Made by a program: the position numbers and the translations under genes
Assembly (NCBI RefSeq): GCF_016283395.1
Contig: NZ_JAEEMU010000034.1
Coordinates: 62,001-126,000, forward strand
Origin: Ruminococcus sp.
GTDB taxonomy: Bacteria; Bacillota_A; Clostridia; Oscillospirales; Ruminococcaceae
Length of the DNA stretch: 64,000 bases
Direction of reading: 5' to 3'
Part shown: positions 1 through 64,000 of the stretch, piece after piece
Numbering within the stretch: position 1 is the stretch's first letter
Layout: every line of letters starts with the position of its first letter
Notes under the pieces: generated by a model
Database searches by the model: none
The model's input: only the letters and a program-made list of their open reading frames with translations
Told to the model about the DNA's origin: nothing

Positions 1-1
1 T

Positions 2-979
2 ATTTACGGTGTCATCGTAAAGACAAAAGAGGGTACTGATTATGGTATGCGAGCTCTTGAAAATATCTGGCGAAACGGACAGATAGCATGGGGTACAGGC
101 ATAAAGGAGAAAGAGCCTCACGGCAATACTTTGTCATCGGAACACTACAAGACATCTCAGGGACAGACTGTCACTGATGTAACATTCATCACTCTTGACG
201 GCTACAGCACTCTTTCGGGACAGAATGGATATCTTCCCATAAAGTTCGCCGACAGCCTTACAGTCGAGAGCGGCAAGTCGGGCAAAGGCTCTGTTACATT
301 TGACAACTCTGCCTTTCCTGCTGATTACAAGATAAAGGGCGAGGTGGCTGACGGTTTTACAGTATCGGAAAATACAGTAAGCTACAATAACGCTCAGCCG
401 GGTAAATATACGCTTACTGTTTCCGATGAAAACGGCAAATATTCCGACGTAAGAGGAAGCTTCACACTTACAACTGACGCTATCCCTGTTAAGTATTCCG
501 ACGGCAAGCTTGTGGCTGCAGACGGTGCTTCTCTGACAGACGCAGCAAACTACCTTAAAAATATCACATCTGTAACAGTTGGCGAAAAGAAGTATGCTAC
601 AGGCAGACGAGGTGTAACTGTCATTGACTCTCAGACAGGTGAGATCAAGCTTGACGCTAAGTCGGGCGAGGAAAATGTTTTCGACGGCTCAGGCAAGTAC
701 AAACTCACTGTTGAAGCAACAGGATATGAGAAGAATTATGAATTTGATATAAATGATCAGGCATCAGTAACAGCAACTACTACATCTACTACAACATCAA
801 CAAATACAGCTTCAACATCCAAGACAACAGCAAAGGCAACAACTACTACAGCTAAAAAGACAACAACTGCTTCAAAGACAGACAGCCCTAAAACAGGAGT
901 AAGCGGCGCAGCACTGCCCGTTACATTCCTTGCGATTGCAGGAGCATCTGCATTCGTATTCAGAAAGAAGAAATCTTGA
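2..979 (+). CDS. C-terminal part of a sortase-anchored surface protein (5' end outside window)
   Basis: The reading frame is open to the left window edge, so the ATG at 47 is internal. The protein is extracellular. After about 230 residues of beta-rich sequence there is a Thr/Ser/Lys-rich wall-spanning linker (about 245-285), then the pentapeptide SPKTG, a hydrophobic stretch and a basic FRKKKS tail. That is a typical cell-wall sorting signal in which Ser replaces the Leu of LPXTG. The first visible residues (YGMRALENIWR, a conserved-looking W, then EHYKTSQGQTV) resemble the Tp47-like domains of clostridial surface proteins, but this family match is from memory and weak. The next gene is a membrane flavoprotein 70 bp downstream, so a joint envelope role is possible. 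Function is unknown. Confidence 0.75.
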   Translation: MYGVIVKTKEGTDYGMRALENIWRNGQIAWGTGIKEKEPHGNTLSSEHYKTSQGQTVTDVTFITLDGYSTLSGQNGYLPIKFADSLTVESGKSGKGSVTFDNSAFPADYKIKGEVADGFTVSENTVSYNNAQPGKYTLTVSDENGKYSDVRGSFTLTTDAIPVKYSDGKLVAADGASLTDAANYLKNITSVTVGEKKYATGRRGVTVIDSQTGEIKLDAKSGEENVFDGSGKYKLTVEATGYEKNYEFDINDQASVTATTTSTTTSTNTASTSKTTAKATTTTAKKTTTASKTDSPKTGVSGAALPVTFLAIAGASAFVFRKKKS

Positions 980-991
980 TTAACTCTCCAT

Positions 992-1030
992 GATACAATG
1001 ACCTCTGCGGCTCATGCTGCGGAGGTCAAA
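992..1030 (+). other. Intergenic hairpin between surface protein and flavoprotein genes
   Basis: A near-perfect stem (gacctctgc pairing with gctgcggaggtc across a catg loop) lies between the two genes. It has no U-tract after it, so it is not a classical terminator. It may process or attenuate a common transcript. Confidence 0.4.
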
Positions 1031-1051
1031 TACTGTAAAGAGGTAAATAAT

Positions 1052-2392
1052 ATGTTATTTTTGATCGCACTTTTCATAGCGGTTATTACCGCATTCTGTC
1101 TTGACAAGCCGCTGAAAAAATGTCCTGCGGCATTTTATGTGACAGCAGCTGTGCTGACCGTGACATCTGTAGTTATTACTCAGTCAGACATAAATATATC
1201 GAGCAGATTTGTCAGAGATTATGTTCTCGGGATATTCTCACGCGGAGCTATGGGCACTGCATTCTGGGCAGTCGTCATGTGGGCAGGAGCACTGCCAAAC
1301 GGTTCAGCTCCCATAAAGAAGCTCATGCCCATACGCGGTGAGCTTTCCATAACAGCGGCTATACTTACTTTCTCGCACATCATCACCTATGGTCTGACAT
1401 ACATCTCAAACCTTATCAAGGGCAGAACAGGCTCGGATTTCGTTATTACAAGCATCGTATGTATCGTAATGGTATTGATTATGACACCGCTGACGGTAAT
1501 GTCAGTGAAGAAGATACGCAAAAAGATGAATGCTAAAACGTGGAAGAAGATACAGCGTTTTGCGTATGTTTTCTACGGCCTTATCTATATCCATATCCTT
1601 GTACTGTTTATACCAAAGGCTCAGAAGGGAAGAGATGGCTATTTTCTCAGCGTACTTGTGTACAGCGCAGTTTTCATCGGCTATGCTGTAATGCGTATCA
1701 GGAAGTATTACATTGCAAATAAAAAGCCAGATAAAAAGCTTGTCCCAAACGCAGTATGTGCCTGCGCTTTTGCCCTGTCGTTTGCACTTGTGGGAGCTAT
1801 TTCATACGGTATGGGAACTAAGTCTGCAAAGCCGTCGGCTGATGTAAGTGAAAATGCGGCGACCTTTACATTTGCCCCTGCCACAACAGTCGTTACGGAA
1901 GAAGCTGTGACTACTGCAAGCGACAGCAAAAAGACTTCCGAAACCACAGTGGGCACAACATCAAAAACTACAGTCACAGAGCCTGCAACCTCAAATAAAA
2001 AGGACGAAAAGACTCCCTCAGATGAGGAAGAAAAGCATGAGGAACAGGAGCATAATGACGAGCCCGAACAGGAGCAGCATGAGGAAGAAACTCCTGCAAC
2101 AGAGCCGCAGGTCACATATAAATACAGGAACGGTGAATACGAGGGAGAAGCAGAAGGCTATGCAGGAAAGGTACACGTAAAGCTGAGCATTGAAAATGAC
2201 GCGATTACAAGTATTTCCGCATGGGCTGACGATGACGATCCCGAGTATTTCGGTGACGCTATGAATAAGGTCATTCCGCAGATAGGAGCAAAGGTAAGCG
2301 CAGACGGAATTGATGCCTGCTCGGGAGCAACATACAGTTCAAACGGTATCATCGACGCGGCTCGAAAGGCATTGGAAAAGGCGATGAACTGA
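1052..2392 (+). CDS. Membrane flavoprotein: ferric-reductase-like transmembrane domain plus FMN-binding domain
   Basis: The start is placed at the ATG at 1052, behind aaagaggt; an upstream in-frame ATG at 998 lies inside the hairpin. The product has 446 residues. About six hydrophobic helices fill residues 1-225, with helix histidines in SHIITY and YIHIL that could ligate haem, as in ferric-reductase-like (YedZ/MsrQ-type) domains. One more helix follows, then a long Thr/Glu/Lys-rich extracellular linker, and a C-terminal FMN-binding domain (PF04205 type). Its SGATYSS motif is where ApbE covalently attaches FMN through the threonine in this family. The likely role is moving electrons across the membrane to an outer flavin, as in flavin-based extracellular electron transfer. 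The final acceptor is unknown. No ApbE gene is seen in the window. Confidence 0.8.
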   Translation: MLFLIALFIAVITAFCLDKPLKKCPAAFYVTAAVLTVTSVVITQSDINISSRFVRDYVLGIFSRGAMGTAFWAVVMWAGALPNGSAPIKKLMPIRGELSITAAILTFSHIITYGLTYISNLIKGRTGSDFVITSIVCIVMVLIMTPLTVMSVKKIRKKMNAKTWKKIQRFAYVFYGLIYIHILVLFIPKAQKGRDGYFLSVLVYSAVFIGYAVMRIRKYYIANKKPDKKLVPNAVCACAFALSFALVGAISYGMGTKSAKPSADVSENAATFTFAPATTVVTEEAVTTASDSKKTSETTVGTTSKTTVTEPATSNKKDEKTPSDEEEKHEEQEHNDEPEQEQHEEETPATEPQVTYKYRNGEYEGEAEGYAGKVHVKLSIENDAITSISAWADDDDPEYFGDAMNKVIPQIGAKVSADGIDACSGATYSSNGIIDAARKALEKAMN

Positions 2393-2453
2393 CATAAAAT
2401 GAGAAATACGGCTGTTTCATGATATAAGCTTATTTGCGTTAAAAAAAGAAAGT

Positions 2454-2486
2454 CTTATCCCCGTATCACAGGGATAAGGTTTTTTT
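2454..2486 (+). terminator. Rho-independent terminator after flavoprotein gene
   Basis: The stem cttatccc/gggataag has a gtatcaca loop and is followed by gttttttt. Confidence 0.9.
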
Positions 2487-2632
2487 ATGAAATATACTCA
2501 CAGCCATTCTTCAATCTCGCTTTTCAGAGCAGTTCGGCTCGTCACCACAAGAGGCAGTTCCTTAAGGTCAAATCGGCAGGGCGTGAAAAAGGGCATATAT
2601 TTAAGCTATATAAAGGCATTTGACATAAAAAG

Positions 2633-2661
2633 TTGATTTTTTGTTTGTTATGGGTTATAAT
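2633..2661 (+). promoter_or_regulatory. Sigma-A type promoter upstream of PIG-L gene
   Basis: TTGATT at 2633-2638 is separated by 17 bp from TATAAT at 2656-2661. It sits about 265 bp before the gene at 2926. The transcript would carry two hairpins: a dyad at about 2681-2704 (ggtatctc/gagatatc) and agcccgaa/ttcgggct at 2841-2858. This leaves a long structured leader or a small RNA. Apart from a 32-codon minus-strand reading frame at 2498-2596 without a ribosome site, nothing else is seen between 2487 and 2925. Confidence 0.6.
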
Positions 2662-2840
2662 GGTAGTGATATAAATACATGGTATCTCACATGACGAGAT
2701 ATCATATCGCAGCATAACAGTACAGGTTTCAGCTTGATTTTAATTATCTCATCTGCGCATTTACGTTTGAGCAAGGTGAGGGATAAATAGTAAATTTAAG
2801 ATAAAGTCTTTTGCTATAAAAATTATGATACAGCAGTATG

Positions 2841-2858
2841 AGCCCGAACATTCGGGCT
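2841..2858 (+). terminator. Hairpin in leader of PIG-L gene (possible attenuator)
   Basis: A perfect 8-bp stem with a 2-nt loop is followed by atttgactgtttt, a weak U-tract. It could end a small RNA starting near 2668 or attenuate the downstream operon. Confidence 0.4.
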
Positions 2859-2925
2859 ATTTGACTGTTTTAGTGCCTTTGCTGTTATATGGAACAACAA
2901 TAAAACGATCAATGGGAATAATAAA

Positions 2926-3645
2926 ATGAAAGAAAAAAACAATTCAAAACTAAAATGCTGGATATTTCTGATAGTATGCTTCTGCATATTTTCAGGTATC
3001 AGCGGTGCAATAAGAATAAAAAGAGAAAGGAGTATCCCTGCACCATTAAGTCAGGAGCAGCTTGATGATATTGATATCAGCAATGCGTCAAAGCTTATGA
3101 TAGTTGCTCATCCTGATGACGAAACTATATGGGGCGGAGCTCATTTGCTTGACGGCGGCTACCTTGTGGTATGTATCACTAATGGCTATAATACCGAACG
3201 TGCTGACGAGTTTCGCAGAGCTGTTGAGCAGTCTGGAAATACTCCTCTGATACTCAGCTATCCCGACAAGGTCTTTTTCATGCGTGATGACTGGTCTGAC
3301 GCTAAAAAAGGCATAGAGTCCGATATAAGCCGTATTATGTCAGCAAAGCACTGGGATATTGCTGTTACGCATAACCCCAAGGGGGAGTATGGTCATATCC
3401 ACCATAAGATGACTAATGAACTTACAGTTCAGGCGTTCAATGAGACTTGCGGTGCAGATAAGCTGTATTTCTTCGGAGATTACTACAAAGCTTCCGATAT
3501 CGAAAAGGCAGGCGTTTCTGTTATACCTGATGAGGTTATGCAGAAAAAGCTGAAGCTCTGCGACATCTATTCCTCTCAGGAGCGCACAATGGAAAAGCTT
3601 TCTCATATGTTTCCTTTTGAGAACTGGAAGGAGTACAGCAAATGA
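2926..3645 (+). CDS. PIG-L/LmbE family deacetylase, membrane anchored
   Basis: The protein has 239 residues. An N-terminal hydrophobic segment (about 10-27) acts as a signal anchor. It is followed by the family hallmark AHPDDE (about residue 63), with the two Asp and His expected to bind zinc, and by the distal GEYGHIHH motif that supplies the other metal His. This family removes N-acetyl groups from GlcNAc-containing glycans or glycolipids. The stop codon overlaps the start of the YfhO-like gene by 4 bp, so the two are translationally coupled. The pair probably works on a cell-envelope glycan or glycolipid at the membrane surface. The exact substrate cannot be read from sequence. Confidence 0.85.
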   Translation: MKEKNNSKLKCWIFLIVCFCIFSGISGAIRIKRERSIPAPLSQEQLDDIDISNASKLMIVAHPDDETIWGGAHLLDGGYLVVCITNGYNTERADEFRRAVEQSGNTPLILSYPDKVFFMRDDWSDAKKGIESDISRIMSAKHWDIAVTHNPKGEYGHIHHKMTNELTVQAFNETCGADKLYFFGDYYKASDIEKAGVSVIPDEVMQKKLKLCDIYSSQERTMEKLSHMFPFENWKEYSK

Positions 3646-6185
3646 AAAATACTACAGACAAGCTGAATTTTCGCAGCGATATTATAGCTGTTGTATCCTT
3701 CATGCTTATGACTATGCTGATAATCCCTGCATTCCTGTCGCCTGACATGGTCTATGGTTCGCAGACCGACTGGGCATCGCAGCATTATGCTATCCCCGAA
3801 TATTTCCGTACACTTTTTTACGATACGGGGCAGCTCATACCTTCGTATGCACCTAATATCGGCGGAGGAGAGAGTATATTCTCGCTTTCGTATTACGGCT
3901 TTCTTTCGCCTATAATACTTCCTTCGTATCTGCTTCCCTTTGTACCTATGGGAATATATATAATGCTGGCTTCGCTTATAGCTGCACTTGTTTCCGAGTG
4001 TGAACTGTATCTGCTTCTGCGCAGACGCTATACACCGTCAATAAGCCTGCTCACGACTACATTTTTCGTATTGTCAGTGCCGCTCATACTCAATACTCAC
4101 AGACAGATAGTGTTCACGTCATATATGCCGTTCATGCTTATGACGCTGCATGGAGCTGAAAGGTTCTTCCACAGCGGCAAAAAGTCGATGCTGGCAGCAG
4201 GAATGTTCCTGACGGCAATGTGCAATTACTATTTTATCCCTGCGGAGGCAGCAGCTGTTATTGCGTACGGTGTATGGCTCATACTTGAGAAAAACGGTAG
4301 TATCAGCTTCAAAAAGCTCATACCCTATTCGCTTTGTATAGCAGCAGGACTGCTCGCATCAGCAGTGTTGACTCTCCCCACTGCATATCTTCTTGCTCAG
4401 AACAGAGATGCTTCGGCAAATGCAGTATCACTAAAGGAACTCCTGCCAACATTAAGATTTGACAAGCTTACGTATTACAATTCGGCAATGGGACTGTCAG
4501 GCTTCGGTGTGCTTGCAGGATTATACTATCTTTTCAAGGGGAAAAAGCACCAGCGTTTTGCTGCGATACTGATACTTTCGTTCCCTATATTCCCTGTAAC
4601 ACTGTATCTGCTCAATGGTACGCTCTATACCGATCCGAAGGTGCTGTTTCCGTTCCTGCCTATGGCTCTTACGCTGACAGCTGATATGCTGAATGGGCTT
4701 TCAGAGTTCAAAAGCAAAAAGTTTCTGGTATTTTTCGTACTGTTTTCGGTACTATCCTTTTTCATAAGCGGAATGAGCCCTATGCTGGGGGCATATCTGG
4801 CAGACGCAGTTGTGGTTGCAGTTGCTTTGTATATCTATATCCGAACTCATAAAAGCATATTTGTTGTACTGACCTTTGCTGTACCTATGGTAGTATGTCT
4901 GTTCGCAAACAACTACGACCAGCTTGCTTCAAGAGAAGGCTATGATACAGCAAATTCAAAGGAAGTATACAAAATGTTATCTGAAATGCCCGACGATGAT
5001 ATCTACCGCACGGCAGTAGATACAAGAAGACTTTACACAGTGAATAAAGTATATTCTCCGCGGCATTACAGCGATACCATTTATTCCTCGCTCCATTCGC
5101 ACTATTACAACAGTTTCTACTTCAACGAGATGTATAACGAGAATGAATACCGTAATTCCGCACTGACTGTACGTTCAAAGAACATATTCTTCAATTCATT
5201 TATGGGCGACCGTTATTACATAACAAATCAGCCTGTTTCAAATTACGGCTTGGAGCTTATAAAGAATGACGGAGAATATTACCTTTACGAGAATAAGAAT
5301 GCTTTCCCTATGGCATACATCCGCAGAGATGTAATGAGCGAAAGACAGTATGATACACTGAAATATCCCGATAAAATTATTGCGCTTATGAATTATACTA
5401 TAGTGCCGCAGGATATGCCTGATGTGAAGCTTGACACTGAGCTTGAAGCTGTTGATATGAGCGACATTTTCAACAGTGCAGTTTCGGAAGAGCGGAACGG
5501 CGAAAAGGTCATAAGCACTGATGACGGTATAGCTGAATTCAGCTATAAGCTGCCCGAGAAAGCTTGCGGAAAGATACTTATGCTGCGCTTTCATGTTGCC
5601 GATCCCATAGAAAAGGGCAAGATGAGCTGGGAGAACAAGGGCGATGTAAGAATAAATATAAACGGCATTAAAAATACCCTTTGCAATCCTGAATGGAAAT
5701 ACAAAAACGGCAATAACTTTTTTGAGTATGTCATATCGGATATGAGCGACAAGCTCGATATCATTATCACAGGAGGAGATGTGCGCATTTCTGATATCGA
5801 AGCTTATGCTCTCGATGCGGATAAGCTGACGGCAGCTTCTTCGGAGCTTATACCTTTCAAGGCAGATATGTCCGCAACTCACGGCGATGTTATAGCTGGA
5901 AATATTTCCGCCGACTATGACGGCATCGCTGCAACAAGTCTGGTCATGAACGAAGGCTTCAGCGTTACTGTAGACGGGAAAGAGGTAAAGCCTGTCAGGG
6001 TAAATACTGCGTTTCTCGGATTCCCTGTAAAAAGCTCCTCACATAAGGTAGAGATACGTTTTAAAGCACCTCTCCTTGCAATCGGAAAAGCAGTTTCTGT
6101 ATTTGGCATTATCATGCTTTTAATGTGTTTAGGTCTGGACATTGCAGGCGGCAGGAAAAAAGCTGATATCAGCCATAAAACATGA
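3642..6185 (+). CDS. YfhO-family large membrane protein (GT-C-like fold)
   Basis: The protein has 847 residues. It starts in the ATGA overlap with the deacetylase gene. About 12 transmembrane helices occupy residues 15-420 and one lies near the C terminus (about 815-835), with a large outside domain between them. The first loop after helix 1 has the TDWASQH and IGGGES patterns typical of YfhO-like proteins, which are related to GT-C glycosyltransferases using lipid-linked sugar donors. The known B. subtilis YfhO helps glycosylate lipoteichoic acid. Here it likely adds a sugar to an envelope polymer whose sugars the coupled deacetylase modifies (inference). Confidence 0.8.
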   Translation: MKNTTDKLNFRSDIIAVVSFMLMTMLIIPAFLSPDMVYGSQTDWASQHYAIPEYFRTLFYDTGQLIPSYAPNIGGGESIFSLSYYGFLSPIILPSYLLPFVPMGIYIMLASLIAALVSECELYLLLRRRYTPSISLLTTTFFVLSVPLILNTHRQIVFTSYMPFMLMTLHGAERFFHSGKKSMLAAGMFLTAMCNYYFIPAEAAAVIAYGVWLILEKNGSISFKKLIPYSLCIAAGLLASAVLTLPTAYLLAQNRDASANAVSLKELLPTLRFDKLTYYNSAMGLSGFGVLAGLYYLFKGKKHQRFAAILILSFPIFPVTLYLLNGTLYTDPKVLFPFLPMALTLTADMLNGLSEFKSKKFLVFFVLFSVLSFFISGMSPMLGAYLADAVVVAVALYIYIRTHKSIFVVLTFAVPMVVCLFANNYDQLASREGYDTANSKEVYKMLSEMPDDDIYRTAVDTRRLYTVNKVYSPRHYSDTIYSSLHSHYYNSFYFNEMYNENEYRNSALTVRSKNIFFNSFMGDRYYITNQPVSNYGLELIKNDGEYYLYENKNAFPMAYIRRDVMSERQYDTLKYPDKIIALMNYTIVPQDMPDVKLDTELEAVDMSDIFNSAVSEERNGEKVISTDDGIAEFSYKLPEKACGKILMLRFHVADPIEKGKMSWENKGDVRININGIKNTLCNPEWKYKNGNNFFEYVISDMSDKLDIIITGGDVRISDIEAYALDADKLTAASSELIPFKADMSATHGDVIAGNISADYDGIAATSLVMNEGFSVTVDGKEVKPVRVNTAFLGFPVKSSSHKVEIRFKAPLLAIGKAVSVFGIIMLLMCLGLDIAGGRKKADISHKT

Positions 6186-6209
6186 TAAAAGCAATGAACT
6201 TAAAAGCTT

Positions 6210-6237
6210 AAAATTCCCCGCAGCTGCGGGGAATTTT
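6210..6237 (+). terminator. Terminator after YfhO gene
   Basis: This is a perfect 28-bp palindrome with a GC-rich centre and A/T flanks (aaaattcccc to ggggaatttt). It could end transcription from either side. Confidence 0.85.
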
Positions 6238-6342
6238 CATATGTTATCAATTGTTAAAAAATAAATATTTGTATATACTAACTTATTGCTGCAAACTATA
6301 ATACTTGTTAATATCCAAACTGACGAAATACTAAAAAAGCAC

Positions 6343-6371
6343 TTGACATATCAGTAAATATGTGCTAACAT
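6343..6371 (+). promoter_or_regulatory. Promoter of the ABC/FtsX exporter operon
   Basis: TTGACA at 6343-6348, a 17-bp spacer, and TAACAT at 6366-6371. Confidence 0.75.
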
Positions 6372-6390
6372 ATGAATAGACATTCATATG
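6369..6390. promoter_or_regulatory. Palindromic operator overlapping the exporter -10 box
   Basis: The perfect 9-bp arms catatgaat and attcatatg are separated by 4 bp and cover the end of the -10 box and the start site. Size and layout suit a TetR-type repressor dimer. No such regulator gene is adjacent. Confidence 0.65.
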
Positions 6391-6450
6391 TTCATCTGAA
6401 CCGATTGCTGAAATGAATGGCTGACATCAATGATACAGGGGGAAAACACT

Positions 6451-7167
6451 ATGAGTGAAAAGGACAAAAAATTTCTTTCGGTCAGCGGACTGAAAAAGAG
6501 CTTCGGCAGCGGCGAAACCAAACAGGAAGTCCTAAAGGGACTTGACTTTACGGTAGGTAAAGGTGAGTTTTGCGTACTCCTCGGACCTTCGGGCTCAGGC
6601 AAGTCAACTCTGCTCAATATACTGGGCGGCATAGACAGTGCAGACGATGGAGAGATATCAATAAACGGTGATAAGCTGGAGGAAATGGACGAGAAAAGTC
6701 TTACACGCTACAGACGCAAGCACCTTGGCTATGTGTTCCAGATGTACAATCTTATCCCTAACCTTAATGTAAAGGAAAATATTGAAACAGGCGCTTACTT
6801 GTCGGATAAGCCGCTGGATATTGACGAATTGCTTAAAATACTCGGACTTTACGAGCATCGCCACAAGCTGCCGAACCAGCTTTCGGGCGGTCAGCAGCAG
6901 AGAGTGTCCATAGGTCGTGCTATCGTGAAAAATCCTGATATACTTCTCTGCGATGAGCCTACGGGAGCTCTTGACTACAAGACCTCAAAGGAGATATTGC
7001 AGCTAATCGAGGAAGTTAATCAGAAGTACGGAAATACCATTATCATGGTCACTCACAACGAAGCTATAAAACAAATGGCAGACCATGTTATAAAGCTCCG
7101 CGACGGAAAGATAAGACACGATAATATCAACAGTGAAAAGCTCACCGCTGCTGAGATAGATTGGTAA
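6451..7167 (+). CDS. ABC transporter ATP-binding protein (MacB/LolD/BceA-like)
   Basis: The start is at ATG 6451 behind agggggaaa; an upstream in-frame ATG (6430) lacks a ribosome site. The protein has 238 residues. It shows Walker A GPSGSGKST, Q-loop FQMYNLIP, signature LSGGQQQR, Walker B ILLCDEPTGALD and switch VTHN. These are typical of the ATPases that pair with FtsX-like permeases. The permease gene follows after 12 bp. The complex probably exports or extracts a hydrophobic or peptide compound using mechanical force through the membrane. Expression is likely under the palindrome at 6369. Confidence 0.92.
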   Translation: MSEKDKKFLSVSGLKKSFGSGETKQEVLKGLDFTVGKGEFCVLLGPSGSGKSTLLNILGGIDSADDGEISINGDKLEEMDEKSLTRYRRKHLGYVFQMYNLIPNLNVKENIETGAYLSDKPLDIDELLKILGLYEHRHKLPNQLSGGQQQRVSIGRAIVKNPDILLCDEPTGALDYKTSKEILQLIEEVNQKYGNTIIMVTHNEAIKQMADHVIKLRDGKIRHDNINSEKLTAAEIDW

Positions 7168-7179
7168 GGGGGCGCGGAC

Positions 7180-9939
7180 ATGGAGAAGAAAAAGATCTCT
7201 TTCGGTAAGCGTCCGAAAGATCCTCTTCGCAAGCGTGTCTGGAAGGATATGCTCCGCGACTGGAAACGCTATCTGATGATATGTCTTATGCTTATCGTGA
7301 CTATCGGCTTTGTGTCGGGAATGTACGTTGCAAACAACAGTATGCTCAATAAACTCGATAACAGCATTGAGGATATGAAGCGTGAGGACGGTCATTTCAC
7401 TCTTTCAAAAAAAGCAGATGAAGCCACGGTAAAAGCTATCGAAACAGGTGAGCGCGCTGATGTTGCTGCTGTATATCGTGAACGTGCTTACGATGAAGCG
7501 GCTGATGAAGTTGAAAAAGCCGTTAATAAAGCAATGGAAGAAACGGCGGCTGAACAGGTCAGAGAAGCTATAAAAGCACAGGTAACTGCCGCAGTTGATG
7601 AGAAGATAGAAGCTGCAAAAGCTATGGGGGCAGAGGTTCCCGAGGCAAAGCGTGAAAGCATGATAAGCTCTGCTTATGAGACTGCCATAGCCGAGAACTA
7701 TGACAAGGCTTACGATGAGGCAATAAAGACTGCCAAGGACTCCGAGTACTACTCAAAAGCTTTGTCCGATGCAATGGACGAAACCAAAAAGGAGATAGAC
7801 AAGGAAATCGACGAAAAGTACAGTGAGCTTGCCGAACGCTACGGACTTAACGAGGAAACAACTCCCGTACCTGTTACGGTCTATGAGCTTTTCTACAAGG
7901 ACACTGAAGAGACTATCCCTTCAGACAGCGATTATTCAGGAACTATCCGCATTTACGGTGAGCGCGGTGACATTGATCTTTACGATATCCTCAAGGGACG
8001 TGCTCCTAAGAATGAGAATGAGATCCTTATTGACCGTATGCACGCCGACAATGTAAAAATAAAAGTCGGAGATACTCTTTCGGTAGGAGATACAGATTTT
8101 GAAGTAGTCGGACTTGCTGCCTTTGTGGATTACAGCGCGTTATACGAAAACAACACCGATACAATGTTCGATGCACTTACATTCGACATCGGTATGACCA
8201 CGAAGGAAGGCTTTGAGCGTATACACGCAAATACAACTGCAAACTATGGGTTCACCTATAACAAAAAGCCTGCTGACGAGTATGAGGAAAAAGAAATGTC
8301 TGAGAATTTCCTGAAAGCTCTCATTACGCAAACAGCTGTATCCGATACCGAGGATATGGAGATAAAGGACTATGTTCCTGCATACGCAAATCAGGCTATG
8401 AGCTTTGCAAGAAACGATATCGGCAAGGACAAAGCTATGGGAGAGATACTTCTATATATCCTTACAGCAGTTCTGGCGTTTATTTTTGCGGTAAATATCA
8501 GCACTACTCTTGAACAGGAGTCGTCCGTAATAGGTACTCTCAGAGCATCGGGCTATACTCGCGGAGAGCTTCTGCGTTATTATATGAGTGCTCCGCTGAT
8601 AATAGTTATCATAGCCGCCGTTGTAGGAAATGTTCTCGGTTATACCTTGTTCAAGAATATCGTTGCAGATATGTACTACAGCAGCTACAGTCTGCCAAGC
8701 TTTGAAACACTGTGGACTCCCGAAGCGTTTATACGTACAACTATTGTACCTACAGTGCTCATGCTTGTGATAAACGTCATTGTAATAACAAAGATGCTGA
8801 AGCTTTCACCGCTGAGATTTTTACGTCATGATCTGAAGCGCAAAAAGAGAAAAAAGGCGATAAGACTGCCGAAATGGAAGTTCTTCCAGCGTTTCAGGAT
8901 ACGTGTGTTCTTACAGAACATCCCGAACTACATAATGCTTTTTGTAGGTATCACATTTGTTATGCTGCTTATCTCAATGGCAGTGGGAATGCCTGAGACT
9001 CTGTCATATTATCAGGACTCCATGGGTGATATGATGTTTGCCGAGGATCAGCTGATACTCAGCAGTACTGAGGACGAGGACGGAAATATAATAACAACTG
9101 CCAACAGCGGAGCTGAACGTTTTTCGATAGCTTCACTGGAGAGAAAATCTGATGATTATAATGAGGAAGTATCAGTTTTGGGTATCGTAAACGGCAGCAG
9201 ATACGTAAAGCTGAACAAGTGCGATGATAATGAGGTGTATATATCAAAGGCTTATGCCGAGAAATACGGTGTAAGTGCAGGTGATACCATAACACTTTCC
9301 GAGAAATATGAGCATAAAGACTACAGATGGAAGGTCCATGACATATACGACTATTCCGCAGGTGTTGCCGTATTCATGGAGCAAGGACAGTTCAACAGAG
9401 TATTCGATAAGGAAGCAGACGATTTCAGCGGATACATTTCCGACAGCATGATAACCGATATCAGCAAGGAATATATCGCAAAGGAAATAACTTCTCAGGA
9501 TATGATAAAAGTTGCTGACCAGCTGGATCAATCAATGGGCGCATATATGAAGTATTTCCAGTATGTATGCTTTATAGTGGCAGCCATTATACTCTATCTG
9601 CTCACGAAGGTCATAATCGAGAAAAACGAACGCTCTATCTCAATGACTAAGGTACTTGGCTACGAGAACGGTGAGATAGCCTCGCTGTACCTGATCCCCA
9701 CGGCGTTAGTTGTATTCTTCTCGGAATTTCTTGCAATATACATAGGATATAAGCTTATGGATTTCTTCTGGAAGCTTATCATGATGCAGATGAGCGGCTG
9801 GTTTGCATTTATACTTCCTGTTTCGGGATTTGTAAAGGAGTTTCTCCTTGTATTTGCGGCATATCTCATCATTACAGTGCTTGACTTTGTTCGCATACAC
9901 AAGATACCGAAGGTACTTGCACTGAAAAATGCAGAATAA
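7180..9939 (+). CDS. FtsX-like ABC transporter permease with long coiled-coil extracellular insert
   Basis: The protein has 919 residues and follows an aagggggc ribosome site. Helix 1 lies at about residues 30-52. It is followed by a very Ala/Glu/Lys-rich stretch (about 75-220) with coiled-coil character, then a beta-rich periplasmic-type domain (about 225-390). Three helices come next (about 420-535), then a second outside domain and three C-terminal helices (about 785-915). The two FtsX helix bundles mark the type of permease used with MacB-like ATPases. The charged helical insert is longer than in plain MacB and could be a stalk sensing or contacting a partner. The substrate is unknown. 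Confidence 0.88.
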   Translation: MEKKKISFGKRPKDPLRKRVWKDMLRDWKRYLMICLMLIVTIGFVSGMYVANNSMLNKLDNSIEDMKREDGHFTLSKKADEATVKAIETGERADVAAVYRERAYDEAADEVEKAVNKAMEETAAEQVREAIKAQVTAAVDEKIEAAKAMGAEVPEAKRESMISSAYETAIAENYDKAYDEAIKTAKDSEYYSKALSDAMDETKKEIDKEIDEKYSELAERYGLNEETTPVPVTVYELFYKDTEETIPSDSDYSGTIRIYGERGDIDLYDILKGRAPKNENEILIDRMHADNVKIKVGDTLSVGDTDFEVVGLAAFVDYSALYENNTDTMFDALTFDIGMTTKEGFERIHANTTANYGFTYNKKPADEYEEKEMSENFLKALITQTAVSDTEDMEIKDYVPAYANQAMSFARNDIGKDKAMGEILLYILTAVLAFIFAVNISTTLEQESSVIGTLRASGYTRGELLRYYMSAPLIIVIIAAVVGNVLGYTLFKNIVADMYYSSYSLPSFETLWTPEAFIRTTIVPTVLMLVINVIVITKMLKLSPLRFLRHDLKRKKRKKAIRLPKWKFFQRFRIRVFLQNIPNYIMLFVGITFVMLLISMAVGMPETLSYYQDSMGDMMFAEDQLILSSTEDEDGNIITTANSGAERFSIASLERKSDDYNEEVSVLGIVNGSRYVKLNKCDDNEVYISKAYAEKYGVSAGDTITLSEKYEHKDYRWKVHDIYDYSAGVAVFMEQGQFNRVFDKEADDFSGYISDSMITDISKEYIAKEITSQDMIKVADQLDQSMGAYMKYFQYVCFIVAAIILYLLTKVIIEKNERSISMTKVLGYENGEIASLYLIPTALVVFFSEFLAIYIGYKLMDFFWKLIMMQMSGWFAFILPVSGFVKEFLLVFAAYLIITVLDFVRIHKIPKVLALKNAE

Positions 9940-9955
9940 GACAAAAACTATTTAC

Positions 9956-9989
9956 AGGCTCATGTACAATTGTTACATGAGCCTTTTTA
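9956..9989 (+). terminator. Terminator of exporter operon
   Basis: A perfect 11-bp stem (aggctcatgta/tacatgagcct) with a 7-nt loop is followed by ttttta. Confidence 0.95.
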
Positions 9990-10136
9990 TGTGCCTTTAT
10001 ATGCTATGGATAATGTTTGATATGTATAGCTGTATGTTCCAAAAGCAATACAACTTTAGCAAATGCAGAGAAATTGTATTGTTGAAACATGAAATAATAT
10101 TGGCGTGTTGCACAAAGAGCGGAAGCATCTTTTGTG

Positions 10137-10149
10137 TGTGCATACAAAT
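10137..10149. promoter_or_regulatory. AraR-like operator upstream of araR-type gene
   Basis: The site reads TGT-GCAT-ACAAAT and shares the TGTnnnnACAAAT pattern with the site in the transport-operon promoter at 12131. B. subtilis AraR binds a similar TTTGTnnnnACAAA palindrome. Confidence 0.5.
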
Positions 10150-10168
10150 TTTAGGAAGTTGTTACAAG

Positions 10169-10202
10169 TTGTATTTACAAAATATGAATAATGTGTTATT
10201 AT
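10169..10202 (+). promoter_or_regulatory. Promoter and overlapping AraR-like operator of the araR-type gene
   Basis: The perfect palindrome TTGTATTTACAA (10169-10180) covers the -35 box TTACAA (10175-10180). TATTAT follows at 10197-10202 after 16 bp. A second palindrome, tacaagttgta, overlaps just upstream at 10163-10173. The layout suggests autorepression. Confidence 0.55.
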
Positions 10203-10241
10203 GAAGAAAAATCCGGTGTGATGTGGGTTTGGGAGGTAACT

Positions 10242-11327
10242 ATGGAAGATTATAAATATTTGGCGATAGTCGAATGGACTAAAAAATATATAAGTACAAG
10301 AGAACTAAAGCCGAAAGACCGATTTCTGACAGAAAAGGAACTGTGTGAGATACACGGTGTCAGCCGTCAGACAGTAAGACAGGCACTGAGCTGCCTTGAA
10401 AAAGAAAACATTATCTGCCGCGTAAGAGGCAGCGGAGCTTTTGTTTCATCAGGCTATACAAAGAGTGAGCCGGCTGCGGGACAGATAAGAAATATCGGTG
10501 TTATATCCACGTATTTCAATGATTATATTTTCCCGAATATCGTTACGGGCATCGAAAGTGTACTCAACGATTCCGGCTATTCTATGCAGCTTGCCATAAC
10601 ACATAACAGGGGAGCTGAGGAACGACAGGCTTTGCAGAGCATGATATCGGGCGGAGTTCAGGGACTTATTGTAGAGCCGTCAAAGAGTGCTCTTCCAAAT
10701 CCTAATATGGATCTTTACGAAGAGCTGAAAATAAAGAATATCCCCGTTGTGTTCTTCAATGCAAAATATCCGTGGTCTGATTGTCCGTGCGTATCCCTTG
10801 ATGATGAAGCGGCAGGCAGGATAGCTACAGACAGGGTGTTCGACTGCGGACACAAAAAGATCGCAGGAATATTCGCACTTGACGATATACAGGGACACAA
10901 ACGATACAGCGGCTTTACAAAAAGTTGTATTGCCCACGGTATAAGAAACGCTGAGGACAACGTAATGTGGTTCGCAACATCGGATAAGAATTCGGTATTT
11001 ACTTCGGGCTGCACCAGACTTCTTGAGCTTATCAGCGAATCTACGGCTTTTGTCTGCTACAATGACAACATAGCCATAAAGCTTTTGAAATTCTGCAAGG
11101 AGCATAACATAAGTGTTCCTGACGATTTGTCTGTAATAGGTATAGACGACTCGAAGTTCGCTTCTATATGCGATGTTCCGCTTACAACTGTTGTTCATCC
11201 GCAGCGCAAGCTTGGAGAGGCAGCAGCCGAGAAGCTCATAGACCTGATAAATACCTATCCTTCGGATAGCGGAGACATTATTTTTCCCCCTGAGTTAAGG
11301 GTGCGTGAATCGGTAAAGAGTATCTGA
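10242..11327 (+). CDS. araR: AraR-like repressor: GntR winged helix plus LacI-type sugar-binding domain
   Basis: The start is at ATG 10242 behind gggaggt; the longer frame from 10191 lacks a ribosome site. The protein has 361 residues. Residues 1-70 form a GntR winged helix (LTEKELCEIHGVSRQTVRQAL, here split as LTEKELCEIHG and VSRQTVRQAL). The rest is a periplasmic-binding-protein-like effector domain (from about residue 85, IGVIS, to VIGIDDSKFA and the HP motif near the end). This GntR-LacI chimera is the hallmark of AraR, which releases DNA when it binds L-arabinose. It sits directly before the arabinose uptake and catabolism genes, and matching operators lie in its own and the downstream promoter. 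Confidence 0.88.
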   Translation: MEDYKYLAIVEWTKKYISTRELKPKDRFLTEKELCEIHGVSRQTVRQALSCLEKENIICRVRGSGAFVSSGYTKSEPAAGQIRNIGVISTYFNDYIFPNIVTGIESVLNDSGYSMQLAITHNRGAEERQALQSMISGGVQGLIVEPSKSALPNPNMDLYEELKIKNIPVVFFNAKYPWSDCPCVSLDDEAAGRIATDRVFDCGHKKIAGIFALDDIQGHKRYSGFTKSCIAHGIRNAEDNVMWFATSDKNSVFTSGCTRLLELISESTAFVCYNDNIAIKLLKFCKEHNISVPDDLSVIGIDDSKFASICDVPLTTVVHPQRKLGEAAAEKLIDLINTYPSDSGDIIFPPELRVRESVKSI

Positions 11328-11377
11328 GTGTAAAGTGTTTGAGTTTGGAAGTATAAAAGAATTTGTGGGGTATTATT

Positions 11378-12070
11378 ATGAAAAAAAATATGGAGAAGGT
11401 CAATGATGTCAAACGTATAGACATCAAAAAGGCAGAGGAACTGCTGCAAAGCGGAAGTCTCGAAAACTGCGATGATATGCTGGATACGCTGCTTGAAGAT
11501 GTGGGATTTGCATATATAGAGTCGCTTATGCTCAGATTGTACGTATGTATGGAGATATACGTTACAGCTTATTCGTTTTCTCAGAAAATAGGCGTGAGCA
11601 GTGAAAAATTCTACAATACCTTCGGTACTGCCGATGAGATAGGCAATGAGCTTATGACGGTTGAGGATACTGTGAAATTCCTGCATACACTTATACGTGA
11701 GTGTATAAAATGGCGCATAGAATCGGCAAAAGGAAGCAGCAGCAGTATCGTTGCGAAGGCTAAGGATTACATCGACAAAAACTACATGAACGATGAGCTT
11801 TCGCTTATAGTTGTTGCAGACGCTGTGGGGCTCAGTCCGTCCTATCTCAGTACACAGTTCAAAAAGGTGTACGGTCAGAATTTGTTTGAATATCTTGCAC
11901 TGTCAAGAATAGCTCATGCACGGGAGTTGTTATGCTGTACTTCCAAGATGGTGTATGAGGTAGCCTATGACGTCGGATTCAAGGATTATCGGTATTTCAG
12001 CCAGATTTTCAAGAAATACACGGGACAGACTCCAAGACAATTTCAGAACAGTGCCAATATTTGTCCGTAA
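11378..12070 (+). CDS. AraC-family transcriptional regulator
   Basis: The start is at ATG 11378 with gtgggg 8 bp before it. The protein has 230 residues. Residues 1-115 are a helical region with no recognised domain. Residues 125-225 hold the two helix-turn-helix motifs of the AraC/XylS type (VADAVGLSPSYLSTQFKK and VAYDVGFKDYRYFSQIFKK). It lies between the AraR-type repressor and the sugar-binding protein gene, so it probably activates the transport and catabolic operon in response to a sugar or a partner protein. No sensor kinase is nearby, so it is not obviously a response regulator. Confidence 0.85.
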   Translation: MKKNMEKVNDVKRIDIKKAEELLQSGSLENCDDMLDTLLEDVGFAYIESLMLRLYVCMEIYVTAYSFSQKIGVSSEKFYNTFGTADEIGNELMTVEDTVKFLHTLIRECIKWRIESAKGSSSSIVAKAKDYIDKNYMNDELSLIVVADAVGLSPSYLSTQFKKVYGQNLFEYLALSRIAHARELLCCTSKMVYEVAYDVGFKDYRYFSQIFKKYTGQTPRQFQNSANICP

Positions 12071-12124
12071 ATATACTGGTAATGATATTCCAAAAATAAT
12101 AAACATTTTGTGTAACATTTTCGG

Positions 12125-12153
12125 TTGCGATGTATGTACAAATTGGCTATAAT
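12125..12153 (+). promoter_or_regulatory. Promoter of the arabinose transport/catabolism operon with internal operator
   Basis: TTGCGA (12125-12130) is followed by a 17-bp spacer and TATAAT (12148-12153). The AraR-like site TGT-ATGT-ACAAAT occupies 12131-12143, wholly inside the spacer, so bound repressor would block RNA polymerase. Confidence 0.7.
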
Positions 12154-12217
12154 GTAAATACAAGTTAACGGCGAGGACGTTAATGACATAATAAATTCGG
12201 ATGGAGGAATTTTAATT

Positions 12218-13315
12218 ATGAAAATGAAAAAAGTCTTGGCAATGGCAGTAAGCACGCTCCTCTGCGGTACAATGCTGGCAGGCTGCGGAAGCACAAACGA
12301 ATCATCAAACTCAGGCAGTTCATCTAATTCTGACAGTACAACAGAGGCTGAAAAGAAAACAGATGCAGCAACAGATGCGGAAACAACTATTGCTGATAAA
12401 GAGTCTGACGACAACGGCGGCGGAAGTTCATCGGGTGATCTTATCAAGATAGGCATTATCAATAACGATCCTAATGAGTCGGGCTACCGTACAGCTAACG
12501 TTAATGATCTGAAAGCAACTTTCACAAAGGAAAACGGCTTTGACGCATCATTTGCTTACAGTCTGAAAAACGAAGAGCAGATCAACTATGCACAGAAGTT
12601 CATACAGGACGAAGTTGATTACCTGCTTCTCTCGGCTGCTGATACCGCAGGTTGGGATTCAGTCCTCAAGGACGCAAAAGATGCAGGCACAAGAGTTATC
12701 CTGTTTGACCGTACAATTGACGCAGATGAAAGCCTTTACGAAGCTTCTATCGTTTCCGATATGGCAAAGGAAGGTCAGCAGGCAGTTGAATGGCTTGAAT
12801 CACAGGATCTGGCATCATATGACATCATTCACCTCCAGGGTGTGATCGGTTCGGCAGCTCAGAAGGGACGTTCGGGAGCTCTCACTGAAACTGCTGAAGC
12901 AAAGGGCTGGAACATACTTACACAGCAGACAGCTGAATGGAATGCTGAAAAGGCGCAGCAGATAGTTCAGTCTGTTATCGACTCAGGCAAGAAGTTCAAC
13001 GTTATTTACGCTGAGAATGATGATATGGCTAAGGGCGCAGTTGCAGCTCTTGACAGAGCAAATATCTCACACGGTGTTGACAAGGACGTAGTCATTATAG
13101 GCTTTGACTGCAACAAGTGGGCACTTGAAGAGCTCCAGAAAGGCAACTGGAACTATGACGGACAGTGCAATCCTTTCCAGTCAACATATATCAAGGAAGT
13201 TATCGACAAGCTTGAAAACGGTGAGACCCTCTCTCAGAAGACCATTATCATGGACGAAAAGGGCTTTGATGCAAAGACTATCACAGCCGAAGATGTAGAT
13301 AACTACGGTATCTGA
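12218..13315 (+). CDS. Sugar ABC transporter substrate-binding lipoprotein
   Basis: The protein has 365 residues and a ggagga ribosome site. It has a lipoprotein signal with lipobox LAGC (Cys about 23), a Ser/Asn/Thr-rich tether (to about 70), then a type-1 periplasmic sugar-binding fold (IGIINNDPNESGY through VIIGFDCNKWALEEL). The closest familiar group is the YtfQ/galactofuranose-type binding proteins of the CUT2 class. With the ATPase and two permeases that follow, it should capture an arabinose-like pentose, possibly as furanose or an arabinoside, released from plant arabinoxylan. It is followed by a hairpin that would leave this gene expressed above the rest. Confidence 0.88.
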   Translation: MKMKKVLAMAVSTLLCGTMLAGCGSTNESSNSGSSSNSDSTTEAEKKTDAATDAETTIADKESDDNGGGSSSGDLIKIGIINNDPNESGYRTANVNDLKATFTKENGFDASFAYSLKNEEQINYAQKFIQDEVDYLLLSAADTAGWDSVLKDAKDAGTRVILFDRTIDADESLYEASIVSDMAKEGQQAVEWLESQDLASYDIIHLQGVIGSAAQKGRSGALTETAEAKGWNILTQQTAEWNAEKAQQIVQSVIDSGKKFNVIYAENDDMAKGAVAALDRANISHGVDKDVVIIGFDCNKWALEELQKGNWNYDGQCNPFQSTYIKEVIDKLENGETLSQKTIIMDEKGFDAKTITAEDVDNYGI

Positions 13316-13350
13316 TAATATTTTTACAGGACATTAATAATAATAAAATA

Positions 13351-13387
13351 AGTGCGGTGGCGCGTTCGGGTATTTAGTCACCGCACT
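13351..13387 (+). terminator. Hairpin between binding-protein and ATPase genes (partial terminator)
   Basis: Perfect 9-bp arms (agtgcggtg/caccgcact) are followed by aattttacagatttttt. Such leaky terminators after binding-protein genes commonly raise the binding protein above the rest of the transporter. Confidence 0.6.
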
Positions 13388-13453
13388 AATTTTACAGATT
13401 TTTTCCGTATAATAGGTGCGGAAAAGGCTGAAACTCACTTAGGAGGAAAAGCA

Positions 13454-14968
13454 ATGCAGGAAAGATCATTGCTGGAAATGCGCGGTATATATAAATCCTT
13501 TCCGGGAGTCAAGGCACTCAGAAACGTAGATTTTACGCTTCGTGAGGGCGAGATCCATGCACTTATGGGCGAGAACGGCGCAGGCAAATCAACTCTTATA
13601 AAGGTGCTCACAGGTGTACATATAAAGGACAGCGGAGATATTTATATAAAAGGACAGAACGGAGCTGTCCAGATACATTCTCCGCAGGATGCTCAGAATA
13701 TGGGCATAAGTACGGTATATCAGGAGATATCTCTTTGCCCCAACCTCTCAGTGGCAGAGAATATCTTTCTTGGCAGAGGAAAGCGCGGACTTGTTAACTG
13801 GAGAAATATGAACCGTCATGCAGGAAAGCTTCTTGACTCGCTTGGTATAGCAGTCAAGCCCACACAGCAGCTGGCAAGCTGTTCCATAGCTGTACAGCAG
13901 ATGGTCGCAATAGCAAGAGCAGTTGATATGGAATGCAGTGTGCTTATCCTCGACGAACCAACTTCATCTCTTGATGAATCGGAAGTTGCAAAGCTGTTTG
14001 TGCTTATGAGACAGCTTAAAGAGCGCGGAGTAGGTATAATATTCGTAACACACTTCCTCGATCAGGTATACGAAGTGTGCGACAGGATAACTGTTCTTCG
14101 TGACGGACAGCTTGTAGGTGAATATGAGATAGAAAATCTTCCCCGTGTACAGCTCGTATCAAAGATGCTCGGCAAAGAGCTCGATGATATGGCAGACATC
14201 AAAAACGATATACCTGTTTTTGAAGAGAAGGGCAAAGGTTACGTTTATGAAGCTGAGGGCTTATGCAGTTCGGAAGGCATAAAACCATTCAATTTCAATA
14301 TCCGCAAGGGCGAAGTCAACGGCTTTACGGGACTTCTCGGCTCGGGACGAAGCGAGTGTGTAAGAGCTATCTTCGGAGCGGATAAGGTAACAGGGGGAAA
14401 AGTAAAGGTAAACGGCAAGGAAGTAAAGATAAACAAGCCTATTGACGCTATGAAGAACGGCATTGCTTATCTTCCCGAGGACCGTAAGCGTGACGGAATA
14501 GTAGGCGACCTTTCCGTCCGTGACAATATCATACTTGCATTGCAGGTGAAGAAAGGCTTCTTCAAGCCATTTACAAAAGCTGAGGCAACTAAATTTGCCG
14601 ATGAGTATATCAAGCTCCTCGATATAAAAACAGCATCGGTGAATACTCCTATAAAGTCGCTTTCAGGCGGAAATCAGCAGAAGGTAATACTTGGACGCTG
14701 GCTGCTGACACACCCCGAATATCTTATCCTTGATGAACCGACCCGCGGCATCGATGTCGGCACAAAGATAGATATACAGAAGCTTGTACTTAAACTTGCT
14801 TCTGAAGGTATGAGCATAACCTTCATCTCATCTGAGACTGATGAAATGCTCCGTACCTGTTCAAGACTGCTTGTAATGCGCGACCGTAAGCTTGTAGGCG
14901 AGCTTACAGGCGATGAGCTTACACAGACAACAATAATGAATACTATCGCAGGAGGTGAGCAGGAATGA
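13454..14968 (+). CDS. Sugar ABC transporter ATP-binding protein (two ABC domains, AraG/MglA/YtfR type)
   Basis: The start is at ATG 13454 behind taggaggaaa; the frame opens earlier at 13352 without a ribosome site. The protein has 504 residues with two nucleotide-binding domains. The first has GENGAGKST and LDEPTSSLDE. The second (from about 255) has a degenerate Walker A (GLLGSGRSE) but an intact signature (LSGGNQQKV) and Walker B (LILDEPTRGID). This asymmetry is normal for CUT2 sugar importers. It energises uptake with the two permeases downstream; the stop overlaps the first permease start by 4 bp. Confidence 0.94.
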   Translation: MQERSLLEMRGIYKSFPGVKALRNVDFTLREGEIHALMGENGAGKSTLIKVLTGVHIKDSGDIYIKGQNGAVQIHSPQDAQNMGISTVYQEISLCPNLSVAENIFLGRGKRGLVNWRNMNRHAGKLLDSLGIAVKPTQQLASCSIAVQQMVAIARAVDMECSVLILDEPTSSLDESEVAKLFVLMRQLKERGVGIIFVTHFLDQVYEVCDRITVLRDGQLVGEYEIENLPRVQLVSKMLGKELDDMADIKNDIPVFEEKGKGYVYEAEGLCSSEGIKPFNFNIRKGEVNGFTGLLGSGRSECVRAIFGADKVTGGKVKVNGKEVKINKPIDAMKNGIAYLPEDRKRDGIVGDLSVRDNIILALQVKKGFFKPFTKAEATKFADEYIKLLDIKTASVNTPIKSLSGGNQQKVILGRWLLTHPEYLILDEPTRGIDVGTKIDIQKLVLKLASEGMSITFISSETDEMLRTCSRLLVMRDRKLVGELTGDELTQTTIMNTIAGGEQE

Positions 14969-16062
14969 CAGCAAGACCGAAAAGTGCTGAAAAAAGCTCT
15001 TTCTTGGCAAGTATCGTAAAAAAGCAGATATTTATACCTATAGCTGCCCTGCTCTTACTTGCAATATTCAATCTTATAATGGATCCTTCATTCTTCAAGA
15101 TAACTCTTGGACATAACAGTGCAGGAGATCCTGTACTTTCAGGAAATATCATTTCCATAATCGACTACGGCTCGGAGCTTGCCATACTTGCAATAGGTAT
15201 GACACTTGTAACAGCTGCCTCACGCGGACAGGATATCAGTGTGGGAGCTGCTATGGCAATAAGCGGAAGCGTTGTGCTCAGAATTCTCTGCGGACCAGAT
15301 GCACAGGCTGCTACGCTTCAAGCTCCTATAATAGTTGCATTTCTTATAAGCTGCCTTGTTGCAATGGCTTTTGGTGCATTCAACGGAGCACTTGTATCCA
15401 TATTCAAGATACAGCCAATGGTCGCAACACTTATTCTCTTCACAGCAGGACGTTCCATAGCAGCATGGATAAACCATAACAAGCTTCCGGTAGTTAATGA
15501 TAAGACATTTGCCTATTTCGGGGGATATATTCCAGGAATACCGATACCCACACCGGTATTTATTGCAATAGCCTGCTTTATTGTTATATGGCTTGTCCTG
15601 AAATTCACTACTCTGGGACTGTACGCACAGGCTGTAGGTATCAATGAAAAGACATCTCGTCTGAACGGTCTCAATCCTGCATTCATCAAGTTCATAACCT
15701 ACGTTATACTTGGATTATGCGTGGCAGTTGCAGCATTTATCAAGGTAAGCCGTGTTTCGACTATCAACTATTCAGTAGTTGCAAAAGATATTGAAATGGA
15801 CGCTATTTTGGCAGTCGCACTGGGCGGCAACTCGCTCAGCGGCGGAAAATTCAGCATATCATCTTCAATACTCGGAGCATATGTTATACAGTTCCTCACA
15901 ACAACGCTTTATAAGTTCAATGTACAGTCAGACGCTCTTCCTGCATACAAGGCAGTAGTAGTAATACTTCTTGTTATACTGAGCGCACCGATAGTACGTG
16001 AAAAGATAGCAGCTTTCTGCAAGAGCCTGCGTTCACCTGTGAATGCAGAGAGCAAGAGCTGA
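14965..16062 (+). CDS. Sugar ABC transporter permease 1 (YtfT/AraH-like)
   Basis: The protein has 365 residues and about ten membrane helices. The family segment GMTLVTAASRGQDISVGA marks a branched-chain/ribose-type (CUT2) permease. It is translationally coupled to the ATPase gene (ATGA overlap). The ACATGL-like cytoplasmic loop region (LGGNSLSGGKFSI) would contact the ATPase. It forms a heteromeric channel with the next permease. Confidence 0.92.
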   Translation: MTARPKSAEKSSFLASIVKKQIFIPIAALLLLAIFNLIMDPSFFKITLGHNSAGDPVLSGNIISIIDYGSELAILAIGMTLVTAASRGQDISVGAAMAISGSVVLRILCGPDAQAATLQAPIIVAFLISCLVAMAFGAFNGALVSIFKIQPMVATLILFTAGRSIAAWINHNKLPVVNDKTFAYFGGYIPGIPIPTPVFIAIACFIVIWLVLKFTTLGLYAQAVGINEKTSRLNGLNPAFIKFITYVILGLCVAVAAFIKVSRVSTINYSVVAKDIEMDAILAVALGGNSLSGGKFSISSSILGAYVIQFLTTTLYKFNVQSDALPAYKAVVVILLVILSAPIVREKIAAFCKSLRSPVNAESKS

Positions 16063-16092
16063 AAAACACAGGGCAGAACGGAGGAATAATAT

Positions 16093-17184
16093 ATGCCGCA
16101 AAAAGACATGACTGTCGGCAAACCACGCCGACATCTGCTCAGAGGAATAACAGACACTAATCTGCTCATGTCCATAACGATAATCGTTTTCATACTTATG
16201 TATCTTTATGCGATATTCGGACTTGGTGAGGGCTTCCTCAAAGCACAGACATTTTTCAATATGCTAAATGCAAACGCTGCACTTATCATACTTGCCTGCG
16301 GTATGACGCTGGTAATGATAACAGGCGGTATCGACATATCGGTAGGTGGTATGACCGCACTTGTGAGCATGAGCTCAGCCGTATTTCTTGACAAACACAG
16401 CGGAAGCGTATTCGGGGCAATGATGATATCACTTGGTATCGGACTTGCATTCGGACTTATACAGGGATTCCTTGTAGCTTATCTTGATATCCAGCCGTTT
16501 ATAGTAACTCTGGCGGGTATGTTCTTTGCAAGAGGTATGACTACCATTGTAAACGCAGATCAGTTCAATGTTCAGAACGAGGCGTTTGTAAAGCTTAAAG
16601 AAACAAGAATAATAATCCCCAAAATGGGTTGGGTAAATAAACGTGGTGTCTACATAGATGCATATATAGAGATCGGTGTCATAGTAGCACTCGTTATCGT
16701 CGCTGCACTTTTCCTCTTCCTTAAATGGACAAAGACAGGAAGAAACTTCTATGCAGTAGGCGGAAATAAACAAAGCGCACTTATGCTTGGAATAAATGTA
16801 AAGAGAACCACATTCCTTGCATACCTTATGTGCGGAATTTTAGGTGGAATTGGCGGTTTTGTATATTTTATGCACGTAGGTTCGGGATCTCCGTCTCATG
16901 CAACGGGAGCTGAGATGAATGCTATAGCTTCTTCTATCATCGGCGGAACTATGCTTACGGGCGGCGTCGGAAATATTATAGGAACACTTTTCGGCGTACT
17001 TTCACTTGCTCTTATCCAGAATATAGTATCATCTGTAGGACTTGATGATGCTTGGTGGACAGGAATAACAAATGCATCTATGCTTTGTATATTCCTTGTA
17101 GTCCAGAGTATCATTATAGCAAAGCGCAAAAAGACTAATCTCTCAGCAGCAAAGTCCATGGAAACAAAAGGAGTAAAGAAATGA
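16093..17184 (+). CDS. Sugar ABC transporter permease 2 (YjfF-like)
   Basis: The protein has 363 residues and about ten membrane helices, with GMTLVMITGGIDISVGG and IGGTMLTGGVGN, both CUT2 permease signatures. It lies 30 bp after permease 1. Two different permeases plus a YtfQ-like binding protein match the E. coli Ytf galactofuranose importer layout, which supports a furanose or arabinose substrate. The end overlaps the kinase start by 4 bp. Confidence 0.92.
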   Translation: MPQKDMTVGKPRRHLLRGITDTNLLMSITIIVFILMYLYAIFGLGEGFLKAQTFFNMLNANAALIILACGMTLVMITGGIDISVGGMTALVSMSSAVFLDKHSGSVFGAMMISLGIGLAFGLIQGFLVAYLDIQPFIVTLAGMFFARGMTTIVNADQFNVQNEAFVKLKETRIIIPKMGWVNKRGVYIDAYIEIGVIVALVIVAALFLFLKWTKTGRNFYAVGGNKQSALMLGINVKRTTFLAYLMCGILGGIGGFVYFMHVGSGSPSHATGAEMNAIASSIIGGTMLTGGVGNIIGTLFGVLSLALIQNIVSSVGLDDAWWTGITNASMLCIFLVVQSIIIAKRKKTNLSAAKSMETKGVKK

Positions 17185-18770
17185 GCAGTGCAGAGATAAT
17201 AAAAGACGGTAAAGCTGTAATAGGAATCGAATTCGGTTCGACACGTATCAAGGCAGTACTTATAGATGATGAACGTGCTCCTCTGGCAGTTGGTGTTTAT
17301 GACTGGCAGAACGAACTGCTTGACGGAGTATGGACATACTCTCTTGATAATGTCAGAAAAGGACTTCGTGAATGCTTTGCCGACCTGATGAAAAACGTTG
17401 AAGAAAAATACGGAACAAAGCTGGAGAAAGCTGCTGCAATCGGCATATCGGCAATGATGCACGGCTATCTCGTATTCGATGAAAAAGATGAACAGCTTGT
17501 ACCGTTCAGAACATGGCGCAACACAATGACAGAGGAAGCGGCAGACAAGCTGACGGAAGCATTCAGCTTCAATATCCCGCAGCGTTGGAGCATAGCACAT
17601 CTTTATCAGGCTATGCTCAACAAAGAGCCTCATGTGGGAAAGATATCATTTATGACCACACTTGCAGGCTATGTCCACTATCTCCTTACAGGTGAAAAGG
17701 TGATAGGAACGGGCGATGCTTCGGGAATATTCCCCATAGCTCAGGACACCTGCGATTATGATGCTGAAATGGCGGCAAAGTTCAACGACCTTGCAAAGGG
17801 TACAGAGCTTACCGCAAAGCTTGAAGATATCCTGCCTCGTATAGTCCGCGTAGGCGAATGTGCAGGAAAACTTACAGAAGCAGGAGCAAAGCTCCTTGAT
17901 CCCACAGGAACTTTCAAAGCAGGAGCTCCGTTCTGTCCGCCTGAGGGCGATGCACAGACAGGAATGGCTGCCACTAACAGCATAACACCGAAAACTGGCA
18001 ATGTTTCGGCAGGAACGTCAATATTCTCCATGATAGTTCTTGAAGAGAACCTCGCTTCTGTTCATCGTGAGATAGACATCGTTACTACCCCCTGCGGTGC
18101 TCCTGTAGCAATGGTACACTGCAACAGCTGTACATCTGACCTTGATGCATGGTTCGGCATTTTCGGCGAGCTTCTTAAAGAAACAGGCTGTGATATGCCC
18201 AAAGGCAAGCTTTACGACCTGCTTTACAGCCTTGCAGCCGAGGGCGAAACAGATTGCAGCGGCATAGTTTCATATAACTATTTTGCAGGCGAGCCCGTAA
18301 CAGGAGTAAAGGACGGCAAGCTTCTTATGATGCGTGATCCCGAGTCAGCGTTTAACATAAGAAATCTTGTGCGCAGTCTTGTGTATTCATGCATTGCTTC
18401 ACTCAAAGCTGGCATGGACATACTCACAGAGCAGGAGCACGTAAAGCTCGAAAAGATATATGCACATGGTGGTTTCTTCAAGACTCCCGTGCCAAGTCAG
18501 AATTTCCTTTCGGCTGCTCTCGGTGCAGACGTTACACTTATGCAGACCGCTGGTGAAGGCGGAGCATGGGGAATAGCACTTCTTGCGGATTATATGGTTT
18601 GCAGAGGAAGCGGCGAAACTCTCGAGGACTACCTTAATAACAGAGTATTTGCCGATATGAAAGGAAATACAGTTTCTCCACAGTCAGATGACATGGACGG
18701 GATCAATAAATATATGAGAAATTACCTTTCGGGACTTGCAGCAGTAAAAGCGGCTGTTCCCGAAAAATAG
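17181..18770 (+). CDS. FGGY-family carbohydrate kinase, probable ribulokinase (non-AraB type)
   Basis: The protein has 529 residues and starts in an ATGA overlap with permease 2. Residues 15-30 form the FGGY phosphate-binding start (IGIEFGSTRIKAVLID). A second ATP-site motif lies near 265-275 (GNVSAGTSIF), and HGGFFKTPVPSQ with the following GEGGAWGIALL form the C-terminal lobe. It sits between arabinose permeases and araA/araD where AraB is expected, but it does not look like classical AraB. Clostridia are known to use a non-orthologous ribulokinase (AraK), and position argues for the same role here: phosphorylating L-ribulose. A xylulokinase activity is the alternative. Confidence 0.85.
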   Translation: MSSAEIIKDGKAVIGIEFGSTRIKAVLIDDERAPLAVGVYDWQNELLDGVWTYSLDNVRKGLRECFADLMKNVEEKYGTKLEKAAAIGISAMMHGYLVFDEKDEQLVPFRTWRNTMTEEAADKLTEAFSFNIPQRWSIAHLYQAMLNKEPHVGKISFMTTLAGYVHYLLTGEKVIGTGDASGIFPIAQDTCDYDAEMAAKFNDLAKGTELTAKLEDILPRIVRVGECAGKLTEAGAKLLDPTGTFKAGAPFCPPEGDAQTGMAATNSITPKTGNVSAGTSIFSMIVLEENLASVHREIDIVTTPCGAPVAMVHCNSCTSDLDAWFGIFGELLKETGCDMPKGKLYDLLYSLAAEGETDCSGIVSYNYFAGEPVTGVKDGKLLMMRDPESAFNIRNLVRSLVYSCIASLKAGMDILTEQEHVKLEKIYAHGGFFKTPVPSQNFLSAALGADVTLMQTAGEGGAWGIALLADYMVCRGSGETLEDYLNNRVFADMKGNTVSPQSDDMDGINKYMRNYLSGLAAVKAAVPEK

Positions 18771-18786
18771 AAAGGATAGGTATAGA

Positions 18787-20220
18787 ATGAAATTTTGGTT
18801 TGTAACCGGCTCACAGTTTTTGTATGGCGAAGAGACTCTCAGACAGGTTGAAGAGGACTCAAAGAAGATAGTTGACGGACTTGATCTTCCTTTTCCTGTT
18901 GAATACAAAATGACAGTTAAGAAAGAGTCGGAGATAGAGCGTATAATCAAGGAAGCAAATTATGACGATGAGTGTGCAGGAATAATCACATTCTGTCATA
19001 CTTTTTCTCCCTCAAAGATGTGGATAAACGGACTTGCACTTTTACAGAAGCCGTGGCTGCATTTCCACACACAGTTCAATGAGACTATCCCAAATGAGGG
19101 TATAGATATGGACTATATGAATCTTCACCAGTCCGCACACGGCGACAGAGAGCATGGCTTTATCGGAGCTCGTCTGCGTATGCCGAGAGCAGTTGTTGCA
19201 GGACACTGGAAGGACAAGAAAGTTCAGGGAAAAATAGCAGAATGGCAGCGCGCAGCAGTGGGAGCACTGTTCAGCAAGAGCCTTAAAATAGTACGTTTCG
19301 GCGATAATATGCGCGAAGTTGCAGTTACTGAGGGCGACAAGATCGAAGCACAGCTCAAGCTTGGCTGGCAGGTAAATACCTTTGCTGTTGGCGATCTTGT
19401 TGAGATAATGAACGCTGTAACAGATGCAGAGATCGATGCACTTATGAAAGAATACGCAGAGCTTTACGACTATGATAAGGCTGATGAAGAAACTATCAGA
19501 TATCAGGCTCGTGAGGAGATAGCTATCGAAAAGATACTTGTACGCGAGGGTGCAAAGGCATTCTCAAATACCTTTGAGGATCTTCACGGTATGCGTCAGC
19601 TTCCAGGACTTGCAACACAGCACCTTATGCACAAGGGCTACGGCTTCGGAGCAGAGGGTGACTGGAAAACAGCAGGTATGACAGCAATCGTAAAGGCAAT
19701 GTATCCTGAGGGAAATACCTCTTTCATGGAAGACTATACATACGACTATAAGCATGAGCTCATACTGGGTTCGCATATGCTCGAGGTATGCCCGTCTATC
19801 GCAGCAGACAAGCCTCGCATCGAGGTACACAAGCTCGGTATCGGCGGCAAGGAAGCACCTGCAAGAATAGTATTCGAGGGCAGGGCAGGTTCTGCAAAGG
19901 CACTGTCACTTATCGACATTGGCGGCAGATTCAGACTTATCTCACAGGACGTTGAGTGCGAAAAGCCATTCCAGTCAATGCCTAATCTTCCTGTAGCAAG
20001 AACTATGTGGAAGCCTGCACCTTCATTCCTTGAAGGTCTTGAATGCTGGATAATCGCTGGAGGAGCACATCATACAGTTCTGTCATACGATATTACAGAT
20101 GAAACTGTACGTGATTTTGCTCGTATCATGGGAATAGAGCTTGTGGTAATCAACAAGGATACCACAAAGGAAAAGCTTGAACGTGATATTATGATCGGAG
20201 ATGTGATATATGGACGTTAA
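18787..20220 (+). CDS. araA: L-arabinose isomerase
   Basis: The protein has 477 residues, near the family norm of about 500. It begins MKFWFVTGSQFLYGEE, the strongly conserved AraA N terminus, and carries CHTFSPSKMWI, the DLHGMRQLPGLATQHLMH-like segment near 258 and the later HMLEVCPS segment. It interconverts L-arabinose and L-ribulose in the cytoplasm using Mn2+. It follows the kinase gene after 16 bp, and its 3' end overlaps araD by 11 bp. Confidence 0.97.
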   Translation: MKFWFVTGSQFLYGEETLRQVEEDSKKIVDGLDLPFPVEYKMTVKKESEIERIIKEANYDDECAGIITFCHTFSPSKMWINGLALLQKPWLHFHTQFNETIPNEGIDMDYMNLHQSAHGDREHGFIGARLRMPRAVVAGHWKDKKVQGKIAEWQRAAVGALFSKSLKIVRFGDNMREVAVTEGDKIEAQLKLGWQVNTFAVGDLVEIMNAVTDAEIDALMKEYAELYDYDKADEETIRYQAREEIAIEKILVREGAKAFSNTFEDLHGMRQLPGLATQHLMHKGYGFGAEGDWKTAGMTAIVKAMYPEGNTSFMEDYTYDYKHELILGSHMLEVCPSIAADKPRIEVHKLGIGGKEAPARIVFEGRAGSAKALSLIDIGGRFRLISQDVECEKPFQSMPNLPVARTMWKPAPSFLEGLECWIIAGGAHHTVLSYDITDETVRDFARIMGIELVVINKDTTKEKLERDIMIGDVIYGR

Positions 20221-20899
20221 GGAGCTAAAAGAACGTGTCCTTAAAGCCAATCTGCTTCTTCCGAAGTACGGACTTGTTACATTCACATGGGGCAATGTCA
20301 GCGAGTATGACCGTGAGAGCGGACTTGTTGCCATAAAGCCCAGCGGTGTCGAATATGACGCGATGACAGCAGATGATATAGTTATACTTACACTTGACGG
20401 TGAGAAAGTCGAAGGGGAATTATCACCGTCAAGTGACACTCCTACACATCTGGAGATATACAGAAAATTTGACGGCGTATGCGGAGTAGTACATACCCAC
20501 AGCCGATATGCAACTTCTTTTGCACAGGCTTGTCTGGGTATCCCTCCTCTCGGAACTACACACGGCGATTATTTCTACGGCGAGATACCTTGTACAAGGA
20601 AGATGACCGATGCAGAAGTAAACGGAGACTACGAGCTTGAAACAGGTAAGGTCATTGTTGAGTGCTGCAAGTCATACGACAAGATACCCGCTGTACTTGT
20701 GGCAAATCACGGACCATTCGCATGGGGCAAGGACTGCATGGAAGCTGTCCACAATGCAGTAGTTCTTGAAGAGCTTTCTGCAATGGCGTGGATAACAAAG
20801 ACACTTCGTTCCGATACTCCGAATATGCCGCAGCGTCTGCTTGATAAGCATTTCTTCCGCAAGCACGGTGCGAATGCTTATTACGGGCAGAAAAAATAA
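20210..20899 (+). CDS. araD: L-ribulose-5-phosphate 4-epimerase
   Basis: The protein has 229 residues, the normal size. It shows TWGNVSEYD, VVHTHSRYATSFAQ with the zinc-binding HxH, GTTHGDYFYGEIPCTR and a VANHGPFAWGKD segment, all class II aldolase/AraD hallmarks. It converts L-ribulose-5-P to D-xylulose-5-P, which enters the pentose phosphate pathway. It is last in the operon, and a strong terminator follows. Confidence 0.97.
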   Translation: MDVKELKERVLKANLLLPKYGLVTFTWGNVSEYDRESGLVAIKPSGVEYDAMTADDIVILTLDGEKVEGELSPSSDTPTHLEIYRKFDGVCGVVHTHSRYATSFAQACLGIPPLGTTHGDYFYGEIPCTRKMTDAEVNGDYELETGKVIVECCKSYDKIPAVLVANHGPFAWGKDCMEAVHNAVVLEELSAMAWITKTLRSDTPNMPQRLLDKHFFRKHGANAYYGQKK

Positions 20900-20952
20900 T
20901 AAATCAGCTTAGTCATTCTCAAAAATGAGATGAACCCCTCCAATAAAAAAGC

Positions 20953-20982
20953 AAAAAAGTCTCTGTTTTCAGAGACTTTTTT
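20953..20982 (+). terminator. Terminator of arabinose operon
   Basis: The stem gtctctg/cagagac is flanked by A6 and T6, with a tttt loop. Confidence 0.93.
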
Positions 20983-20988
20983 GTTTGC

Positions 20989-21017
20989 TTGAAATTCTTT
21001 GGTTAATGATGTATAAT
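20989..21017 (+). promoter_or_regulatory. Promoter of DUF3592 gene
   Basis: TTGAAA, a 17-bp spacer and TATAAT lie immediately after the arabinose terminator. Confidence 0.75.
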
Positions 21018-21048
21018 GTCTATAATAACTTTTACGGGGGAGTGAGCA

Positions 21049-21501
21049 ATGAAAAAATTACCAAAGGAAATAAAAGATGATCTCTTTGGGAGTGTACTTT
21101 TTTTGCTAATAGGCGTAGTTTTTATGACTTTAGGTTTCTACCTGCTGATATCAAGGGTACAGACAAAGTCAAGGTGCGATACTGAGGTCAAAGCTGTAGT
21201 TGTGGATATGGTAACCTATAAAACAAAGGGACTTAAAAAGCACATCACATATGCTCCTGTTATTGAATATGAATACAAAGGAAAAACGTATAGATATACA
21301 AGCGATGTAGGTTCAAAGCCTGCAAAGTATAAACGCGGTGACCGCTTTTCCGTAATGATAGACTCTCATTCTCACGATGTAGTCTATATGCCCACAGATA
21401 ATATCAACTACGTCTTGTTTGTTCTTGTTATTATTGGCGCAGCAGTTTTTGGCACTATAGGCATCTACGGTCTCGTTTATATATTCAGGAGACGGGAATA
21501 A
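21049..21501 (+). CDS. DUF3592-like small membrane protein
   Basis: The protein has 150 residues and a gggggag ribosome site. Transmembrane helices lie near 15-37 and 122-145 with a beta-rich domain between them (VEIEYEYKGKTYRYTSDVGSKP-like region, starting at PVIEYEYKGK). This is the layout of DUF3592 proteins. The function of that family is not known to me. The gene is monocistronic with its own promoter and converges with the regulator gene that follows. Confidence 0.7.
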   Translation: MKKLPKEIKDDLFGSVLFLLIGVVFMTLGFYLLISRVQTKSRCDTEVKAVVVDMVTYKTKGLKKHITYAPVIEYEYKGKTYRYTSDVGSKPAKYKRGDRFSVMIDSHSHDVVYMPTDNINYVLFVLVIIGAAVFGTIGIYGLVYIFRRRE

Positions 21502-21506
21502 TGTTG

Positions 21507-22106
21507 TTATTTTCTTTTTGGTCTGATATCCTGATATAAAAGTCCGCACTTGGTACAGTACCACATGAGCCTGCCTGTTCTGTACATTGGCAGATTGAAC
21601 TGCAAATTCCATTCGGGGTACTGCTTGAACATCATTATACTGCTGTCCGACACATAAGCCGCGAATGTTATATAGTGCTCCTTGGTCATCTCATGGTCGG
21701 AAGAAACATACCATTCACCGCCAATGTCCTCGACCTTGAGCATTTCGTTTTCCTCAGCTTTTCGCGGCTCGGCAGGAGTTAGTTTATTGCCGCAGCAGGT
21801 GACTGCCGCTTCAGATGTAGATGTAATGATATTGCCGCACTTGCTGCACACATAAAACTTTATCTTTTTCATATTACCTTTCTCACTTTCGTTTTTATCT
21901 ATCTCACCTGACAGAAGCACCTGAACATCAGTCCCGAAAACTTCAGCCAGTGCAGATAGTAATGACACATCGGGACAGCCGTTGCCGCGCTCCCATTTTG
22001 ATACAGCCTTATCGCTTACATTTATACGTTCTGCCAGCTGCTTCTGAGTGAGTCCCATTTCTGTTCTGAAACGTCTTATAAGCTCGCCTGTTTTAACCTG
22101 ATCCAT
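21507..22106 (-). CDS. XRE-family regulator with C-terminal zinc-ribbon/desulfoferrodoxin-like region
   Basis: The start is at ATG 22106, behind aagaggtgat. The protein has 199 residues. Residues 5-65 form a Cro/CI helix-turn-helix (LTQKQLAERINVSDKAVSKWERG, split as LTQKQLAERI and NVSDKAVSKWERG). A FYVCSKCGNII motif with a later CCG follows, a likely metal site resembling the desulforedoxin-type start of desulfoferrodoxin. The last 80 residues are a beta-rich domain ending in another CTKCG knuckle. It may sense a metal or redox state. Confidence 0.8.
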   Translation of the reverse strand: MDQVKTGELIRRFRTEMGLTQKQLAERINVSDKAVSKWERGNGCPDVSLLSALAEVFGTDVQVLLSGEIDKNESEKGNMKKIKFYVCSKCGNIITSTSEAAVTCCGNKLTPAEPRKAEENEMLKVEDIGGEWYVSSDHEMTKEHYITFAAYVSDSSIMMFKQYPEWNLQFNLPMYRTGRLMWYCTKCGLLYQDIRPKRK

Positions 22107-22228
22107 ATTTATCACCTCTTGAAAATTTATTTTTGTTCATGCTTTAATTATACTCCATAGCTGATATTTCGTCAATCCACGCTCCGTAGAGTTTGCGGAG
22201 AATATATAATAAAAGGAGGCTCACTGAT

Positions 22229-22561
22229 ATGAGTATCACAGTAAACATCTACTACAGCGGCAAAAACGGCAGTGCGTGTAAATTCGCCGAAGAAATGCAA
22301 TCAAGCGGAACAGCTGACCTTATCCGCGGAGAGCAGGGAAATCTTAGATACGAATACTTCTTCCCAATGAATGATGAGGAGACGGTGCTCCTTATCGACA
22401 GCTGGAAAGATCAGGAGTCAATAGACCTGCACCATGCATCGCCCATGATGAAAACGATAAGTTCGCTTCGTGAGAAATATGACCTGCACATGAAGGTAGA
22501 ACGCTACATTTCCGATGAAAGCGGAGTCCCGAACACGGACAAGACGTTTATAAGAGAATAA
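22229..22561 (+). CDS. Putative antibiotic biosynthesis monooxygenase (ABM)-like domain protein
   Basis: The start is at ATG 22229 behind aaaaggaggc. The protein has 110 residues, one ferredoxin-like ABM domain: ITVNIYYSG, LRYEYFFPM, VLLIDSWKD and an HH pair near 69 in the typical position. Most such proteins are YgiN-type quinol monooxygenases or small heme- or flavin-independent oxygenases. In an anaerobe the role may be detoxification. It is monocistronic with a strong terminator. Confidence 0.75.
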   Translation: MSITVNIYYSGKNGSACKFAEEMQSSGTADLIRGEQGNLRYEYFFPMNDEETVLLIDSWKDQESIDLHHASPMMKTISSLREKYDLHMKVERYISDESGVPNTDKTFIRE

Positions 22562-22567
22562 TATAAG

Positions 22568-22605
22568 AAAGATCTCCCTGCGAAACACAGGGAGATCTTT
22601 TTATT
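22568..22605 (+). terminator. Terminator after ABM gene (bidirectional)
   Basis: A 13-bp stem (aaagatctccctg/cagggagatcttt) is followed by a T-rich tail. It probably also serves the convergent esterase gene. Confidence 0.92.
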
Positions 22606-22615
22606 ATTAGTTAGA

Positions 22616-24235
22616 TCATGTAGTAGCCTGGAAAATACCTCTTACGAATGAATAGATGTGTGAGTGGATAGAGTCATCACCGTGGTGACCGTTCTGAACA
22701 ACGTGCCATACGTGAGGAACATTGTTTCTTGTGAAGTTGTTGTGGTAGCCCTCAGGAGTATTAAGACCAACAACGTCGTCCTGTGTACCGCCTGTTATCA
22801 TTACAAGGTAAGGAGTCTCTGACTCGCTGTTCCACTTCCATGAGCCTGATGCACCGGGAGCAGGACATATAGCACCAACGTAACCGAACTTGTCGCCGTG
22901 CTTCATACCGATCTGGAGTGACTCACGTCCGCCCATTGAGAAGCCTGTAACAGCAGTATTCTCTCTGCCTGTAGCAACGCTGTACTTGGACTCGATATGC
23001 GGCATGAGGCTGTCTACGATATCGTCAACGAAGTTGTCGTAGCCCTCATTTGAACCTGCATCAGCAAAGCCTGTAGCATCGTTCATAGTAGCACTTGTGA
23101 ATACGAAAGGAACAACAACGATCATGTCCTTAGCTTCGCCTGATGCGATAGCGTTGCCGATGATCTGGCGTGTATACATCGTACCGTTTCCTGTTGTTAT
23201 CATACGGTTCTCGTTCTCGAAGAAGCCGTGGAGGAGGTAGAGTACAGGGTACTGCTTGCTCTCATCGTAATTAGCAGGGAGCAGGATATTGTAAGGCTTG
23301 TTCTTGTTAGCCTTCTTGGAGAAGTAAGTTTCTCTCTTGATAGTTCCGTACTTAACGCCGCTCTTTTCCATATGAGAATCGTTAGGCTCGTTGTTTACAA
23401 GAGACTTCTGAACTATCTCTGTAAGCTCTTCCATAGTGTACTTGCGCTGTCCGGGAACCACAACAGGCTCAACAACAGGGAATTCCTTTATCTTGCCTGC
23501 AACGAACTGCATAATGAGCAGTGCATCGTTTATTTCAAAAACGCCGTTGCTGTCAGCATCGGCAGCTTTAAGAGTCTTCTTGTCCTTTGTCTCATTGATA
23601 AGGCACTTTCTTGCAGCGACTATATCAAGTGAGTCGATAGATCCGTCATAGTTGATATCGCCCTTGCTCATCTGTACGGCAGCAGGAGGTTCGCTGATCT
23701 CAGTGCCTACACTTGCGCCTACGACTTCATCAACGTAGAAGCTGCAAGTGCTTTCATCAGTTTCTACATAGAGCTGCATATCCTTAGCACCCGACGGGAT
23801 AGTGAAGCTGCTTTTCTCAAGGTGTGCCCACTGACCTTTTTCAGCTGTTACTTCGGCTATTTTGGGATAGCTTGTAGTACTTCCGTCACTGTACTGCAAT
23901 GTGAGATAGAACGTAACGGGAGATGAAGTATCTTCCGTCATTACATAAGCACTGAAAGCATAATCCTGTCCTGCTTTAAAGTTTGAACCAAGACTAACTG
24001 TAGCACCGTTCCATGAAGCGGTTCTGCCGCTTGCGTACAATGAAGCCTCACCCGAACGGGATTTATCTGTTACTGTTTTTACAGATGCAGCACCTCGTCC
24101 GCTCCACTGATCGCTTCCTTCCTCGAATGTGCTGTGCAGCAGGTAATCACTTTCCGCTGCCCAGACAGGTGCAACTGCGGTACAGGAGAGGGTTAGCACC
24201 GCGGCTGACACGATTGATAAGATTTTCTTTTTCAT
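22616..24235 (-). CDS. Secreted CBM-dockerin-CE1 esterase (feruloyl or acetyl xylan esterase)
   Basis: The start is at ATG 24235 after cttaggagg; the frame extends to 24352 without a ribosome site. The protein has 539 residues. It has a signal peptide (1-27), a CBM4/9/22-like jelly-roll (about 30-175, HSTFEEGSDQWSGRG), a dockerin with two calcium loops (GDINYDGSIDSLDIV near 192 and ADADSNGVFEINDAL near 225), and a CE1 esterase (about 290-539). The esterase carries nucleophile S433 in GFSMGG, candidate Asp at 486-487 and His at 517-518. The dockerin is internal, which is unusual. It should release ferulate or acetate from arabinoxylan while bound to a cohesin scaffold, complementing the GH11-CE1 enzyme at 33 kb. 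Confidence 0.92.
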   Translation of the reverse strand: MKKKILSIVSAAVLTLSCTAVAPVWAAESDYLLHSTFEEGSDQWSGRGAASVKTVTDKSRSGEASLYASGRTASWNGATVSLGSNFKAGQDYAFSAYVMTEDTSSPVTFYLTLQYSDGSTTSYPKIAEVTAEKGQWAHLEKSSFTIPSGAKDMQLYVETDESTCSFYVDEVVGASVGTEISEPPAAVQMSKGDINYDGSIDSLDIVAARKCLINETKDKKTLKAADADSNGVFEINDALLIMQFVAGKIKEFPVVEPVVVPGQRKYTMEELTEIVQKSLVNNEPNDSHMEKSGVKYGTIKRETYFSKKANKNKPYNILLPANYDESKQYPVLYLLHGFFENENRMITTGNGTMYTRQIIGNAIASGEAKDMIVVVPFVFTSATMNDATGFADAGSNEGYDNFVDDIVDSLMPHIESKYSVATGRENTAVTGFSMGGRESLQIGMKHGDKFGYVGAICPAPGASGSWKWNSESETPYLVMITGGTQDDVVGLNTPEGYHNNFTRNNVPHVWHVVQNGHHGDDSIHSHIYSFVRGIFQATT

Positions 24236-24364
24236 TTCCAATCCTCCTAAGAAAAAATTAATTAAGACATTACTGCATATATTTATCATGACGATATTTT
24301 TATCCGTAGAGGGAATTAACGGTAAGGGTATGCAGTTATGCCAAAAAAACAATATATATATTTA

Positions 24365-24393
24365 TTATTATCATGTTTTTTGTCTACTGTCAA
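24365..24393 (-). promoter_or_regulatory. Promoter of esterase gene
   Basis: On the minus strand, TTGACA (24393-24388), a 17-bp spacer and TAATAA (24370-24365). It leaves a leader of about 125 nt. Confidence 0.6.
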
Positions 24394-24540
24394 CTCAAAA
24401 AATGATGATTTTTGTAGAAAAAGAACGGTTTTTTACATTTTGTTATATTATTGCAATTATTTGATATTATTAAATAACTGTTAAATCAGCAAAATATATA
24501 AACAAGGTGGCTTCTGTTTGTACAAAAGTAATGAAAATAC

Positions 24541-24583
24541 AAAAAACACCCCCGAAGAGCCATTTTTATGGTGCTTCGGGGGT
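24541..24583 (-). terminator. Terminator of the c-di-GMP gene pair
   Basis: The stem acccccgaag/cttcgggggt is followed on the minus strand by gttttttg. Confidence 0.93.
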
Positions 24584-24596
24584 ATGATTTTACTAA

Positions 24597-26510
24597 TTAT
24601 CTTTTTTGCCTTCCCGGCTTTGACATCTTATGCTTGTACATTCTTGCATCACTTATTTTGAGAAGGTCTTCAATGCGGGTATTTTTATCAGCCTCGATGA
24701 GGTATGCACCGTGACTGAGTTCGAGTTTGTAAGGTTTACCCTGACTCATATTATACTCATTGCACAGACGCGTCAGATCGAAATTGAACTTATCCAGCTT
24801 TTCCTGTGAATAATCAGAAGCGTAGATGTAGAATTCGTCGCCGCCTGCACGGCCTGCTATTTCATTTGAAGTACAGCACTGAGTAATTATATCTGCTGCT
24901 GCCTTGATAGCGGCATCTCCTTCGTTATGGCCATAAATATCGTTGATATGTTTAAGGCCGTCCATATCAAGTACCATTGTGCAGACGATGCTTTTCTTTT
25001 CGAGGTTATTAACAGCATACTCAGAAGCATCATTGAATCCACGGCGGTTGAACATTCCTGTGAGCGCATCATGTATACTGATCTGTTTCTGTTTTTCGTA
25101 GAGTCCCTTTTGCTTTTCGTAAAGCTTATTGATATTGTCATTTTTCCATAGACGTTCAATAGTGACCGAAAGGTTGAGCAGGAAGATATTATAGAAATCG
25201 GTGAAGATATCGTCATCTTCCATTTCGATAAGGGTATATCCGAACATTCTTTCAGAGCAGTAAATACACATTATATAATAGAAATGCGGTACATCAGAGT
25301 TTACCTGCGGTATCATATTGGCACTTCTCATAGGCTGATCTGTTTTTAAATACTCATTTTCCTTGTCTATCCATATCAGTGGTACGAATTTATCTGACGG
25401 AACGGAGTATTCGCTGGTACATGAAAGCCTGCCCTTTGTATCGGTCTGAGTGAACAGGAAGAAAGCGGTGTAATCACCGAAGTTTGTTGCACATTCTTTG
25501 AAAGAATGTTCGAGATCATTCAGCTTTTCCACCTTATTTAGCTTGAGTATGGCAGCCTGTGCGTCGTTTACGCAGTTATCGAAATAACGGATACTATTGT
25601 TGATCTCATCAATGGTATGAATCTCTTCCTTATATATTATTTTTTCACAGCCGCATGACTGAGAGGGGATTATTCTCGGGGAAACGATATTGTCGCCGCT
25701 GAACGTGCCGTTGTCCATAAGCTGCGCTAATATAGACATTGTTTTTTCAGCAATATCCTCTCTTTCGCGTGTTGCGGTAGTGATATGCGGAACGAACTGC
25801 TTACCCTCAATTGATCCATCATAGCCTGAGACAGAGATATCTTCGGGTATCCTTATTCCTCTGTGTTTAAGTGCAGTTGACAATGATATTGCCATATAGT
25901 CGTTTGAACATATTATAGACTGCGGACGCTCAGGGCGCGACAGGAAGAAATCTGCGGCTTCCTCGCCCTTGTGGAACCAGAAATCGCCCTCAAAGATACC
26001 TACACCGTTCTCGGGCAGCCCTCTTTCTTTCATTACCTCCCTGAACACTTTCAGTCTCAACTGTGCATCGGGGTGTGACAGATAGCCTGTCATGAAACCT
26101 ATTTTTGTATGTTTGTGAACATCTATGAAATGTTCAACAAGTCTGCGCATACCTGATGCATCTTCAAATTCTATATTATAGAATCCGTCAACGTAAGTAC
26201 TTATGGATATTACAGGGCATTTTGCGGTACGAAGCTTTTTGATGATCTTTTCCTCCGCACCTTCTACGTTATAGCCTTCGCCGTCGTAGATTATGCCGTC
26301 GAACTGTTCAAGGTCGATATAGTCTATGAGGTCATATTCTCCCTCAGAGAATTCAAGGGTTTTTTCTCCTATTTTTCCGAGAGAATTGAAATATACAATA
26401 TTGGCATTGATCTTTTTTGCCGCATTATTGAAGCATTTGCAGAGACCGCTTCTGTATCTGCTTGTAAGAGCGCATCCGAAAAATGCTATTGTTTTCAGGG
26501 AATTGATCAT
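24597..26510 (-). CDS. Soluble diguanylate cyclase with LacI-type sensor domain
   Basis: The start is at ATG 26510 behind cggaggtg; the longer frame (26606) has no ribosome site. The protein has 637 residues. Residues 1-285 form a periplasmic-binding-protein-like fold of the LacI/XylR type without any DNA-binding domain, ending in a conserved SCGC. Residues 300-460 are a helical, GAF-like linker. Residues 478-632 are a GGDEF domain with the intact GGDEF at 556-560 and the substrate-site DMDGLKHIND. The RxxD inhibitory site is absent. No membrane helix or signal peptide is present, so it senses a cytoplasmic ligand, perhaps an imported sugar, and makes c-di-GMP. It lies 92 bp after the EAL gene and probably in one operon with it. 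Confidence 0.9.
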   Translation of the reverse strand: MINSLKTIAFFGCALTSRYRSGLCKCFNNAAKKINANIVYFNSLGKIGEKTLEFSEGEYDLIDYIDLEQFDGIIYDGEGYNVEGAEEKIIKKLRTAKCPVISISTYVDGFYNIEFEDASGMRRLVEHFIDVHKHTKIGFMTGYLSHPDAQLRLKVFREVMKERGLPENGVGIFEGDFWFHKGEEAADFFLSRPERPQSIICSNDYMAISLSTALKHRGIRIPEDISVSGYDGSIEGKQFVPHITTATREREDIAEKTMSILAQLMDNGTFSGDNIVSPRIIPSQSCGCEKIIYKEEIHTIDEINNSIRYFDNCVNDAQAAILKLNKVEKLNDLEHSFKECATNFGDYTAFFLFTQTDTKGRLSCTSEYSVPSDKFVPLIWIDKENEYLKTDQPMRSANMIPQVNSDVPHFYYIMCIYCSERMFGYTLIEMEDDDIFTDFYNIFLLNLSVTIERLWKNDNINKLYEKQKGLYEKQKQISIHDALTGMFNRRGFNDASEYAVNNLEKKSIVCTMVLDMDGLKHINDIYGHNEGDAAIKAAADIITQCCTSNEIAGRAGGDEFYIYASDYSQEKLDKFNFDLTRLCNEYNMSQGKPYKLELSHGAYLIEADKNTRIEDLLKISDARMYKHKMSKPGRQKR

Positions 26511-26589
26511 TGGTTTTTTCACCTCCGATGAGAGATCTTGCATATGATAGTGACTTTGCCGAAAATTACGGTTTGGTCGGTGATTAATG

Positions 26590-26599
26590 ATCATATGAT
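26590..26599. promoter_or_regulatory. ATCATATGAT palindrome before the GGDEF gene
   Basis: The same 10-bp palindrome lies in the spacer of the EAL-gene promoter at 30044-30053. Here it sits 80 bp upstream of the cyclase start, at the end of the EAL gene. It may bind the same regulator. Confidence 0.4.
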
Positions 26600-26602
26600 T
26601 TA

Positions 26603-29600
26603 TCATTTATAGTTGAAAACGATATTATGCTTTATCTCCTTATCGTTTACAAGTATTTTTATCCTTCCGTTAACGATATGTATGTTTTCTTCGGGAGCAT
26701 AGGTATCTTTTTCAATGGCAGAGCGTACAACGGCATTGATATCTGAATTTGAGATATTCAGTGATGTATTGTTGTCATATCCGCCGAAAATAAGTGCTTT
26801 TTCGCCCGTATCCTCAAGCTTTAGCGAGGAACTGCTTAAATTGATATCAGATATGCCGTTCAAAGCGCCGAAAACCGTTGTATTGTCCGACATTATGTTG
26901 AATACAGCTCCGAAGTTGTCCGTGCTGACTTTTGCATTTGCTCCGTTTAATGAGCCAATGCAACACATATAATTGTTTTTGCTGTATAAATGGATAGTGC
27001 TTTTGTTTATAGAAACACAGGCATTGTTTTCGAGCGAACCGATGAGCAGACCTGTTTCGCCTGTGAAATCTGCTTCTATAAGGCACATATTTATCACAGG
27101 CTTGGTCTCGCCTGTTACAGCACCTATGCCTACACAAGTCTCGGTACAGGATTTGAAGTTGTATTCTCCGCGGTTTATTCTTATAGTACCGCCAAGACCC
27201 GAGCCTATGCAGACACCTTTTTGTCCGCGGCAGTTTATCCTTATTGCGCCGTCCTGCTCGAATACCAGTTCACCGTGACGAGCATCAAGAGCGTTTCCGA
27301 TACCGTAGTATTCGGGTGCATTGAGATCGATATTGAGGGTACCGTCACCTTCCATGACAAGCTTTGAGGATTCATGTACCTGAATACCCGAGTCGAGCAG
27401 GTGATTTGTACCGCAAAGAACGATAGTAACGTTTGAATTTGCACCTATCTCGATACATGGACGCTTCTTGATATTTGTAAAGACTACGTCCTCAAGAGTT
27501 ATGCTGCCGCTGTAGCCTGACTCGATGCGCAGGTGGACATTGGTTTTCATTTCGGGAGTTCCGATAATGGAAACATCTTTATATACCATTTCGTCTTTGC
27601 CCACAATTATATCGGTATAGCCGTTCTTGACAAGCTTTGTGAGGGAGATACGGTTGGTCTTTCCTGCTGAATAGACTTTCTTGTTGCTGCCGTCAATATG
27701 TTCCTGATGATACTGCTTTATCTCATTTCTGAGCTTTTCGTCTATCTGAGGAATGATATCTGCCGACGGTCTTGCGGTGTAGAAGCCCTGTATCAGGTCT
27801 GCACCAAGATGTATCACAGTGCGCAGTTCTTCCGATGTTTCAACACCCTCTGCAAGAGCCATGATATTGTTATCGTGACAGAAATCAATGATCTCGCTGA
27901 CAAAGTGCTGTTTTTTAGGCTGATCCTGTATGCCGCTCAGGAGAGAACGGTCTATTTTAACGTAATCAGGCATATATCTCAGAAGATTGCTGACATTTGA
28001 ATAACCTGTGCCGTAATCATCAACAGCAAAGCTGATATTGTATTGTCTGTAGAAATTCTGGAGCCTTGTAAGATCAGTATCGCTGAGTTCGGCTTCTTCT
28101 GTAAGCTCAACGACTATTTCTGTTGAATTATTATCCAGATAGTCTTTAAGTACAGGAAGATCATCATTGTTTATCCTTACACCCGGGATACTGTTGATGA
28201 ATATCTTTACCTTGCCCAATGACTCGCTTTTTTCCTTTATTGTACGGAGTACGTTCAGGAATGTAGCGCGTTCCACATCACTGAGGCGTTCCTGCATAGT
28301 TGCGAACTTGATGATAGAAAGGGGACTTACGTATGGAACAGTCTTTGAGCGCATAAGAGCTTCATAGCCGTATATTCTTCCGTCTGTGGTATTGACGATA
28401 GGCTGGAAGTGATAATCCAGAAGATTTTCATCGAGTATTTTTGCAACAAGATCGTACTCTTTCTTTTCCTTTTCGTCAAGACTTCCGTAGGCGTAGGAAT
28501 AAACAGCGAATTTATTATTTCGCAGACGGTCCAGCTGCTCCTGCATATGCTTGAGAGTGATATTGCGTTTGAGTATCTCGAAGCCTCTGCATACCGCACC
28601 TGCCCAGCGTCTGTAGATATCATCGTAGGAATTGCATGGATCTTCATATCTTACTGCCGCATAGCCGAAGCACTCGTTTTCAAAGTAAACGGGCGTAAAG
28701 AAGTAAGCGGCAGGTGATGAGCGTTCAAATTCAAGGTCGGGAAGCATTTCAGTTGCTGAAAAACTCTCCTCCAGACCTGCCATATTGTTTTTGTGATCGC
28801 TGTTATATCTTATAGCGTGGATCATATCTCTGTAGCCGTTATGAGGGACGCTTACCCCGAGACAGATCTTCTGCCATTTACTGTCTATGCAAAGATGAAA
28901 TTCGCTTATACCTTTGAGCTGATAAGCGTATGAATAAACGGTGCTGAGATATTCAGGGAGAGATGACTGTGAGATAAGGCTCTCGTTCATATTATTGAAA
29001 ACAGAGTCATAGCCCTCTTCGGAGATATCTGTGCCCCATTCGCTGCGCTTTATCTGATACTGCGGCATAGATTCATTGTGACAGCCGCAGCTCTCGCCTA
29101 AAAGAATCTGAGATTTCAGCTTGAAAGAGTCGGGAGTCTTATCATTCATTCTTTCCATAAGGAAGCTGAATGCGTATTCGCCGAACTCATAGGCAGGTAT
29201 AAGAGAAGATGTAAGAGAGCAGGGACTTGTCCTGCCCTCGTATGTTGAATCATAACCGACAACCGCGATATCCTTGGGAACACATATGCCGTGCTCGGCG
29301 AATATCTTGCACAGACCTATAGCCATCTGGTCATTTGCACAGGCTACAGCATCGGGCAGGGGGGGATCGGCTAAAAGCTTTTCAGCAAATACTTCACCGC
29401 TTTTGTACCAGAAATCACCGTAAAAGATACGGTCCTCCGATACATTGAGACCTGCTTTTTGCATCGCATCGCGGTAAGCCTTTAAACGCTCCTTTGAGTG
29501 CTTATGCCATTTCTTACCCGAAACGAAAGCGATATCACGGCAGCCGTGTGCCTCGATAAGATGAGTGATGAGCTCAAATACGGCAGAATAGCCGTCTGTG

Positions 29601-29941
29601 CAGATACTCGGGAAGAGGTCGCTTTCCTTTTCTATAACAACGATAGGTCTGTCAAAAGACTCTTTTAATCTGTTTTCCAGCTTCTCGGCTGCGCCTTCTG
29701 TCTGTATGCTGTCTTTCAGGATAATAGCACCGTCAAACTTTTCGGGATTCATCAGTGAGAAGATATTTGACTCACCCTGTTCGCGCTCGGGCGTATCCTG
29801 ATATTTGAGGTACATTGAGAAAATGCAGACATCATAATCCGCAGCGAGAGCTTTCGTGAGGAAGCCACTGATGAAACGGCTTTGATATTCTTCGTCAGCC
29901 TGTCCGACAAACAATGCGAGCTTTTTTCTTGTACTGTTCAT
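26603..29941 (-). CDS. EAL phosphodiesterase with LacI-type sensor and C-terminal beta-helix domain
   Basis: The protein has 1112 residues and an aaagga ribosome site before 29941. Residues 1-290 form a LacI-like sugar-sensor fold ending in ESCGC, without DNA-binding helices and matching the partner cyclase. Residues 300-470 are a linker. Residues 500-740 are an EAL domain with E527 (EALMR), N583, E612, D641-D642, K662 and E698, so the metal and catalytic residues expected for c-di-GMP hydrolysis are all present. Residues 775-1112 are short repeating strands (ITLEDVVF, VTIVLCGTN, LVMEGDGTLNI) typical of a right-handed beta-helix like carbohydrate-binding Cthe_2159-type domains. There is no signal peptide or membrane segment, so this helix is cytoplasmic, which is odd. 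Confidence 0.88.
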   Translation of the reverse strand: MNSTRKKLALFVGQADEEYQSRFISGFLTKALAADYDVCIFSMYLKYQDTPEREQGESNIFSLMNPEKFDGAIILKDSIQTEGAAEKLENRLKESFDRPIVVIEKESDLFPSICTDGYSAVFELITHLIEAHGCRDIAFVSGKKWHKHSKERLKAYRDAMQKAGLNVSEDRIFYGDFWYKSGEVFAEKLLADPPLPDAVACANDQMAIGLCKIFAEHGICVPKDIAVVGYDSTYEGRTSPCSLTSSLIPAYEFGEYAFSFLMERMNDKTPDSFKLKSQILLGESCGCHNESMPQYQIKRSEWGTDISEEGYDSVFNNMNESLISQSSLPEYLSTVYSYAYQLKGISEFHLCIDSKWQKICLGVSVPHNGYRDMIHAIRYNSDHKNNMAGLEESFSATEMLPDLEFERSSPAAYFFTPVYFENECFGYAAVRYEDPCNSYDDIYRRWAGAVCRGFEILKRNITLKHMQEQLDRLRNNKFAVYSYAYGSLDEKEKKEYDLVAKILDENLLDYHFQPIVNTTDGRIYGYEALMRSKTVPYVSPLSIIKFATMQERLSDVERATFLNVLRTIKEKSESLGKVKIFINSIPGVRINNDDLPVLKDYLDNNSTEIVVELTEEAELSDTDLTRLQNFYRQYNISFAVDDYGTGYSNVSNLLRYMPDYVKIDRSLLSGIQDQPKKQHFVSEIIDFCHDNNIMALAEGVETSEELRTVIHLGADLIQGFYTARPSADIIPQIDEKLRNEIKQYHQEHIDGSNKKVYSAGKTNRISLTKLVKNGYTDIIVGKDEMVYKDVSIIGTPEMKTNVHLRIESGYSGSITLEDVVFTNIKKRPCIEIGANSNVTIVLCGTNHLLDSGIQVHESSKLVMEGDGTLNIDLNAPEYYGIGNALDARHGELVFEQDGAIRINCRGQKGVCIGSGLGGTIRINRGEYNFKSCTETCVGIGAVTGETKPVINMCLIEADFTGETGLLIGSLENNACVSINKSTIHLYSKNNYMCCIGSLNGANAKVSTDNFGAVFNIMSDNTTVFGALNGISDINLSSSSLKLEDTGEKALIFGGYDNNTSLNISNSDINAVVRSAIEKDTYAPEENIHIVNGRIKILVNDKEIKHNIVFNYK

Positions 29942-30031
29942 AAGTGCATTCCTTTCCGATAAATAAGCATATAGAGTTGGATCAGATAATGAGGATACTT
30001 ATAATATTATTTATCATTTTCTTTTGTAATT

Positions 30032-30060
30032 ATTATATCATATATCATATGATAAGTCAA
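30032..30060 (-). promoter_or_regulatory. Promoter of EAL gene with operator in its spacer
   Basis: On the minus strand, TTGACT (30060-30055), a 17-bp spacer and TATAAT (30037-30032). The palindrome ATCATATGAT (30044-30053) fills most of the spacer, a position where a repressor would block the promoter. Confidence 0.7.
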
Positions 30061-30117
30061 TTATTATTGACTGTTTGTACAAGAAAATTCAATAAATAAC
30101 TATAAATTAGACATTTA

Positions 30118-30146
30118 TTGATTTATTTTATATTATGTGATATAAT
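30118..30146 (+). promoter_or_regulatory. Promoter of the folate operon
   Basis: TTGATT, a 17-bp spacer and TATAAT at 30141-30146, just upstream of the HD-protein gene. Confidence 0.7.
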
Positions 30147-30181
30147 TAATTGAAACCACCTGTTCATAGGAGGTGCAGATG

Positions 30182-30664
30182 ATGTTGGAAACTGCAAACA
30201 GAATACTGAAAAACAGCACTTTCCGCCTAAAGCTGGAGGAGCTTGAAGAGCTTGAAAAGGAGCGTATTTTCTGCGGACACGGGCTTGAACATCTCCTTGC
30301 TGTGGCGAGGATGACCATGCTCATATGCATAGAGAGAGGAATATCTGCCGAAGAGGATATCGTTTATTCCGCAGCACTTCTCCATGACATAGGCAGAGTT
30401 GAGGAATATACACAGGGGATTCCCCATGAGACAGTTGGAGCAGAAACGGCACAGCGGATATTGTCTGAGGTCGGCTGCGGCAGTAAAAAAGCAGAGAAAA
30501 TAATCGGTATCATACGTTCTCACAGGAGTGAGGGCGACAAAGCCGATACACTGGAAGCTGTATTTTACGAAGCTGATAAAAAGTCAAGAATGTGCAGCTT
30601 CTGCAAGGCGCAGAACGAATGTAACTGGCCAAATGAAAAGCGAAATGATCATATAGAGGTATGA
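30182..30664 (+). CDS. HD-domain phosphohydrolase at head of folate operon
   Basis: The start is taken as ATG 30182, 8 bp after AGGAGG; ATG 30179 is also possible. The protein has 160 residues. The HD motifs are HGLEHLLAVARM (about 33), AALLHDIGR with the HD pair (about 65) and the later HETVGAE (about 80). The C terminus has CSFCKAQNEC, four cysteines suited to a metal site. It overlaps folP by 4 bp. The family hydrolyses phosphate esters or nucleotides. By context it could supply the missing phosphatase step from dihydroneopterin triphosphate towards dihydroneopterin, but this is inference. Confidence 0.82.
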   Translation: MLETANRILKNSTFRLKLEELEELEKERIFCGHGLEHLLAVARMTMLICIERGISAEEDIVYSAALLHDIGRVEEYTQGIPHETVGAETAQRILSEVGCGSKKAEKIIGIIRSHRSEGDKADTLEAVFYEADKKSRMCSFCKAQNECNWPNEKRNDHIEV

Positions 30665-31503
30665 GTATGAAGATAGGCAATAAAGAATTTGACGTAAGCA
30701 GCAATTGCTACATTATGGGAATACTGAATGTTACTCCTGATTCTTTTTCAGACGGCGGACGGTTCAATAATATGGACTCTGCCCTGAGACAGACCGAAAA
30801 GATGATAGAAGAGGGAATGGACATACTTGATATCGGCGGCGAATCAACCCGTCCCGGATATACAAAGATATCCGATGATGAGGAGATACAGCGTACAGCA
30901 CCTGTTATAGAGGCTGTAAAGAGCCGCTTTGATGTGCCCATATCCCTTGATACTTACAAATACAAAGTTGCAGAAGCAGGCATTAGTGCAGGTGCAGACC
31001 TTATCAACGATATATGGGGACTTAAATACGACAACGGCGAAATGGCATCACTGATAGCTAAAAATAACAAAGCCTGCTGTCTTATGCATAACAGGGAGAA
31101 TATGGACTACACTTCCTACTTCGATGATGTTATATCGGATATGGAGGGAACTGTTAAAATAGCGGAAAAAGCAGGAATTGCCCGTGACAGGATAATCCTT
31201 GACCCAGGAGTAGGCTTTGCCAAGACATATGAGAACAACCTCGAAGTCATCGACCGCATGGACGAGTTTTGTAAAAGGCTGGGCTATCCCGTATTGCTGG
31301 GAGCTTCGAGAAAATCAGTCATAGGACTTACTCTTGACCTGCCCTCAGATGAGCGTCTTGAAGGAACTATAGCTCTTTCCGTTATCGGAGCAATGAAGGG
31401 GGCGGCTTTTCTCCGCGTTCACGATATAAAAGAAAACGTTCGCGCCGTAAAAATGACAATGGCAGTGATGAAAGGCTACAAAAATGGACAGGATATGCAT
31501 TGA
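30661..31503 (+). CDS. folP: Dihydropteroate synthase
   Basis: The protein has 280 residues. The ATG at 30661 overlaps the HD gene stop; an ATG two codons later is an equal candidate. Motifs are MGILNVTPDSFSDGG, DIGGESTRPG, DLINDIWG, DPGVGFAKT and GASRKSVIG, all DHPS signatures for binding pterin-pyrophosphate and p-aminobenzoate. It makes dihydropteroate. Its 3' end overlaps the folB-folK gene by 20 bp. Confidence 0.97.
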   Translation: MSMKIGNKEFDVSSNCYIMGILNVTPDSFSDGGRFNNMDSALRQTEKMIEEGMDILDIGGESTRPGYTKISDDEEIQRTAPVIEAVKSRFDVPISLDTYKYKVAEAGISAGADLINDIWGLKYDNGEMASLIAKNNKACCLMHNRENMDYTSYFDDVISDMEGTVKIAEKAGIARDRIILDPGVGFAKTYENNLEVIDRMDEFCKRLGYPVLLGASRKSVIGLTLDLPSDERLEGTIALSVIGAMKGAAFLRVHDIKENVRAVKMTMAVMKGYKNGQDMH

Positions 31504-32302
31504 TGAACTGAAAATATTTGCTCATCACGGTGTATTTGAGCATGAGAACATAAACGGACAGAATTTCTACGTTAATGCTGTGCTTTATGTTGATACCGAA
31601 AAGGCAGGTCTTACCGATGAACTGGAACATTCAGTGGATTATGGCATGGTCTGCGGAGTCATAAAAGAAGCCATGACGCAGAAAACTTATAAGCTTATAG
31701 AAGCAGCTGCGCAGGCTGTAGCAGTAGCCGTGCTTAAAAGCTCACCGCTAATAGTCCGCACGGATATCGAGATAAGGAAGCCTGAAGCACCTATAGATAT
31801 GGAATTCGGCTCTGTATCTGTAAAAATAAGCCGCAGCTGGCATACTGCACTTATCGCACTTGGTTCAAATATAGGCGACAGCAAAAGCATTATTGCAGAA
31901 GCTGTGAAAAAGATAGAGCAAAACGAGTATATCCGCAATATAAAGCAGTCGTCACTTATAGTTACCAAGCCCTATGGCTATACGGAGCAGGGCGATTTCC
32001 TCAACGGAGCACTTATGTGCGAGACAGTGCTTTCGCCGCATGGACTCCTTGATCTTATGCATGGTATAGAAAATGAAGCAGGCAGAACCCGTGAGATACA
32101 CTGGGGACCGAGGACGCTTGACCTTGACCTGATATTCTACGACAAAAATATCATATCCGAGCCCGATCTCACAGTTCCTCACCCCGATATGCAGAACAGA
32201 GACTTCGTACTCAGACCTGCGGCAGAGCTTATGCCTGATTATGTACACCCTGTGCTTGGCTGTAAAGTTTCGGAACTTCTTGAAAGGTTGAATGAAAAAT
32301 GA
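31484..32302 (+). CDS. folBK: Bifunctional dihydroneopterin aldolase / HPPK fusion
   Basis: The protein has 272 residues. Residues 1-115 are dihydroneopterin aldolase (IFAHHGVFEHE, the Lys of a TYKLIEAAAQAVA-like segment starting at KLIEAA). Residues 118-272 are 6-hydroxymethyl-dihydropterin pyrophosphokinase (ALIALGSNIGDS, QGDFLNGAL, WGPRTLDLDLIFY, PHPDMQNRDFVLRP). It carries out two consecutive folate steps. The fusion is common in Firmicutes. It overlaps folA by 4 bp. Confidence 0.97.
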   Translation: MDRICIDELKIFAHHGVFEHENINGQNFYVNAVLYVDTEKAGLTDELEHSVDYGMVCGVIKEAMTQKTYKLIEAAAQAVAVAVLKSSPLIVRTDIEIRKPEAPIDMEFGSVSVKISRSWHTALIALGSNIGDSKSIIAEAVKKIEQNEYIRNIKQSSLIVTKPYGYTEQGDFLNGALMCETVLSPHGLLDLMHGIENEAGRTREIHWGPRTLDLDLIFYDKNIISEPDLTVPHPDMQNRDFVLRPAAELMPDYVHPVLGCKVSELLERLNEK

Positions 32303-32793
32303 TCAATATAGTGGCAGCAGTAGCTGCAAATGGTGTTATAGGCTGCAACGGGAAGATACCGTGGGACATTCCCGAGGACAGAGCTTTTTTTCGCAAGCTT
32401 ACAAAAGGAAATATATGTATAATGGGCACGAGGACCTATGAGAGCATAGGCAGACCGCTGCCCGACAGGATAAATATAGTCGTTTCTTCGTCGCAGAGCC
32501 TTTTTTCGCGCAATCTGCGAACTGTGAAAAGCCTTGACGAAGCTGTGAAGCTCGCTCAAAAATGTGCGGAGCAGTGCGGGGGAGATATGGAGATATACCT
32601 CTGCGGCGGAAAAAGGATATACGCCGAGGGACTTGAGATAGCCGACCGTATTTACCTTACCGAGCTTGACCGCCCATATGAGGGAAATGCTTTCTTCCCC
32701 GAGTTTGACAAAAGCAAATATGAGCTTGTACAGCATGAACGTCGAGACGATCTTGGACTGAGCTTTTCCGTATACGAAAAGAAGAACAAATGA
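32299..32793 (+). CDS. folA: Dihydrofolate reductase
   Basis: The protein has 164 residues, standard size. Motifs are VAAVAANGVIGCNGKIPWDIPED (given here in parts: ANGVIG, KIPWDIPED with the catalytic acid), MGTRTYESIGRPLPDR and YLCGGKRIY for NADPH. It reduces dihydrofolate and closes the folate operon. No folE (GTP cyclohydrolase) or folC is in this cluster. Confidence 0.97.
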   Translation: MINIVAAVAANGVIGCNGKIPWDIPEDRAFFRKLTKGNICIMGTRTYESIGRPLPDRINIVVSSSQSLFSRNLRTVKSLDEAVKLAQKCAEQCGGDMEIYLCGGKRIYAEGLEIADRIYLTELDRPYEGNAFFPEFDKSKYELVQHERRDDLGLSFSVYEKKNK

Positions 32794-32864
32794 TGTACAT
32801 AATAAAAAAACAACTCATTTTTGTGTTTTTATAAGTCGTGATTAAAAGTTAATTAAACGTTTAT

Positions 32865-32913
32865 GCAGCCGTTTCCGAAAACATTTACAGGAAGCGGCTG
32901 CCTTTTTATTTTT
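32865..32913 (+). terminator. Terminator of folate operon
   Basis: A 12-bp stem (gcagccgtttcc/ggaagcggctgc, one wobble) is followed by ctttttattttt. Confidence 0.94.
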
Positions 32914-33285
32914 GTGTGACTTGTATCTCATTTTGATAAAAAAGTATGGTTTTACTGCTGATTTGATATTGGAATTACCACTGTTAACAATATAACTAAA
33001 AGTTGTTTTTTTAAAGCAATTCAATCACGAATGGTATAAAATCCACTTAAACTGCATTTTTTACACCTTATTGTTAAAGCTTATTGGTAGTACCAATTTT
33101 TACATTTAATTAAAATAGCAAATTATGGCAACTTAAATTAATTACAGCAAGTATTGGCTTGTGTTTATTAGCCAAATAGTTTATCCTGTAAGGGAAATAT
33201 ATAGAGCATTTGCTCATCAGGGGTTTATTTAATCATTAATTTGTCGACACAAAAATAAAAATGTTTAAACAAAGGAGTGATTAGA
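32914..33285 (+). promoter_or_regulatory. Long AT-rich leader before the GH11-CE1 gene
   Basis: This is about 370 bp with no gene. It holds an inverted repeat (ttggct at 33154 and agccaa at 33170, 10-nt loop) and a small hairpin gagcattTGCTC near 33204. No convincing -35/-10 pair was found. The length and dyads suggest regulation of the xylanase gene, either an operator or a stabilising 5' UTR. Confidence 0.4.
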
Positions 33286-35772
33286 GTGAGATCAAACACA
33301 CTCAAAAAGGTCATCAGCGGAACCGTATCTGCACTGATGATCGCTGCAAGTATCCCATCAGTTGCATCAGCTGCTGACCAGCAGACACGCGGCAACATCG
33401 GCGGTTTTGATTACGAAATGTGGAATCAGAACGGTCAGGGACAGGCTTCAATGAATCCAAGTGCAGGATCCTTCACCTGCTCATGGAGCAACATTGAGAA
33501 CTTCCTTGCTCGTATGGGCAAGAACTACGACAGCCAGAAGATCAACTACAAGAAGTTGAACGGCATCACACTTGAGTACGATGTAGAGTATACACCAAGA
33601 GGAAATTCCTATATGTGTGTATACGGATGGACGAGAAACCCTCTCATGGAATATTACATCGTAGAAGGCTGGGGTGACTGGAGACCACCCGGAAATGACG
33701 GAGAAAATAAGGGTACCGTAACTCTCAACGGAAACACTTATGATATCCGCAAGTCCATGCGTTACAACCAGCCGTCACTTGACGGAACAGCTACATTCCC
33801 TCAGTACTGGAGCGTTCGTAAGACAAGTGGTTCAGCTAACAATCAGACAAACTACATGAAGGGCACTATCGATGTAAGCGGTCACTTTGATGCTTGGGAA
33901 AAAGCAGGACTTGATATGTCAGGTACACTTTATGAAGTTTCACTCAATATTGAAGGCTACAGATCAAACGGATCAGCTAACGTTAAGAGCGTTTCAGTCA
34001 AGACAGGTTCAGGTCAGTCAGATGTAACTGTTGAAACAGGAAATACTACAGGTGGCGGCAATGTTGGCGGCGGCTTCGACATGGGCGGCTTTGATATGAG
34101 TCAGTTCGGCGGCGGAAACGGCGGCTTCGATATGAGCCAGTTCGGCGGCGGAAACGGCGGCTTCGATATGAGCCAGTTCGGCGGCGGAAACGGCGGCTTT
34201 GATATGAGCCAGTTCGGCGGCGGAAACGGCGGCTTTGATATGAGCCAGTTCGGCGGCGGAAACGGCGGCTTTGATATGAGTCAGTTCGGCGGCAATGGCG
34301 GCGGAATGAACTGGGGCGACTTCGGCGGCAATGGCGGCGGAATGAACTGGGGCGACTTCGGCGGCAATGGCGGCGGAATGAACTGGGGCGACTTCGGCGG
34401 CAATGGCGGCGGAATGAACTGGGGTGATTTCGGCGGCAATGGCGGCGGAATGAACTGGGGTGATTTCGGCGGCAACGGCGGCAACAACGGTGGCAACATC
34501 GACTGGGGCGGTATGGCTGGCGGCTTCAACAACGGCGGTGGAAACATCGGCGGCGATGCAGGCAACGGCGGTAACGCAAACAAGGGCCTTAACGCAAAGA
34601 TCAAGAACGATATGCCTACAACAGTACCGAGCGGCAACGAGGCAAAGGGCTGCAAGGTTGAAAAGAAAACATATAACTGTAAATTCACAGGCGGACAGAA
34701 GAGCTGTAACGTTGTTCTTCCTCCTAACTATGATCCAAGCAAGAAATATCCTGTAATGTACGTTCTCCACGGCATCGGCGGTGACGAGGGCAGCATGGTA
34801 AGCGGTATGGGCGTACAGGAACTTATGGCTGGACTTATCGGTAACGGCAAGGCTGAGGAAATGATCATCGTACTCCCAAGCCAGTTCACAAGCAAGAACG
34901 GCAGTCAGGGCGGCGGCTTCGGTATCAATCAGGAGACTTGCGCTGCATATGACAATTTCCTCTATGACATCTCGGACAGCCTTATACCATACATTGAAGC
35001 TAATTATCCTGTAAAGACAGGCAGAGAGAACCGTGCTATCACAGGTTTTTCAATGGGCGGACGTGAAGCTATCTATATCGGACTTATGAGACCTGACCTC
35101 TTCGGTTATGTCGGCGGTGCTTGTCCTGCACCTGGTATCACACCGGGTAAGGATATGTTCATGGAGCATCCCGGCTGTATGACAGAGAGCGAAATGAAGT
35201 TCAGAGACGTAGGACCTGAGCCATATGTATTTATGATCACAGGCGGTACAAACGACTCAGTTGTTGGTACATTCCCTAAGTCTTACAGTGATATACTCAC
35301 AAGAAACGGTGTTGACCATGTTTACCAGTCAATTCCTGGAGGCGGACACGGTGCAGACTCAGTAAAGCCACATCTCTACACATTTATGAGATACGCATTC
35401 AAGGGCACTGAGGCAGCTGTAGTAACAACAACTACTACAAAGGTTACTACAACAACTACTACCACAACGACTACAACTACAACAAAGCCTGTTACAACCA
35501 CAACTATCGACATCAAGGCAGACCTCAACTCCAAGGTAACAAAGTGGGGCGATGCTAACTGTGATGGTACAGTTGATATGGGCGACGTAGTTGCTATCAT
35601 GCAGGCACTTGCAAGTCCTGATAAGTATGGTCTTAAAGATCAGGGTAAGCTCAACGGAGACGTTGCAGCTGCAGGTTCAGGTATCACAAGCAATGATGCA
35701 CTTGTTATCCAGAAGTTCCTTTTAGGAAATATCTCTTCTCTCCCCGAGAGCTATATGCAGTCAGTTTCGTAA
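33286..35772 (+). CDS. Bifunctional cellulosomal GH11 xylanase - CE1 esterase with dockerin
   Basis: The start is GTG 33286, 8 bp after AAAGGAG; an earlier in-frame GTG (33277) overlaps the ribosome site. The protein has 828 residues. It has a signal peptide (1-29), a GH11 xylanase (about 35-245) with nucleophile E122 in MEYYIVE and acid/base E223 in IEGYRS, then a Gly/Asn-rich repeat linker (267-425). A CE1 esterase follows (about 460-705, S589 in GFSMGG, candidate His in GGGHGAD), then a Thr-rich linker (710-742) and a dockerin (about 754-820; WGDANCDGTVDMGDV and SGITSNDALVIQ). It cuts xylan backbones and removes ester side groups while docked on a scaffoldin. This architecture is known from Ruminococcus xylanases. 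Confidence 0.96.
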   Translation: MRSNTLKKVISGTVSALMIAASIPSVASAADQQTRGNIGGFDYEMWNQNGQGQASMNPSAGSFTCSWSNIENFLARMGKNYDSQKINYKKLNGITLEYDVEYTPRGNSYMCVYGWTRNPLMEYYIVEGWGDWRPPGNDGENKGTVTLNGNTYDIRKSMRYNQPSLDGTATFPQYWSVRKTSGSANNQTNYMKGTIDVSGHFDAWEKAGLDMSGTLYEVSLNIEGYRSNGSANVKSVSVKTGSGQSDVTVETGNTTGGGNVGGGFDMGGFDMSQFGGGNGGFDMSQFGGGNGGFDMSQFGGGNGGFDMSQFGGGNGGFDMSQFGGGNGGFDMSQFGGNGGGMNWGDFGGNGGGMNWGDFGGNGGGMNWGDFGGNGGGMNWGDFGGNGGGMNWGDFGGNGGNNGGNIDWGGMAGGFNNGGGNIGGDAGNGGNANKGLNAKIKNDMPTTVPSGNEAKGCKVEKKTYNCKFTGGQKSCNVVLPPNYDPSKKYPVMYVLHGIGGDEGSMVSGMGVQELMAGLIGNGKAEEMIIVLPSQFTSKNGSQGGGFGINQETCAAYDNFLYDISDSLIPYIEANYPVKTGRENRAITGFSMGGREAIYIGLMRPDLFGYVGGACPAPGITPGKDMFMEHPGCMTESEMKFRDVGPEPYVFMITGGTNDSVVGTFPKSYSDILTRNGVDHVYQSIPGGGHGADSVKPHLYTFMRYAFKGTEAAVVTTTTTKVTTTTTTTTTTTTTKPVTTTTIDIKADLNSKVTKWGDANCDGTVDMGDVVAIMQALASPDKYGLKDQGKLNGDVAAAGSGITSNDALVIQKFLLGNISSLPESYMQSVS
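34084..34479 (+). repeat. Eleven tandem 36-bp coding repeats in the xylanase linker
   Basis: Six copies encode GGFDMSQFGGGN (the last ends GGNG) at 34084-34299. Five copies encode GGMNWGDFGGNG at 34300-34479. Copies are nearly identical in DNA, differing mainly at wobble positions, so they arose by recent slippage or unequal exchange. Two related 12-residue units in blocks indicate separate expansions. Confidence 0.95.
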
Positions 35773-35796
35773 TAATTATTGATATCCCAACAGAAG

Positions 35797-35828
35797 CGTA
35801 CCGCATTTGATGCGGTACGTTTCTTTTT
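35797..35828 (+). terminator. Terminator after GH11-CE1 gene
   Basis: A perfect 10-bp stem (cgtaccgcat/atgcggtacg) with a ttg loop is followed by tttcttttt. Confidence 0.94.
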
Positions 35829-35836
35829 ATACGGTA

Positions 35837-35865
35837 TTGAAATACAGAAAAGGAAGTGGTATAAT
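35837..35865 (+). promoter_or_regulatory. Promoter of FAD oxidoreductase gene
   Basis: TTGAAA, a 17-bp spacer and TATAAT at 35860-35865. Confidence 0.8.
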
Positions 35866-35901
35866 ATATTTATATTAATTAATTTGAAAGGACCAGAAAA
35901 T

Positions 35902-37566
35902 ATGAGTGACATTATTAATAAGATACCATGCGGGCTTACAGAGTCCGAGGTCAGCTGTTCATGCTGTGAGCTTGGCGATATCAAAGCAGATGCAGTAAAA
36001 GATTATGATATAGTAGTTGTTGGTGCAGGAGCTTCTGGCGTACCTGCGGCAGGCTGGGCAGCGGAGCTCGGTGCAAAAACAGCTATTCTTCAAAAAGAAG
36101 CGGGAGTAGTATCTCAGGGCAACTGCGGCTCTGCAATAATAAAGTCACGTTCCACAGAAGCAGGTATAGCAAAGTGGATACATCATACAAACAGCCTTTG
36201 CGACTGGAGAGCTGACACAAAGCAGCTCCGCGCATATGCCGAACACTCCGAGGAAGCGATGATGTGGTTCTTAAATCGCGCAGGACTTACCAAAGAGACT
36301 GAATACGGCGACGGAAGCAAGGTGGACAACAATGCCGAAAGCGCGAAACTCCTCAATGACGGTGACAAGCTCTGCGCATTCAGAAGCACCAGCGGCGACT
36401 TCACAGGCGTATGGAAAGACCGTATGAACAGCTATGACTACGGCGATGACCATTGTTACTTCTGGGCTCCGTGGATAGGTCCGAAGCCGCTTAATGTAGG
36501 CAATGCCCTGCATAATGCCCTCAATAACATAATGGTAAAGCATGACAACCTTGATGCATACTTCTCCACACCTGCCGTTAAACTTGTCATGGACGGAAAG
36601 AGAGTTGCAGGCGTCATCGCAAAGGACAAGGACGGCAAGTACATTCAGTTCAACGCTTCAAAGGCAGTAATACTTGCAACAGGCGACTATACCAACAATC
36701 CTGCAATGGTACAGCGTTGGTGTCCTGATATAGCCGAATTTGACAAGAAGCAATTCGGCAAGACAGGTGACGGGCATATACTTGCCATAAGTGCAGGAGC
36801 TGAAATGGAAAATCTCGGACATACAAAGATGATGCATGATTTTGACTCTGCGCTTATGTTTGAAGAGCCTTTCCTCTATTTAAATATGAACGGTGAACGT
36901 TTCACCAACGAGTATACAGGCTTTGTATATATGGGCAATCTTCTGAAATATCAGCCTAAATTCAAGGGAAGTATGCTCGATGCCGACCATAAGGACGGCT
37001 CAAAGGGCTGGTACTGCACTATTTACGACAGCGATTACGTTAATTGGGATAAGGACGAGTTCGTTGACGGCTGTGTACCGCCGTTCGTTATGGAGAAGTT
37101 CATTCCGGGAGCAGTTGAAGAGCCTCAGGGCGTATTCAAGAACCTTATCGACCTGCACAGATGTGATACTCTTGAGGAGCTTGCAGCCGAGCTTGGAATA
37201 CCATACGATAAGATGAAGGCTTCAATAGACCGATATAACGAGCTCTGCGACAAGGGCTGCGATACTGATTTCGGCAAGCCTGCAAAGTATATGCACAAGA
37301 TTGAAAAAGCACCTTTCTGGGGTGCAAGAAAGCATATCAGAGTGTCGGCAGAGGTATCTGGAGTCATCACAAATGAGAATGCACAGGCTCTTGATGCCGA
37401 GGGCAAGCCTATACAGGGACTTTACTGCGCAGGCAATCTTGGCGGACCATTCTACGGTGGAGCTGATTATCCATTCCACCAGACAGGACTATCTCTCGGT
37501 AGATGCTATACTTTCGGCATGATAGCCGCAAAACACGCACTCGACGTTACAAAATATATCATCTAA
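35902..37566 (+). CDS. FAD-dependent oxidoreductase (fumarate reductase/KSTD-like flavoprotein)
   Basis: The start is at ATG 35902 behind aaaggacc; the frame opens upstream without support. The protein has 554 residues. Near residue 35 is a dinucleotide-binding start (DIVVVGAGASGVPAA), then SQGNCGSAI, a later ATGDYTNN and a C-terminal GNLGGPFYGGADYPFHQTG flavin-closing segment. This is the FAD_binding_2 family, which reduces or oxidises C-C double bonds in substrates such as fumarate, urocanate or steroids. It has no signal peptide, so it is cytoplasmic. The substrate is unknown; gut bacteria carry many such stand-alone reductases. Confidence 0.85.
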   Translation: MSDIINKIPCGLTESEVSCSCCELGDIKADAVKDYDIVVVGAGASGVPAAGWAAELGAKTAILQKEAGVVSQGNCGSAIIKSRSTEAGIAKWIHHTNSLCDWRADTKQLRAYAEHSEEAMMWFLNRAGLTKETEYGDGSKVDNNAESAKLLNDGDKLCAFRSTSGDFTGVWKDRMNSYDYGDDHCYFWAPWIGPKPLNVGNALHNALNNIMVKHDNLDAYFSTPAVKLVMDGKRVAGVIAKDKDGKYIQFNASKAVILATGDYTNNPAMVQRWCPDIAEFDKKQFGKTGDGHILAISAGAEMENLGHTKMMHDFDSALMFEEPFLYLNMNGERFTNEYTGFVYMGNLLKYQPKFKGSMLDADHKDGSKGWYCTIYDSDYVNWDKDEFVDGCVPPFVMEKFIPGAVEEPQGVFKNLIDLHRCDTLEELAAELGIPYDKMKASIDRYNELCDKGCDTDFGKPAKYMHKIEKAPFWGARKHIRVSAEVSGVITNENAQALDAEGKPIQGLYCAGNLGGPFYGGADYPFHQTGLSLGRCYTFGMIAAKHALDVTKYII

Positions 37567-37571
37567 ACTTT

Positions 37572-37597
37572 AAAGGACGCTTTTCAGCGTCCTTTTT
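37572..37597 (+). terminator. Terminator after FAD oxidoreductase
   Basis: The stem aaaggacgc/gcgtccttt with a ttttca loop and T-tail. Confidence 0.92.
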
Positions 37598-37622
37598 GGT
37601 TATTATGTCGTTAAAAATTATA

Positions 37623-37651
37623 TTGAAATACCTGTAAAGTTATGATATAAT
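37623..37651 (+). promoter_or_regulatory. Promoter of GDSL lipoprotein gene
   Basis: TTGAAA, a 17-bp spacer and TATAAT at 37646-37651. Confidence 0.8.
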
Positions 37652-37673
37652 TAATAAAAAGGAGATGATACTT

Positions 37674-38678
37674 TTGAGGATAGCTGATATTATAAAAAAG
37701 GCTGCTGCAGGCATTGGGGCGGCAGTAATGATGATGAGCTTTTCTGCTTGTTCAAAGACAGAAATACACGAAGTTGAAGTTGTGCATGAAACAAAAGTAC
37801 CGCCGAAGATGATGTTTCTCGGCGACTCCATAGCAGCAGGCTACGGACTTGACGGATATAAAAAGGGCGACAATTACAACTGCCCCTCGTATTCAAATAT
37901 ACTGAAAAACAAGTATACATCGGAGCTTGAAGGCGAGTGCGGACATACAATGGTAAACGAAGCTGTATCAGGCTATACCTCCTCAGACCTTATCACTCAG
38001 ATACAGAGCGGAGAGCTTGACAGCGAACTTAAAGACGCAGATGCTGTTGTAGTTTCTATCGGCGGAAATGACCTTCTCGGAATACTGTTCAAGCTTATCG
38101 ACAGTCTCGGTATAGAAGATATCAATAATTTTGATGTGAAGGATATCGACTTCGCAGGTGCAGCGGTTGCCTTACTTGGCATGGGAAGCGAAGCGGACAA
38201 GGCACTTGAGCAGTTCACGGTGAATATTGATATCATATCATCTGAGCTGAAAAGCAGAACTGACGGAACAGTATTTGTGCAGACTCTTTATGATCCTGTT
38301 GAATACTTCGACAGACTTTCCGTGATAACTGAATTTACGGCTCAGAATATAGAAAAGCTCAACAATATCATTTCCGAAAAGTCGGCAAACGGATATAAAG
38401 TCATAGATGTTGCGCCGCGTTTTAAGGGCAGAGCAGATGAGCTTACCAATATCAAGAAAATGGATATCCACCCAAATGCAGCAGGACATGAGATCATTGC
38501 CGAAGAAGTGGATAAAGCTTTCCGTGCAACGGGATTTTCCTATGTGACGACTGAAAAAGTGGAGCAGAAGTCCACCGATGTGGCAAAAACAGCTCTTTTA
38601 TGGAGCAGTGTGGGAATTGCATTACTTGTAATAATATTTGGAGTTATTTTTGCTTTGCGAAAAAAGTCTAAAAAATAA
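37674..38678 (+). CDS. SGNH/GDSL hydrolase lipoprotein with C-terminal membrane helix
   Basis: The start is taken as TTG 37674, because the in-frame ATG at 37665 directly abuts the AAAAAGGAG ribosome site. The protein has 334 residues. It has a lipoprotein signal ending in SFSAC (Cys about 24). The SGNH blocks are FLGDSIAAGYG (nucleophile Ser), GGND (about 120) and DIHPNAAGHEI (catalytic Asp and His, about 262). A transmembrane helix and KKSKK tail end the protein. It is an outer-surface esterase or deacetylase, possibly acting on peptidoglycan or xylan acetyl groups. Anchors at both ends are unusual. Confidence 0.88.
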   Translation: MRIADIIKKAAAGIGAAVMMMSFSACSKTEIHEVEVVHETKVPPKMMFLGDSIAAGYGLDGYKKGDNYNCPSYSNILKNKYTSELEGECGHTMVNEAVSGYTSSDLITQIQSGELDSELKDADAVVVSIGGNDLLGILFKLIDSLGIEDINNFDVKDIDFAGAAVALLGMGSEADKALEQFTVNIDIISSELKSRTDGTVFVQTLYDPVEYFDRLSVITEFTAQNIEKLNNIISEKSANGYKVIDVAPRFKGRADELTNIKKMDIHPNAAGHEIIAEEVDKAFRATGFSYVTTEKVEQKSTDVAKTALLWSSVGIALLVIIFGVIFALRKKSKK

Positions 38679-38682
38679 AACG

Positions 38683-38725
38683 AAGCCTGAAAGGAGCTAT
38701 ATACTTCTTTCAGGCTTTTATTTGT
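38683..38725. terminator. Bidirectional terminator
   Basis: The stem aagcctgaaag/ctttcaggctt is flanked by A-rich and T-rich tracts between two convergent genes. Confidence 0.9.
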
Positions 38726-39317
38726 TCTGTTTAAGTAAACTTACTTCATTTTCGGTCAGTCTGCGGTATTCTCCATGTTTCAGTGCAGTATCAAGCTCCA
38801 GAGAACCGATGCTGTCTCGGCGAAGGTAGAATATCTTGCAGCCAACAGCTTCCATTATCCTTTTTACCTCATGCTTTTTGCCTTCATGTATGGTAAGTGT
38901 TGCCGCAAAAGCAGCACCGTCGGGATTTTTCATGTATTTTTCGCGGCGTTCGAGAGGAATAAACTCTTCAAGCTCCCGTATTCTGTACTGCCTGCAAAGT
39001 CGGAATTCCGCTGGCTTTGAGGTGAAGCCATTCATAGCGATACCATTCTCGATGAGCTGTATTTTCTCAGCATTGACAGTTCCCACAGCATAGAAAAAAT
39101 AGGTCTTGCTGATATGCCTGTCAGGCTGCATTATTTTGAAATCAAGGTCGCCGTCATCAGTTAGTATAAGGAGTCCGTAGGTGTCCTTGTCAAGCCTGCC
39201 TACGGGGTGTAGCTTCTTTGCTAGTTCGGCAGGGAAGTAGTCCATAACAGTTTTGTGGAACGCATCTGAACAAGCAGTAACGCAGCCATGTGGCTTGTTG
39301 AACATATAGTAAAGCAT
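38718..39317 (-). CDS. RsuA/RluB-family pseudouridine synthase
   Basis: The protein has 199 residues. It has the catalytic motif GRLDKDTYGLLILTDDG (Asp about 43), KTYFFYA and the late GKKHEVKRIMEAVG motif. The usual N-terminal S4 RNA-binding domain is missing, as in RluE/YmfC-like members. It modifies a uridine in ribosomal RNA, the exact site unknown. Its start overlaps the stop of the small gene upstream by 1 bp, so it is coupled to it. Confidence 0.9.
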   Translation of the reverse strand: MLYYMFNKPHGCVTACSDAFHKTVMDYFPAELAKKLHPVGRLDKDTYGLLILTDDGDLDFKIMQPDRHISKTYFFYAVGTVNAEKIQLIENGIAMNGFTSKPAEFRLCRQYRIRELEEFIPLERREKYMKNPDGAAFAATLTIHEGKKHEVKRIMEAVGCKIFYLRRDSIGSLELDTALKHGEYRRLTENEVSLLKQNK

Positions 39318-39499
39318 TATAATTCTATGGTATCGCCTATGTTAAGGTGATTTTCGCTGAGATAGCTGTCAGACAGCTTTATAGTCTTTTCGTTTCCGTT
39401 TTCGCCTTTGACAACTACGCTGCACATGGGCTCTTCTCCGTCGGGAACTCCCTCGCAGCCGTAATCCCATTCGATTATTTCAAGTATGGTATATTTCAA
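39317..39499 (-). CDS. Small acidic protein between phosphatase and pseudouridine synthase genes
   Basis: A longer frame exists, but the best start is TTG 39499, 7 bp after ggagg and overlapping the phosphatase stop codon. This gives 60 residues: KYTILEIIEWDYGCEG, then a charged VVVKGENGNEKTIKLSD and NIGDTIEL, a small beta-barrel-like pattern. I do not recognise a family. Coupling on both sides suggests it is a genuine gene in a three-gene operon. Confidence 0.65.
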   Translation of the reverse strand: MKYTILEIIEWDYGCEGVPDGEEPMCSVVVKGENGNEKTIKLSDSYLSENHLNIGDTIEL

Positions 39500-39957
39500 A
39501 GCATTTCCTCCCTGATATATTTTAGCAGACCGCGGCAGCCCTCGTCGATATCGCTGTAAGCCTTGCCGAAATCGCGGCTGTACCACGGATCGGAGACATC
39601 ATCTCCGCGCCCTGCAAAGGTGAGTAGCTTATATACTTTCCCGCCACTGTCGCTGCCAAAAATGCGGTTCATATTGCGAATATTGGCAGTGTCCATGCCT
39701 ATGAACAGGTCGTATTTATCATAGTCGGATCTCCTGAGCTGTACAGCAAACTTTCCGCCACAGCCGATACTGTGCTTTGCAAGCTCGGCTTTTGCAGGCG
39801 GATAGATCGAGTTGCCAAGCTCCTCGGTACTTGTCGCACTTGAAGCAACGAATATCTCATCTGAAAGACCGCAGTCGGCGATAAGCTTTTTCATTATAAA
39901 TTCAGCCATAGGAGAGCGGCATATATTGCCATGGCAAACAAACATGATTTTATACAT
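39496..39957 (-). CDS. Low-molecular-weight protein-tyrosine phosphatase
   Basis: The protein has 153 residues. The P-loop VCHGNICRSPMAE (C8, R14) is at the N terminus. DDVSDPWYSRDF supplies the catalytic acid Asp near 125. This is normal LMW-PTP architecture and size. In bacteria it typically dephosphorylates a tyrosine kinase or phosphoarginine of a regulator. No BY-kinase or capsule locus is adjacent, so the target is open. It heads the coupled string leading to the pseudouridine synthase. Confidence 0.93.
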   Translation of the reverse strand: MYKIMFVCHGNICRSPMAEFIMKKLIADCGLSDEIFVASSATSTEELGNSIYPPAKAELAKHSIGCGGKFAVQLRRSDYDKYDLFIGMDTANIRNMNRIFGSDSGGKVYKLLTFAGRGDDVSDPWYSRDFGKAYSDIDEGCRGLLKYIREEML

Positions 39958-40197
39958 CTTCTCAAATCTCCTTAAATGTTTGATAATCTTCGTAAAATAG
40001 CCTCAAAGCTCGTTTTAACACAACATGAATAAAAAAAGAATATTTTCTTATAATTCTGCATATTTTTTCATATTTTCTCATGTTTTTCATTGCAAGCGTG
40101 GAAAAACTGTGGAAAAAAGTTCGACCATATATTGGGCTACACCAGTGTTTTTTTGTGAATTTTTACTACGATAAAATGGTAAAATGAATGTTTAATG
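39958..40197. other. Intergenic junction beside integrase gene (probable left end of element)
   Basis: This is 240 bp of AT-rich DNA between the conserved phosphatase gene and the integrase. Tn916-type integrases lie at one end of their element, so the attachment junction should be here. No clear direct repeat with a distant partner was found by eye, so the ends are not defined. Confidence 0.4.
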
Positions 40198-41403
40198 CTA
40201 AACGATACCGTATAAGCGCTTCATCTCTTTCTCCGCATCTTTATACTGGACGTGAGTATACGTATTCAATGTAACGCTTATGTCTGTATGTCCCATTATG
40301 TACTGAAGCATCTTGGGGTTCATACCGTTCTTAGCCATGTTAGTGCAGAAGGTATGCCTGCAGATATGCGGAGTGATAGCAGGCAGCGGCAGACGGCCGA
40401 TGTCGTTGTTATACTTCTCCCTAATGCGCTGCATATACTTTTCCCAGTGCTGTGCCACAGTCGGCTTTGAATTCTTGTCCAGAAACAGAAATCCTACGCG
40501 GCCTCCTATAACTGGCTCTGTTCTGACTCTTTTGCGCCTGTTGATTATTCTTATGAAGCAATCAGCGACTTCAACGGTCATAGGTATGTACCTGATGCCC
40601 TTCTCCGTTTTGGGAGCCTGAAGGATATACTTCATATTACTGGCTTGTATGAGCTGGTGGTCTACCTTGATACGATTCTTCTCAAAATCAATGTCGGATA
40701 CAGTCAGCCCACAGAATTCGGAAATACGCAGTCCAGTGTTAAACAGGATGAAAATTGCTTCATAGTATTTGCTATAGGTCTTATCCTGCTTAATAAATTC
40801 AAGATAGTCGGCCTGCTGTTTTTCTGTTATAGACTCTCTAGTGACGCTGTCATTGATGATTACTGTTGACAGAGGAAACTGAAATGGATTCTTTCGTATC
40901 AGATCATCATTCTCAGCCATCTGAAACGCTGGCCTTAGAACGCCTCTGATGGTATGTATCGAGCTGTATCCTTTACCGTCCTCACGCTGTAACTTTATCA
41001 GTCATGCCTTGGCATCAGATATCCGGACAGTATCGATCCTCCTGCTTCCGAAGGGATCGTTCCTGATGATGTTGAGCACGGTCTTGTAACCTGTCTCAGT
41101 GTTGATTCTTACACCAGTCTTCAGAGAGACATATTTCTCAGCTAAGGAAAGAACGGTGTATTCGCCACCGTTTGAAAGAATGTGATTATATTTATCTTTT
41201 TCAATCTGCCTCTCCATTTCCCTTAACGACAGCCCTTTGCGTTTATTTGCCGGAGCAGGGTCAGCATCATCCAATCGCCAGCTGGTTACTTCTTTCCGCT
41301 TACCTGAAATATCAACGTAGTTGAAACGATATTTGCCGTCTGCACGTTGGCTTTCTCCGTCTCTTAGGATACGACCTTTTTGGTCTCTTCTCTTCTCGCT
41401 CAT
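40198..41403 (-). pseudogene. int: Tn916-type tyrosine integrase interrupted by an in-frame TGA
   Basis: Reading from ATG 41403, the first 133 codons encode the arm-binding and core-binding start (MSEKRRDQKGRILRDGES, very like Tn916 Int). They end at TGA 41002-41004 in the phrase SDAKA-stop-LIKLQRED. Tn916 has Trp at about this place, so TGG to TGA is likely. The same frame then stays open to 40198, with R in GLRISEFCGL, HICRHTFC, MGHTDIS and the nucleophile Tyr in NTYTH. A second ATG at 40920 could express only the catalytic domain. As it stands, full-length integrase is not made, so the element is probably stuck. Confidence 0.88.
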
Positions 41404-41486
41404 TAGAACACTCCTTTCTGAAAAGAGACCCGAACTTGCAGGTTAATTATAACACAAGTCCGGGTCTATTTCAATAGTTTTGAGAG

Positions 41487-41690
41487 CTATAATGCTGTTG
41501 CCTGATCTAAGAATCTTTCGAACTTGATTCTTTTGAACAGCACCCTGTTACCGTTCATTATTATAAAATCAGCGTCAGGATGTTCTTCTGCGATTCTTCT
41601 GAGCTTAGTTTCTCCGATGTGATAGTATTCAGCAGCTTCAGTTACTGTTAAAGCATATCTTTGCCAGATTGGAATTGTGATATTCTCCAT
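41487..41690 (-). CDS. xis: Tn916-like excisionase
   Basis: The start is ATG 41690 after ggaggaggtg. The protein has 67 residues. It is closely like Tn916 Xis: IPIWQRYALTVTEAAEYY, IGETKLRRIAEE and IMNGNRVLFKR, a winged-helix MerR-like fold that bends attachment-site DNA and directs excision. It is divergent in spacing only, lying 83 bp upstream of int in the same direction, as in Tn916. It appears intact although its integrase partner is broken. Confidence 0.92.
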   Translation of the reverse strand: MENITIPIWQRYALTVTEAAEYYHIGETKLRRIAEEHPDADFIIMNGNRVLFKRIKFERFLDQATAL

Positions 41691-41732
41691 TGTTTTCACC
41701 TCCTCCACTATAATCAGTAAGTAACTGCAATT

Positions 41733-42249
41733 TTAATATACGATCTTGAGAAATCCGCCTATGCTGTCAAGGAAATTAGTTAATTTTTCCATTGTTAACG
41801 GACGAGCAGATTTGTCGTATCTGCTTAAGGTACGCTTAGAAAGTCCAAACAGGTTAGCTAACTCTGAAGCCGTAATACCTTTTTTTTCTGTATTTTACGA
41901 ATTTTATTCCATAAACGATCGTAAGTAGGAAGCCTTGAAGATTTACTAATATAAACTTTTTATGCGTAGACTCCGAATAACATGTTTTCCCCTCAAGTGA
42001 AATCAATGTCTGAAGATATGTACTAATTTTATTTATAAGCATGAGACATTCTTCCTGCTGTATATCGTGGCGCAGCTTCATTTTAAGCTTTATAATTGTC
42101 TGTGCCACTACATGATCCAACTGTTCGTTTACGCGTCTATCTACCTCTTCCGCAAAACACTCGCGATATTTCTGCAATACATCCATATATTCAATAGCCG
42201 TAAGACCAAGGTATCCTGTAATATAGTCTTCAAAACTTTCTTTCTTCAT
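41733..42249 (-). pseudogene. Element-borne helix-turn-helix protein with two frameshifts
   Basis: From ATG 42249 (tttcttcat end, ggaggaa site) the frame encodes about 113 residues with a helical character (LGLTAIEYMDVLQKYREC). Coding sense then shifts frame near an A5 run (about 41958) to read SSRLPTYDRLWNKIRKIQ, and shifts again at an A8 run (about 41881-41888) to read GITASELANLFGLSKRTLSRYDK, a clear helix-turn-helix, ending at 41733. Each shift is repaired by one extra A. It is either decayed or a homopolymer sequencing problem. Probable element regulator. Confidence 0.7.
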
Positions 42250-42283
42250 TATTATTTCCTCCTAAAATACTTTTTTTACTTAT

Positions 42284-42306
42284 GGGACGGCCTTTACGGC
42301 CGTCCC
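42284..42306 (-). other. GC-rich hairpin between ATPase and HTH genes
   Basis: The perfect 9-bp stem gggacggcc/ggccgtccc has a 5-nt loop. The minus-strand side lacks a U-tract, so it is more likely an RNA-processing or stability hairpin than a terminator. Confidence 0.5.
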
Positions 42307-42324
42307 AGTTATTCAATATTAATC

Positions 42325-45300
42325 TTATTTATCTAAATATGCCTCTTCTTCACTAGTATAGTTATCATCATGAGCAGGTTTAAACGCAACGGTCTTGCCC
42401 TTAAGTGTTGTTATACCATTCTCGCAGCGATAACGACTGTAGAAAGGACCGTTGTCAAAGCAGTTACCTTTCTGAAGAGAATCAGCCTCATACTTGTCGC
42501 AGCCAAAACGATTAGCGTAGCGAACAAGATCATCACCTTTTGAACGGTAACCACGGACTCTGCCACAGTTGCCGACTACCCTTCCAAACGGTGTAGTCGG
42601 ATCAGGATAGGACTGAGAAGCGAGGAGCATTGTTATACCGTGTTTCCCCCCTTTGCGGAGCAGGGTATTGACAGCACCTTTTTCATGAAGATATAAATCC
42701 TGAGCTTCATCGATTACAACCGTGTACTTCTCATAAGGATGACACTGCTTATAGCCGTAAAGACTTTCGAGAAGTATATCAATTATTTCCGAACCTTTAC
42801 CAACGCCGTCAGCTCCTGTTGAAATAACTATGATAGGTTTACCCTGAGCCTGTGCAAATTCGGCCCAGTTGTTCTTTGTCTGGGTAGTCTCTCTGAGGTC
42901 ATCGAGGACAGCATCTATTTTATAAAGAAGCTTGCGATGTATCTCGTCCTTAGCAGGACTTTCATCCTCCTTAATGTCTTCACATATGTACTTAGAGATA
43001 TCAAAGATAGTCATTTTGTAGTTACTCTTCATGTCTCTAAGCATGCGTTTTATAACATTTTTCAGTATCTGCTCTTCATAGCTTCCGAGCGTTCTTGACA
43101 TCATTGTATATATTCTTAACAAGCGATCCTTCTTCTCCTTATATGTGTAGCAGCCACGCAGGTCGAATAAGTCTATCGGCAGGCCGTCTTCGTAGACGTT
43201 CCAAAACGAGAAGTATTTCACTCTAAGATTCTTGTCGATGTGCTTGTCGATTTCTGTCGGGGTAAAGCCACCTGTTTGGTCAAATATGTAGACAACGTCT
43301 GCGCCTTCTATTACAACCTTTTCAACAGCTCTGTTAACCAATGCGAATGACTTGCCTGAGCGTGAAGTACCAAAAAATACTTCATGGATATTATCGTCTG
43401 CTTCTGGGATAAACACATACCCTGCGGCTCTTGTGCCATCTGCGTTGTACAGTATCGGAACGAATTTCACAGGATATTCGCCGACGTTAAACCAGTACTC
43501 ATTATAAATGATGTCATCGACATATTCCTTAGCTTCTGCGTTCAGTACCGATCTTGAATATGAGAACACCTCGATATCGTCAAGCACACCTGCATCAAAT
43601 GCGACATTGAGCTTTCTCTTGTTCGTATGCTTGTCCTTCAACAAGCCTTTTTTGTTTAAATGTTTATTCATTTTCGTAACACTCCTTGTATGTAATTTCG
43701 GTATAATGATATTATTAATCGTATCTTCGTTCATGTTGATGGATTTGTCCTCTACTCTGATGAATGCTGTATGAACATCTTCTGCATAATAAGGTGGACC
43801 ATACTGCTTTGTTATGGTCAGTTCTCCGCTTAGAATAGCACTGCTAACCGTTGACTTGAACTCACGACAGATAATGTCGCTCATAGATGTTTTCGATGTC
43901 GCCTTATTCTTGAACCATCTAAATATATCTTTATAATCAGAATCTGTAACAATGCCCAATCTCTTCAGGATATTAGCTGTCGCCAGTGTCATAATCATAG
44001 TATCTGTAATATCAACAATTCCAACGAGCCTAATTATATTAAGAGCTGCTTTTATTCCTTCACGTACAAGCTGTCTAGCCGTATCTGGATTATTGTATAG
44101 ATATTCCTGTAAGGAAAAATCAAACATTCCTGATAAACGTTGTAAAACAGGTATATTATTGGGGACAATATTATCGCTGCAGTTAATGTAGTAGACAGGA
44201 TACTCATCTGGAATACATTCAGGTATAGCTGTGATAAACGTTATGATTTTACGTGTTTTATCCTCGGTACCATTCTCTCCTGTAATATCCCACATGACCT
44301 CTTTGAACGCATTATCAAGGTTATGACCTTCATCGAAAATCCCCGAAAATGTAAGAAGTACAGTTATATCATTGGCAGTAGCGAGTTCTTTTCTCACCTT
44401 TGTGATACGATCTGAAAGTGCCTGAACAACTGTAGACGTATAGTTCTTCCTCTTCGTAAGAGTGATAACTGATTCTCTCTCAGCGTCATTATTGTACGTA
44501 AAGGTGAAACCGCGATCAGGATGAAGGCCCTCTGCTCCAAACAGGGGTAGAAGAATGGTCTCATCGCGTACTGTAGTAGCAAGTATAGCCCCTAAGCAGT
44601 TCGGCAGAGCCTTACGATAGATTGCTGCTATATCCTTGAAAGGAAGAGTGTGGGAAACCATTTTATGCTCTCTAAATTCCATAGGGAACAAATCTTCCAG
44701 ACCAGAGATTACTGACTCAGCAGATATGTATGTCGTCACTCCATTTTGTAATGTAACACCACCTGCGTGCTTGGGAATCGTCAGATATTTTTTGTTTTGA
44801 CATTCACGAAGAGAACGCAAGAAGCATTCATAATGCTTCTGTACACTGACATTAATTCCTTTTCTAGCAAAGGGCGTTTGCCTGCGAAATTCCTCTATGG
44901 TTATTAAGCCATCTCGAAAAACCAACGGCTTTGTCCTGTCTTTAAGGCATACTACTATATGCTCACATTTGCCTACTGCGTAAGGATTACAAATCAATAC
45001 GAAGGTTGGAGTTCCTTTCCAGACAAAATTGCGCTTACCTGTTTTATTGTTGACCTCGTGATACTCAAGGCTGTACTGGTTTTTCACCAGGATATTATTC
45101 TCATAGGTAGAATCTGTAGCCATCGAATCAGGAATATATACAACTAGGCAGCTGCTCAACACCATCAACAGTATAAGTATCGCTGATAAGAGCAGATGCA
45201 GAGGATAATTTCATGCCCTCCTTCTTTATTCCTTCCTCTTGAAACTGCTTTAACACTTCAAGCTGAAATTCTTCCTTGTGAGCCAAAAAGAGTTGCTCTT

Positions 45301-45423
45301 CCTTTTTTTGGCAATCTCATCAGCTTTATTATCAATTAATTTATCAAGTTCTTCTGCTTTCTGAGTTACAAATTCTATATTACAACCACAGTCGAAAACA
45401 AAATCCCATGTGCTATCAGCCAT
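42325..45423 (-). pseudogene. VirB4/HerA-like P-loop ATPase of the element, frameshifted near its 5' end
   Basis: The main open frame (45168-42325, 947 codons) has Walker A FGTSRSGKS (about residue 610) and Walker B VVIDEAQDLYLH with a later LLASQSYP, as in conjugation or DNA-translocation ATPases. Its own start has no ribosome site. Coding sense continues upstream in two other frames: MADSTWDFVFDCGCNIEF from ATG 45423 (gaggtgg site), then EEQLFLAHKEEFQLEVLKQF after an A7 run (about 45307), then back to the main frame near 45140 (EQLP to VVYIPDS). One base missing and one extra would restore a protein of about 1030 residues. Role: probable transfer ATPase. Confidence 0.75.
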
Positions 45424-45488
45424 TTTTACCACCTCTTATAATAGTATTGTAAGTATAGCAGACTCCCGAAGGAGTCTACTTACATAAT

Positions 45489-45911
45489 TTAATCATTAAA
45501 AGAATCTTTTGTGACCCATTTCAAAGCTTCTCTTGCAGTTTCACCTATAAACTCACGAAGTGGGCGTCTAGGAAATGCCAAGTCCATCGCCTCTAAAACC
45601 TTCACGACATCATCCTTATTTTTTACACAAAGGCTAAACACACTCTTTCTAGCTGTTGCTATGATTTTATAGTAACCGTATTCATTGATGTCCATTGAAA
45701 GTCTATATGAAATACGCTTGGACTTACCTTTTAATTCAATCTCTCTATCTGAACAGTGTTCCGTAAGAGTTTTCTGAATAAATCCGAGACCTTCAATTAT
45801 GTCTTGTGTGTTGGTTTCATAGTGCGTTTCGTCAATTTCGGCGTAGGCCAGATAATTCTTGTCTGACACCTCAACTAACTTTACATCGCCCAACTTAACT
45901 ATTTTTTCCAT
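45489..45911 (-). CDS. Hypothetical protein of the element
   Basis: The protein has 140 residues behind aggagag, with a strong promoter of its own. It is a soluble, mixed alpha/beta protein: VKLVEVSDKNYLAYAEID at the N terminus, a central ISYRLSMDINEYGYYKI strand pair and a basic C-terminal helix. I do not recognise the family. It precedes the ATPase gene in the same direction, separated by 65 bp, so it may be co-transcribed and belong to the transfer or maintenance functions. Confidence 0.65.
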   Translation of the reverse strand: MEKIVKLGDVKLVEVSDKNYLAYAEIDETHYETNTQDIIEGLGFIQKTLTEHCSDREIELKGKSKRISYRLSMDINEYGYYKIIATARKSVFSLCVKNKDDVVKVLEAMDLAFPRRPLREFIGETAREALKWVTKDSFND

Positions 45912-45976
45912 AGTTACTCTCCTTTATAATATGATTTTGGGGTAAACGATCCGTAAGAACTGCTTACTGTAGATAT

Positions 45977-46005
45977 ATTATAATCCAGATTGCTTGTATT
46001 GTCAA
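45977..46005 (-). promoter_or_regulatory. Promoter for hypothetical gene and ATPase
   Basis: On the minus strand, TTGACA (46005-46000), a 17-bp spacer and TATAAT (45982-45977): near consensus. Confidence 0.85.
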
Positions 46006-46039
46006 AAATTTTAAGTTTTTACAAAATGCCTATAATACG

Positions 46040-46075
46040 AAAAAAGCACCCTGCATTATAATTACAGAGTGCTTT
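46040..46075 (-). terminator. Terminator of the ImmA-like operon
   Basis: The stem aaagcactctg/cagggtgcttt (one wobble) is followed on the minus strand by tttttcg. Confidence 0.88.
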
Positions 46076-46119
46076 CTAGGCTAAAACCCGAAAACAAAAA
46101 GTTTTATATTCGAAGTAAA

Positions 46120-47562
46120 TTATAACTTTGGGAGAGATGTGCTCTTAGATGTTAGCTCTTTAAAATATTTTACGCATGCTTCCCAATTATCAAAAATAGT
46201 ATCCGCTTGTTTATATGATAATCTGAATATCAACCTGCAAACCATATTTTCTGGTGTAGGGGCATCAATGTAGTAACCTGCTCTTTTCAACATTTCACGG
46301 CTCTGAGTCTCGTTAAGGCCTAATTTATGGCAAATATACATAGCTGTTTTAAGTTTAGGCGGTGAACCGTTATTAAGATATCTCTTTATCATTGTGCCGC
46401 TTAAACCAAATTTTTCTTCATATTCTTTAATGATATTATTCGCTTCATGTGTGAAATCTCCACTTTCGTCTTTAACCTGAACAGGATCTCTGTTATCCTC
46501 AAACATATAATAACTTAGGACTTCGAAGTATGTTTGCATTGTATTTAGTCGGCTGTCTTCTTTTGCAAAATCATCAATATTCGTTTTAAGTTCATCAGGG
46601 ATACAAGCTTCATATTGTTTCAGAGGTTCTTCGTCGATTTTATAGAGGTAAGTATGTCCGTAGTTTATGTATTTTTCGTCTTTATTATAACCGCTTTTTA
46701 CAACAAACTTTATACAGCACTCATCAGCGTGCTCCCTAGCATAATTGGTAAGCTGAAAATGAAGACCTGTTTCGTTTATAAGAATATTTATATACTTTTG
46801 ATCAACCAGACATACGATATATCCGAGATATATGTATCTGCCGCTGTATATTAGATCCGCAAACTCCTTATTCTCATACAGTAACCGTTCATAGTTACTA
46901 CTTTTAATAACAAAGGTCTCGTTATCTTTGAGAGTATTTATCGGGAAAATGAACGGCGGCATAAGTTTTCCGTCACATTCATTAAATGTACCGTCAACAA
47001 AATCAAACCCTAATTGGCGCATACGTTCTTTTGCAACAATGCAAGATACACCATATATTTCTGCTAATTCTTTTACACATGCTTGATTTCGATCTCCACG
47101 ATTCGTTATTTCGTATTTATTTTTAACTTTCAAAGTGGCTATGGTTAAATTGTCATTAATGGTACAACTAGGAATAGCAAGCCTCATAGCAAGAACATCG
47201 GCCTGCCACTCAGCTATGCAAAGCGCTTTCTGAGTATCGGTCATGTTTTCAGCAAGAGTAAACGGTCCCGTTGAAAAATTCAGTTCAATATTTTCTTCTC
47301 CTAACAATTGAAGCAGTTTTAAAAATCTTCCATGAAACATCAAGTGAACTAACTCGTGAGCAATAGTGACACGAACCCCTCCGTCATACTCCACTGCATA
47401 CTTATTATAGTTAAGAAGAATGGTACTATATGAAGCGCGTATGTTCTCTATTTTGGGCATTAGACAATGTTCTGTCTGAACATTATGAATGATTTCACAA
47501 ACAGACTCAGACAGTATAATTTGTCCCATTATGTTTTGATCCAGAGGAGCGAAATAAAGCAT
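46120..47562 (-). CDS. ImmA/IrrE-family metallopeptidase with C-terminal extension
   Basis: The protein has 480 residues. Residues 60-135 form the peptidase: VTIAHELVHLMFH (HExxH) and AEWQADVLAMRLAIP (third ligand region), as in ImmA and IrrE. These enzymes cleave phage- or ICE-type repressors to switch genes on. Residues 190-300 are a beta-rich domain of unknown type. The C-terminal 150 residues contain a helix-turn-helix-like segment (KFGLSGTMIKRYLNNGSPPK). It starts 11 bp after the upstream gene stops, so both are made together. It is much longer than ImmA (about 130 aa), and the extension probably decides the target. Confidence 0.82.
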   Translation of the reverse strand: MLYFAPLDQNIMGQIILSESVCEIIHNVQTEHCLMPKIENIRASYSTILLNYNKYAVEYDGGVRVTIAHELVHLMFHGRFLKLLQLLGEENIELNFSTGPFTLAENMTDTQKALCIAEWQADVLAMRLAIPSCTINDNLTIATLKVKNKYEITNRGDRNQACVKELAEIYGVSCIVAKERMRQLGFDFVDGTFNECDGKLMPPFIFPINTLKDNETFVIKSSNYERLLYENKEFADLIYSGRYIYLGYIVCLVDQKYINILINETGLHFQLTNYAREHADECCIKFVVKSGYNKDEKYINYGHTYLYKIDEEPLKQYEACIPDELKTNIDDFAKEDSRLNTMQTYFEVLSYYMFEDNRDPVQVKDESGDFTHEANNIIKEYEEKFGLSGTMIKRYLNNGSPPKLKTAMYICHKLGLNETQSREMLKRAGYYIDAPTPENMVCRLIFRLSYKQADTIFDNWEACVKYFKELTSKSTSLPKL

Positions 47563-47573
47563 TCCTTCCGCTT

Positions 47574-48026
47574 TCAGACTCTGTATGCATAGTTTATCGT
47601 CTGTAAAAAAACGTTTTCGTCATAACAATAAAACAGCTCATTTCCGATACGTTCTAACTCACTATCAGGCAAGTCTGGAAGTATGAACTGCCATAAGAGA
47701 TTATCCTTAGGGAATTCATCTTCATTAATGTTTCTAACTGCAATGACATTGATATCTTTGAACTTCTGTTCAAGGTTTCCTGTTAAGGTTATAATAAATG
47801 AACGGCTGCAATTCTTTTTTTCTACAACTATATTAGCCGATATACCAAGCTCAATTTCAACATTGAACTGAGCATCATCATTGATACATACTAGTGACCG
47901 TACTACAGGAGCCTTTATCTGACGGCAGCTTTTTACTTCATTCTTAAGATGCTCCTCGATTGCACTTGTAATAAGGTCAATATGTTCTTCTTGAAAGTAA
48001 TCTTTTAAGTTGTCATATTGTGCCAT
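47574..48026 (-). CDS. Hypothetical partner of the ImmA-like protease
   Basis: The start is ATG 48026 behind gaggaggt; a longer frame from 48092 has no ribosome site. The protein has 150 residues, soluble, with alternating strands (FNVEIELGISANIVVEKK, SFIITLTGNL) and an acidic C-terminal half. No family is recognised. It heads a two-gene operon with the protease 11 bp downstream. ImmA-type proteases usually pair with their repressor substrate, but no DNA-binding motif is visible here, so it may be an inhibitor or sensor instead. Confidence 0.7.
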   Translation of the reverse strand: MAQYDNLKDYFQEEHIDLITSAIEEHLKNEVKSCRQIKAPVVRSLVCINDDAQFNVEIELGISANIVVEKKNCSRSFIITLTGNLEQKFKDINVIAVRNINEDEFPKDNLLWQFILPDLPDSELERIGNELFYCYDENVFLQTINYAYRV

Positions 48027-48089
48027 AGTCAGACCTCCTCGATTGATACGCTGCCTATCATACAGATCTAAAAATAATATTTTTCTAAG

Positions 48090-48192
48090 CAATTACGTCT
48101 TTTCAGAAAAATCATTTTTCAATTTTCGCCCCAAAGGCCTCTTTTTGAGAAAAATGGGAGTTCATTTTTTCAAAAAAACGTAATCGTCTACA
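48090..48192. promoter_or_regulatory. Upstream region of the ImmA operon with inverted ATTACGT boxes
   Basis: On the plus strand, attacgtctttt (near 48094) and its inverted counterpart aaaacgtaat (near 48175) flank about 70 bp. Both carry the ATTACGT core next to a T-run. They may be repressor half-sites. No clear -35/-10 pair was found. Confidence 0.35.
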
Positions 48193-48216
48193 AATTTTAT
48201 GTTTTTATCTCTACGC

Positions 48217-48232
48217 CCCCGCTTCTGCGGGG
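48217..48232 (-). terminator. GC hairpin ending the enzyme-gene string
   Basis: The perfect stem ccccgc/gcgggg with a 4-nt loop lies downstream of the SDR gene. The U-tract is weak on both sides. Confidence 0.5.
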
Positions 48233-48285
48233 ACGAGCTTAAATATTTTTTGTTACTTAATTTATTGCCTATATGATTCATCAGC

Positions 48286-48986
48286 TCACTCAAGTTTCCA
48301 GCCGTTGTCGCCGTGATATATCATCAGCCTGGTCATACCGCCGTCGATGCAGATGTTCTCGCCTGTAATGAAACCTGCTTTGCCGGAGCATAGAAAAAAA
48401 CCATATTGGCAATGTCAAGGGGATTTCCCACACGTCCGCAGGGCTGCTGATAGGCGTCGGGACCTTCGTAAACCTTGTATGACGTATCAATCCACCCTGG
48501 GGATATTGAGTTCACACGCACCTTGCCTGCAAGGCTGACCGCAAGCGCGTGAGTGAGCGCAGCTATACCGCCCTTTGCCGCAGTGTAACTTTCGGTCTGA
48601 GGCTGACTCATACGATCACGAGAAGACGAGATATTTATGATACTTCCGCCTTTGTTGAAGTGGGGCGCGAACAGCTTCGACAGGTAAAACGGCGCAGTCA
48701 CTCCGACCGCCAGCGCATACTGAAACTCCTCATAGCTACACGCGTCGATACCTTTCATCAGCGGTAGAGCATTGTTGATAAGGAAGTCGATGTGTCCATA
48801 CTCTGCTATGACCTGCTCCGCGAACTTTTCAAGCACAGACTTGTCAGCGATGTCACCGACAAAGTGATCGCCGTCAGCCTTGTCTATAACACACACCATC
48901 GCACCATTCTTGCGTAACTCCTCGGCTATGCACTTTCCAATACCATTTGCGCCGCCTGTTACTACAGCTACTTTGTTTTTGAACAT
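48286..48986 (-). pseudogene. Short-chain dehydrogenase/reductase with C-terminal frameshift
   Basis: The start is ATG 48986 after gggagtgag. The intact part has TGGANGIGK for NAD(P) binding, NINA-type INNALP, catalytic Ser in ISSSRD, YTAAKGG and NSISPGW. Near 48394-48400 the minus strand has T7; with T8 the frame would continue FLCSGKAGFITGENICIDGGMTR, the standard SDR ending, to the stop at 48286. As read, the protein ends in an unrelated tail after about 30 wrong residues. It lost only the last conserved motif, so it is a very recent lesion or a sequencing error. Substrate unknown. Confidence 0.82.
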
Positions 48987-48987
48987 A

Positions 48988-49473
48988 TCACTCACTCCCG
49001 AATTGTTTATCATAAATATCTCCCCAGTCATCACCAAGATATTCCTTAGCTAATGTTTCGATATACAGAGATTTTATTGTCAGGAAGTCATCAAAATCAT
49101 TGTACTCTTTGATCTCGCCTTCAAATATAGAATACACTTTTCTGTCAGTACGCGAGATATAGACTGTTTCACCATCACCAATTATTGAAGCGATTATAAT
49201 AATATCGTTTCTCTCGTCAAGTGTACCAATTTCAGGCCATGAAAGCTCTATAAAGCCATCAAGAATATTTGATCCCGCTGAAAGCAACAGCCAGCTTTTG
49301 TACTGATGAGGCAAATTGGTACCATTGTCTTTTTCCCATTGTTCGATCTTTTCTATATCACCAGGCGGATCAAAATGTGAATCTTTAAAGTCTGACAGTA
49401 GTGAACACATATTTTGATAGTATTCAAACTGTTGCTTTATGATATCATCTATTTCAATTTTTTTCATTTTCAA
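48988..49473 (-). CDS. SMI1/KNR4 (SUKH)-family protein
   Basis: The protein has 161 residues. The SUKH pattern is clear: IEKIEQWEKDNGTNLPHQYKSWLL near residue 40 (shown here in parts: IEKIEQWEKDNG and LPHQYKSWLL), then GFIELSWPEIG and a C-terminal acidic IKEYNDFDDFL. SUKH proteins are commonly immunity proteins that neutralise toxins of neighbouring bacteria. No toxin gene is adjacent. It sits in the enzyme string, 1 bp before the SDR start. Confidence 0.75.
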   Translation of the reverse strand: MKMKKIEIDDIIKQQFEYYQNMCSLLSDFKDSHFDPPGDIEKIEQWEKDNGTNLPHQYKSWLLLSAGSNILDGFIELSWPEIGTLDERNDIIIIASIIGDGETVYISRTDRKVYSIFEGEIKEYNDFDDFLTIKSLYIETLAKEYLGDDWGDIYDKQFGSE

Positions 49474-49494
49474 CTCATGTTATTATAAGTAATC

Positions 49495-49938
49495 TCAAGG
49501 ACTTGTAACAATTTCACCTGTCCAGTCGATTATTCCGCCGAATTCGTAAATGTGAGTATATCCCATGTCAGCCAGTTTCTGTGAAGCCTCTTTGCTGCGG
49601 CGACCGCTTCGGCAGTATATCAGAATGATCTGATCGAGGTCTGGCAGTTCTTTAGGCTGCTCTTTTTCAATAGACTCATTCGGTATCAGTATAGCGTCTG
49701 GAATATGACCGCTGTCGTATTCGTCTTGCCGACGAACATCTACGATAATATGCCCGTCATCTGCCTTCATCATTTCCTTGGCTTCTTCCTGCGTTATCTG
49801 CTGATAGGTCGCAGTTTCAGAAGCAGTAGTTATCTGAACTTCTGACTTACTGCTCTCTGATGAACTTGTTCCATTGCCGCAGGCTGACAGTAACGTACAT
49901 AACGAAGTAAAAATGATAAGAGATGTCTTAATTCTCAT
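49495..49938 (-). CDS. Rhodanese-domain lipoprotein
   Basis: The start is ATG 49938, overlapping the upstream stop by 4 bp (ATGA). The protein has 147 residues. The signal peptide has lipobox LLSAC. A Ser-rich tether is followed by a rhodanese domain (about 50-147): IIVDVRRQDEYDSGHIPDAI, split as VDVRRQDEYDSGHIP, and the active loop IYCRSGRRSKEA with catalytic Cys. It probably handles sulfane sulfur at the outer membrane face, or acts as a phosphatase-like sensor. It belongs to the eight-gene string. Confidence 0.88.
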   Translation of the reverse strand: MRIKTSLIIFTSLCTLLSACGNGTSSSESSKSEVQITTASETATYQQITQEEAKEMMKADDGHIIVDVRRQDEYDSGHIPDAILIPNESIEKEQPKELPDLDQIILIYCRSGRRSKEASQKLADMGYTHIYEFGGIIDWTGEIVTSP

Positions 49939-50597
49939 TTTACGCACCACCTAATGCCTTTAGCAATACGCTTCTCAGGCTCGTTGAAGTGTCCGCCGTT
50001 GTTCAATTCAAGAATATGACGGGACACATTTTTATCGCTGCCCACAAGCTCAAACTGTCTACGAGTGCAGTCTCCCACAGTCGCCATAACACGATCGCGA
50101 GACTTTTCCTCACGGTCGCCGAGACTGAGATAAACGGAGCTGTTCTGCGGAGCGGTATGACTCTCAGCGTAACTTATCCAGTCCCCGAACCACAGAGAGC
50201 CCGAACAGCTGATAACTCCGCTGAATGCCTGACTTTCATAGAACGCCCACAGGCTGAAAAGTCCTGCAAGGGAGTATCCGCAAAGGATACGCTCTCCCAA
50301 CAGACCGTACTCTTTCTCGCAGTAGTGAACGCACTCGTTCAGAAGCCAGTTCAGCATTTTGTGTCCGCCACCCGAGAAGGACATCTTCTTGTTGAGCGTG
50401 AACTCCCACGGCGAGAAGTCTGCGTTCCAGTCCTCGACCTCGTAAACGATATAGTTGCACATCACGTCCTCGCACAACGTAAGGACTTTTTCGATAGTCT
50501 CGGAGCTATTCTTCATCTCACCCCAATAAATCGTGGGAAGGTCGGCTCCGTTTATTATGATATGGCAGGTCCTGCCCCTGATCTCAATAGTTTTCAT
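49935..50597 (-). CDS. Alpha/beta-hydrolase esterase (IroE/Fes-like)
   Basis: The protein has 220 residues. The nucleophile elbow is GYSLAG (about residue 108) within LGERILCGYSLAGLF; SLGDREEKS follows with a likely acid, and NNGGHFNEP carries the His. No signal peptide, so cytoplasmic. Its shape resembles putative esterase/D-like enzymes that open siderophore or other esters. The start overlaps the GNAT stop by 4 bp and the end overlaps the rhodanese gene by 4 bp. Confidence 0.8.
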   Translation of the reverse strand: MKTIEIRGRTCHIIINGADLPTIYWGEMKNSSETIEKVLTLCEDVMCNYIVYEVEDWNADFSPWEFTLNKKMSFSGGGHKMLNWLLNECVHYCEKEYGLLGERILCGYSLAGLFSLWAFYESQAFSGVISCSGSLWFGDWISYAESHTAPQNSSVYLSLGDREEKSRDRVMATVGDCTRRQFELVGSDKNVSRHILELNNGGHFNEPEKRIAKGIRWCVK

Positions 50598-51039
50598 TTT
50601 TTCTCCATGTACACAAATTCCAGTTCATCGTTCACGGCTTTCCGAGCAAATATCATATAGCCCAGCTTCTGATACAGACGGATATTATCAATACTTCGTG
50701 TGCTTGTGAACAGCTCATACCGCTTATCAGGAAAGCATTTCTCTATCTCGGACAGGAGCTTTGTCCCACAACCTTTATGGCGGTGGTCGGGGTGTACCAT
50801 GAGCTTACCGATATAGACTGTTCCGTCACGCTCTATTGCTCGTACTGAGCCGATAATAGTATTCTTGTCATCGATCATTTTCAGTATAACGCCGCTGTTC
50901 CACTCTTCAACGACTTCATCGAGAGTTTGTTTCAGCGGAGGAATGTCTCTGCTTCCGAACAGGTCAGCCTCGCTCTGATACGCAAGATATTGAAGCTGTA
51001 ATATTCTTGCAAGTCGTTTCTGTTTGCTTTGAGTATCAT
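50594..51039 (-). pseudogene. GNAT acetyltransferase with a frameshift after codon 10
   Basis: From ATG 51039 (taggag site) the frame reads MILKANRNDL, then leaves the coding sense. In another frame ARILQLQYLAYQSEADLF continues without a stop through VYIGKLMVHPDHRHKGCGTKL (acetyl-CoA loop) to LYQKLGYMIF and the stop at 50594. One extra G near 51009-51010 (TTG-GCA) would join them into 148 residues. The downstream in-frame ATG at 50878 gives only the C-terminal two thirds. The family acetylates amines on small molecules or proteins; the target is unknown. Confidence 0.82.
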
Positions 51040-51048
51040 ATTAGTCTC

Positions 51049-51738
51049 CTATAGTTCTATCAGCTTACCCGAATTGAAGTAATAGATGTTCTCATTCTTG
51101 TATCCGTATTTCGAGTTTGGAACGCTTATATGCGGCTCAAATGTAAAATAGTCCACTGATGAAAGAAGGGCTTTGTTGCCTTTCTCAGTGTATATACGAT
51201 CATTCTTATCCTTTACGATAGAATGTCCGAGGTTGCCGAGAAAATCAAAGTTTATAAAGCCGTGCGAGACTATGAGCCGATTGATATGGTAATAAAGCTC
51301 CTCAAATGTAGTCTGCGGAGTTGCAAATGCGACAAGCTCCTTGTGGAGTTCCTCTTCCATAAGCAGACCTCTGCGCCATTCATTGTTGCGAATACTGTTT
51401 ATATCATCTGCTACGCTTCCGTTTTCAAGTATTAGCGTTCGGGCATAATCGCCCCAGATGTTATTGTTCTGAGGGCTGAGGTCTATTGTTATGATATCAT
51501 CTGAAGCTATAATTTTGTCGGAAGTAACGTATTCTCTGCCCGAAACTGAAACCGTAGTTTCATCTCCTGCAAATACAAAAGCTCCTATGTCCCAATACCA
51601 GAACGAATCAGCTCCTAATTCGAGCATTTTATCTTCGCAAAGTTGTCTGATATCCGTGAGTTTCATTCCTGCGGTTATCTTAGTTTTTATGAATTCTATC
51701 GTATCTTTTGCTATTTTCTGTACTTCTGCGTATTTCAT
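51049..51738 (-). CDS. M24-family peptidase-like protein (creatinase/aminopeptidase fold)
   Basis: The protein has 229 residues. It contains IDLSPQNNNIWGDYARTL (metal-ligand strand), NFDFLGNLGHSIVKD with the conserved His, and the late FTFEPHIS glutamate. It resembles the short stand-alone Xaa-Pro aminopeptidase-like proteins. With no N-terminal creatinase domain it is the minimal catalytic fold. Several usual metal ligands look altered (the first Asp is in IDLSP, the last Glu is FEP), so the activity is uncertain. It lies 9 bp before the GNAT gene. Confidence 0.8.
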   Translation of the reverse strand: MKYAEVQKIAKDTIEFIKTKITAGMKLTDIRQLCEDKMLELGADSFWYWDIGAFVFAGDETTVSVSGREYVTSDKIIASDDIITIDLSPQNNNIWGDYARTLILENGSVADDINSIRNNEWRRGLLMEEELHKELVAFATPQTTFEELYYHINRLIVSHGFINFDFLGNLGHSIVKDKNDRIYTEKGNKALLSSVDYFTFEPHISVPNSKYGYKNENIYYFNSGKLIEL

Positions 51739-51753
51739 TTCTCTACTCCAATT

Positions 51754-52293
51754 TTAATATATCGAATCGCCCAATTCATACGCTTCTTTCAATGCTGGGC
51801 TGTTCTCGATGTCACTTATATCCTTGACTCCTCGTACAAGTACCGTACCAATACTTTCGAGTTTGAAGAAGTCCAGCACCATTTGGTACTGCATGATTAT
51901 AGGATCAAACAGATTCGGGAGTTCTGCCGCTCCTACAAGAAGCAGTCCGAGTTTCTTGATGTGGAATGTGTTTCGCATGGGAGTGTGAAGCCTGTCCACG
52001 ATAGCTTTCAGCTGTGCGCTGATACCATAGAAATACACAGGAGACGCGATGACAACAATGTCCGCATTTCTTAGTTTTTCGTAAATCTGCACCATATCGT
52101 CATTCTGGAAACATTTGTTACCTTCGCGTGTAAAACAGCTGTTACAACCTATGCACGGATTCACATTACAGTCCGCGACAGATACTATCTCCACATGGTT
52201 ATTCCTCGCCGCACCCTCAGCAAAGCTTTGCGTCAAGCGTGCTGTATTGCCGTTTTTTCTCATGCTGCCGATAAATATTATGATGTTACTCAT
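51754..52293 (-). CDS. NADPH-dependent FMN reductase (flavodoxin-like)
   Basis: The protein has 179 residues behind agaggtcg. The flavodoxin-like start is IIIFIGSMRKNGNTARL with the FMN phosphate loop. It carries a ferredoxin-like cysteine set CNVNPCIGCNSC and ASPVYFYGISAQLKA. This is the iron-sulfur-flavoprotein type of NADPH:FMN oxidoreductase, common in anaerobes for redox or quinone/arsenate/nitro-compound reduction. It is 15 bp from the M24 gene. Confidence 0.9.
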   Translation of the reverse strand: MSNIIIFIGSMRKNGNTARLTQSFAEGAARNNHVEIVSVADCNVNPCIGCNSCFTREGNKCFQNDDMVQIYEKLRNADIVVIASPVYFYGISAQLKAIVDRLHTPMRNTFHIKKLGLLLVGAAELPNLFDPIIMQYQMVLDFFKLESIGTVLVRGVKDISDIENSPALKEAYELGDSIY

Positions 52294-52309
52294 TTCAGCG
52301 ACCTCTTAT

Positions 52310-52549
52310 TCAAAAACATTTTATACATCTAGGAATCTTTTCGATAACAACCATTATCTCGTCAAGGCGCTTTTCGCCTATACCTTTGATCTTACTAAGC
52401 TCAGCCTCAAGAGCCGGAAGATCAATCGTTTTGCCCTGTTCTCCGAGCAGCTCATCTCCGTACTGAAGAATGAAGTTTGTAAGCTCCTCACGGTTCATTT
52501 TCTTGATTTTGCGGTAAGTGTCCCTGTCGATGATCTCTTTCTGTCCCAT
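52310..52549 (-). CDS. Small helix-hairpin-helix protein, first gene of the string
   Basis: The start is ATG 52549 behind aaagaga; the frame extends to 52594 without support. The protein has 79 residues, all helical, with IKGIGEKRLDEIMVVI near 52-67 resembling a helix-hairpin-helix DNA-binding motif. No annotated family recognised. It heads the tight string of eight genes. Confidence 0.7.
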   Translation of the reverse strand: MGQKEIIDRDTYRKIKKMNREELTNFILQYGDELLGEQGKTIDLPALEAELSKIKGIGEKRLDEIMVVIEKIPRCIKCF

Positions 52550-52579
52550 ATATATCTCTTTATTCGTTTCTTGTAACAT

Positions 52580-52608
52580 ATTATACCATATCACCGATGC
52601 AATGTAAA
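52580..52608 (-). promoter_or_regulatory. Promoter of the eight-gene enzyme string
   Basis: On the minus strand, TTTACA (52608-52603), a 17-bp spacer and TATAAT (52585-52580). Everything downstream to 48286 is in one direction with gaps of at most 21 bp or overlaps, so this could be the only promoter. Confidence 0.75.
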
Positions 52609-52618
52609 TAGAAAAGCC

Positions 52619-52640
52619 GAACTGCCTCGAAGGGCGGTTC
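52619..52640. terminator. Hairpin beside the string promoter
   Basis: The stem gaactgcc/ggcggttc (one G-U) has a tcgaag loop. Its direction is unclear. From here to 52890 no gene is seen. Confidence 0.4.
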
Positions 52641-52901
52641 TCATGGTTAAATCATTGATTTTGTACGTTACGAGGTCTTCGGGACCACAATCCGACACTG
52701 ACGGATTTTCGGTAGTTTTTCATGTTTTAATAGAATCCTGTTTTGCACCTATTTTTCGAGGGCTAAAGTTGATTTGACGCTTATTGCCTTTGCAGAAAAA
52801 ATCTTAAAACTGTAGGAAAAGTGTAGGAAAATTAACACCATAAATGATTCTGAAGATAGGCACTGTACTACTCTTGTATGATTGAAAAATATCATTTGTT
52901 C

Positions 52902-52930
52902 TTGACACCAAATTATTTTTATGCTATACT
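52902..52930 (+). promoter_or_regulatory. Promoter of the regulator-hydrolase pair with flanking inverted boxes
   Basis: TTGACA, a 17-bp spacer and TATACT at 52925-52930. The 8-bp arms TATCATTT (52890-52897) and AAATGATA (52940-52947) flank it and could be autorepressor sites. Confidence 0.7.
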
Positions 52931-52961
52931 AATCTCAATAAATGATACTAGTGGAGGCGTT

Positions 52962-53516
52962 ATGGAGAAGCTGATAAAAATACTTACAGATCCTATTTCA
53001 AACAGGATCATTCAACTTATTCGTATAAACAAGCGTATGACTGTCTCTGAAATACTGTCTCGTATGCAGGATATTCCGAGGGCAACTGTTTACCGTAAGA
53101 CGGAGCGTATGCTAAAAGCCGATGTTATTGAAGTGGTCGATACGCATAGGATACGCGGTCAGATTGAAAACGTATACGCATTGAAGAATTATTTCATATC
53201 ACCGCCTCAGAACGGAGCTGACGGCATGAAGATAATGACGTCCACTATTATACAGATATTTGAGCTTTGTAGCAGCTATTTCAAGCGTGATGATGCAGAT
53301 GTAAACAGAGACAAGCTATTCGTACTGAACTATGCGCTTTCACTTTCTGACAGAGATTTCGCTTCAATGCTCAACGAAATATACGCTATAGTCGATAAAT
53401 ACCAGAGCAAACCAATTACGGAAAACTCTCATATCCGCAATCTATATCTTATGTCCATGCCTTCGGGAGGAGAACAAAATGAGCAGGAAAAATGTTATTC
53501 TGAATTGTTATCGTGA
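52962..53516 (+). CDS. Winged-helix transcriptional regulator (ArsR/PadR-like)
   Basis: The start is ATG 52962 behind tggagg; the frame from 52878 adds residues that overlap the promoter. The protein has 184 residues. The winged helix at about 5-75 is LIKILTDPISNRIIQLI, a helix of VSEILSRMQDIPRATVYRK and RMLKADVIEVV. The C-terminal half is helical, for dimerisation or ligand binding. It overlaps the hydrolase gene by 38 bp and probably regulates its own operon. Confidence 0.85.
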   Translation: MEKLIKILTDPISNRIIQLIRINKRMTVSEILSRMQDIPRATVYRKTERMLKADVIEVVDTHRIRGQIENVYALKNYFISPPQNGADGMKIMTSTIIQIFELCSSYFKRDDADVNRDKLFVLNYALSLSDRDFASMLNEIYAIVDKYQSKPITENSHIRNLYLMSMPSGGEQNEQEKCYSELLS

Positions 53517-54465
53517 AAAGGGAGTATGCTTGTATGAGTATCCAATGATAAACGGCTTGAAACAGTATATACAGGTTCGAGGCGCTGATCGTACCGCACC
53601 GCTGATGTTATTTATACATGGCGGTCCCGGAGGTTCTATTGCAGGTCTCTGCCATGTGATGCAGACAGAATGGGAAAAGCATTTTACAGTAGTAAACTGG
53701 GATCAGCGAAATACTTGCAAAACACTTCTTGCAAACAAGGATAAAACCGATGAGATTGCTGAGACCGGAAGCATTTCAGACTATACTTCAGATATTGACG
53801 CTGTGATAAAGTATCTTCATACGGTATATGAATTTGAAAAGATCATAATCGTAGGTTTTTCATGGGGAAGTATTATAGGTACAGAATACGCTAAGCTTCA
53901 TCCTGAGAATGTTTCATGCTATATTGGTATTGGTCAGCTGATAAACCATAGCGAAGGATTGAAGTATTCATGTAATTGGATAAAGGAGCTTGCAAAGGAT
54001 GTGCCCTCTGATACTGCTAAAACAGATGAATTACTGAAACGTATTGAAAGCGGTTTGGTATTTAACAGTGATACTATGAAAGCTTTAAGATCATTTTCAA
54101 TGTTGGGTTCAAAATACATATCCAAGGACAGCAGAACGTTTCCGTTAAAAGCACTGCTTTGTTCGCCTTTCCTGAGTTTCCGTGAGAAATTATCTATGCT
54201 TAATTCGGATTTCAGGAACTTCAAGGGAACATACAAAACACTTATGACATATGATTTCAGACATGATCTGCATTTTGATGTGCCTTTGCTTTTTGTAAGC
54301 GGTGATGAAGATTTCGTATGCCCGAATCAGCTGCTTATGCAATGCTTTGAGAATATTAAAGCCCCTGTCAAGAAAAGTGCAGTGATACCGAAAGCGTCAC
54401 ACACCTGCTTCTTTGATCAGCCTGAAGAATTTGTCAGGACGATTACAGATTATATCAGCAATTGA
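53479..54465 (+). CDS. Alpha/beta hydrolase, proline iminopeptidase-like
   Basis: The protein has 328 residues and starts at ATG 53479, inside the regulator gene. The pattern fits prolyl aminopeptidase-type hydrolases: HGGPGG oxyanion loop (about 49), DQRNTCKTL, nucleophile elbow GFSWGS (about 129), SGDEDFVCP for the acid and SHTCFFDQP for the His. Substrate may be a peptide or an ester or lactone. Coupling to a regulator suggests substrate-inducible expression. Confidence 0.87.
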   Translation: MSRKNVILNCYREKGVCLYEYPMINGLKQYIQVRGADRTAPLMLFIHGGPGGSIAGLCHVMQTEWEKHFTVVNWDQRNTCKTLLANKDKTDEIAETGSISDYTSDIDAVIKYLHTVYEFEKIIIVGFSWGSIIGTEYAKLHPENVSCYIGIGQLINHSEGLKYSCNWIKELAKDVPSDTAKTDELLKRIESGLVFNSDTMKALRSFSMLGSKYISKDSRTFPLKALLCSPFLSFREKLSMLNSDFRNFKGTYKTLMTYDFRHDLHFDVPLLFVSGDEDFVCPNQLLMQCFENIKAPVKKSAVIPKASHTCFFDQPEEFVRTITDYISN

Positions 54466-54513
54466 AACTATGATGGCGTTTTTTGTACAACTCACATACA
54501 AGCTTCATAATAG

Positions 54514-54702
54514 CGATATGCTACTTCATTTTTCACTGGCTGCTACACAGGCTGCAATAAGCGAAAAGAAGTAATTCGGAAATATACTCAGATTGGCTAT
54601 TTTACGCTGAATCTGGACGATGCTAAAGAATACCTTTACGCAAAGTCTACTAAGCGTAGGATACTAAACTGGCACGATATTCACGTTAATGTGTTTATCT
54701 GA
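54514..54702 (+). pseudogene. Gene remnant, copy 1 of a dispersed pair
   Basis: An open tail of about 62 codons with no start encodes TGCYTGCNKRKEVIRKYTQ (written here as two parts: TGCYTGCNKRK and EVIRKYTQIGYF) and ends DIHVNVFI. Copy 2 at 59744-59983 is nearly identical over its last 40 codons and also keeps the terminator. No ribosome site or complete gene exists, so it is a 3' fragment. The parent gene is not recognised. Confidence 0.75.
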
Positions 54703-54715
54703 ATAAAATAATAAG

Positions 54716-54747
54716 GCTCTCACAGTTTCGGCTGTGAGAGCTTTTTT
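54716..54747 (+). terminator. Terminator behind remnant copy 1
   Basis: The perfect stem gctctcacag/ctgtgagagc is followed by T6. It is homologous to the terminator at 59998. Confidence 0.92.
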
Positions 54748-54792
54748 GTTTCAGATTAATTAGTTCGTTCATCAAATCCTCGTCTCAGATAA

Positions 54793-56235
54793 CTATATCT
54801 CAGTTGGAGCGATTATATATGATTTCACACCGCCATGTCCGCCGAATATCTGCCATTTCCCTATACCGAGACGTTGAAACAGTGCTGTTCTCTCGGCAGT
54901 GCAAAGCTCCTTGTCGGTATCTACTGACGTCATAAGTATTGGTGCATATCGGTTGTACTGTGCCTGCTGAGCGGTCGTTTCTTTCATATTTACGAAAATA
55001 TCACCTGTAAAAGCGAGATGGTGATCGTAGTCAATAAGAACAGATTCTCCGGCAAGATGTCCGCCTTTACCCTCAAACAGCTCAAAATGCAGTTCTCCGA
55101 AATCAATGAAACCGGTCTGTTCTATAAGCTGACTTATTTCTTTTTCATCTCCTACAACGCTCAGTTTTTCAGCTGACACAGCAGTATATGAAGTAAGGAC
55201 TTTGCAAATTCGTACATATGGCTTGTGCAGTGGATTCATCTCACGGAATCCGTCCTCGTTGTTACTTTCAAGCCGGAGACACTCCGCTGTTTTAGCGCTT
55301 GCATACACAGTATCGAAAATCGGCAGCAGTCCGCAGTGGTCAACGTCCGCATGAGTTATAAAACATTTCTTTTCAATTCTGTCAAGTTCAGGGATAATGT
55401 TTCTGAAAACCGACAGCATTTCCTCTTTATAACAAGCGTAGCCCGTGTCAATGAACAGGTATTCGTCACAGCTTTTTATAATTGCCGTATTGCTGCCGCA
55501 CGGAGGCTCGATAAGGGTTATTACTGTATTATCAGTAATATTATGATGAGTTATCCTTGGTGAGAAATTCCTGCTCCTTGAAGTTGCAAGTAACTCTGCA
55601 AAATGGCTTATGCTGTCAAAAGTACGGTAAGGAGATACACCCGTATCGTCCAGTATCTGCATAGCCAGATTTGTATTGACTATGAGTTCGTTTTTTGCTT
55701 CGGAGGATATTTCCATCGCAGCCGAGAGTTCATTAACGAATGTACTGTAAAAGAAGCTGTTGTCAAATATCTTCTCAGCATGATTATATTCGATAACTCT
55801 GACACTGCAAAGCTTTTTCGCTTCTTCTATGAAATCATTAATTTTATCTGAATTATCAACTATAAGTCCCATTTTGAAAAGCTGATATTCTGTACCGTTT
55901 TCCTGTGAGCTTATGTATGAAATATTGAAACTATGTGCGCTTATAAGCTCAAGTATCGAAGTAACACTTCCGGGTTCATCCTTAAGCCGAAATTCAAGAA
56001 GCATAACACTGCGATTATCCTCGTCACACTGGAGATACCCAATATCTGTCAACTCTTTGGAAGCTTTTGCAAGCTGCTGAGGAGTTCCCTCTGCATCGAT
56101 AAACAGCATATGGGAATCCACAGCTTTGTTATAGCTTACTCTCGTGATATTTATACCGAGTGAGGCAAAACATTTGCTTGCCTTTAGAAATGCCCCTATA
56201 TGATTCGGCATTTTCGTTACGAAAGTCTTGTTCAT
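54793..56235 (-). CDS. Tandem ACT domain plus metallo-beta-lactamase-fold protein
   Basis: The protein has 480 residues. Residues 1-75 and 78-155 are two ACT domains (MPNHIGAFLKASKCFA, LKDEPGSVTSILELI), which bind amino acids as regulators. Residues 235-480 are a metallo-beta-lactamase fold with FITHADVDHCG (HxxxDH), GGHLAGE, AFTGDIF and FGGHGG as metal ligands. It overlaps the acyl-CoA synthetase stop by 1 bp and is co-transcribed under the T-box. It may be an amino-acid-gated thioesterase or hydrolase. The fusion itself seems unusual to me. Confidence 0.85.
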   Translation of the reverse strand: MNKTFVTKMPNHIGAFLKASKCFASLGINITRVSYNKAVDSHMLFIDAEGTPQQLAKASKELTDIGYLQCDEDNRSVMLLEFRLKDEPGSVTSILELISAHSFNISYISSQENGTEYQLFKMGLIVDNSDKINDFIEEAKKLCSVRVIEYNHAEKIFDNSFFYSTFVNELSAAMEISSEAKNELIVNTNLAMQILDDTGVSPYRTFDSISHFAELLATSRSRNFSPRITHHNITDNTVITLIEPPCGSNTAIIKSCDEYLFIDTGYACYKEEMLSVFRNIIPELDRIEKKCFITHADVDHCGLLPIFDTVYASAKTAECLRLESNNEDGFREMNPLHKPYVRICKVLTSYTAVSAEKLSVVGDEKEISQLIEQTGFIDFGELHFELFEGKGGHLAGESVLIDYDHHLAFTGDIFVNMKETTAQQAQYNRYAPILMTSVDTDKELCTAERTALFQRLGIGKWQIFGGHGGVKSYIIAPTEI

Positions 56236-58586
56236 TATTTCTTATACTTTGCGTTATCCATTTCACGGATAGCAGCACGGCGGATTTTTCCGCTTCCGAC
56301 AGTCTTGGGCAGCTCCGGAACGAACTCAACAACTCTCGGATATTTGTAAGGCGCTGTACGCTCCTTGACGTAATCCTTGATCTCTCTAACCAACTCTTCT
56401 GATCCTGTCTTATCCTTTGTGAGAACAATGGTCGCTTTTACTACCTGACCTCTTATCTCGTCCGGAACACCAGTAACAGCACATTCAAGAACATATGGCA
56501 GCTCCATGAGCACACTCTCGATCTCGAACGGTCCGATACGGTAGCCTGATGACTTGATAACATCATCAACACGGCCCACATACCAGAAATAGCCGTCTTC
56601 GTCTACCCATGCGGTATCGCCTGTGTGGTAGTAACCGTCACGCCATGTCTCGGCTGTGTTTTCCTCATCGCCGTAGTAGCAGAGTGCAAGTCCGGGAACA
56701 CCGTATCCTGTGGCATTTTCGTCCTTGAGTTTAACACAGATCTCACCTGTCTCACCTACGCCTGCGGATGTGCCGTCGGGAAGGAGTACCTGTACGTCAT
56801 ACTGCGGATTTGGCTTGCCCATACTGCCGGGCTTGGGCTCCATGCCGACAACATTTGCAATAGTAAGTGTTGTCTCGGTCTGACCGAAGCCCTCCATGAG
56901 CTTGATGCCTGTTGCCTTGTAGAACTGGTGGAATACCTCAGGGTTGAGTGCCTCACCGGCGATGCAGGCATATTTAAGTGAAGAGAGATCGTACTTGGAA
57001 AGGTCTTCCTTGATGAAGAAACGGTACATAGTCGGAGGTGCGCAAAATGATGTTACATTGTACTTCTTGAACATGGGAAGTATATCATCTGCGTGGAAAC
57101 GCTCGAAGTCATATACGAATACAGCAGATTCGTTCATCCACTGACCGTAAAGCTTGCCCCAGAGAGCCTTGCCCCAGCCGGTATCAGAGATAGTGAAGTG
57201 GAGACCGTTCGGGTCAGCATTCTGCCAGTAGCGTGCAGTTACATAGTGACCGAGCGGATACTGGTAGCTGTGGAGAACGAGTTTCGGATTTCCTGATGTA
57301 CCTGAGCTGAAGAAAATGAGCATCGGGTCAGTACCACAGGGAGTCTCGGCAGTGCGCTCAAAATGAGTGCTGTATGCTGAAAGCTCCTCATTGAAATCGT
57401 GCCATCCTTCTCGCTGTCCGTTTACGATGATCTTTGTCTTGAGTGAAGGAGAAACAGCACAAGCCTTATCAACTTCATCTGCAACCTCGCCATCAGAAGT
57501 ACATACGATAGCAGATACTTCAGCCGAATTGAATCTGTATTCAAGGTCGTGTTCCTTGAGCATATTTGATGCAGGGATTACAAGCGCACCAATACGGTGG
57601 AGAGCGATGATCGAGAACCAGAACTGATAGTGGCGTTTAAGGATAAGCATAACTCTGTCACCTTTTTTTATGCCCAGTGACTTGAAGTAGTTGGCAGTCT
57701 GACAGGAATACTTCTTGATGTCTTTGAAAGTGAACTTTCTCTCATTATGATCAACGTCAACATAGATCATAGCAGTTTTGTCAGGACATTTTTCAGCCAT
57801 TACATCAATGATATCATATGCAAAGTTGAACTTATCCTCATTTATGAATTGAACGCCGCTGAGAATTCCGTTCTCATCAGTCTCGCATTTGACAAACTTT
57901 TCTGAAACCGGATTAAGAAGACCTGCTTTATCGACATTTGTAAGATGATGTTCAGCAATATGCTCACGGAATTCAGTCATTCCTGTTGTACCGCGCGGAG
58001 CCATTACGAATGCGTATATCTCACAGTCTTCGCCGCCGAGAGCGACTTCATCATGCGGCATGGAACTGTCATAATAAATACAGTCTCCCTCATGGAGTAT
58101 CTCTGTATGTGAACCAACTGTCATACGTACAGTACCCTTTAAAACGATATCCATTTCCTGTCCAGCGTGGCTTGCCATATGCAGAGGCTGTGAAAGAGCT
58201 TCTTCTGAATATGGGATAACAACATGAAATGGTTCAACGATCTTGTTTTTGAATTTTGATGCAAGGCGGTTGTAGGCAAAGCCCTTTCTGCGAACGATAG
58301 GCAAACCCTCGCCCTTACGGGTAACTGTATAGCCGCTGAGTTCAGGACTGCTTCCTTCCATGAGGTCGGTGATATCAACGTTAAAGGTATTAGCACATTT
58401 GTAGATGAACGTGAAACTAAAATCCTGTTCACCTGATTCGTATTTTTTGTAGTCTTCAACGGAGTATCCTGTATTTACAGCCATTTCTTCGACTGAAATA
58501 CCAAGATCTTCACGCAGATTTGAAATACGCTCTGCGACCTCTCTGATTCTTACTTCTGCATTCTGCAATTCCGTCATTTTACTCAT
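56235..58586 (-). CDS. XRE-cupin-acyl-CoA synthetase fusion
   Basis: The start is ATG 58586 after aaaaggagag. The protein has 783 residues. Residues 12-75 form a XRE helix-turn-helix and 115-200 a cupin (HMASHAGQEMDIVLKG and EGDCIYYDSSMPH). Residues 265-783 are an AMP-forming ligase of the acetyl-CoA-synthetase superfamily: FFSSGTSGNPK (A3), GFGQTETT, YHTGDTAWVDEDGYF, GRVDDVIKSSGYRI and the catalytic Lys in SGKIRRA. It activates a carboxylic acid to its acyl-CoA. It lies directly behind a T-box riboswitch, so expression rises when a particular tRNA is uncharged. The acid is likely a precursor of that amino acid, but this is inference. Confidence 0.9.
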   Translation of the reverse strand: MSKMTELQNAEVRIREVAERISNLREDLGISVEEMAVNTGYSVEDYKKYESGEQDFSFTFIYKCANTFNVDITDLMEGSSPELSGYTVTRKGEGLPIVRRKGFAYNRLASKFKNKIVEPFHVVIPYSEEALSQPLHMASHAGQEMDIVLKGTVRMTVGSHTEILHEGDCIYYDSSMPHDEVALGGEDCEIYAFVMAPRGTTGMTEFREHIAEHHLTNVDKAGLLNPVSEKFVKCETDENGILSGVQFINEDKFNFAYDIIDVMAEKCPDKTAMIYVDVDHNERKFTFKDIKKYSCQTANYFKSLGIKKGDRVMLILKRHYQFWFSIIALHRIGALVIPASNMLKEHDLEYRFNSAEVSAIVCTSDGEVADEVDKACAVSPSLKTKIIVNGQREGWHDFNEELSAYSTHFERTAETPCGTDPMLIFFSSGTSGNPKLVLHSYQYPLGHYVTARYWQNADPNGLHFTISDTGWGKALWGKLYGQWMNESAVFVYDFERFHADDILPMFKKYNVTSFCAPPTMYRFFIKEDLSKYDLSSLKYACIAGEALNPEVFHQFYKATGIKLMEGFGQTETTLTIANVVGMEPKPGSMGKPNPQYDVQVLLPDGTSAGVGETGEICVKLKDENATGYGVPGLALCYYGDEENTAETWRDGYYHTGDTAWVDEDGYFWYVGRVDDVIKSSGYRIGPFEIESVLMELPYVLECAVTGVPDEIRGQVVKATIVLTKDKTGSEELVREIKDYVKERTAPYKYPRVVEFVPELPKTVGSGKIRRAAIREMDNAKYKK

Positions 58587-58671
58587 AATAATCTCTCCTT
58601 TTAAAAATTGATACTGGAAAATGAAACGGTCGCAGAAAAATACTGCCGCTGTCTTTACCGCGAAAAACAAA

Positions 58672-58939
58672 AAACTCGTCTCAAAGATAAATACTTTGAG
58701 ACGAGTATCATAATCTGATTACCCGCGGTACCACTCAAATTGTGCCGCTATTGCGTAACACCACTTCAGACTCCAGCAAGTCCTATTCATTAACGCAGAA
58801 TCACGGGAACGCTTACTGAAATCCTTTCAGCATTCCGGCTCAGAAGGGATACATAGCATTGCTTGACACCGACTCACACCGACCGTCGGCTCTCTGCAGA
58901 CATTGGCAATCCTCTGCTTGTCTTCCTCATAGCTTATGT
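58672..58939 (-). ncRNA. T-box riboswitch controlling the acyl-CoA synthetase operon
   Basis: On the minus strand the leader contains the T-box core (58736-58722, gagtggtaccgcggg) and an upstream Stem I region with a ggtcggtgtgagtcggtg-type apical segment. A strong terminator pairs actcgtctcaaag with ctttgagacgagt and T-run (58706-58672). The antiterminator bulge reads UGGU, which would pair with a tRNA ending ACCA, so tRNAs with discriminator A fit. The specifier codon lies near gcaatgctatgtatcc (58870-58850), with GCU, UGU or UAU possible; I could not settle it. Confidence 0.92.
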
Positions 58940-58944
58940 TCAGG

Positions 58945-58973
58945 ATTATATCATACAAAAATCCATTTGTCAA
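58945..58973 (-). promoter_or_regulatory. Promoter of the T-box leader
   Basis: On the minus strand, TTGACA (58973-58968), a 17-bp spacer and TATAAT (58950-58945): perfect consensus. Confidence 0.92.
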
Positions 58974-59140
58974 TACCTTTTTCGAAAAAATATTTTTTAA
59001 TTATTGCGAGATTTTGTTTAATCAATGCACAAAAAGCTGCCGCTACGGAGTTGAATTTGTGCTCTGAACTATATTCTATGACTGAAATTTGATATTTTTG
59101 TAAGTTGTTTTAGGCTTTTTGATAAAGCTTGGTTATATTA

Positions 59141-59169
59141 TTGAAAAATAATCCTGTTTATGGTATAAT
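59141..59169 (+). promoter_or_regulatory. Promoter of MaoC-like gene
   Basis: TTGAAA, a 17-bp spacer and TATAAT at 59164-59169. Confidence 0.8.
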
Positions 59170-59216
59170 ACACTTATTTCCAATAGCTATTTTCTTTTAT
59201 ATTCTGGAGGTATAAT

Positions 59217-59648
59217 ATGTATTTTGATGAAATGAAAATCGGAATGAGCGTTGACGTAGCCCCTGCTGTTATAGACAAAGGTAAAATGATTGCGTTTGCA
59301 AAAGAGTATGATAATTTACCGCTGCATACAGATGAGGAATATGCAAAGACAACTCACTTCGGTAAACTTATTGCTCCCGGGGTTATGTCATTCATGACAG
59401 TATGGGCAAAGTACCTTGAAGTGGATTTTTTCGGTAGCGAACTGCTTGCGGGTAAATCAACAAAAATTGAATGGCACAAGCCGGTTTTCGCAGAAGATGT
59501 GCTGACAGGAAAAGCAACTATAACAAACCTCGTTAAGCGTAATGATAAAAATGGAATCGTAGCCGTATCCTTTGACGTTTATAATCAAAATGGTGAGCTT
59601 GTATTGACTGATGTGACAGAAGCAATTGTAAAATGCAGATTACAGTAA
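59217..59648 (+). CDS. MaoC-like (R)-enoyl-CoA hydratase / hot-dog dehydratase
   Basis: The protein has 143 residues behind tggaggt. A single hot-dog domain carries DNLPLHTDEEYAKTTHFGKLIAPG (catalytic D and H of the MaoC motif, given as DNLPLHTDEEYA and FGKLIAPG) and VFAEDVLTGKATI. The family hydrates or dehydrates enoyl-CoA. It is divergent from the T-box operon and 260 bp away. Together they may modify a branched or aromatic acyl-CoA, but co-function is inferred only from neighbourhood. Confidence 0.88.
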   Translation: MYFDEMKIGMSVDVAPAVIDKGKMIAFAKEYDNLPLHTDEEYAKTTHFGKLIAPGVMSFMTVWAKYLEVDFFGSELLAGKSTKIEWHKPVFAEDVLTGKATITNLVKRNDKNGIVAVSFDVYNQNGELVLTDVTEAIVKCRLQ

Positions 59649-59743
59649 ATGAGATGAATTGATTTATCTCAAAAATGTATGAATATTATTCCAAGTTAAG
59701 GAGCAACTTTCCAGCTTTTGTTTTATTCTATTATAACTGCTGA

Positions 59744-59983
59744 CAACGCAGGACTTTTGTCGTATCAAATCCTCAGCGTAATACAGCCTTTTATGAATCT
59801 CATTTTGATTGCCACACTATCCACAGTACAGGCTGTAATCAACGAAGGAAAGTAATTCCAAAATACACTCAGATTGGCTATTTTACGCTGAATATGGACG
59901 ATGCTAAAGAATACCTTTACGCGAAGTCCACAAAGCGTAGGATACTAAGCTGGCGTGATATTCACGTTAATGTGTTTATCTGA
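59744..59983 (+). pseudogene. Gene remnant, copy 2 of the dispersed pair
   Basis: The open tail of 79 codons has no start and contains SHFDCHTIHSTGCNQRR and TQIGYFTLNMDDAKEYLYA, ending DIHVNVFI. It matches copy 1 (54514-54702) over about 60 codons with a few substitutions and is also followed by a homologous terminator. It looks like the 3' end of a once-complete gene, family unknown. Confidence 0.75.
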
Positions 59984-59997
59984 ATAAAACAACAGAG

Positions 59998-60028
59998 TCC
60001 TCACAGTTTTGGCTGTGAGGATTTTTTT
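59998..60028 (+). terminator. Terminator behind remnant copy 2
   Basis: The stem tcctcacag/ctgtgagga with a ttttgg loop is followed by T7. Confidence 0.92.
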
Positions 60029-60050
60029 GTGATGGTTAAGCATAAAAGTA

Positions 60051-60076
60051 AGCCCTGCCCCAAACGGGGCAAGGCT
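60051..60076 (-). terminator. Terminator of ahpC operon
   Basis: The stem agccctgcccc/ggggcaaggct has one mismatch and the loop aaac. The minus-strand tail is acttttat. Confidence 0.85.
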
Positions 60077-60080
60077 CTTA

Positions 60081-61706
60081 TCATATTAACTCTAAAAGCT
60101 GATCGATATTCTTCTTTCCAAACATAGGTTTTCCGTCATTGATGATCATGCAAGGCACGCTCATAACATTATATGTTTCTCTCCACGCTGGAAAATGATT
60201 GAGATCATATACCTCTGTACTCACATTCGGGTTCAATGCAGCAATGCGCTGTGCGCTCATGACAAGCTCTGGGCACATCGTGCAGGACAGCGACACCAGA
60301 ATGCGAATATCCGTTTGCTTGTTGATGCTCTGTGCCTTTGCTTTCAGCACATCATCAAGTGGCTGACCAGGACCTGCCGCATTGTATAATCCAAGCATAA
60401 AAGAAGTAAACTCATGACCGCCTGGGACTCCATGAAATGCCAAGCCCAAATAGTTTCCGTTTGAGTCACATATCTGAACCATTGGTCTGTCATCAACCGG
60501 TTCTTGATTCTCCTGTATAATGAGTTTGTCCGTCAGCTTTGCCATTTCGTACATATAAGTCTTCAATTCAACAGACAATGCCGAATCATCTAGATACAGC
60601 TTCAACAAGAGCTGTCTTTCCATTCTTGCAAAGACAGTCTGCATTTGCTGAATCATATCTGATGAAAACAACGTACTGTCTGTATTCGTATCTACTTTCG
60701 ATTGTGAAGATACGCTTTTTGCCGCTTCAGGCTTTTGCGGAATGTGACCGGTTTTACGCTGCATGGATTGTGCGTACTTTTCAAGTTCCGTTGCAGCCAA
60801 TGCCGCATCGCCAACAGCAGTAACGACCTGACGTAACGGCTTTACACATACATCACCGGCAGCATACAAACCGGGGATATTTGTTTTCTGTGACCTGTCG
60901 GTAATAATATACCCTTGTGAATCAAGCTCTGCAATGTCCTTGACAAGTGCCGTAGAGGGTTCGTATCCTGCAAAGACAAAGATACCGAAGGTATCATTCG
61001 TATCCGCCGTATAGGTCGTGATCTCGTCGGTTTTGTTGTTTCTATACGTGATAGTTTTTAATGAATCCTCTCCAGTCACTTCAAGCACTTCGGTATTGTA
61101 GAGGATGGTAATATCCTTGTGTTCCTTTGTCTCACGAGCAACTGCCTCGGCACAGGTAAAATCATCTCCACGGACAAGAACAGTCACATGACTTGCATAT
61201 TTTGTGAGGAATACACTTTCTTCCGCAGCAGCATAGCCGCCACCAATTACGAATACCGGCTTCCCAGTGAAAAACTCACCATCGCAAGTCGCACAATACG
61301 CAAAACCGTGTCCTCTAAATTCTGCCTCACCCTTAAAGCCAATCATTCGTGGATGCGCTCCCGTTGCCAGCAGGATGCCAAAGCATTTCAGATTTCCCTT
61401 TGAGGTTTTTACCGTCTTAATATCGTCAGTCACATCCAGTGAACTTACCTCTGTAAGCAGGAATTCTGCTCCGAATCGTTCAGCCTGTTTGCGCATTGCG
61501 TTAGTAAGGGTATTGCCGTCGGTGTGCAAGATACCAGGATAGTTGACCACCTCGGACGTGATTGTAATCTGACCGCCGAATTTTTCTTTTTCAACGACCA
61601 AAACCCTGTACCTTGCTCGTGCAAGATATAAGGCTGCTGTCAGACCGGCAGGTCCGCCACCGATGATTACAACATCATAAAGCTTTTTTTCATCTATATC
61701 CAGCAT
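60081..61706 (-). CDS. Thioredoxin reductase-like flavoprotein fused to an AhpF-type disulfide domain
   Basis: The protein has 541 residues. Residues 8-315 form a thioredoxin reductase module with FAD loop GGGPAG (16), redox pair CATC (138-141), NADPH loop GGGYAAAEE (155) and the closing AAGDV. A Ser/Lys-rich linker (315-345) leads to a double thioredoxin-like domain (about 350-541) with CTMC (475-478). AhpF has the same parts in reverse order (disulfide domain first). It starts in the ahpC stop (1-bp overlap), so it most likely reduces AhpC with NAD(P)H. A flipped AhpF is uncommon. Confidence 0.92.
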   Translation of the reverse strand: MLDIDEKKLYDVVIIGGGPAGLTAALYLARARYRVLVVEKEKFGGQITITSEVVNYPGILHTDGNTLTNAMRKQAERFGAEFLLTEVSSLDVTDDIKTVKTSKGNLKCFGILLATGAHPRMIGFKGEAEFRGHGFAYCATCDGEFFTGKPVFVIGGGYAAAEESVFLTKYASHVTVLVRGDDFTCAEAVARETKEHKDITILYNTEVLEVTGEDSLKTITYRNNKTDEITTYTADTNDTFGIFVFAGYEPSTALVKDIAELDSQGYIITDRSQKTNIPGLYAAGDVCVKPLRQVVTAVGDAALAATELEKYAQSMQRKTGHIPQKPEAAKSVSSQSKVDTNTDSTLFSSDMIQQMQTVFARMERQLLLKLYLDDSALSVELKTYMYEMAKLTDKLIIQENQEPVDDRPMVQICDSNGNYLGLAFHGVPGGHEFTSFMLGLYNAAGPGQPLDDVLKAKAQSINKQTDIRILVSLSCTMCPELVMSAQRIAALNPNVSTEVYDLNHFPAWRETYNVMSVPCMIINDGKPMFGKKNIDQLLELI

Positions 61707-62269
61707 TACAGCATCCCCACAAGGTCAAGGCTGGGCTTGAGCGTTTCCGCACCGGGCTGCCACTTGGCTGGGCAAACCTCATCGCCGTGTTCATGAACGA
61801 ACTGTAAAGCCTGTACCTTTCTAAAAAGCTCCTCTGCATTTCTTCCGACATTTCCGGCATTGACCTCATATGCCACGATCTTGCCTTCTGGATTTACCAC
61901 GAAGGTGCCGCGTTCAGCCATTCCGTCTGCTTCAATCAGAACGTCGAAATCTCTGCAAAGTGCATGAGTCGGGTCTGCAAGCATCGGGTATTCAAGCTTT
62001 TTAATGCGTTCGGAGGAATCGTGCCAAGCCTTGTGAACAAAATGAGTATCCGCAGATACGGAATAGATTTCACAACTGATTTTCGTGAATTCTGCATACT
62101 TGTTCTGCAAATCTTCTAACTCTGTCGGGCAAACGAAGGTGAAATCTGCTGGATAGAAGAAGAAAACACTCCACTTACCTATGATATCACCCTTGCTGAC
62201 TTTCCTGAATTCTCCGTTCTGATATGCCTGAACAGAAAAATCGCTTACTTCCTTGTTGATCAATGACAT
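61706..62269 (-). CDS. ahpC: Peroxiredoxin AhpC
   Basis: The protein has 187 residues, the standard typical 2-Cys AhpC size. The peroxidatic Cys is C47 in FTFVCPTE and the resolving Cys is C166 in DEVCPAKW. It reduces peroxides, protecting this anaerobe, and receives electrons from the fused reductase encoded 1 bp downstream. The promoter at 62350 and a nearby dyad suggest regulation. Confidence 0.97.
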   Translation of the reverse strand: MSLINKEVSDFSVQAYQNGEFRKVSKGDIIGKWSVFFFYPADFTFVCPTELEDLQNKYAEFTKISCEIYSVSADTHFVHKAWHDSSERIKKLEYPMLADPTHALCRDFDVLIEADGMAERGTFVVNPEGKIVAYEVNAGNVGRNAEELFRKVQALQFVHEHGDEVCPAKWQPGAETLKPSLDLVGML

Positions 62270-62325
62270 TTAACATCACTCCTTGAAAAATAAAGTGCAG
62301 CATATACTTGATGTAACTAAAGCAT

Positions 62326-62378
62326 CATGTGTTTGTATACACTAACATGAGTATAGCACATAACTGAAAATATTTCAA
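62326..62378 (-). promoter_or_regulatory. ahpC promoter and dyad near the start site
   Basis: On the minus strand, TTGAAA (62378-62373), a 17-bp spacer and TATACT (62355-62350). A 24-bp imperfect dyad (62349-62326, gtgta/taca centre and catg ends) covers the start site, the place for a peroxide-responsive repressor. It is not a canonical PerR box. Confidence 0.65.
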
Positions 62379-62480
62379 GAGGTTTTGGGTATTTTTAGTG
62401 GCTGCTTTTTAGTGAATTTTGTGAAACTTTCATTTTACGAATTAGGTCTGTACCGATATAATGTAAATACATAAAGCATA

Positions 62481-62499
62481 ACCGCCCATGAAGGGCGGT
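62481..62499 (-). terminator. Terminator after the dockerin protein gene
   Basis: The stem accgccc/gggcggt with an atgaa loop lies 20 bp after the stop codon at 62519. The T-tract is weak. Confidence 0.65.
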
Positions 62500-62518
62500 A
62501 ATCATATTAGAAAATTTC

Positions 62519-64000
62519 TTAATTCTTTTTCATATATTCTTCCATTGACATCGGAGTTTCTTTTGTAGTCGATACATATGCGTAGTACGAAAGAATATTG
62601 GAAGCATCTACTGCATTAATTAATCCATCATGATTTACATCTGCCGCAAGCTTCTGTTCCTCATCATATCCACCATCCTGATTTGTTGAGATCATAGCAT
62701 AATATGCAAGAACTGATGAAGCGTCAACAGCATTGATCTGTTTATCATTATTCACATCTCCAAGTGTGTAGGTTATAGGTTTTACTGGAGTTGTTGTCGT
62801 TGTTGTGGACTGAGCTGTATTTGTCATTGTTGATGTCGCAGTTGTTGTAGAGCCAATTACAGTTGTCGTGAACGTGTTCGTAGTCGTTGAGTTTGTATTA
62901 TTTGATGTTGAGGTAGTTGTTGTAGTCGTAGCAGTCGTTTCCTTGGTTGTTGTGGTAGTTGAGGCTGTAGTTGTAGTGCTTGTCGAAGTAAGTGATGTTG
63001 TAGTAGTTGTTGAAGTTGCAGAACCTGATACTGATGTTGTTGATACAGCAACGGGAATATCTATGCTCAGTTCTCCGTCATTATTTACTGAAATGGTACC
63101 ATTTGCTTTTATATAAGGCAGATATCGTTTCAGCGTTGAAGCGCTTACGTACTTGCCGAGTCCGTTCGTAAGCAAACCTGATACTTCGGCATAAACACTT
63201 ACATCAGCACTTGTTATGGCTCCGGTAATATTTACCGGATTTCCGTTTGGTACGTAAATACCGCCCTTTTCACCTTTAATACAGATATTGCCGCTCAGAT
63301 TTACCGTACCTTTTGTCATGCACTTAAGACCATAATCTTTATCACTTAATATCTTTCCACCTGATATATTCACTATACAGTCTGAAGGAGAGCCACTGAC
63401 TGCTGCTCCAATGTCTGAGTGCATCTCTCCGTCAGTTATGTTGAGAGTACCAGCAAATGTATCAGCAAGCCATACTGAATAAACGTTGGTTTTTCCGTTT
63501 TCAGCAGAGGAAGCTTTCAGTCTTCCACCCATAATGTTTATGATGCCATCTTTAGTTCTTAAAGAAAGAGCATGACTGTAGTATCCGATAATCTCTCCAC
63601 CGTAATAATCAAAACTTCCGTCATTGATCCTTACTGTTGCACAGACTGTTTTCTTATCATATCCATAAAAGTTACCGCCATAAATGGTCAGTTTATTGTA
63701 TGATGTTATAAGGTTGCTATCCGCTGTGCAAATGATCGTACCTTTTTTCTGCTGATCACTGTCCCTGATTATAACATTGCTTGTGCTGTTGCATATTATC
63801 TCAGGTATCTTTACTGTATGGCCGTTCAGGTCAAGATCAAGCATTCCGCTTATGGTTATATAGCTTTTAACGTCTACATCGCATTCAAGCTTATAAACAC
63901 CTGCAACAGGCAGAATGTCAGTTCTTTTTCAAGCTCTTTCTTCACTTTCAATGAAATCCAGCCCGTTCTTCTTTGCGAAAGTCTCCGCAGCTGAATCCTT
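62519..64000 (-). pseudogene. Beta-helix protein with Thr-rich linker and dockerin, interrupted near the right edge
   Basis: The open frame from 63844 (441 codons) has beta-helix repeats (residues 1-255, such as GIINIMGGRLKA and IVNISGGKILS). A very Thr-rich linker (about 265-355) and a C-terminal dockerin follow (GDVNNDKQINAVDAS and ADVNHDGLINAVDAS). The Met at 63844 has no ribosome site, and sense continues upstream (LPVAGVYKLECDVDVKSY) to an in-frame TGA at 63931-63929; beyond it the frame is open to the window edge (DSAAETFAKKNGLDFIE). The gene appears to carry a nonsense codon, or one lies at a sequencing error. It would be a cell-surface or cellulosome carbohydrate-binding protein. Confidence 0.72.

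Follow-up and report, generated by a model that had tools for sequence, protein, structure and literature searches.

An isoleucine-type T-box leader upstream of a putative 2-methylbutyryl-CoA synthetase gene in Ruminococcus and its proposed role in acid salvage

Organization of the locus

The window, that is, the whole 64,000-nucleotide stretch analysed from contig NZ_JAEEMU010000034.1 of a Ruminococcus sp. (positions 62,001 to 126,000 of the forward strand), contains a T-box leader, a gene encoding an acyl-CoA ligase, a gene coding for a protein with an ACT domain and a metallo-beta-lactamase (MBL) fold, named here ACT-MBL, and a divergent MaoC-like gene (Table 1).

Table 1. Features of the T-box-ligase locus, in positions of the window
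Feature	Position	Strand	Evidence
ACT/metallo-beta-lactamase-fold protein, 480 aa	54793..56235	(-)	Pfam
XRE-cupin-AMP-forming acyl-CoA synthetase, 783 aa; proposed 2-methylbutyryl-CoA synthetase	56235..58586	(-)	
Intrinsic terminator, 13 pairs + T run, alternative to antiterminator	58674..58706	(-)	
T-box leader, RF00230	58694..58939	(-)	Rfam, 115.3 bits vs gathering 93, E 8.9e-25, model 1-219 of 219
T-box core AGUGGUACCGCG, containing UGGU	58724..58735	(-)	
Specifier codon AUC (Ile)	58848..58850	(-)	Ligase-family leaders and register controls
Sigma-70/A promoter TTGACA-17-TATAAT, TG ahead of -10	58945..58973	(-)	12/12 matches
MaoC-like gene, divergent from ligase operon	59217..59648	(+)	Pfam

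RF00230 is the sole Rfam family reaching its gathering threshold within the window, and the Rfam alignment of the leader includes both the UGGU core and the antiterminator pairing. The terminator hairpin has a folding energy of -19.8 kcal/mol (z -6.2 against shuffled sequences), and the leader region holds six promoter-like sites, against a mean of 2.1 in shuffles. T-boxes have a terminator in competition with an antiterminator that bears UGGN, and the window leader has this arrangement as predicted from its sequence. Folded by itself, the Stem I stretch did no better than shuffled sequences (z +1.35), so that the structure assigned to the leader rests on the Rfam match and on comparison. The full-length match to the model, the layout of terminator and antiterminator, the conserved UGGU-ACC core and a specifier register like that of control leaders (see below) are all shared with known T-boxes; the leader departs from the Rfam consensus in that the GAA preceding the codon is not kept, and from usual T-boxes in its target, which is an acid-activating ligase instead of a tRNA synthetase, a transporter or a classical biosynthesis gene.

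The ATG of the ligase, at 58586, is preceded by AAGGAGAG. Pfam domains of the encoded protein are an HTH (residues 19-78), a cupin (137-192), AMP-binding (264-628) and AMP-binding_C (688-762). An initial interpretation made from the letters of the window, hereafter the sequence-only reading, had placed a T-box before an XRE-cupin-acyl-CoA synthetase gene, and both the leader, with its promoter and terminator, and the domain composition bear this out.

Conservation of the leader in related loci

An alignment of ligase sequences served to scan a genome collection, from which the best 80 loci were kept, at least that many being present; all are from MAGs, in most cases of Clostridia sampled from ruminant guts. 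As in the window, a T-box core stands directly upstream of the matched ligase in 66 of these 80 loci, and 70 have a T-box before some ligase if tandem and shifted matches are counted. Among the remaining ten, where no T-box was found before any ligase, six form one clade (L006, L007, L009, L010, L013, L022), two lie where the contig breaks off at the gene (L040, L044) and the others are L030 and L053. At the gathering threshold, Rfam likewise reported no T-box in seven loci or genomes without a visible core (L155, L143, L006, L007, L010, L013, L053). For nine loci in which the ligase leader had been found by pattern, the gathering score was reached in five (L138, L003, L011, L025, L033), and the ligase leaders of L005, L024, L042 and L073 fell below it, so that some of the relatives' leaders rest on weaker scores; against the threshold of 93, the ligase leader of L042 scored 86.0, as the valine-type leader of L033 scored 89.4.

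The specifier codon

Leaders were aligned on the 3' half of their specifier loop, a stretch which in the window reads CUAUGU-AUC-C-CUUCUGAGC. The aligned ligase leaders have ATC-N-C or GTN-N-C at this place, followed by a stem strand ending in GAG or AAG. The first specifier script gave several candidates in 5 of the 67 ligase leaders (the window and 66 from the best 80 loci); a query for ATC or GTN returned exactly one match in each of the 67, ending 7 bases before the AG. The specifier is AUC in 52 of them and GUN in the other 15, with the valine codons GUA (11), GUC (3) and GUG (1).

The register was controlled by a search for RF00230 in the genomes of six relatives, all of which gave matches (42 in total). 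Twenty-four leaders from these genomes precede a ligase (4), a LeuA-like gene (3), a PaaK gene (3), no clear target (3) or genes recognised by eye as specific for one amino acid (11). In these last eleven, the codon for the expected amino acid is found in the register of the ligase leaders: GTA for ValS, ACC for ThrS (twice), TGC for CysE (twice), TTC for PheS (twice), CTC for LeuA and TGG for TrpB/TrpE (three times). The distance from the end of the codon to the AG of the conserved GAGC is 7 bases in eight of the eleven and 8 bases in one, the GAGC mark being absent from the tested fragments of the other two (ValS in L083 and ThrS in L109).

In the window, 7 bases separate the end of the AUC from the AG of the GAGC mark, and by this register we read the specifier as AUC, isoleucine. 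The sequence-only reading had proposed GCU, UGU or UAU by eye; these end 14, 10 and 12 bases before that AG, respectively, and were rejected, AUC being the codon that fits the 67 leaders and the 11 controls. In T-boxes the UGGU should pair with the discriminator base A73, which is present in tRNA-Ile and tRNA-Val; tRNA-Cys has U73. The UGGU of the T-box core thus fits an A73 tRNA, which argues against cysteine.

The ligase and its nearest characterised enzymes

The nearest solved structure to the ligase is 3ETC (677.7 bits, the runner-up scoring 365). This is MacsMa, the medium-chain acyl-CoA synthetase of Methanosarcina acetivorans, whose preferred acyl substrate is described as 2-methylbutyrate and whose pocket is said to be shaped by Trp259 and a glycine (PMC10455477). 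In an alignment read by eye, their counterparts in the window ligase are W454 and G568, both invariant in an alignment of 20 sequences. The catalytic domains and the pocket Trp and Gly are thus common to the two enzymes; the N-terminal HTH and cupin are a feature of the window ligase and not of MacsMa, the match to 3ETC beginning at residue 240. With MacsMa as closest solved relative and the pocket residues kept, the ligase would belong, as judged from its sequence, with the MacsMa-like 2-methylbutyryl-CoA synthetases.

The best NCBIfam model is MbcS (NF047394), the methylbutyryl-CoA synthetase of Staphylococcus aureus, which is reported to activate 2-methylbutyrate and isobutyrate selectively and to supply branched-chain fatty acid synthesis (PMC10026030). 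The score of 456.8 bits lies far below the equivalog cut-off of 850, and the ligase is not placed in that family, though it may work like MbcS. The sequence-only reading had made its proposal depend on the specifier, an amino acid unrelated to the activated acid speaking against it; the codon is that of isoleucine, and MacsMa and MbcS, the nearest characterised enzymes, use 2-methylbutyrate, which is probably also the acid of the window ligase.

As MbcS serves membrane fatty acids, the enzyme might instead make 2-methylbutyryl-CoA as a primer of anteiso branched-chain membrane fatty acids, and be under an isoleucine T-box since cells usually derive this primer from isoleucine. The MbcS match itself speaks for such a role, which we nevertheless judge unlikely from the gene neighbours and host genomes described below.

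Agreement between specifier and ligase phylogeny

A FastTree tree was built from 98 ligases, of which 57 have an isoleucine specifier, 26 a valine specifier and 15 no T-box of their own; seven labels were set by hand, and three T-box loci (L050, L061, L079) were left out, having no clustered ligase ORF. Isoleucine and valine specifiers are separated by one change on this tree: the 26 valine rows and five T-box-less rows form one clade with a FastTree local support of 100, so specifier and ligase clade agree in this reconstruction. Among the 15 ligases without their own T-box, two are at contig ends and five lie directly behind ligase 1; none was found for the remaining eight (L006, L007, L009, L010, L013, L022, L053, L030). 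Position 472 is Gly in all 57 isoleucine rows, as in MacsMa, and Ala in all 26 valine rows; elsewhere it is Ile in ACSM2A and Val in an Acs. Of the 40 positions that best discriminate the two groups, 33 are in the HTH-cupin part, and site 472 alone therefore proves little about the substrate.

Gene neighbours of the relatives' ligases

Genes for a ketoisovalerate:ferredoxin oxidoreductase (VOR) were found in 25 of the best 80 loci, 14 of which also have IlvE. The ligase ORF is clustered as well in 24 of these 25, and VOR is on the strand of the ligase in 23 of the 24. Ligases with an isoleucine and a valine specifier stand side by side in 15 of the 80 loci, with a recurring order, for example in L032, L033 and L056: AUC T-box, ligase 1, GUA T-box, ligase 2, P-loop ATPase, VOR alpha, beta and gamma, IlvE. 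In L033, the scores of the alpha subunit (536 with the VorB model, cut-off 399) and of IlvE (484, cut-off 307) pass, and the beta and gamma subunits are under the cut-offs of their best models.

A VOR and an aminotransferase beside the ligase are amino acid chemistry and, together with the valine-specifier paralogue alongside, count against the supply of fatty acid primers as the purpose of the ligase. In the window and in two of the best loci (L001 and L002), VOR does not adjoin the ligase, which would suit that purpose; the window ligase is followed by ACT-MBL instead of VOR and IlvE. Both fates may hold, since 2-methylbutyryl-CoA is common to both.

VOR enzymes can run in both directions, and the operon could on that account be catabolic, with VOR oxidising branched 2-oxo acids and the ligase handling the acyl-CoA or acid derived from isoleucine fermentation. 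A T-box activates genes when an amino acid is scarce, the opposite of a catabolic need, and an AMP-forming ligase spends ATP; with the host genomes adding to these objections, we regard a catabolic operon as highly improbable.

Isoleucine biosynthesis in the host genomes

Fifty genomes were chosen from the 80, mostly those with longer loci and hence not at random. Over the curated cut-offs, ilvC and ilvD were each found in nine (the same nine), ilvA and cimA in four each and VorB in 45; ileS, taken as a control of completeness, was over its cut-off in 48. Hits over cut-off for ilvC and ilvD were thus missing in 41 of the 50 genomes, and a complete classical route to isoleucine (ilvC and ilvD with ilvA or cimA) was present in five, counts to be read with the sensitivity of the ilvA and cimA models, each over its cut-off in just 5 of 14 control genomes. 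Among genomes below the cut-off, the best ilvA score was 103 bits, with the one threonine dehydratase model used; 14 further genomes had ilvC matches below cut-off, of at most 31 bits, and three (G010, G033, G041) had ilvD-family matches of 514-517 bits against a cut-off of 618. The 41 genomes without ilvC and ilvD over cut-off weigh against a fatty acid role for the ligase, and the 45 hosts without a complete classical route, by the models used, against a catabolic one.

The nearest relative, G001 (locus L001), has a ligase 89% identical to that of the window. In its genome, ilvC and ilvD are over cut-off; ilvB, ilvN, leuB, leuC and leuD were identified by eye, Pfam also recognising ilvB, ilvN and leuC. 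It further has leuA behind a CUC (leucine) T-box, and a VOR operon that includes a ferredoxin gene. Neither ilvA nor cimA was found over cut-off in its 1.4 Mb of sequence, a size that makes the missing ilvA uncertain and these absences tentative. From its gene content, G001 would make valine and leucine but apparently not isoleucine, which fits a lone isoleucine-specific ligase. A second full-length ligase, 63% identical to that of the window, is encoded in G001 (L148); no T-box was found around it, and a constitutive copy may therefore exist.

The gene content of G001 would also agree with a ligase that activates propionate, the propionyl-CoA being carboxylated to 2-oxobutyrate and carried to isoleucine by the IlvBCD route. 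The lack of ilvC and ilvD over cut-off in 41 of the 50 ligase genomes means that this cannot be the general role of the family. The pocket also matches MacsMa at Gly472 and at Trp454/Gly568, and MacsMa treats propionate differently, being reported to release the acyl-adenylate in the absence of CoA with propionate and not with 2-methylbutyrate (PMC10455477). We consider the propionate route very unlikely.

In a sample of 119 genomes from the family of G001, genomes with the fused ligase less often had ilvD (6 of 18, against 61 of 101 without the ligase, p 0.041) or ilvA (4 of 18 against 52 of 101, p 0.038). The 18 full-length ligases were counted by eye from 75 genomes with a match; G127, whose match starts at residue 141, was included, and two were left out, G163 (45%, with five stops) and G055 (starting at residue 229). 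Moving the borderline genomes gave p values between 0.04 and 0.14, kinship being uncorrected, and we dropped this anti-correlation as evidence. The same sample yielded further isoleucine leaders at L138, L140, L144, L145 and L146, and none at L139/L155, L142 (where the match is cut at residue 141) and L143.

A proposed salvage route to isoleucine

Taken together, we think it probable that the T-box operon of the window senses tRNA-Ile and serves to make isoleucine from a salvaged acid, by way of 2-methylbutyryl-CoA and reductive carboxylation. Uncharged tRNA-Ile would bind the leader through the AUC specifier and, with its ACCA end, through the UGGU bulge; the antiterminator would then form and transcription would read through the terminator. 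The ligase would convert environmental 2-methylbutyrate into 2-methylbutyryl-CoA in an AMP-forming reaction, from which an oxidoreductase of the VOR type, using reduced ferredoxin and CO2, would give 3-methyl-2-oxopentanoate, and the branched-chain aminotransferase IlvE would complete the conversion to isoleucine. The T-box, its specifier, the gene content and the conservation among relatives are observed directly; we infer the response to tRNA, the substrate and the direction of VOR, and also the occurrence of a VOR in the window's own organism, whose nearest relative carries one. A scheme in which an acid is activated in response to its uncharged tRNA and then reductively carboxylated had been suggested from the letters alone; the isoleucine codon, the kinship with MacsMa and MbcS, the VOR and IlvE genes near relatives' ligases and the frequent lack of ilvC and ilvD over cut-off all lend support to it.

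It has been known since the 1960s that rumen cellulose degraders need branched-chain acids, which they carboxylate to isoleucine, valine, leucine and phenylalanine. Robinson and Allison in 1969, and Allison and Peel, both cited in PMC2812497 and PMC7356843, reportedly found that isoacids are carboxylated to amino acids in rumen anaerobes. That body of work is physiological, and the present locus adds candidate genes and their regulation: the Ile T-box and the ligase point to genes for a growth-factor pathway of rumen bacteria. In rumen fermentation, 2-methylbutyrate is described as a precursor of isoleucine and isobutyrate of valine (PMC7356843, PMC2812497), the pairs that the specifiers predict here. 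Each element has been described on its own: T-box leaders, ligases like MacsMa, and the carboxylation pathway. In the open-licence literature, we found no paper linking acid activation with a T-box, and the large T-box reviews of 2008-2009 could list such leaders; the main text of a 2008 survey has no word starting with CoA, acyl or oxidoreductase (PMC2494555). The operon proposed here would extend T-box control to acid activation and, since the codons assign acid-activating ligases to single amino acids, would make a substrate predictable from RNA.

The ACT-MBL and MaoC-like neighbours

The start of the ACT-MBL gene overlaps the stop codon of the ligase by one base (TAATG), which makes translational coupling of the two likely. 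The sequence-only reading had described a tandem-ACT protein with an MBL domain: Pfam supports the MBL domain and one ACT (residues 80-141), and the first ACT appears as a predicted secondary-structure pattern in low-confidence parts of the model. The AlphaFold model has a mean pLDDT of 75.9, with generic MBL folds among the 50 matches listed, and a search by sequence against solved structures gave no match. MBL hydrolases have the metal motif HxHxDH; ACT-MBL, with its matched MBL fold, reads H295-x-D297-x-D299-H300 (HxDxDH) in its place, invariant in 25 sequences.

We rejected ACT-MBL as a conserved partner of the ligase, which it adjoins only in the window, L001 and L002 (2 of the best 80 loci). 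Five other genomes of the 50 have a full-length homologue at 61-64% identity, and the four 12 kb surroundings extracted (L150-L153) show neither a ligase nor a VOR or T-box next to it. In the sequence-only reading, the ACT domains were proposed to sense the finished amino acid. As a guess, ACT-MBL might exert product-sensing control over the acyl-CoA or acyl-adenylate pool, and could, again as a guess, be an isoleucine-sensing thioesterase. The MaoC-like gene had been supposed to process the same acyl-CoA, a link that is not conserved: it clusters with one gene of the best 80 loci (L011), in a different setting, and probably lies outside the T-box-ligase system.

Leaders for other amino acids

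T-box cores stand upstream of a LeuA-like gene in 12 of 15 loci, with the leucine codons CTC (10) and CTG (2) as read by eye. Fourteen loci have a TIM-barrel/AMP-ligase fusion, in most cases directly behind the LeuA-like gene. PaaK-like genes with a T-box that reads TTC (phenylalanine), again by eye, are present in four genomes (L011, L025/L092, L100, L110).

On balance, we lean towards a wider reading in which gut Clostridia have a tRNA-sensing regulon for carboxylic acids used as growth factors, the T-box codon of each ligase naming the product amino acid. Isoleucine would go with the 2-methylbutyrate ligase, valine with an isobutyrate ligase having Ala for Gly at position 472, leucine with the LeuA-like gene and the TIM-barrel/AMP-ligase fusion (isovalerate), and phenylalanine with PaaK and a two-ACT protein (phenylacetate). 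Many hosts would have shed the classical pathways, depending instead on acids that amino acid fermenters release, with the charging of a single tRNA deciding which acid is activated. On this view, the charging of single tRNAs may gate cross-feeding in rumen and gut, which, if true, would also bear on why isoacid feed supplements aid fibre digestion. In the PaaK leaders, the spacing between codon and AG is 8 bases, a distance also seen in one PheS control of the two.

Ligases without a T-box of their own

The nearest relative of the window (genome G001) encodes a second full-length XRE-cupin ligase, which shares 63% identity with the window ligase and lies close to the T-box-less group; no T-box was found in its locus, L148. 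Nor was one found in any of the relatives' loci L006, L007, L009, L010, L013 and L022, whose fused ligases form one clade that is perhaps regulated by its own HTH-cupin. Directly 3' of ligase 1, the first of the pair, L030, L065, L067, L074 and L077 carry a Val-clade second ligase that, owing to this position and to the lack of its own T-box, may be under the signal of ligase 1. Two tandem c-di-GMP-I riboswitches were observed downstream of a T-box-less ligase in L053.

Other T-box loci and neighboring genes

Leu T-boxes (CUC/CUG) were located upstream of a LeuA-like gene in L011, L015, L029, L038, L042, L049, L056, L063, L065, L070, L075 and L077, and in most of them the next gene encodes a fusion of a xylose-isomerase-like TIM barrel with an AMP-ligase; such loci may produce Leu from isovalerate. 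Likewise, synthesis of Phe from phenylacetate is possible at L011, L025, L100 and L110, where a Phe (UUC) T-box precedes a PaaK-like ligase, with an ACT-pair protein next in L011 and L025. A ParA/CbiA-like P-loop ATPase is conserved close to ligases and VOR (ketoisovalerate:ferredoxin oxidoreductase) in 22 of the 80 loci best matching the ligase alignment. In the window itself, the dockerin-like repeats are as expected for a cellulosome-bearing ruminococcus.

Coordinates of the features in the window and in relatives' loci
Feature	Position	Strand	Basis
AhpC and AhpF-homologue pair	window 60081-62269	-	TIGR03137, TIGR03143 above cut-off
Protein ending in two dockerin-like repeats	window 62519-63844	-	by eye
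Second G001 ligase	L148 = G001:C22:50495-52798
c-di-GMP-I riboswitches	L053:10558-10794	+
Leu T-box, LeuA-like gene	L042:4786-8820
Phe T-box, PaaK-like ligase	L011:15815-17702
Phe T-box, PaaK-like ligase	L025:12840 on
P-loop ATPase	L033:6129-6800
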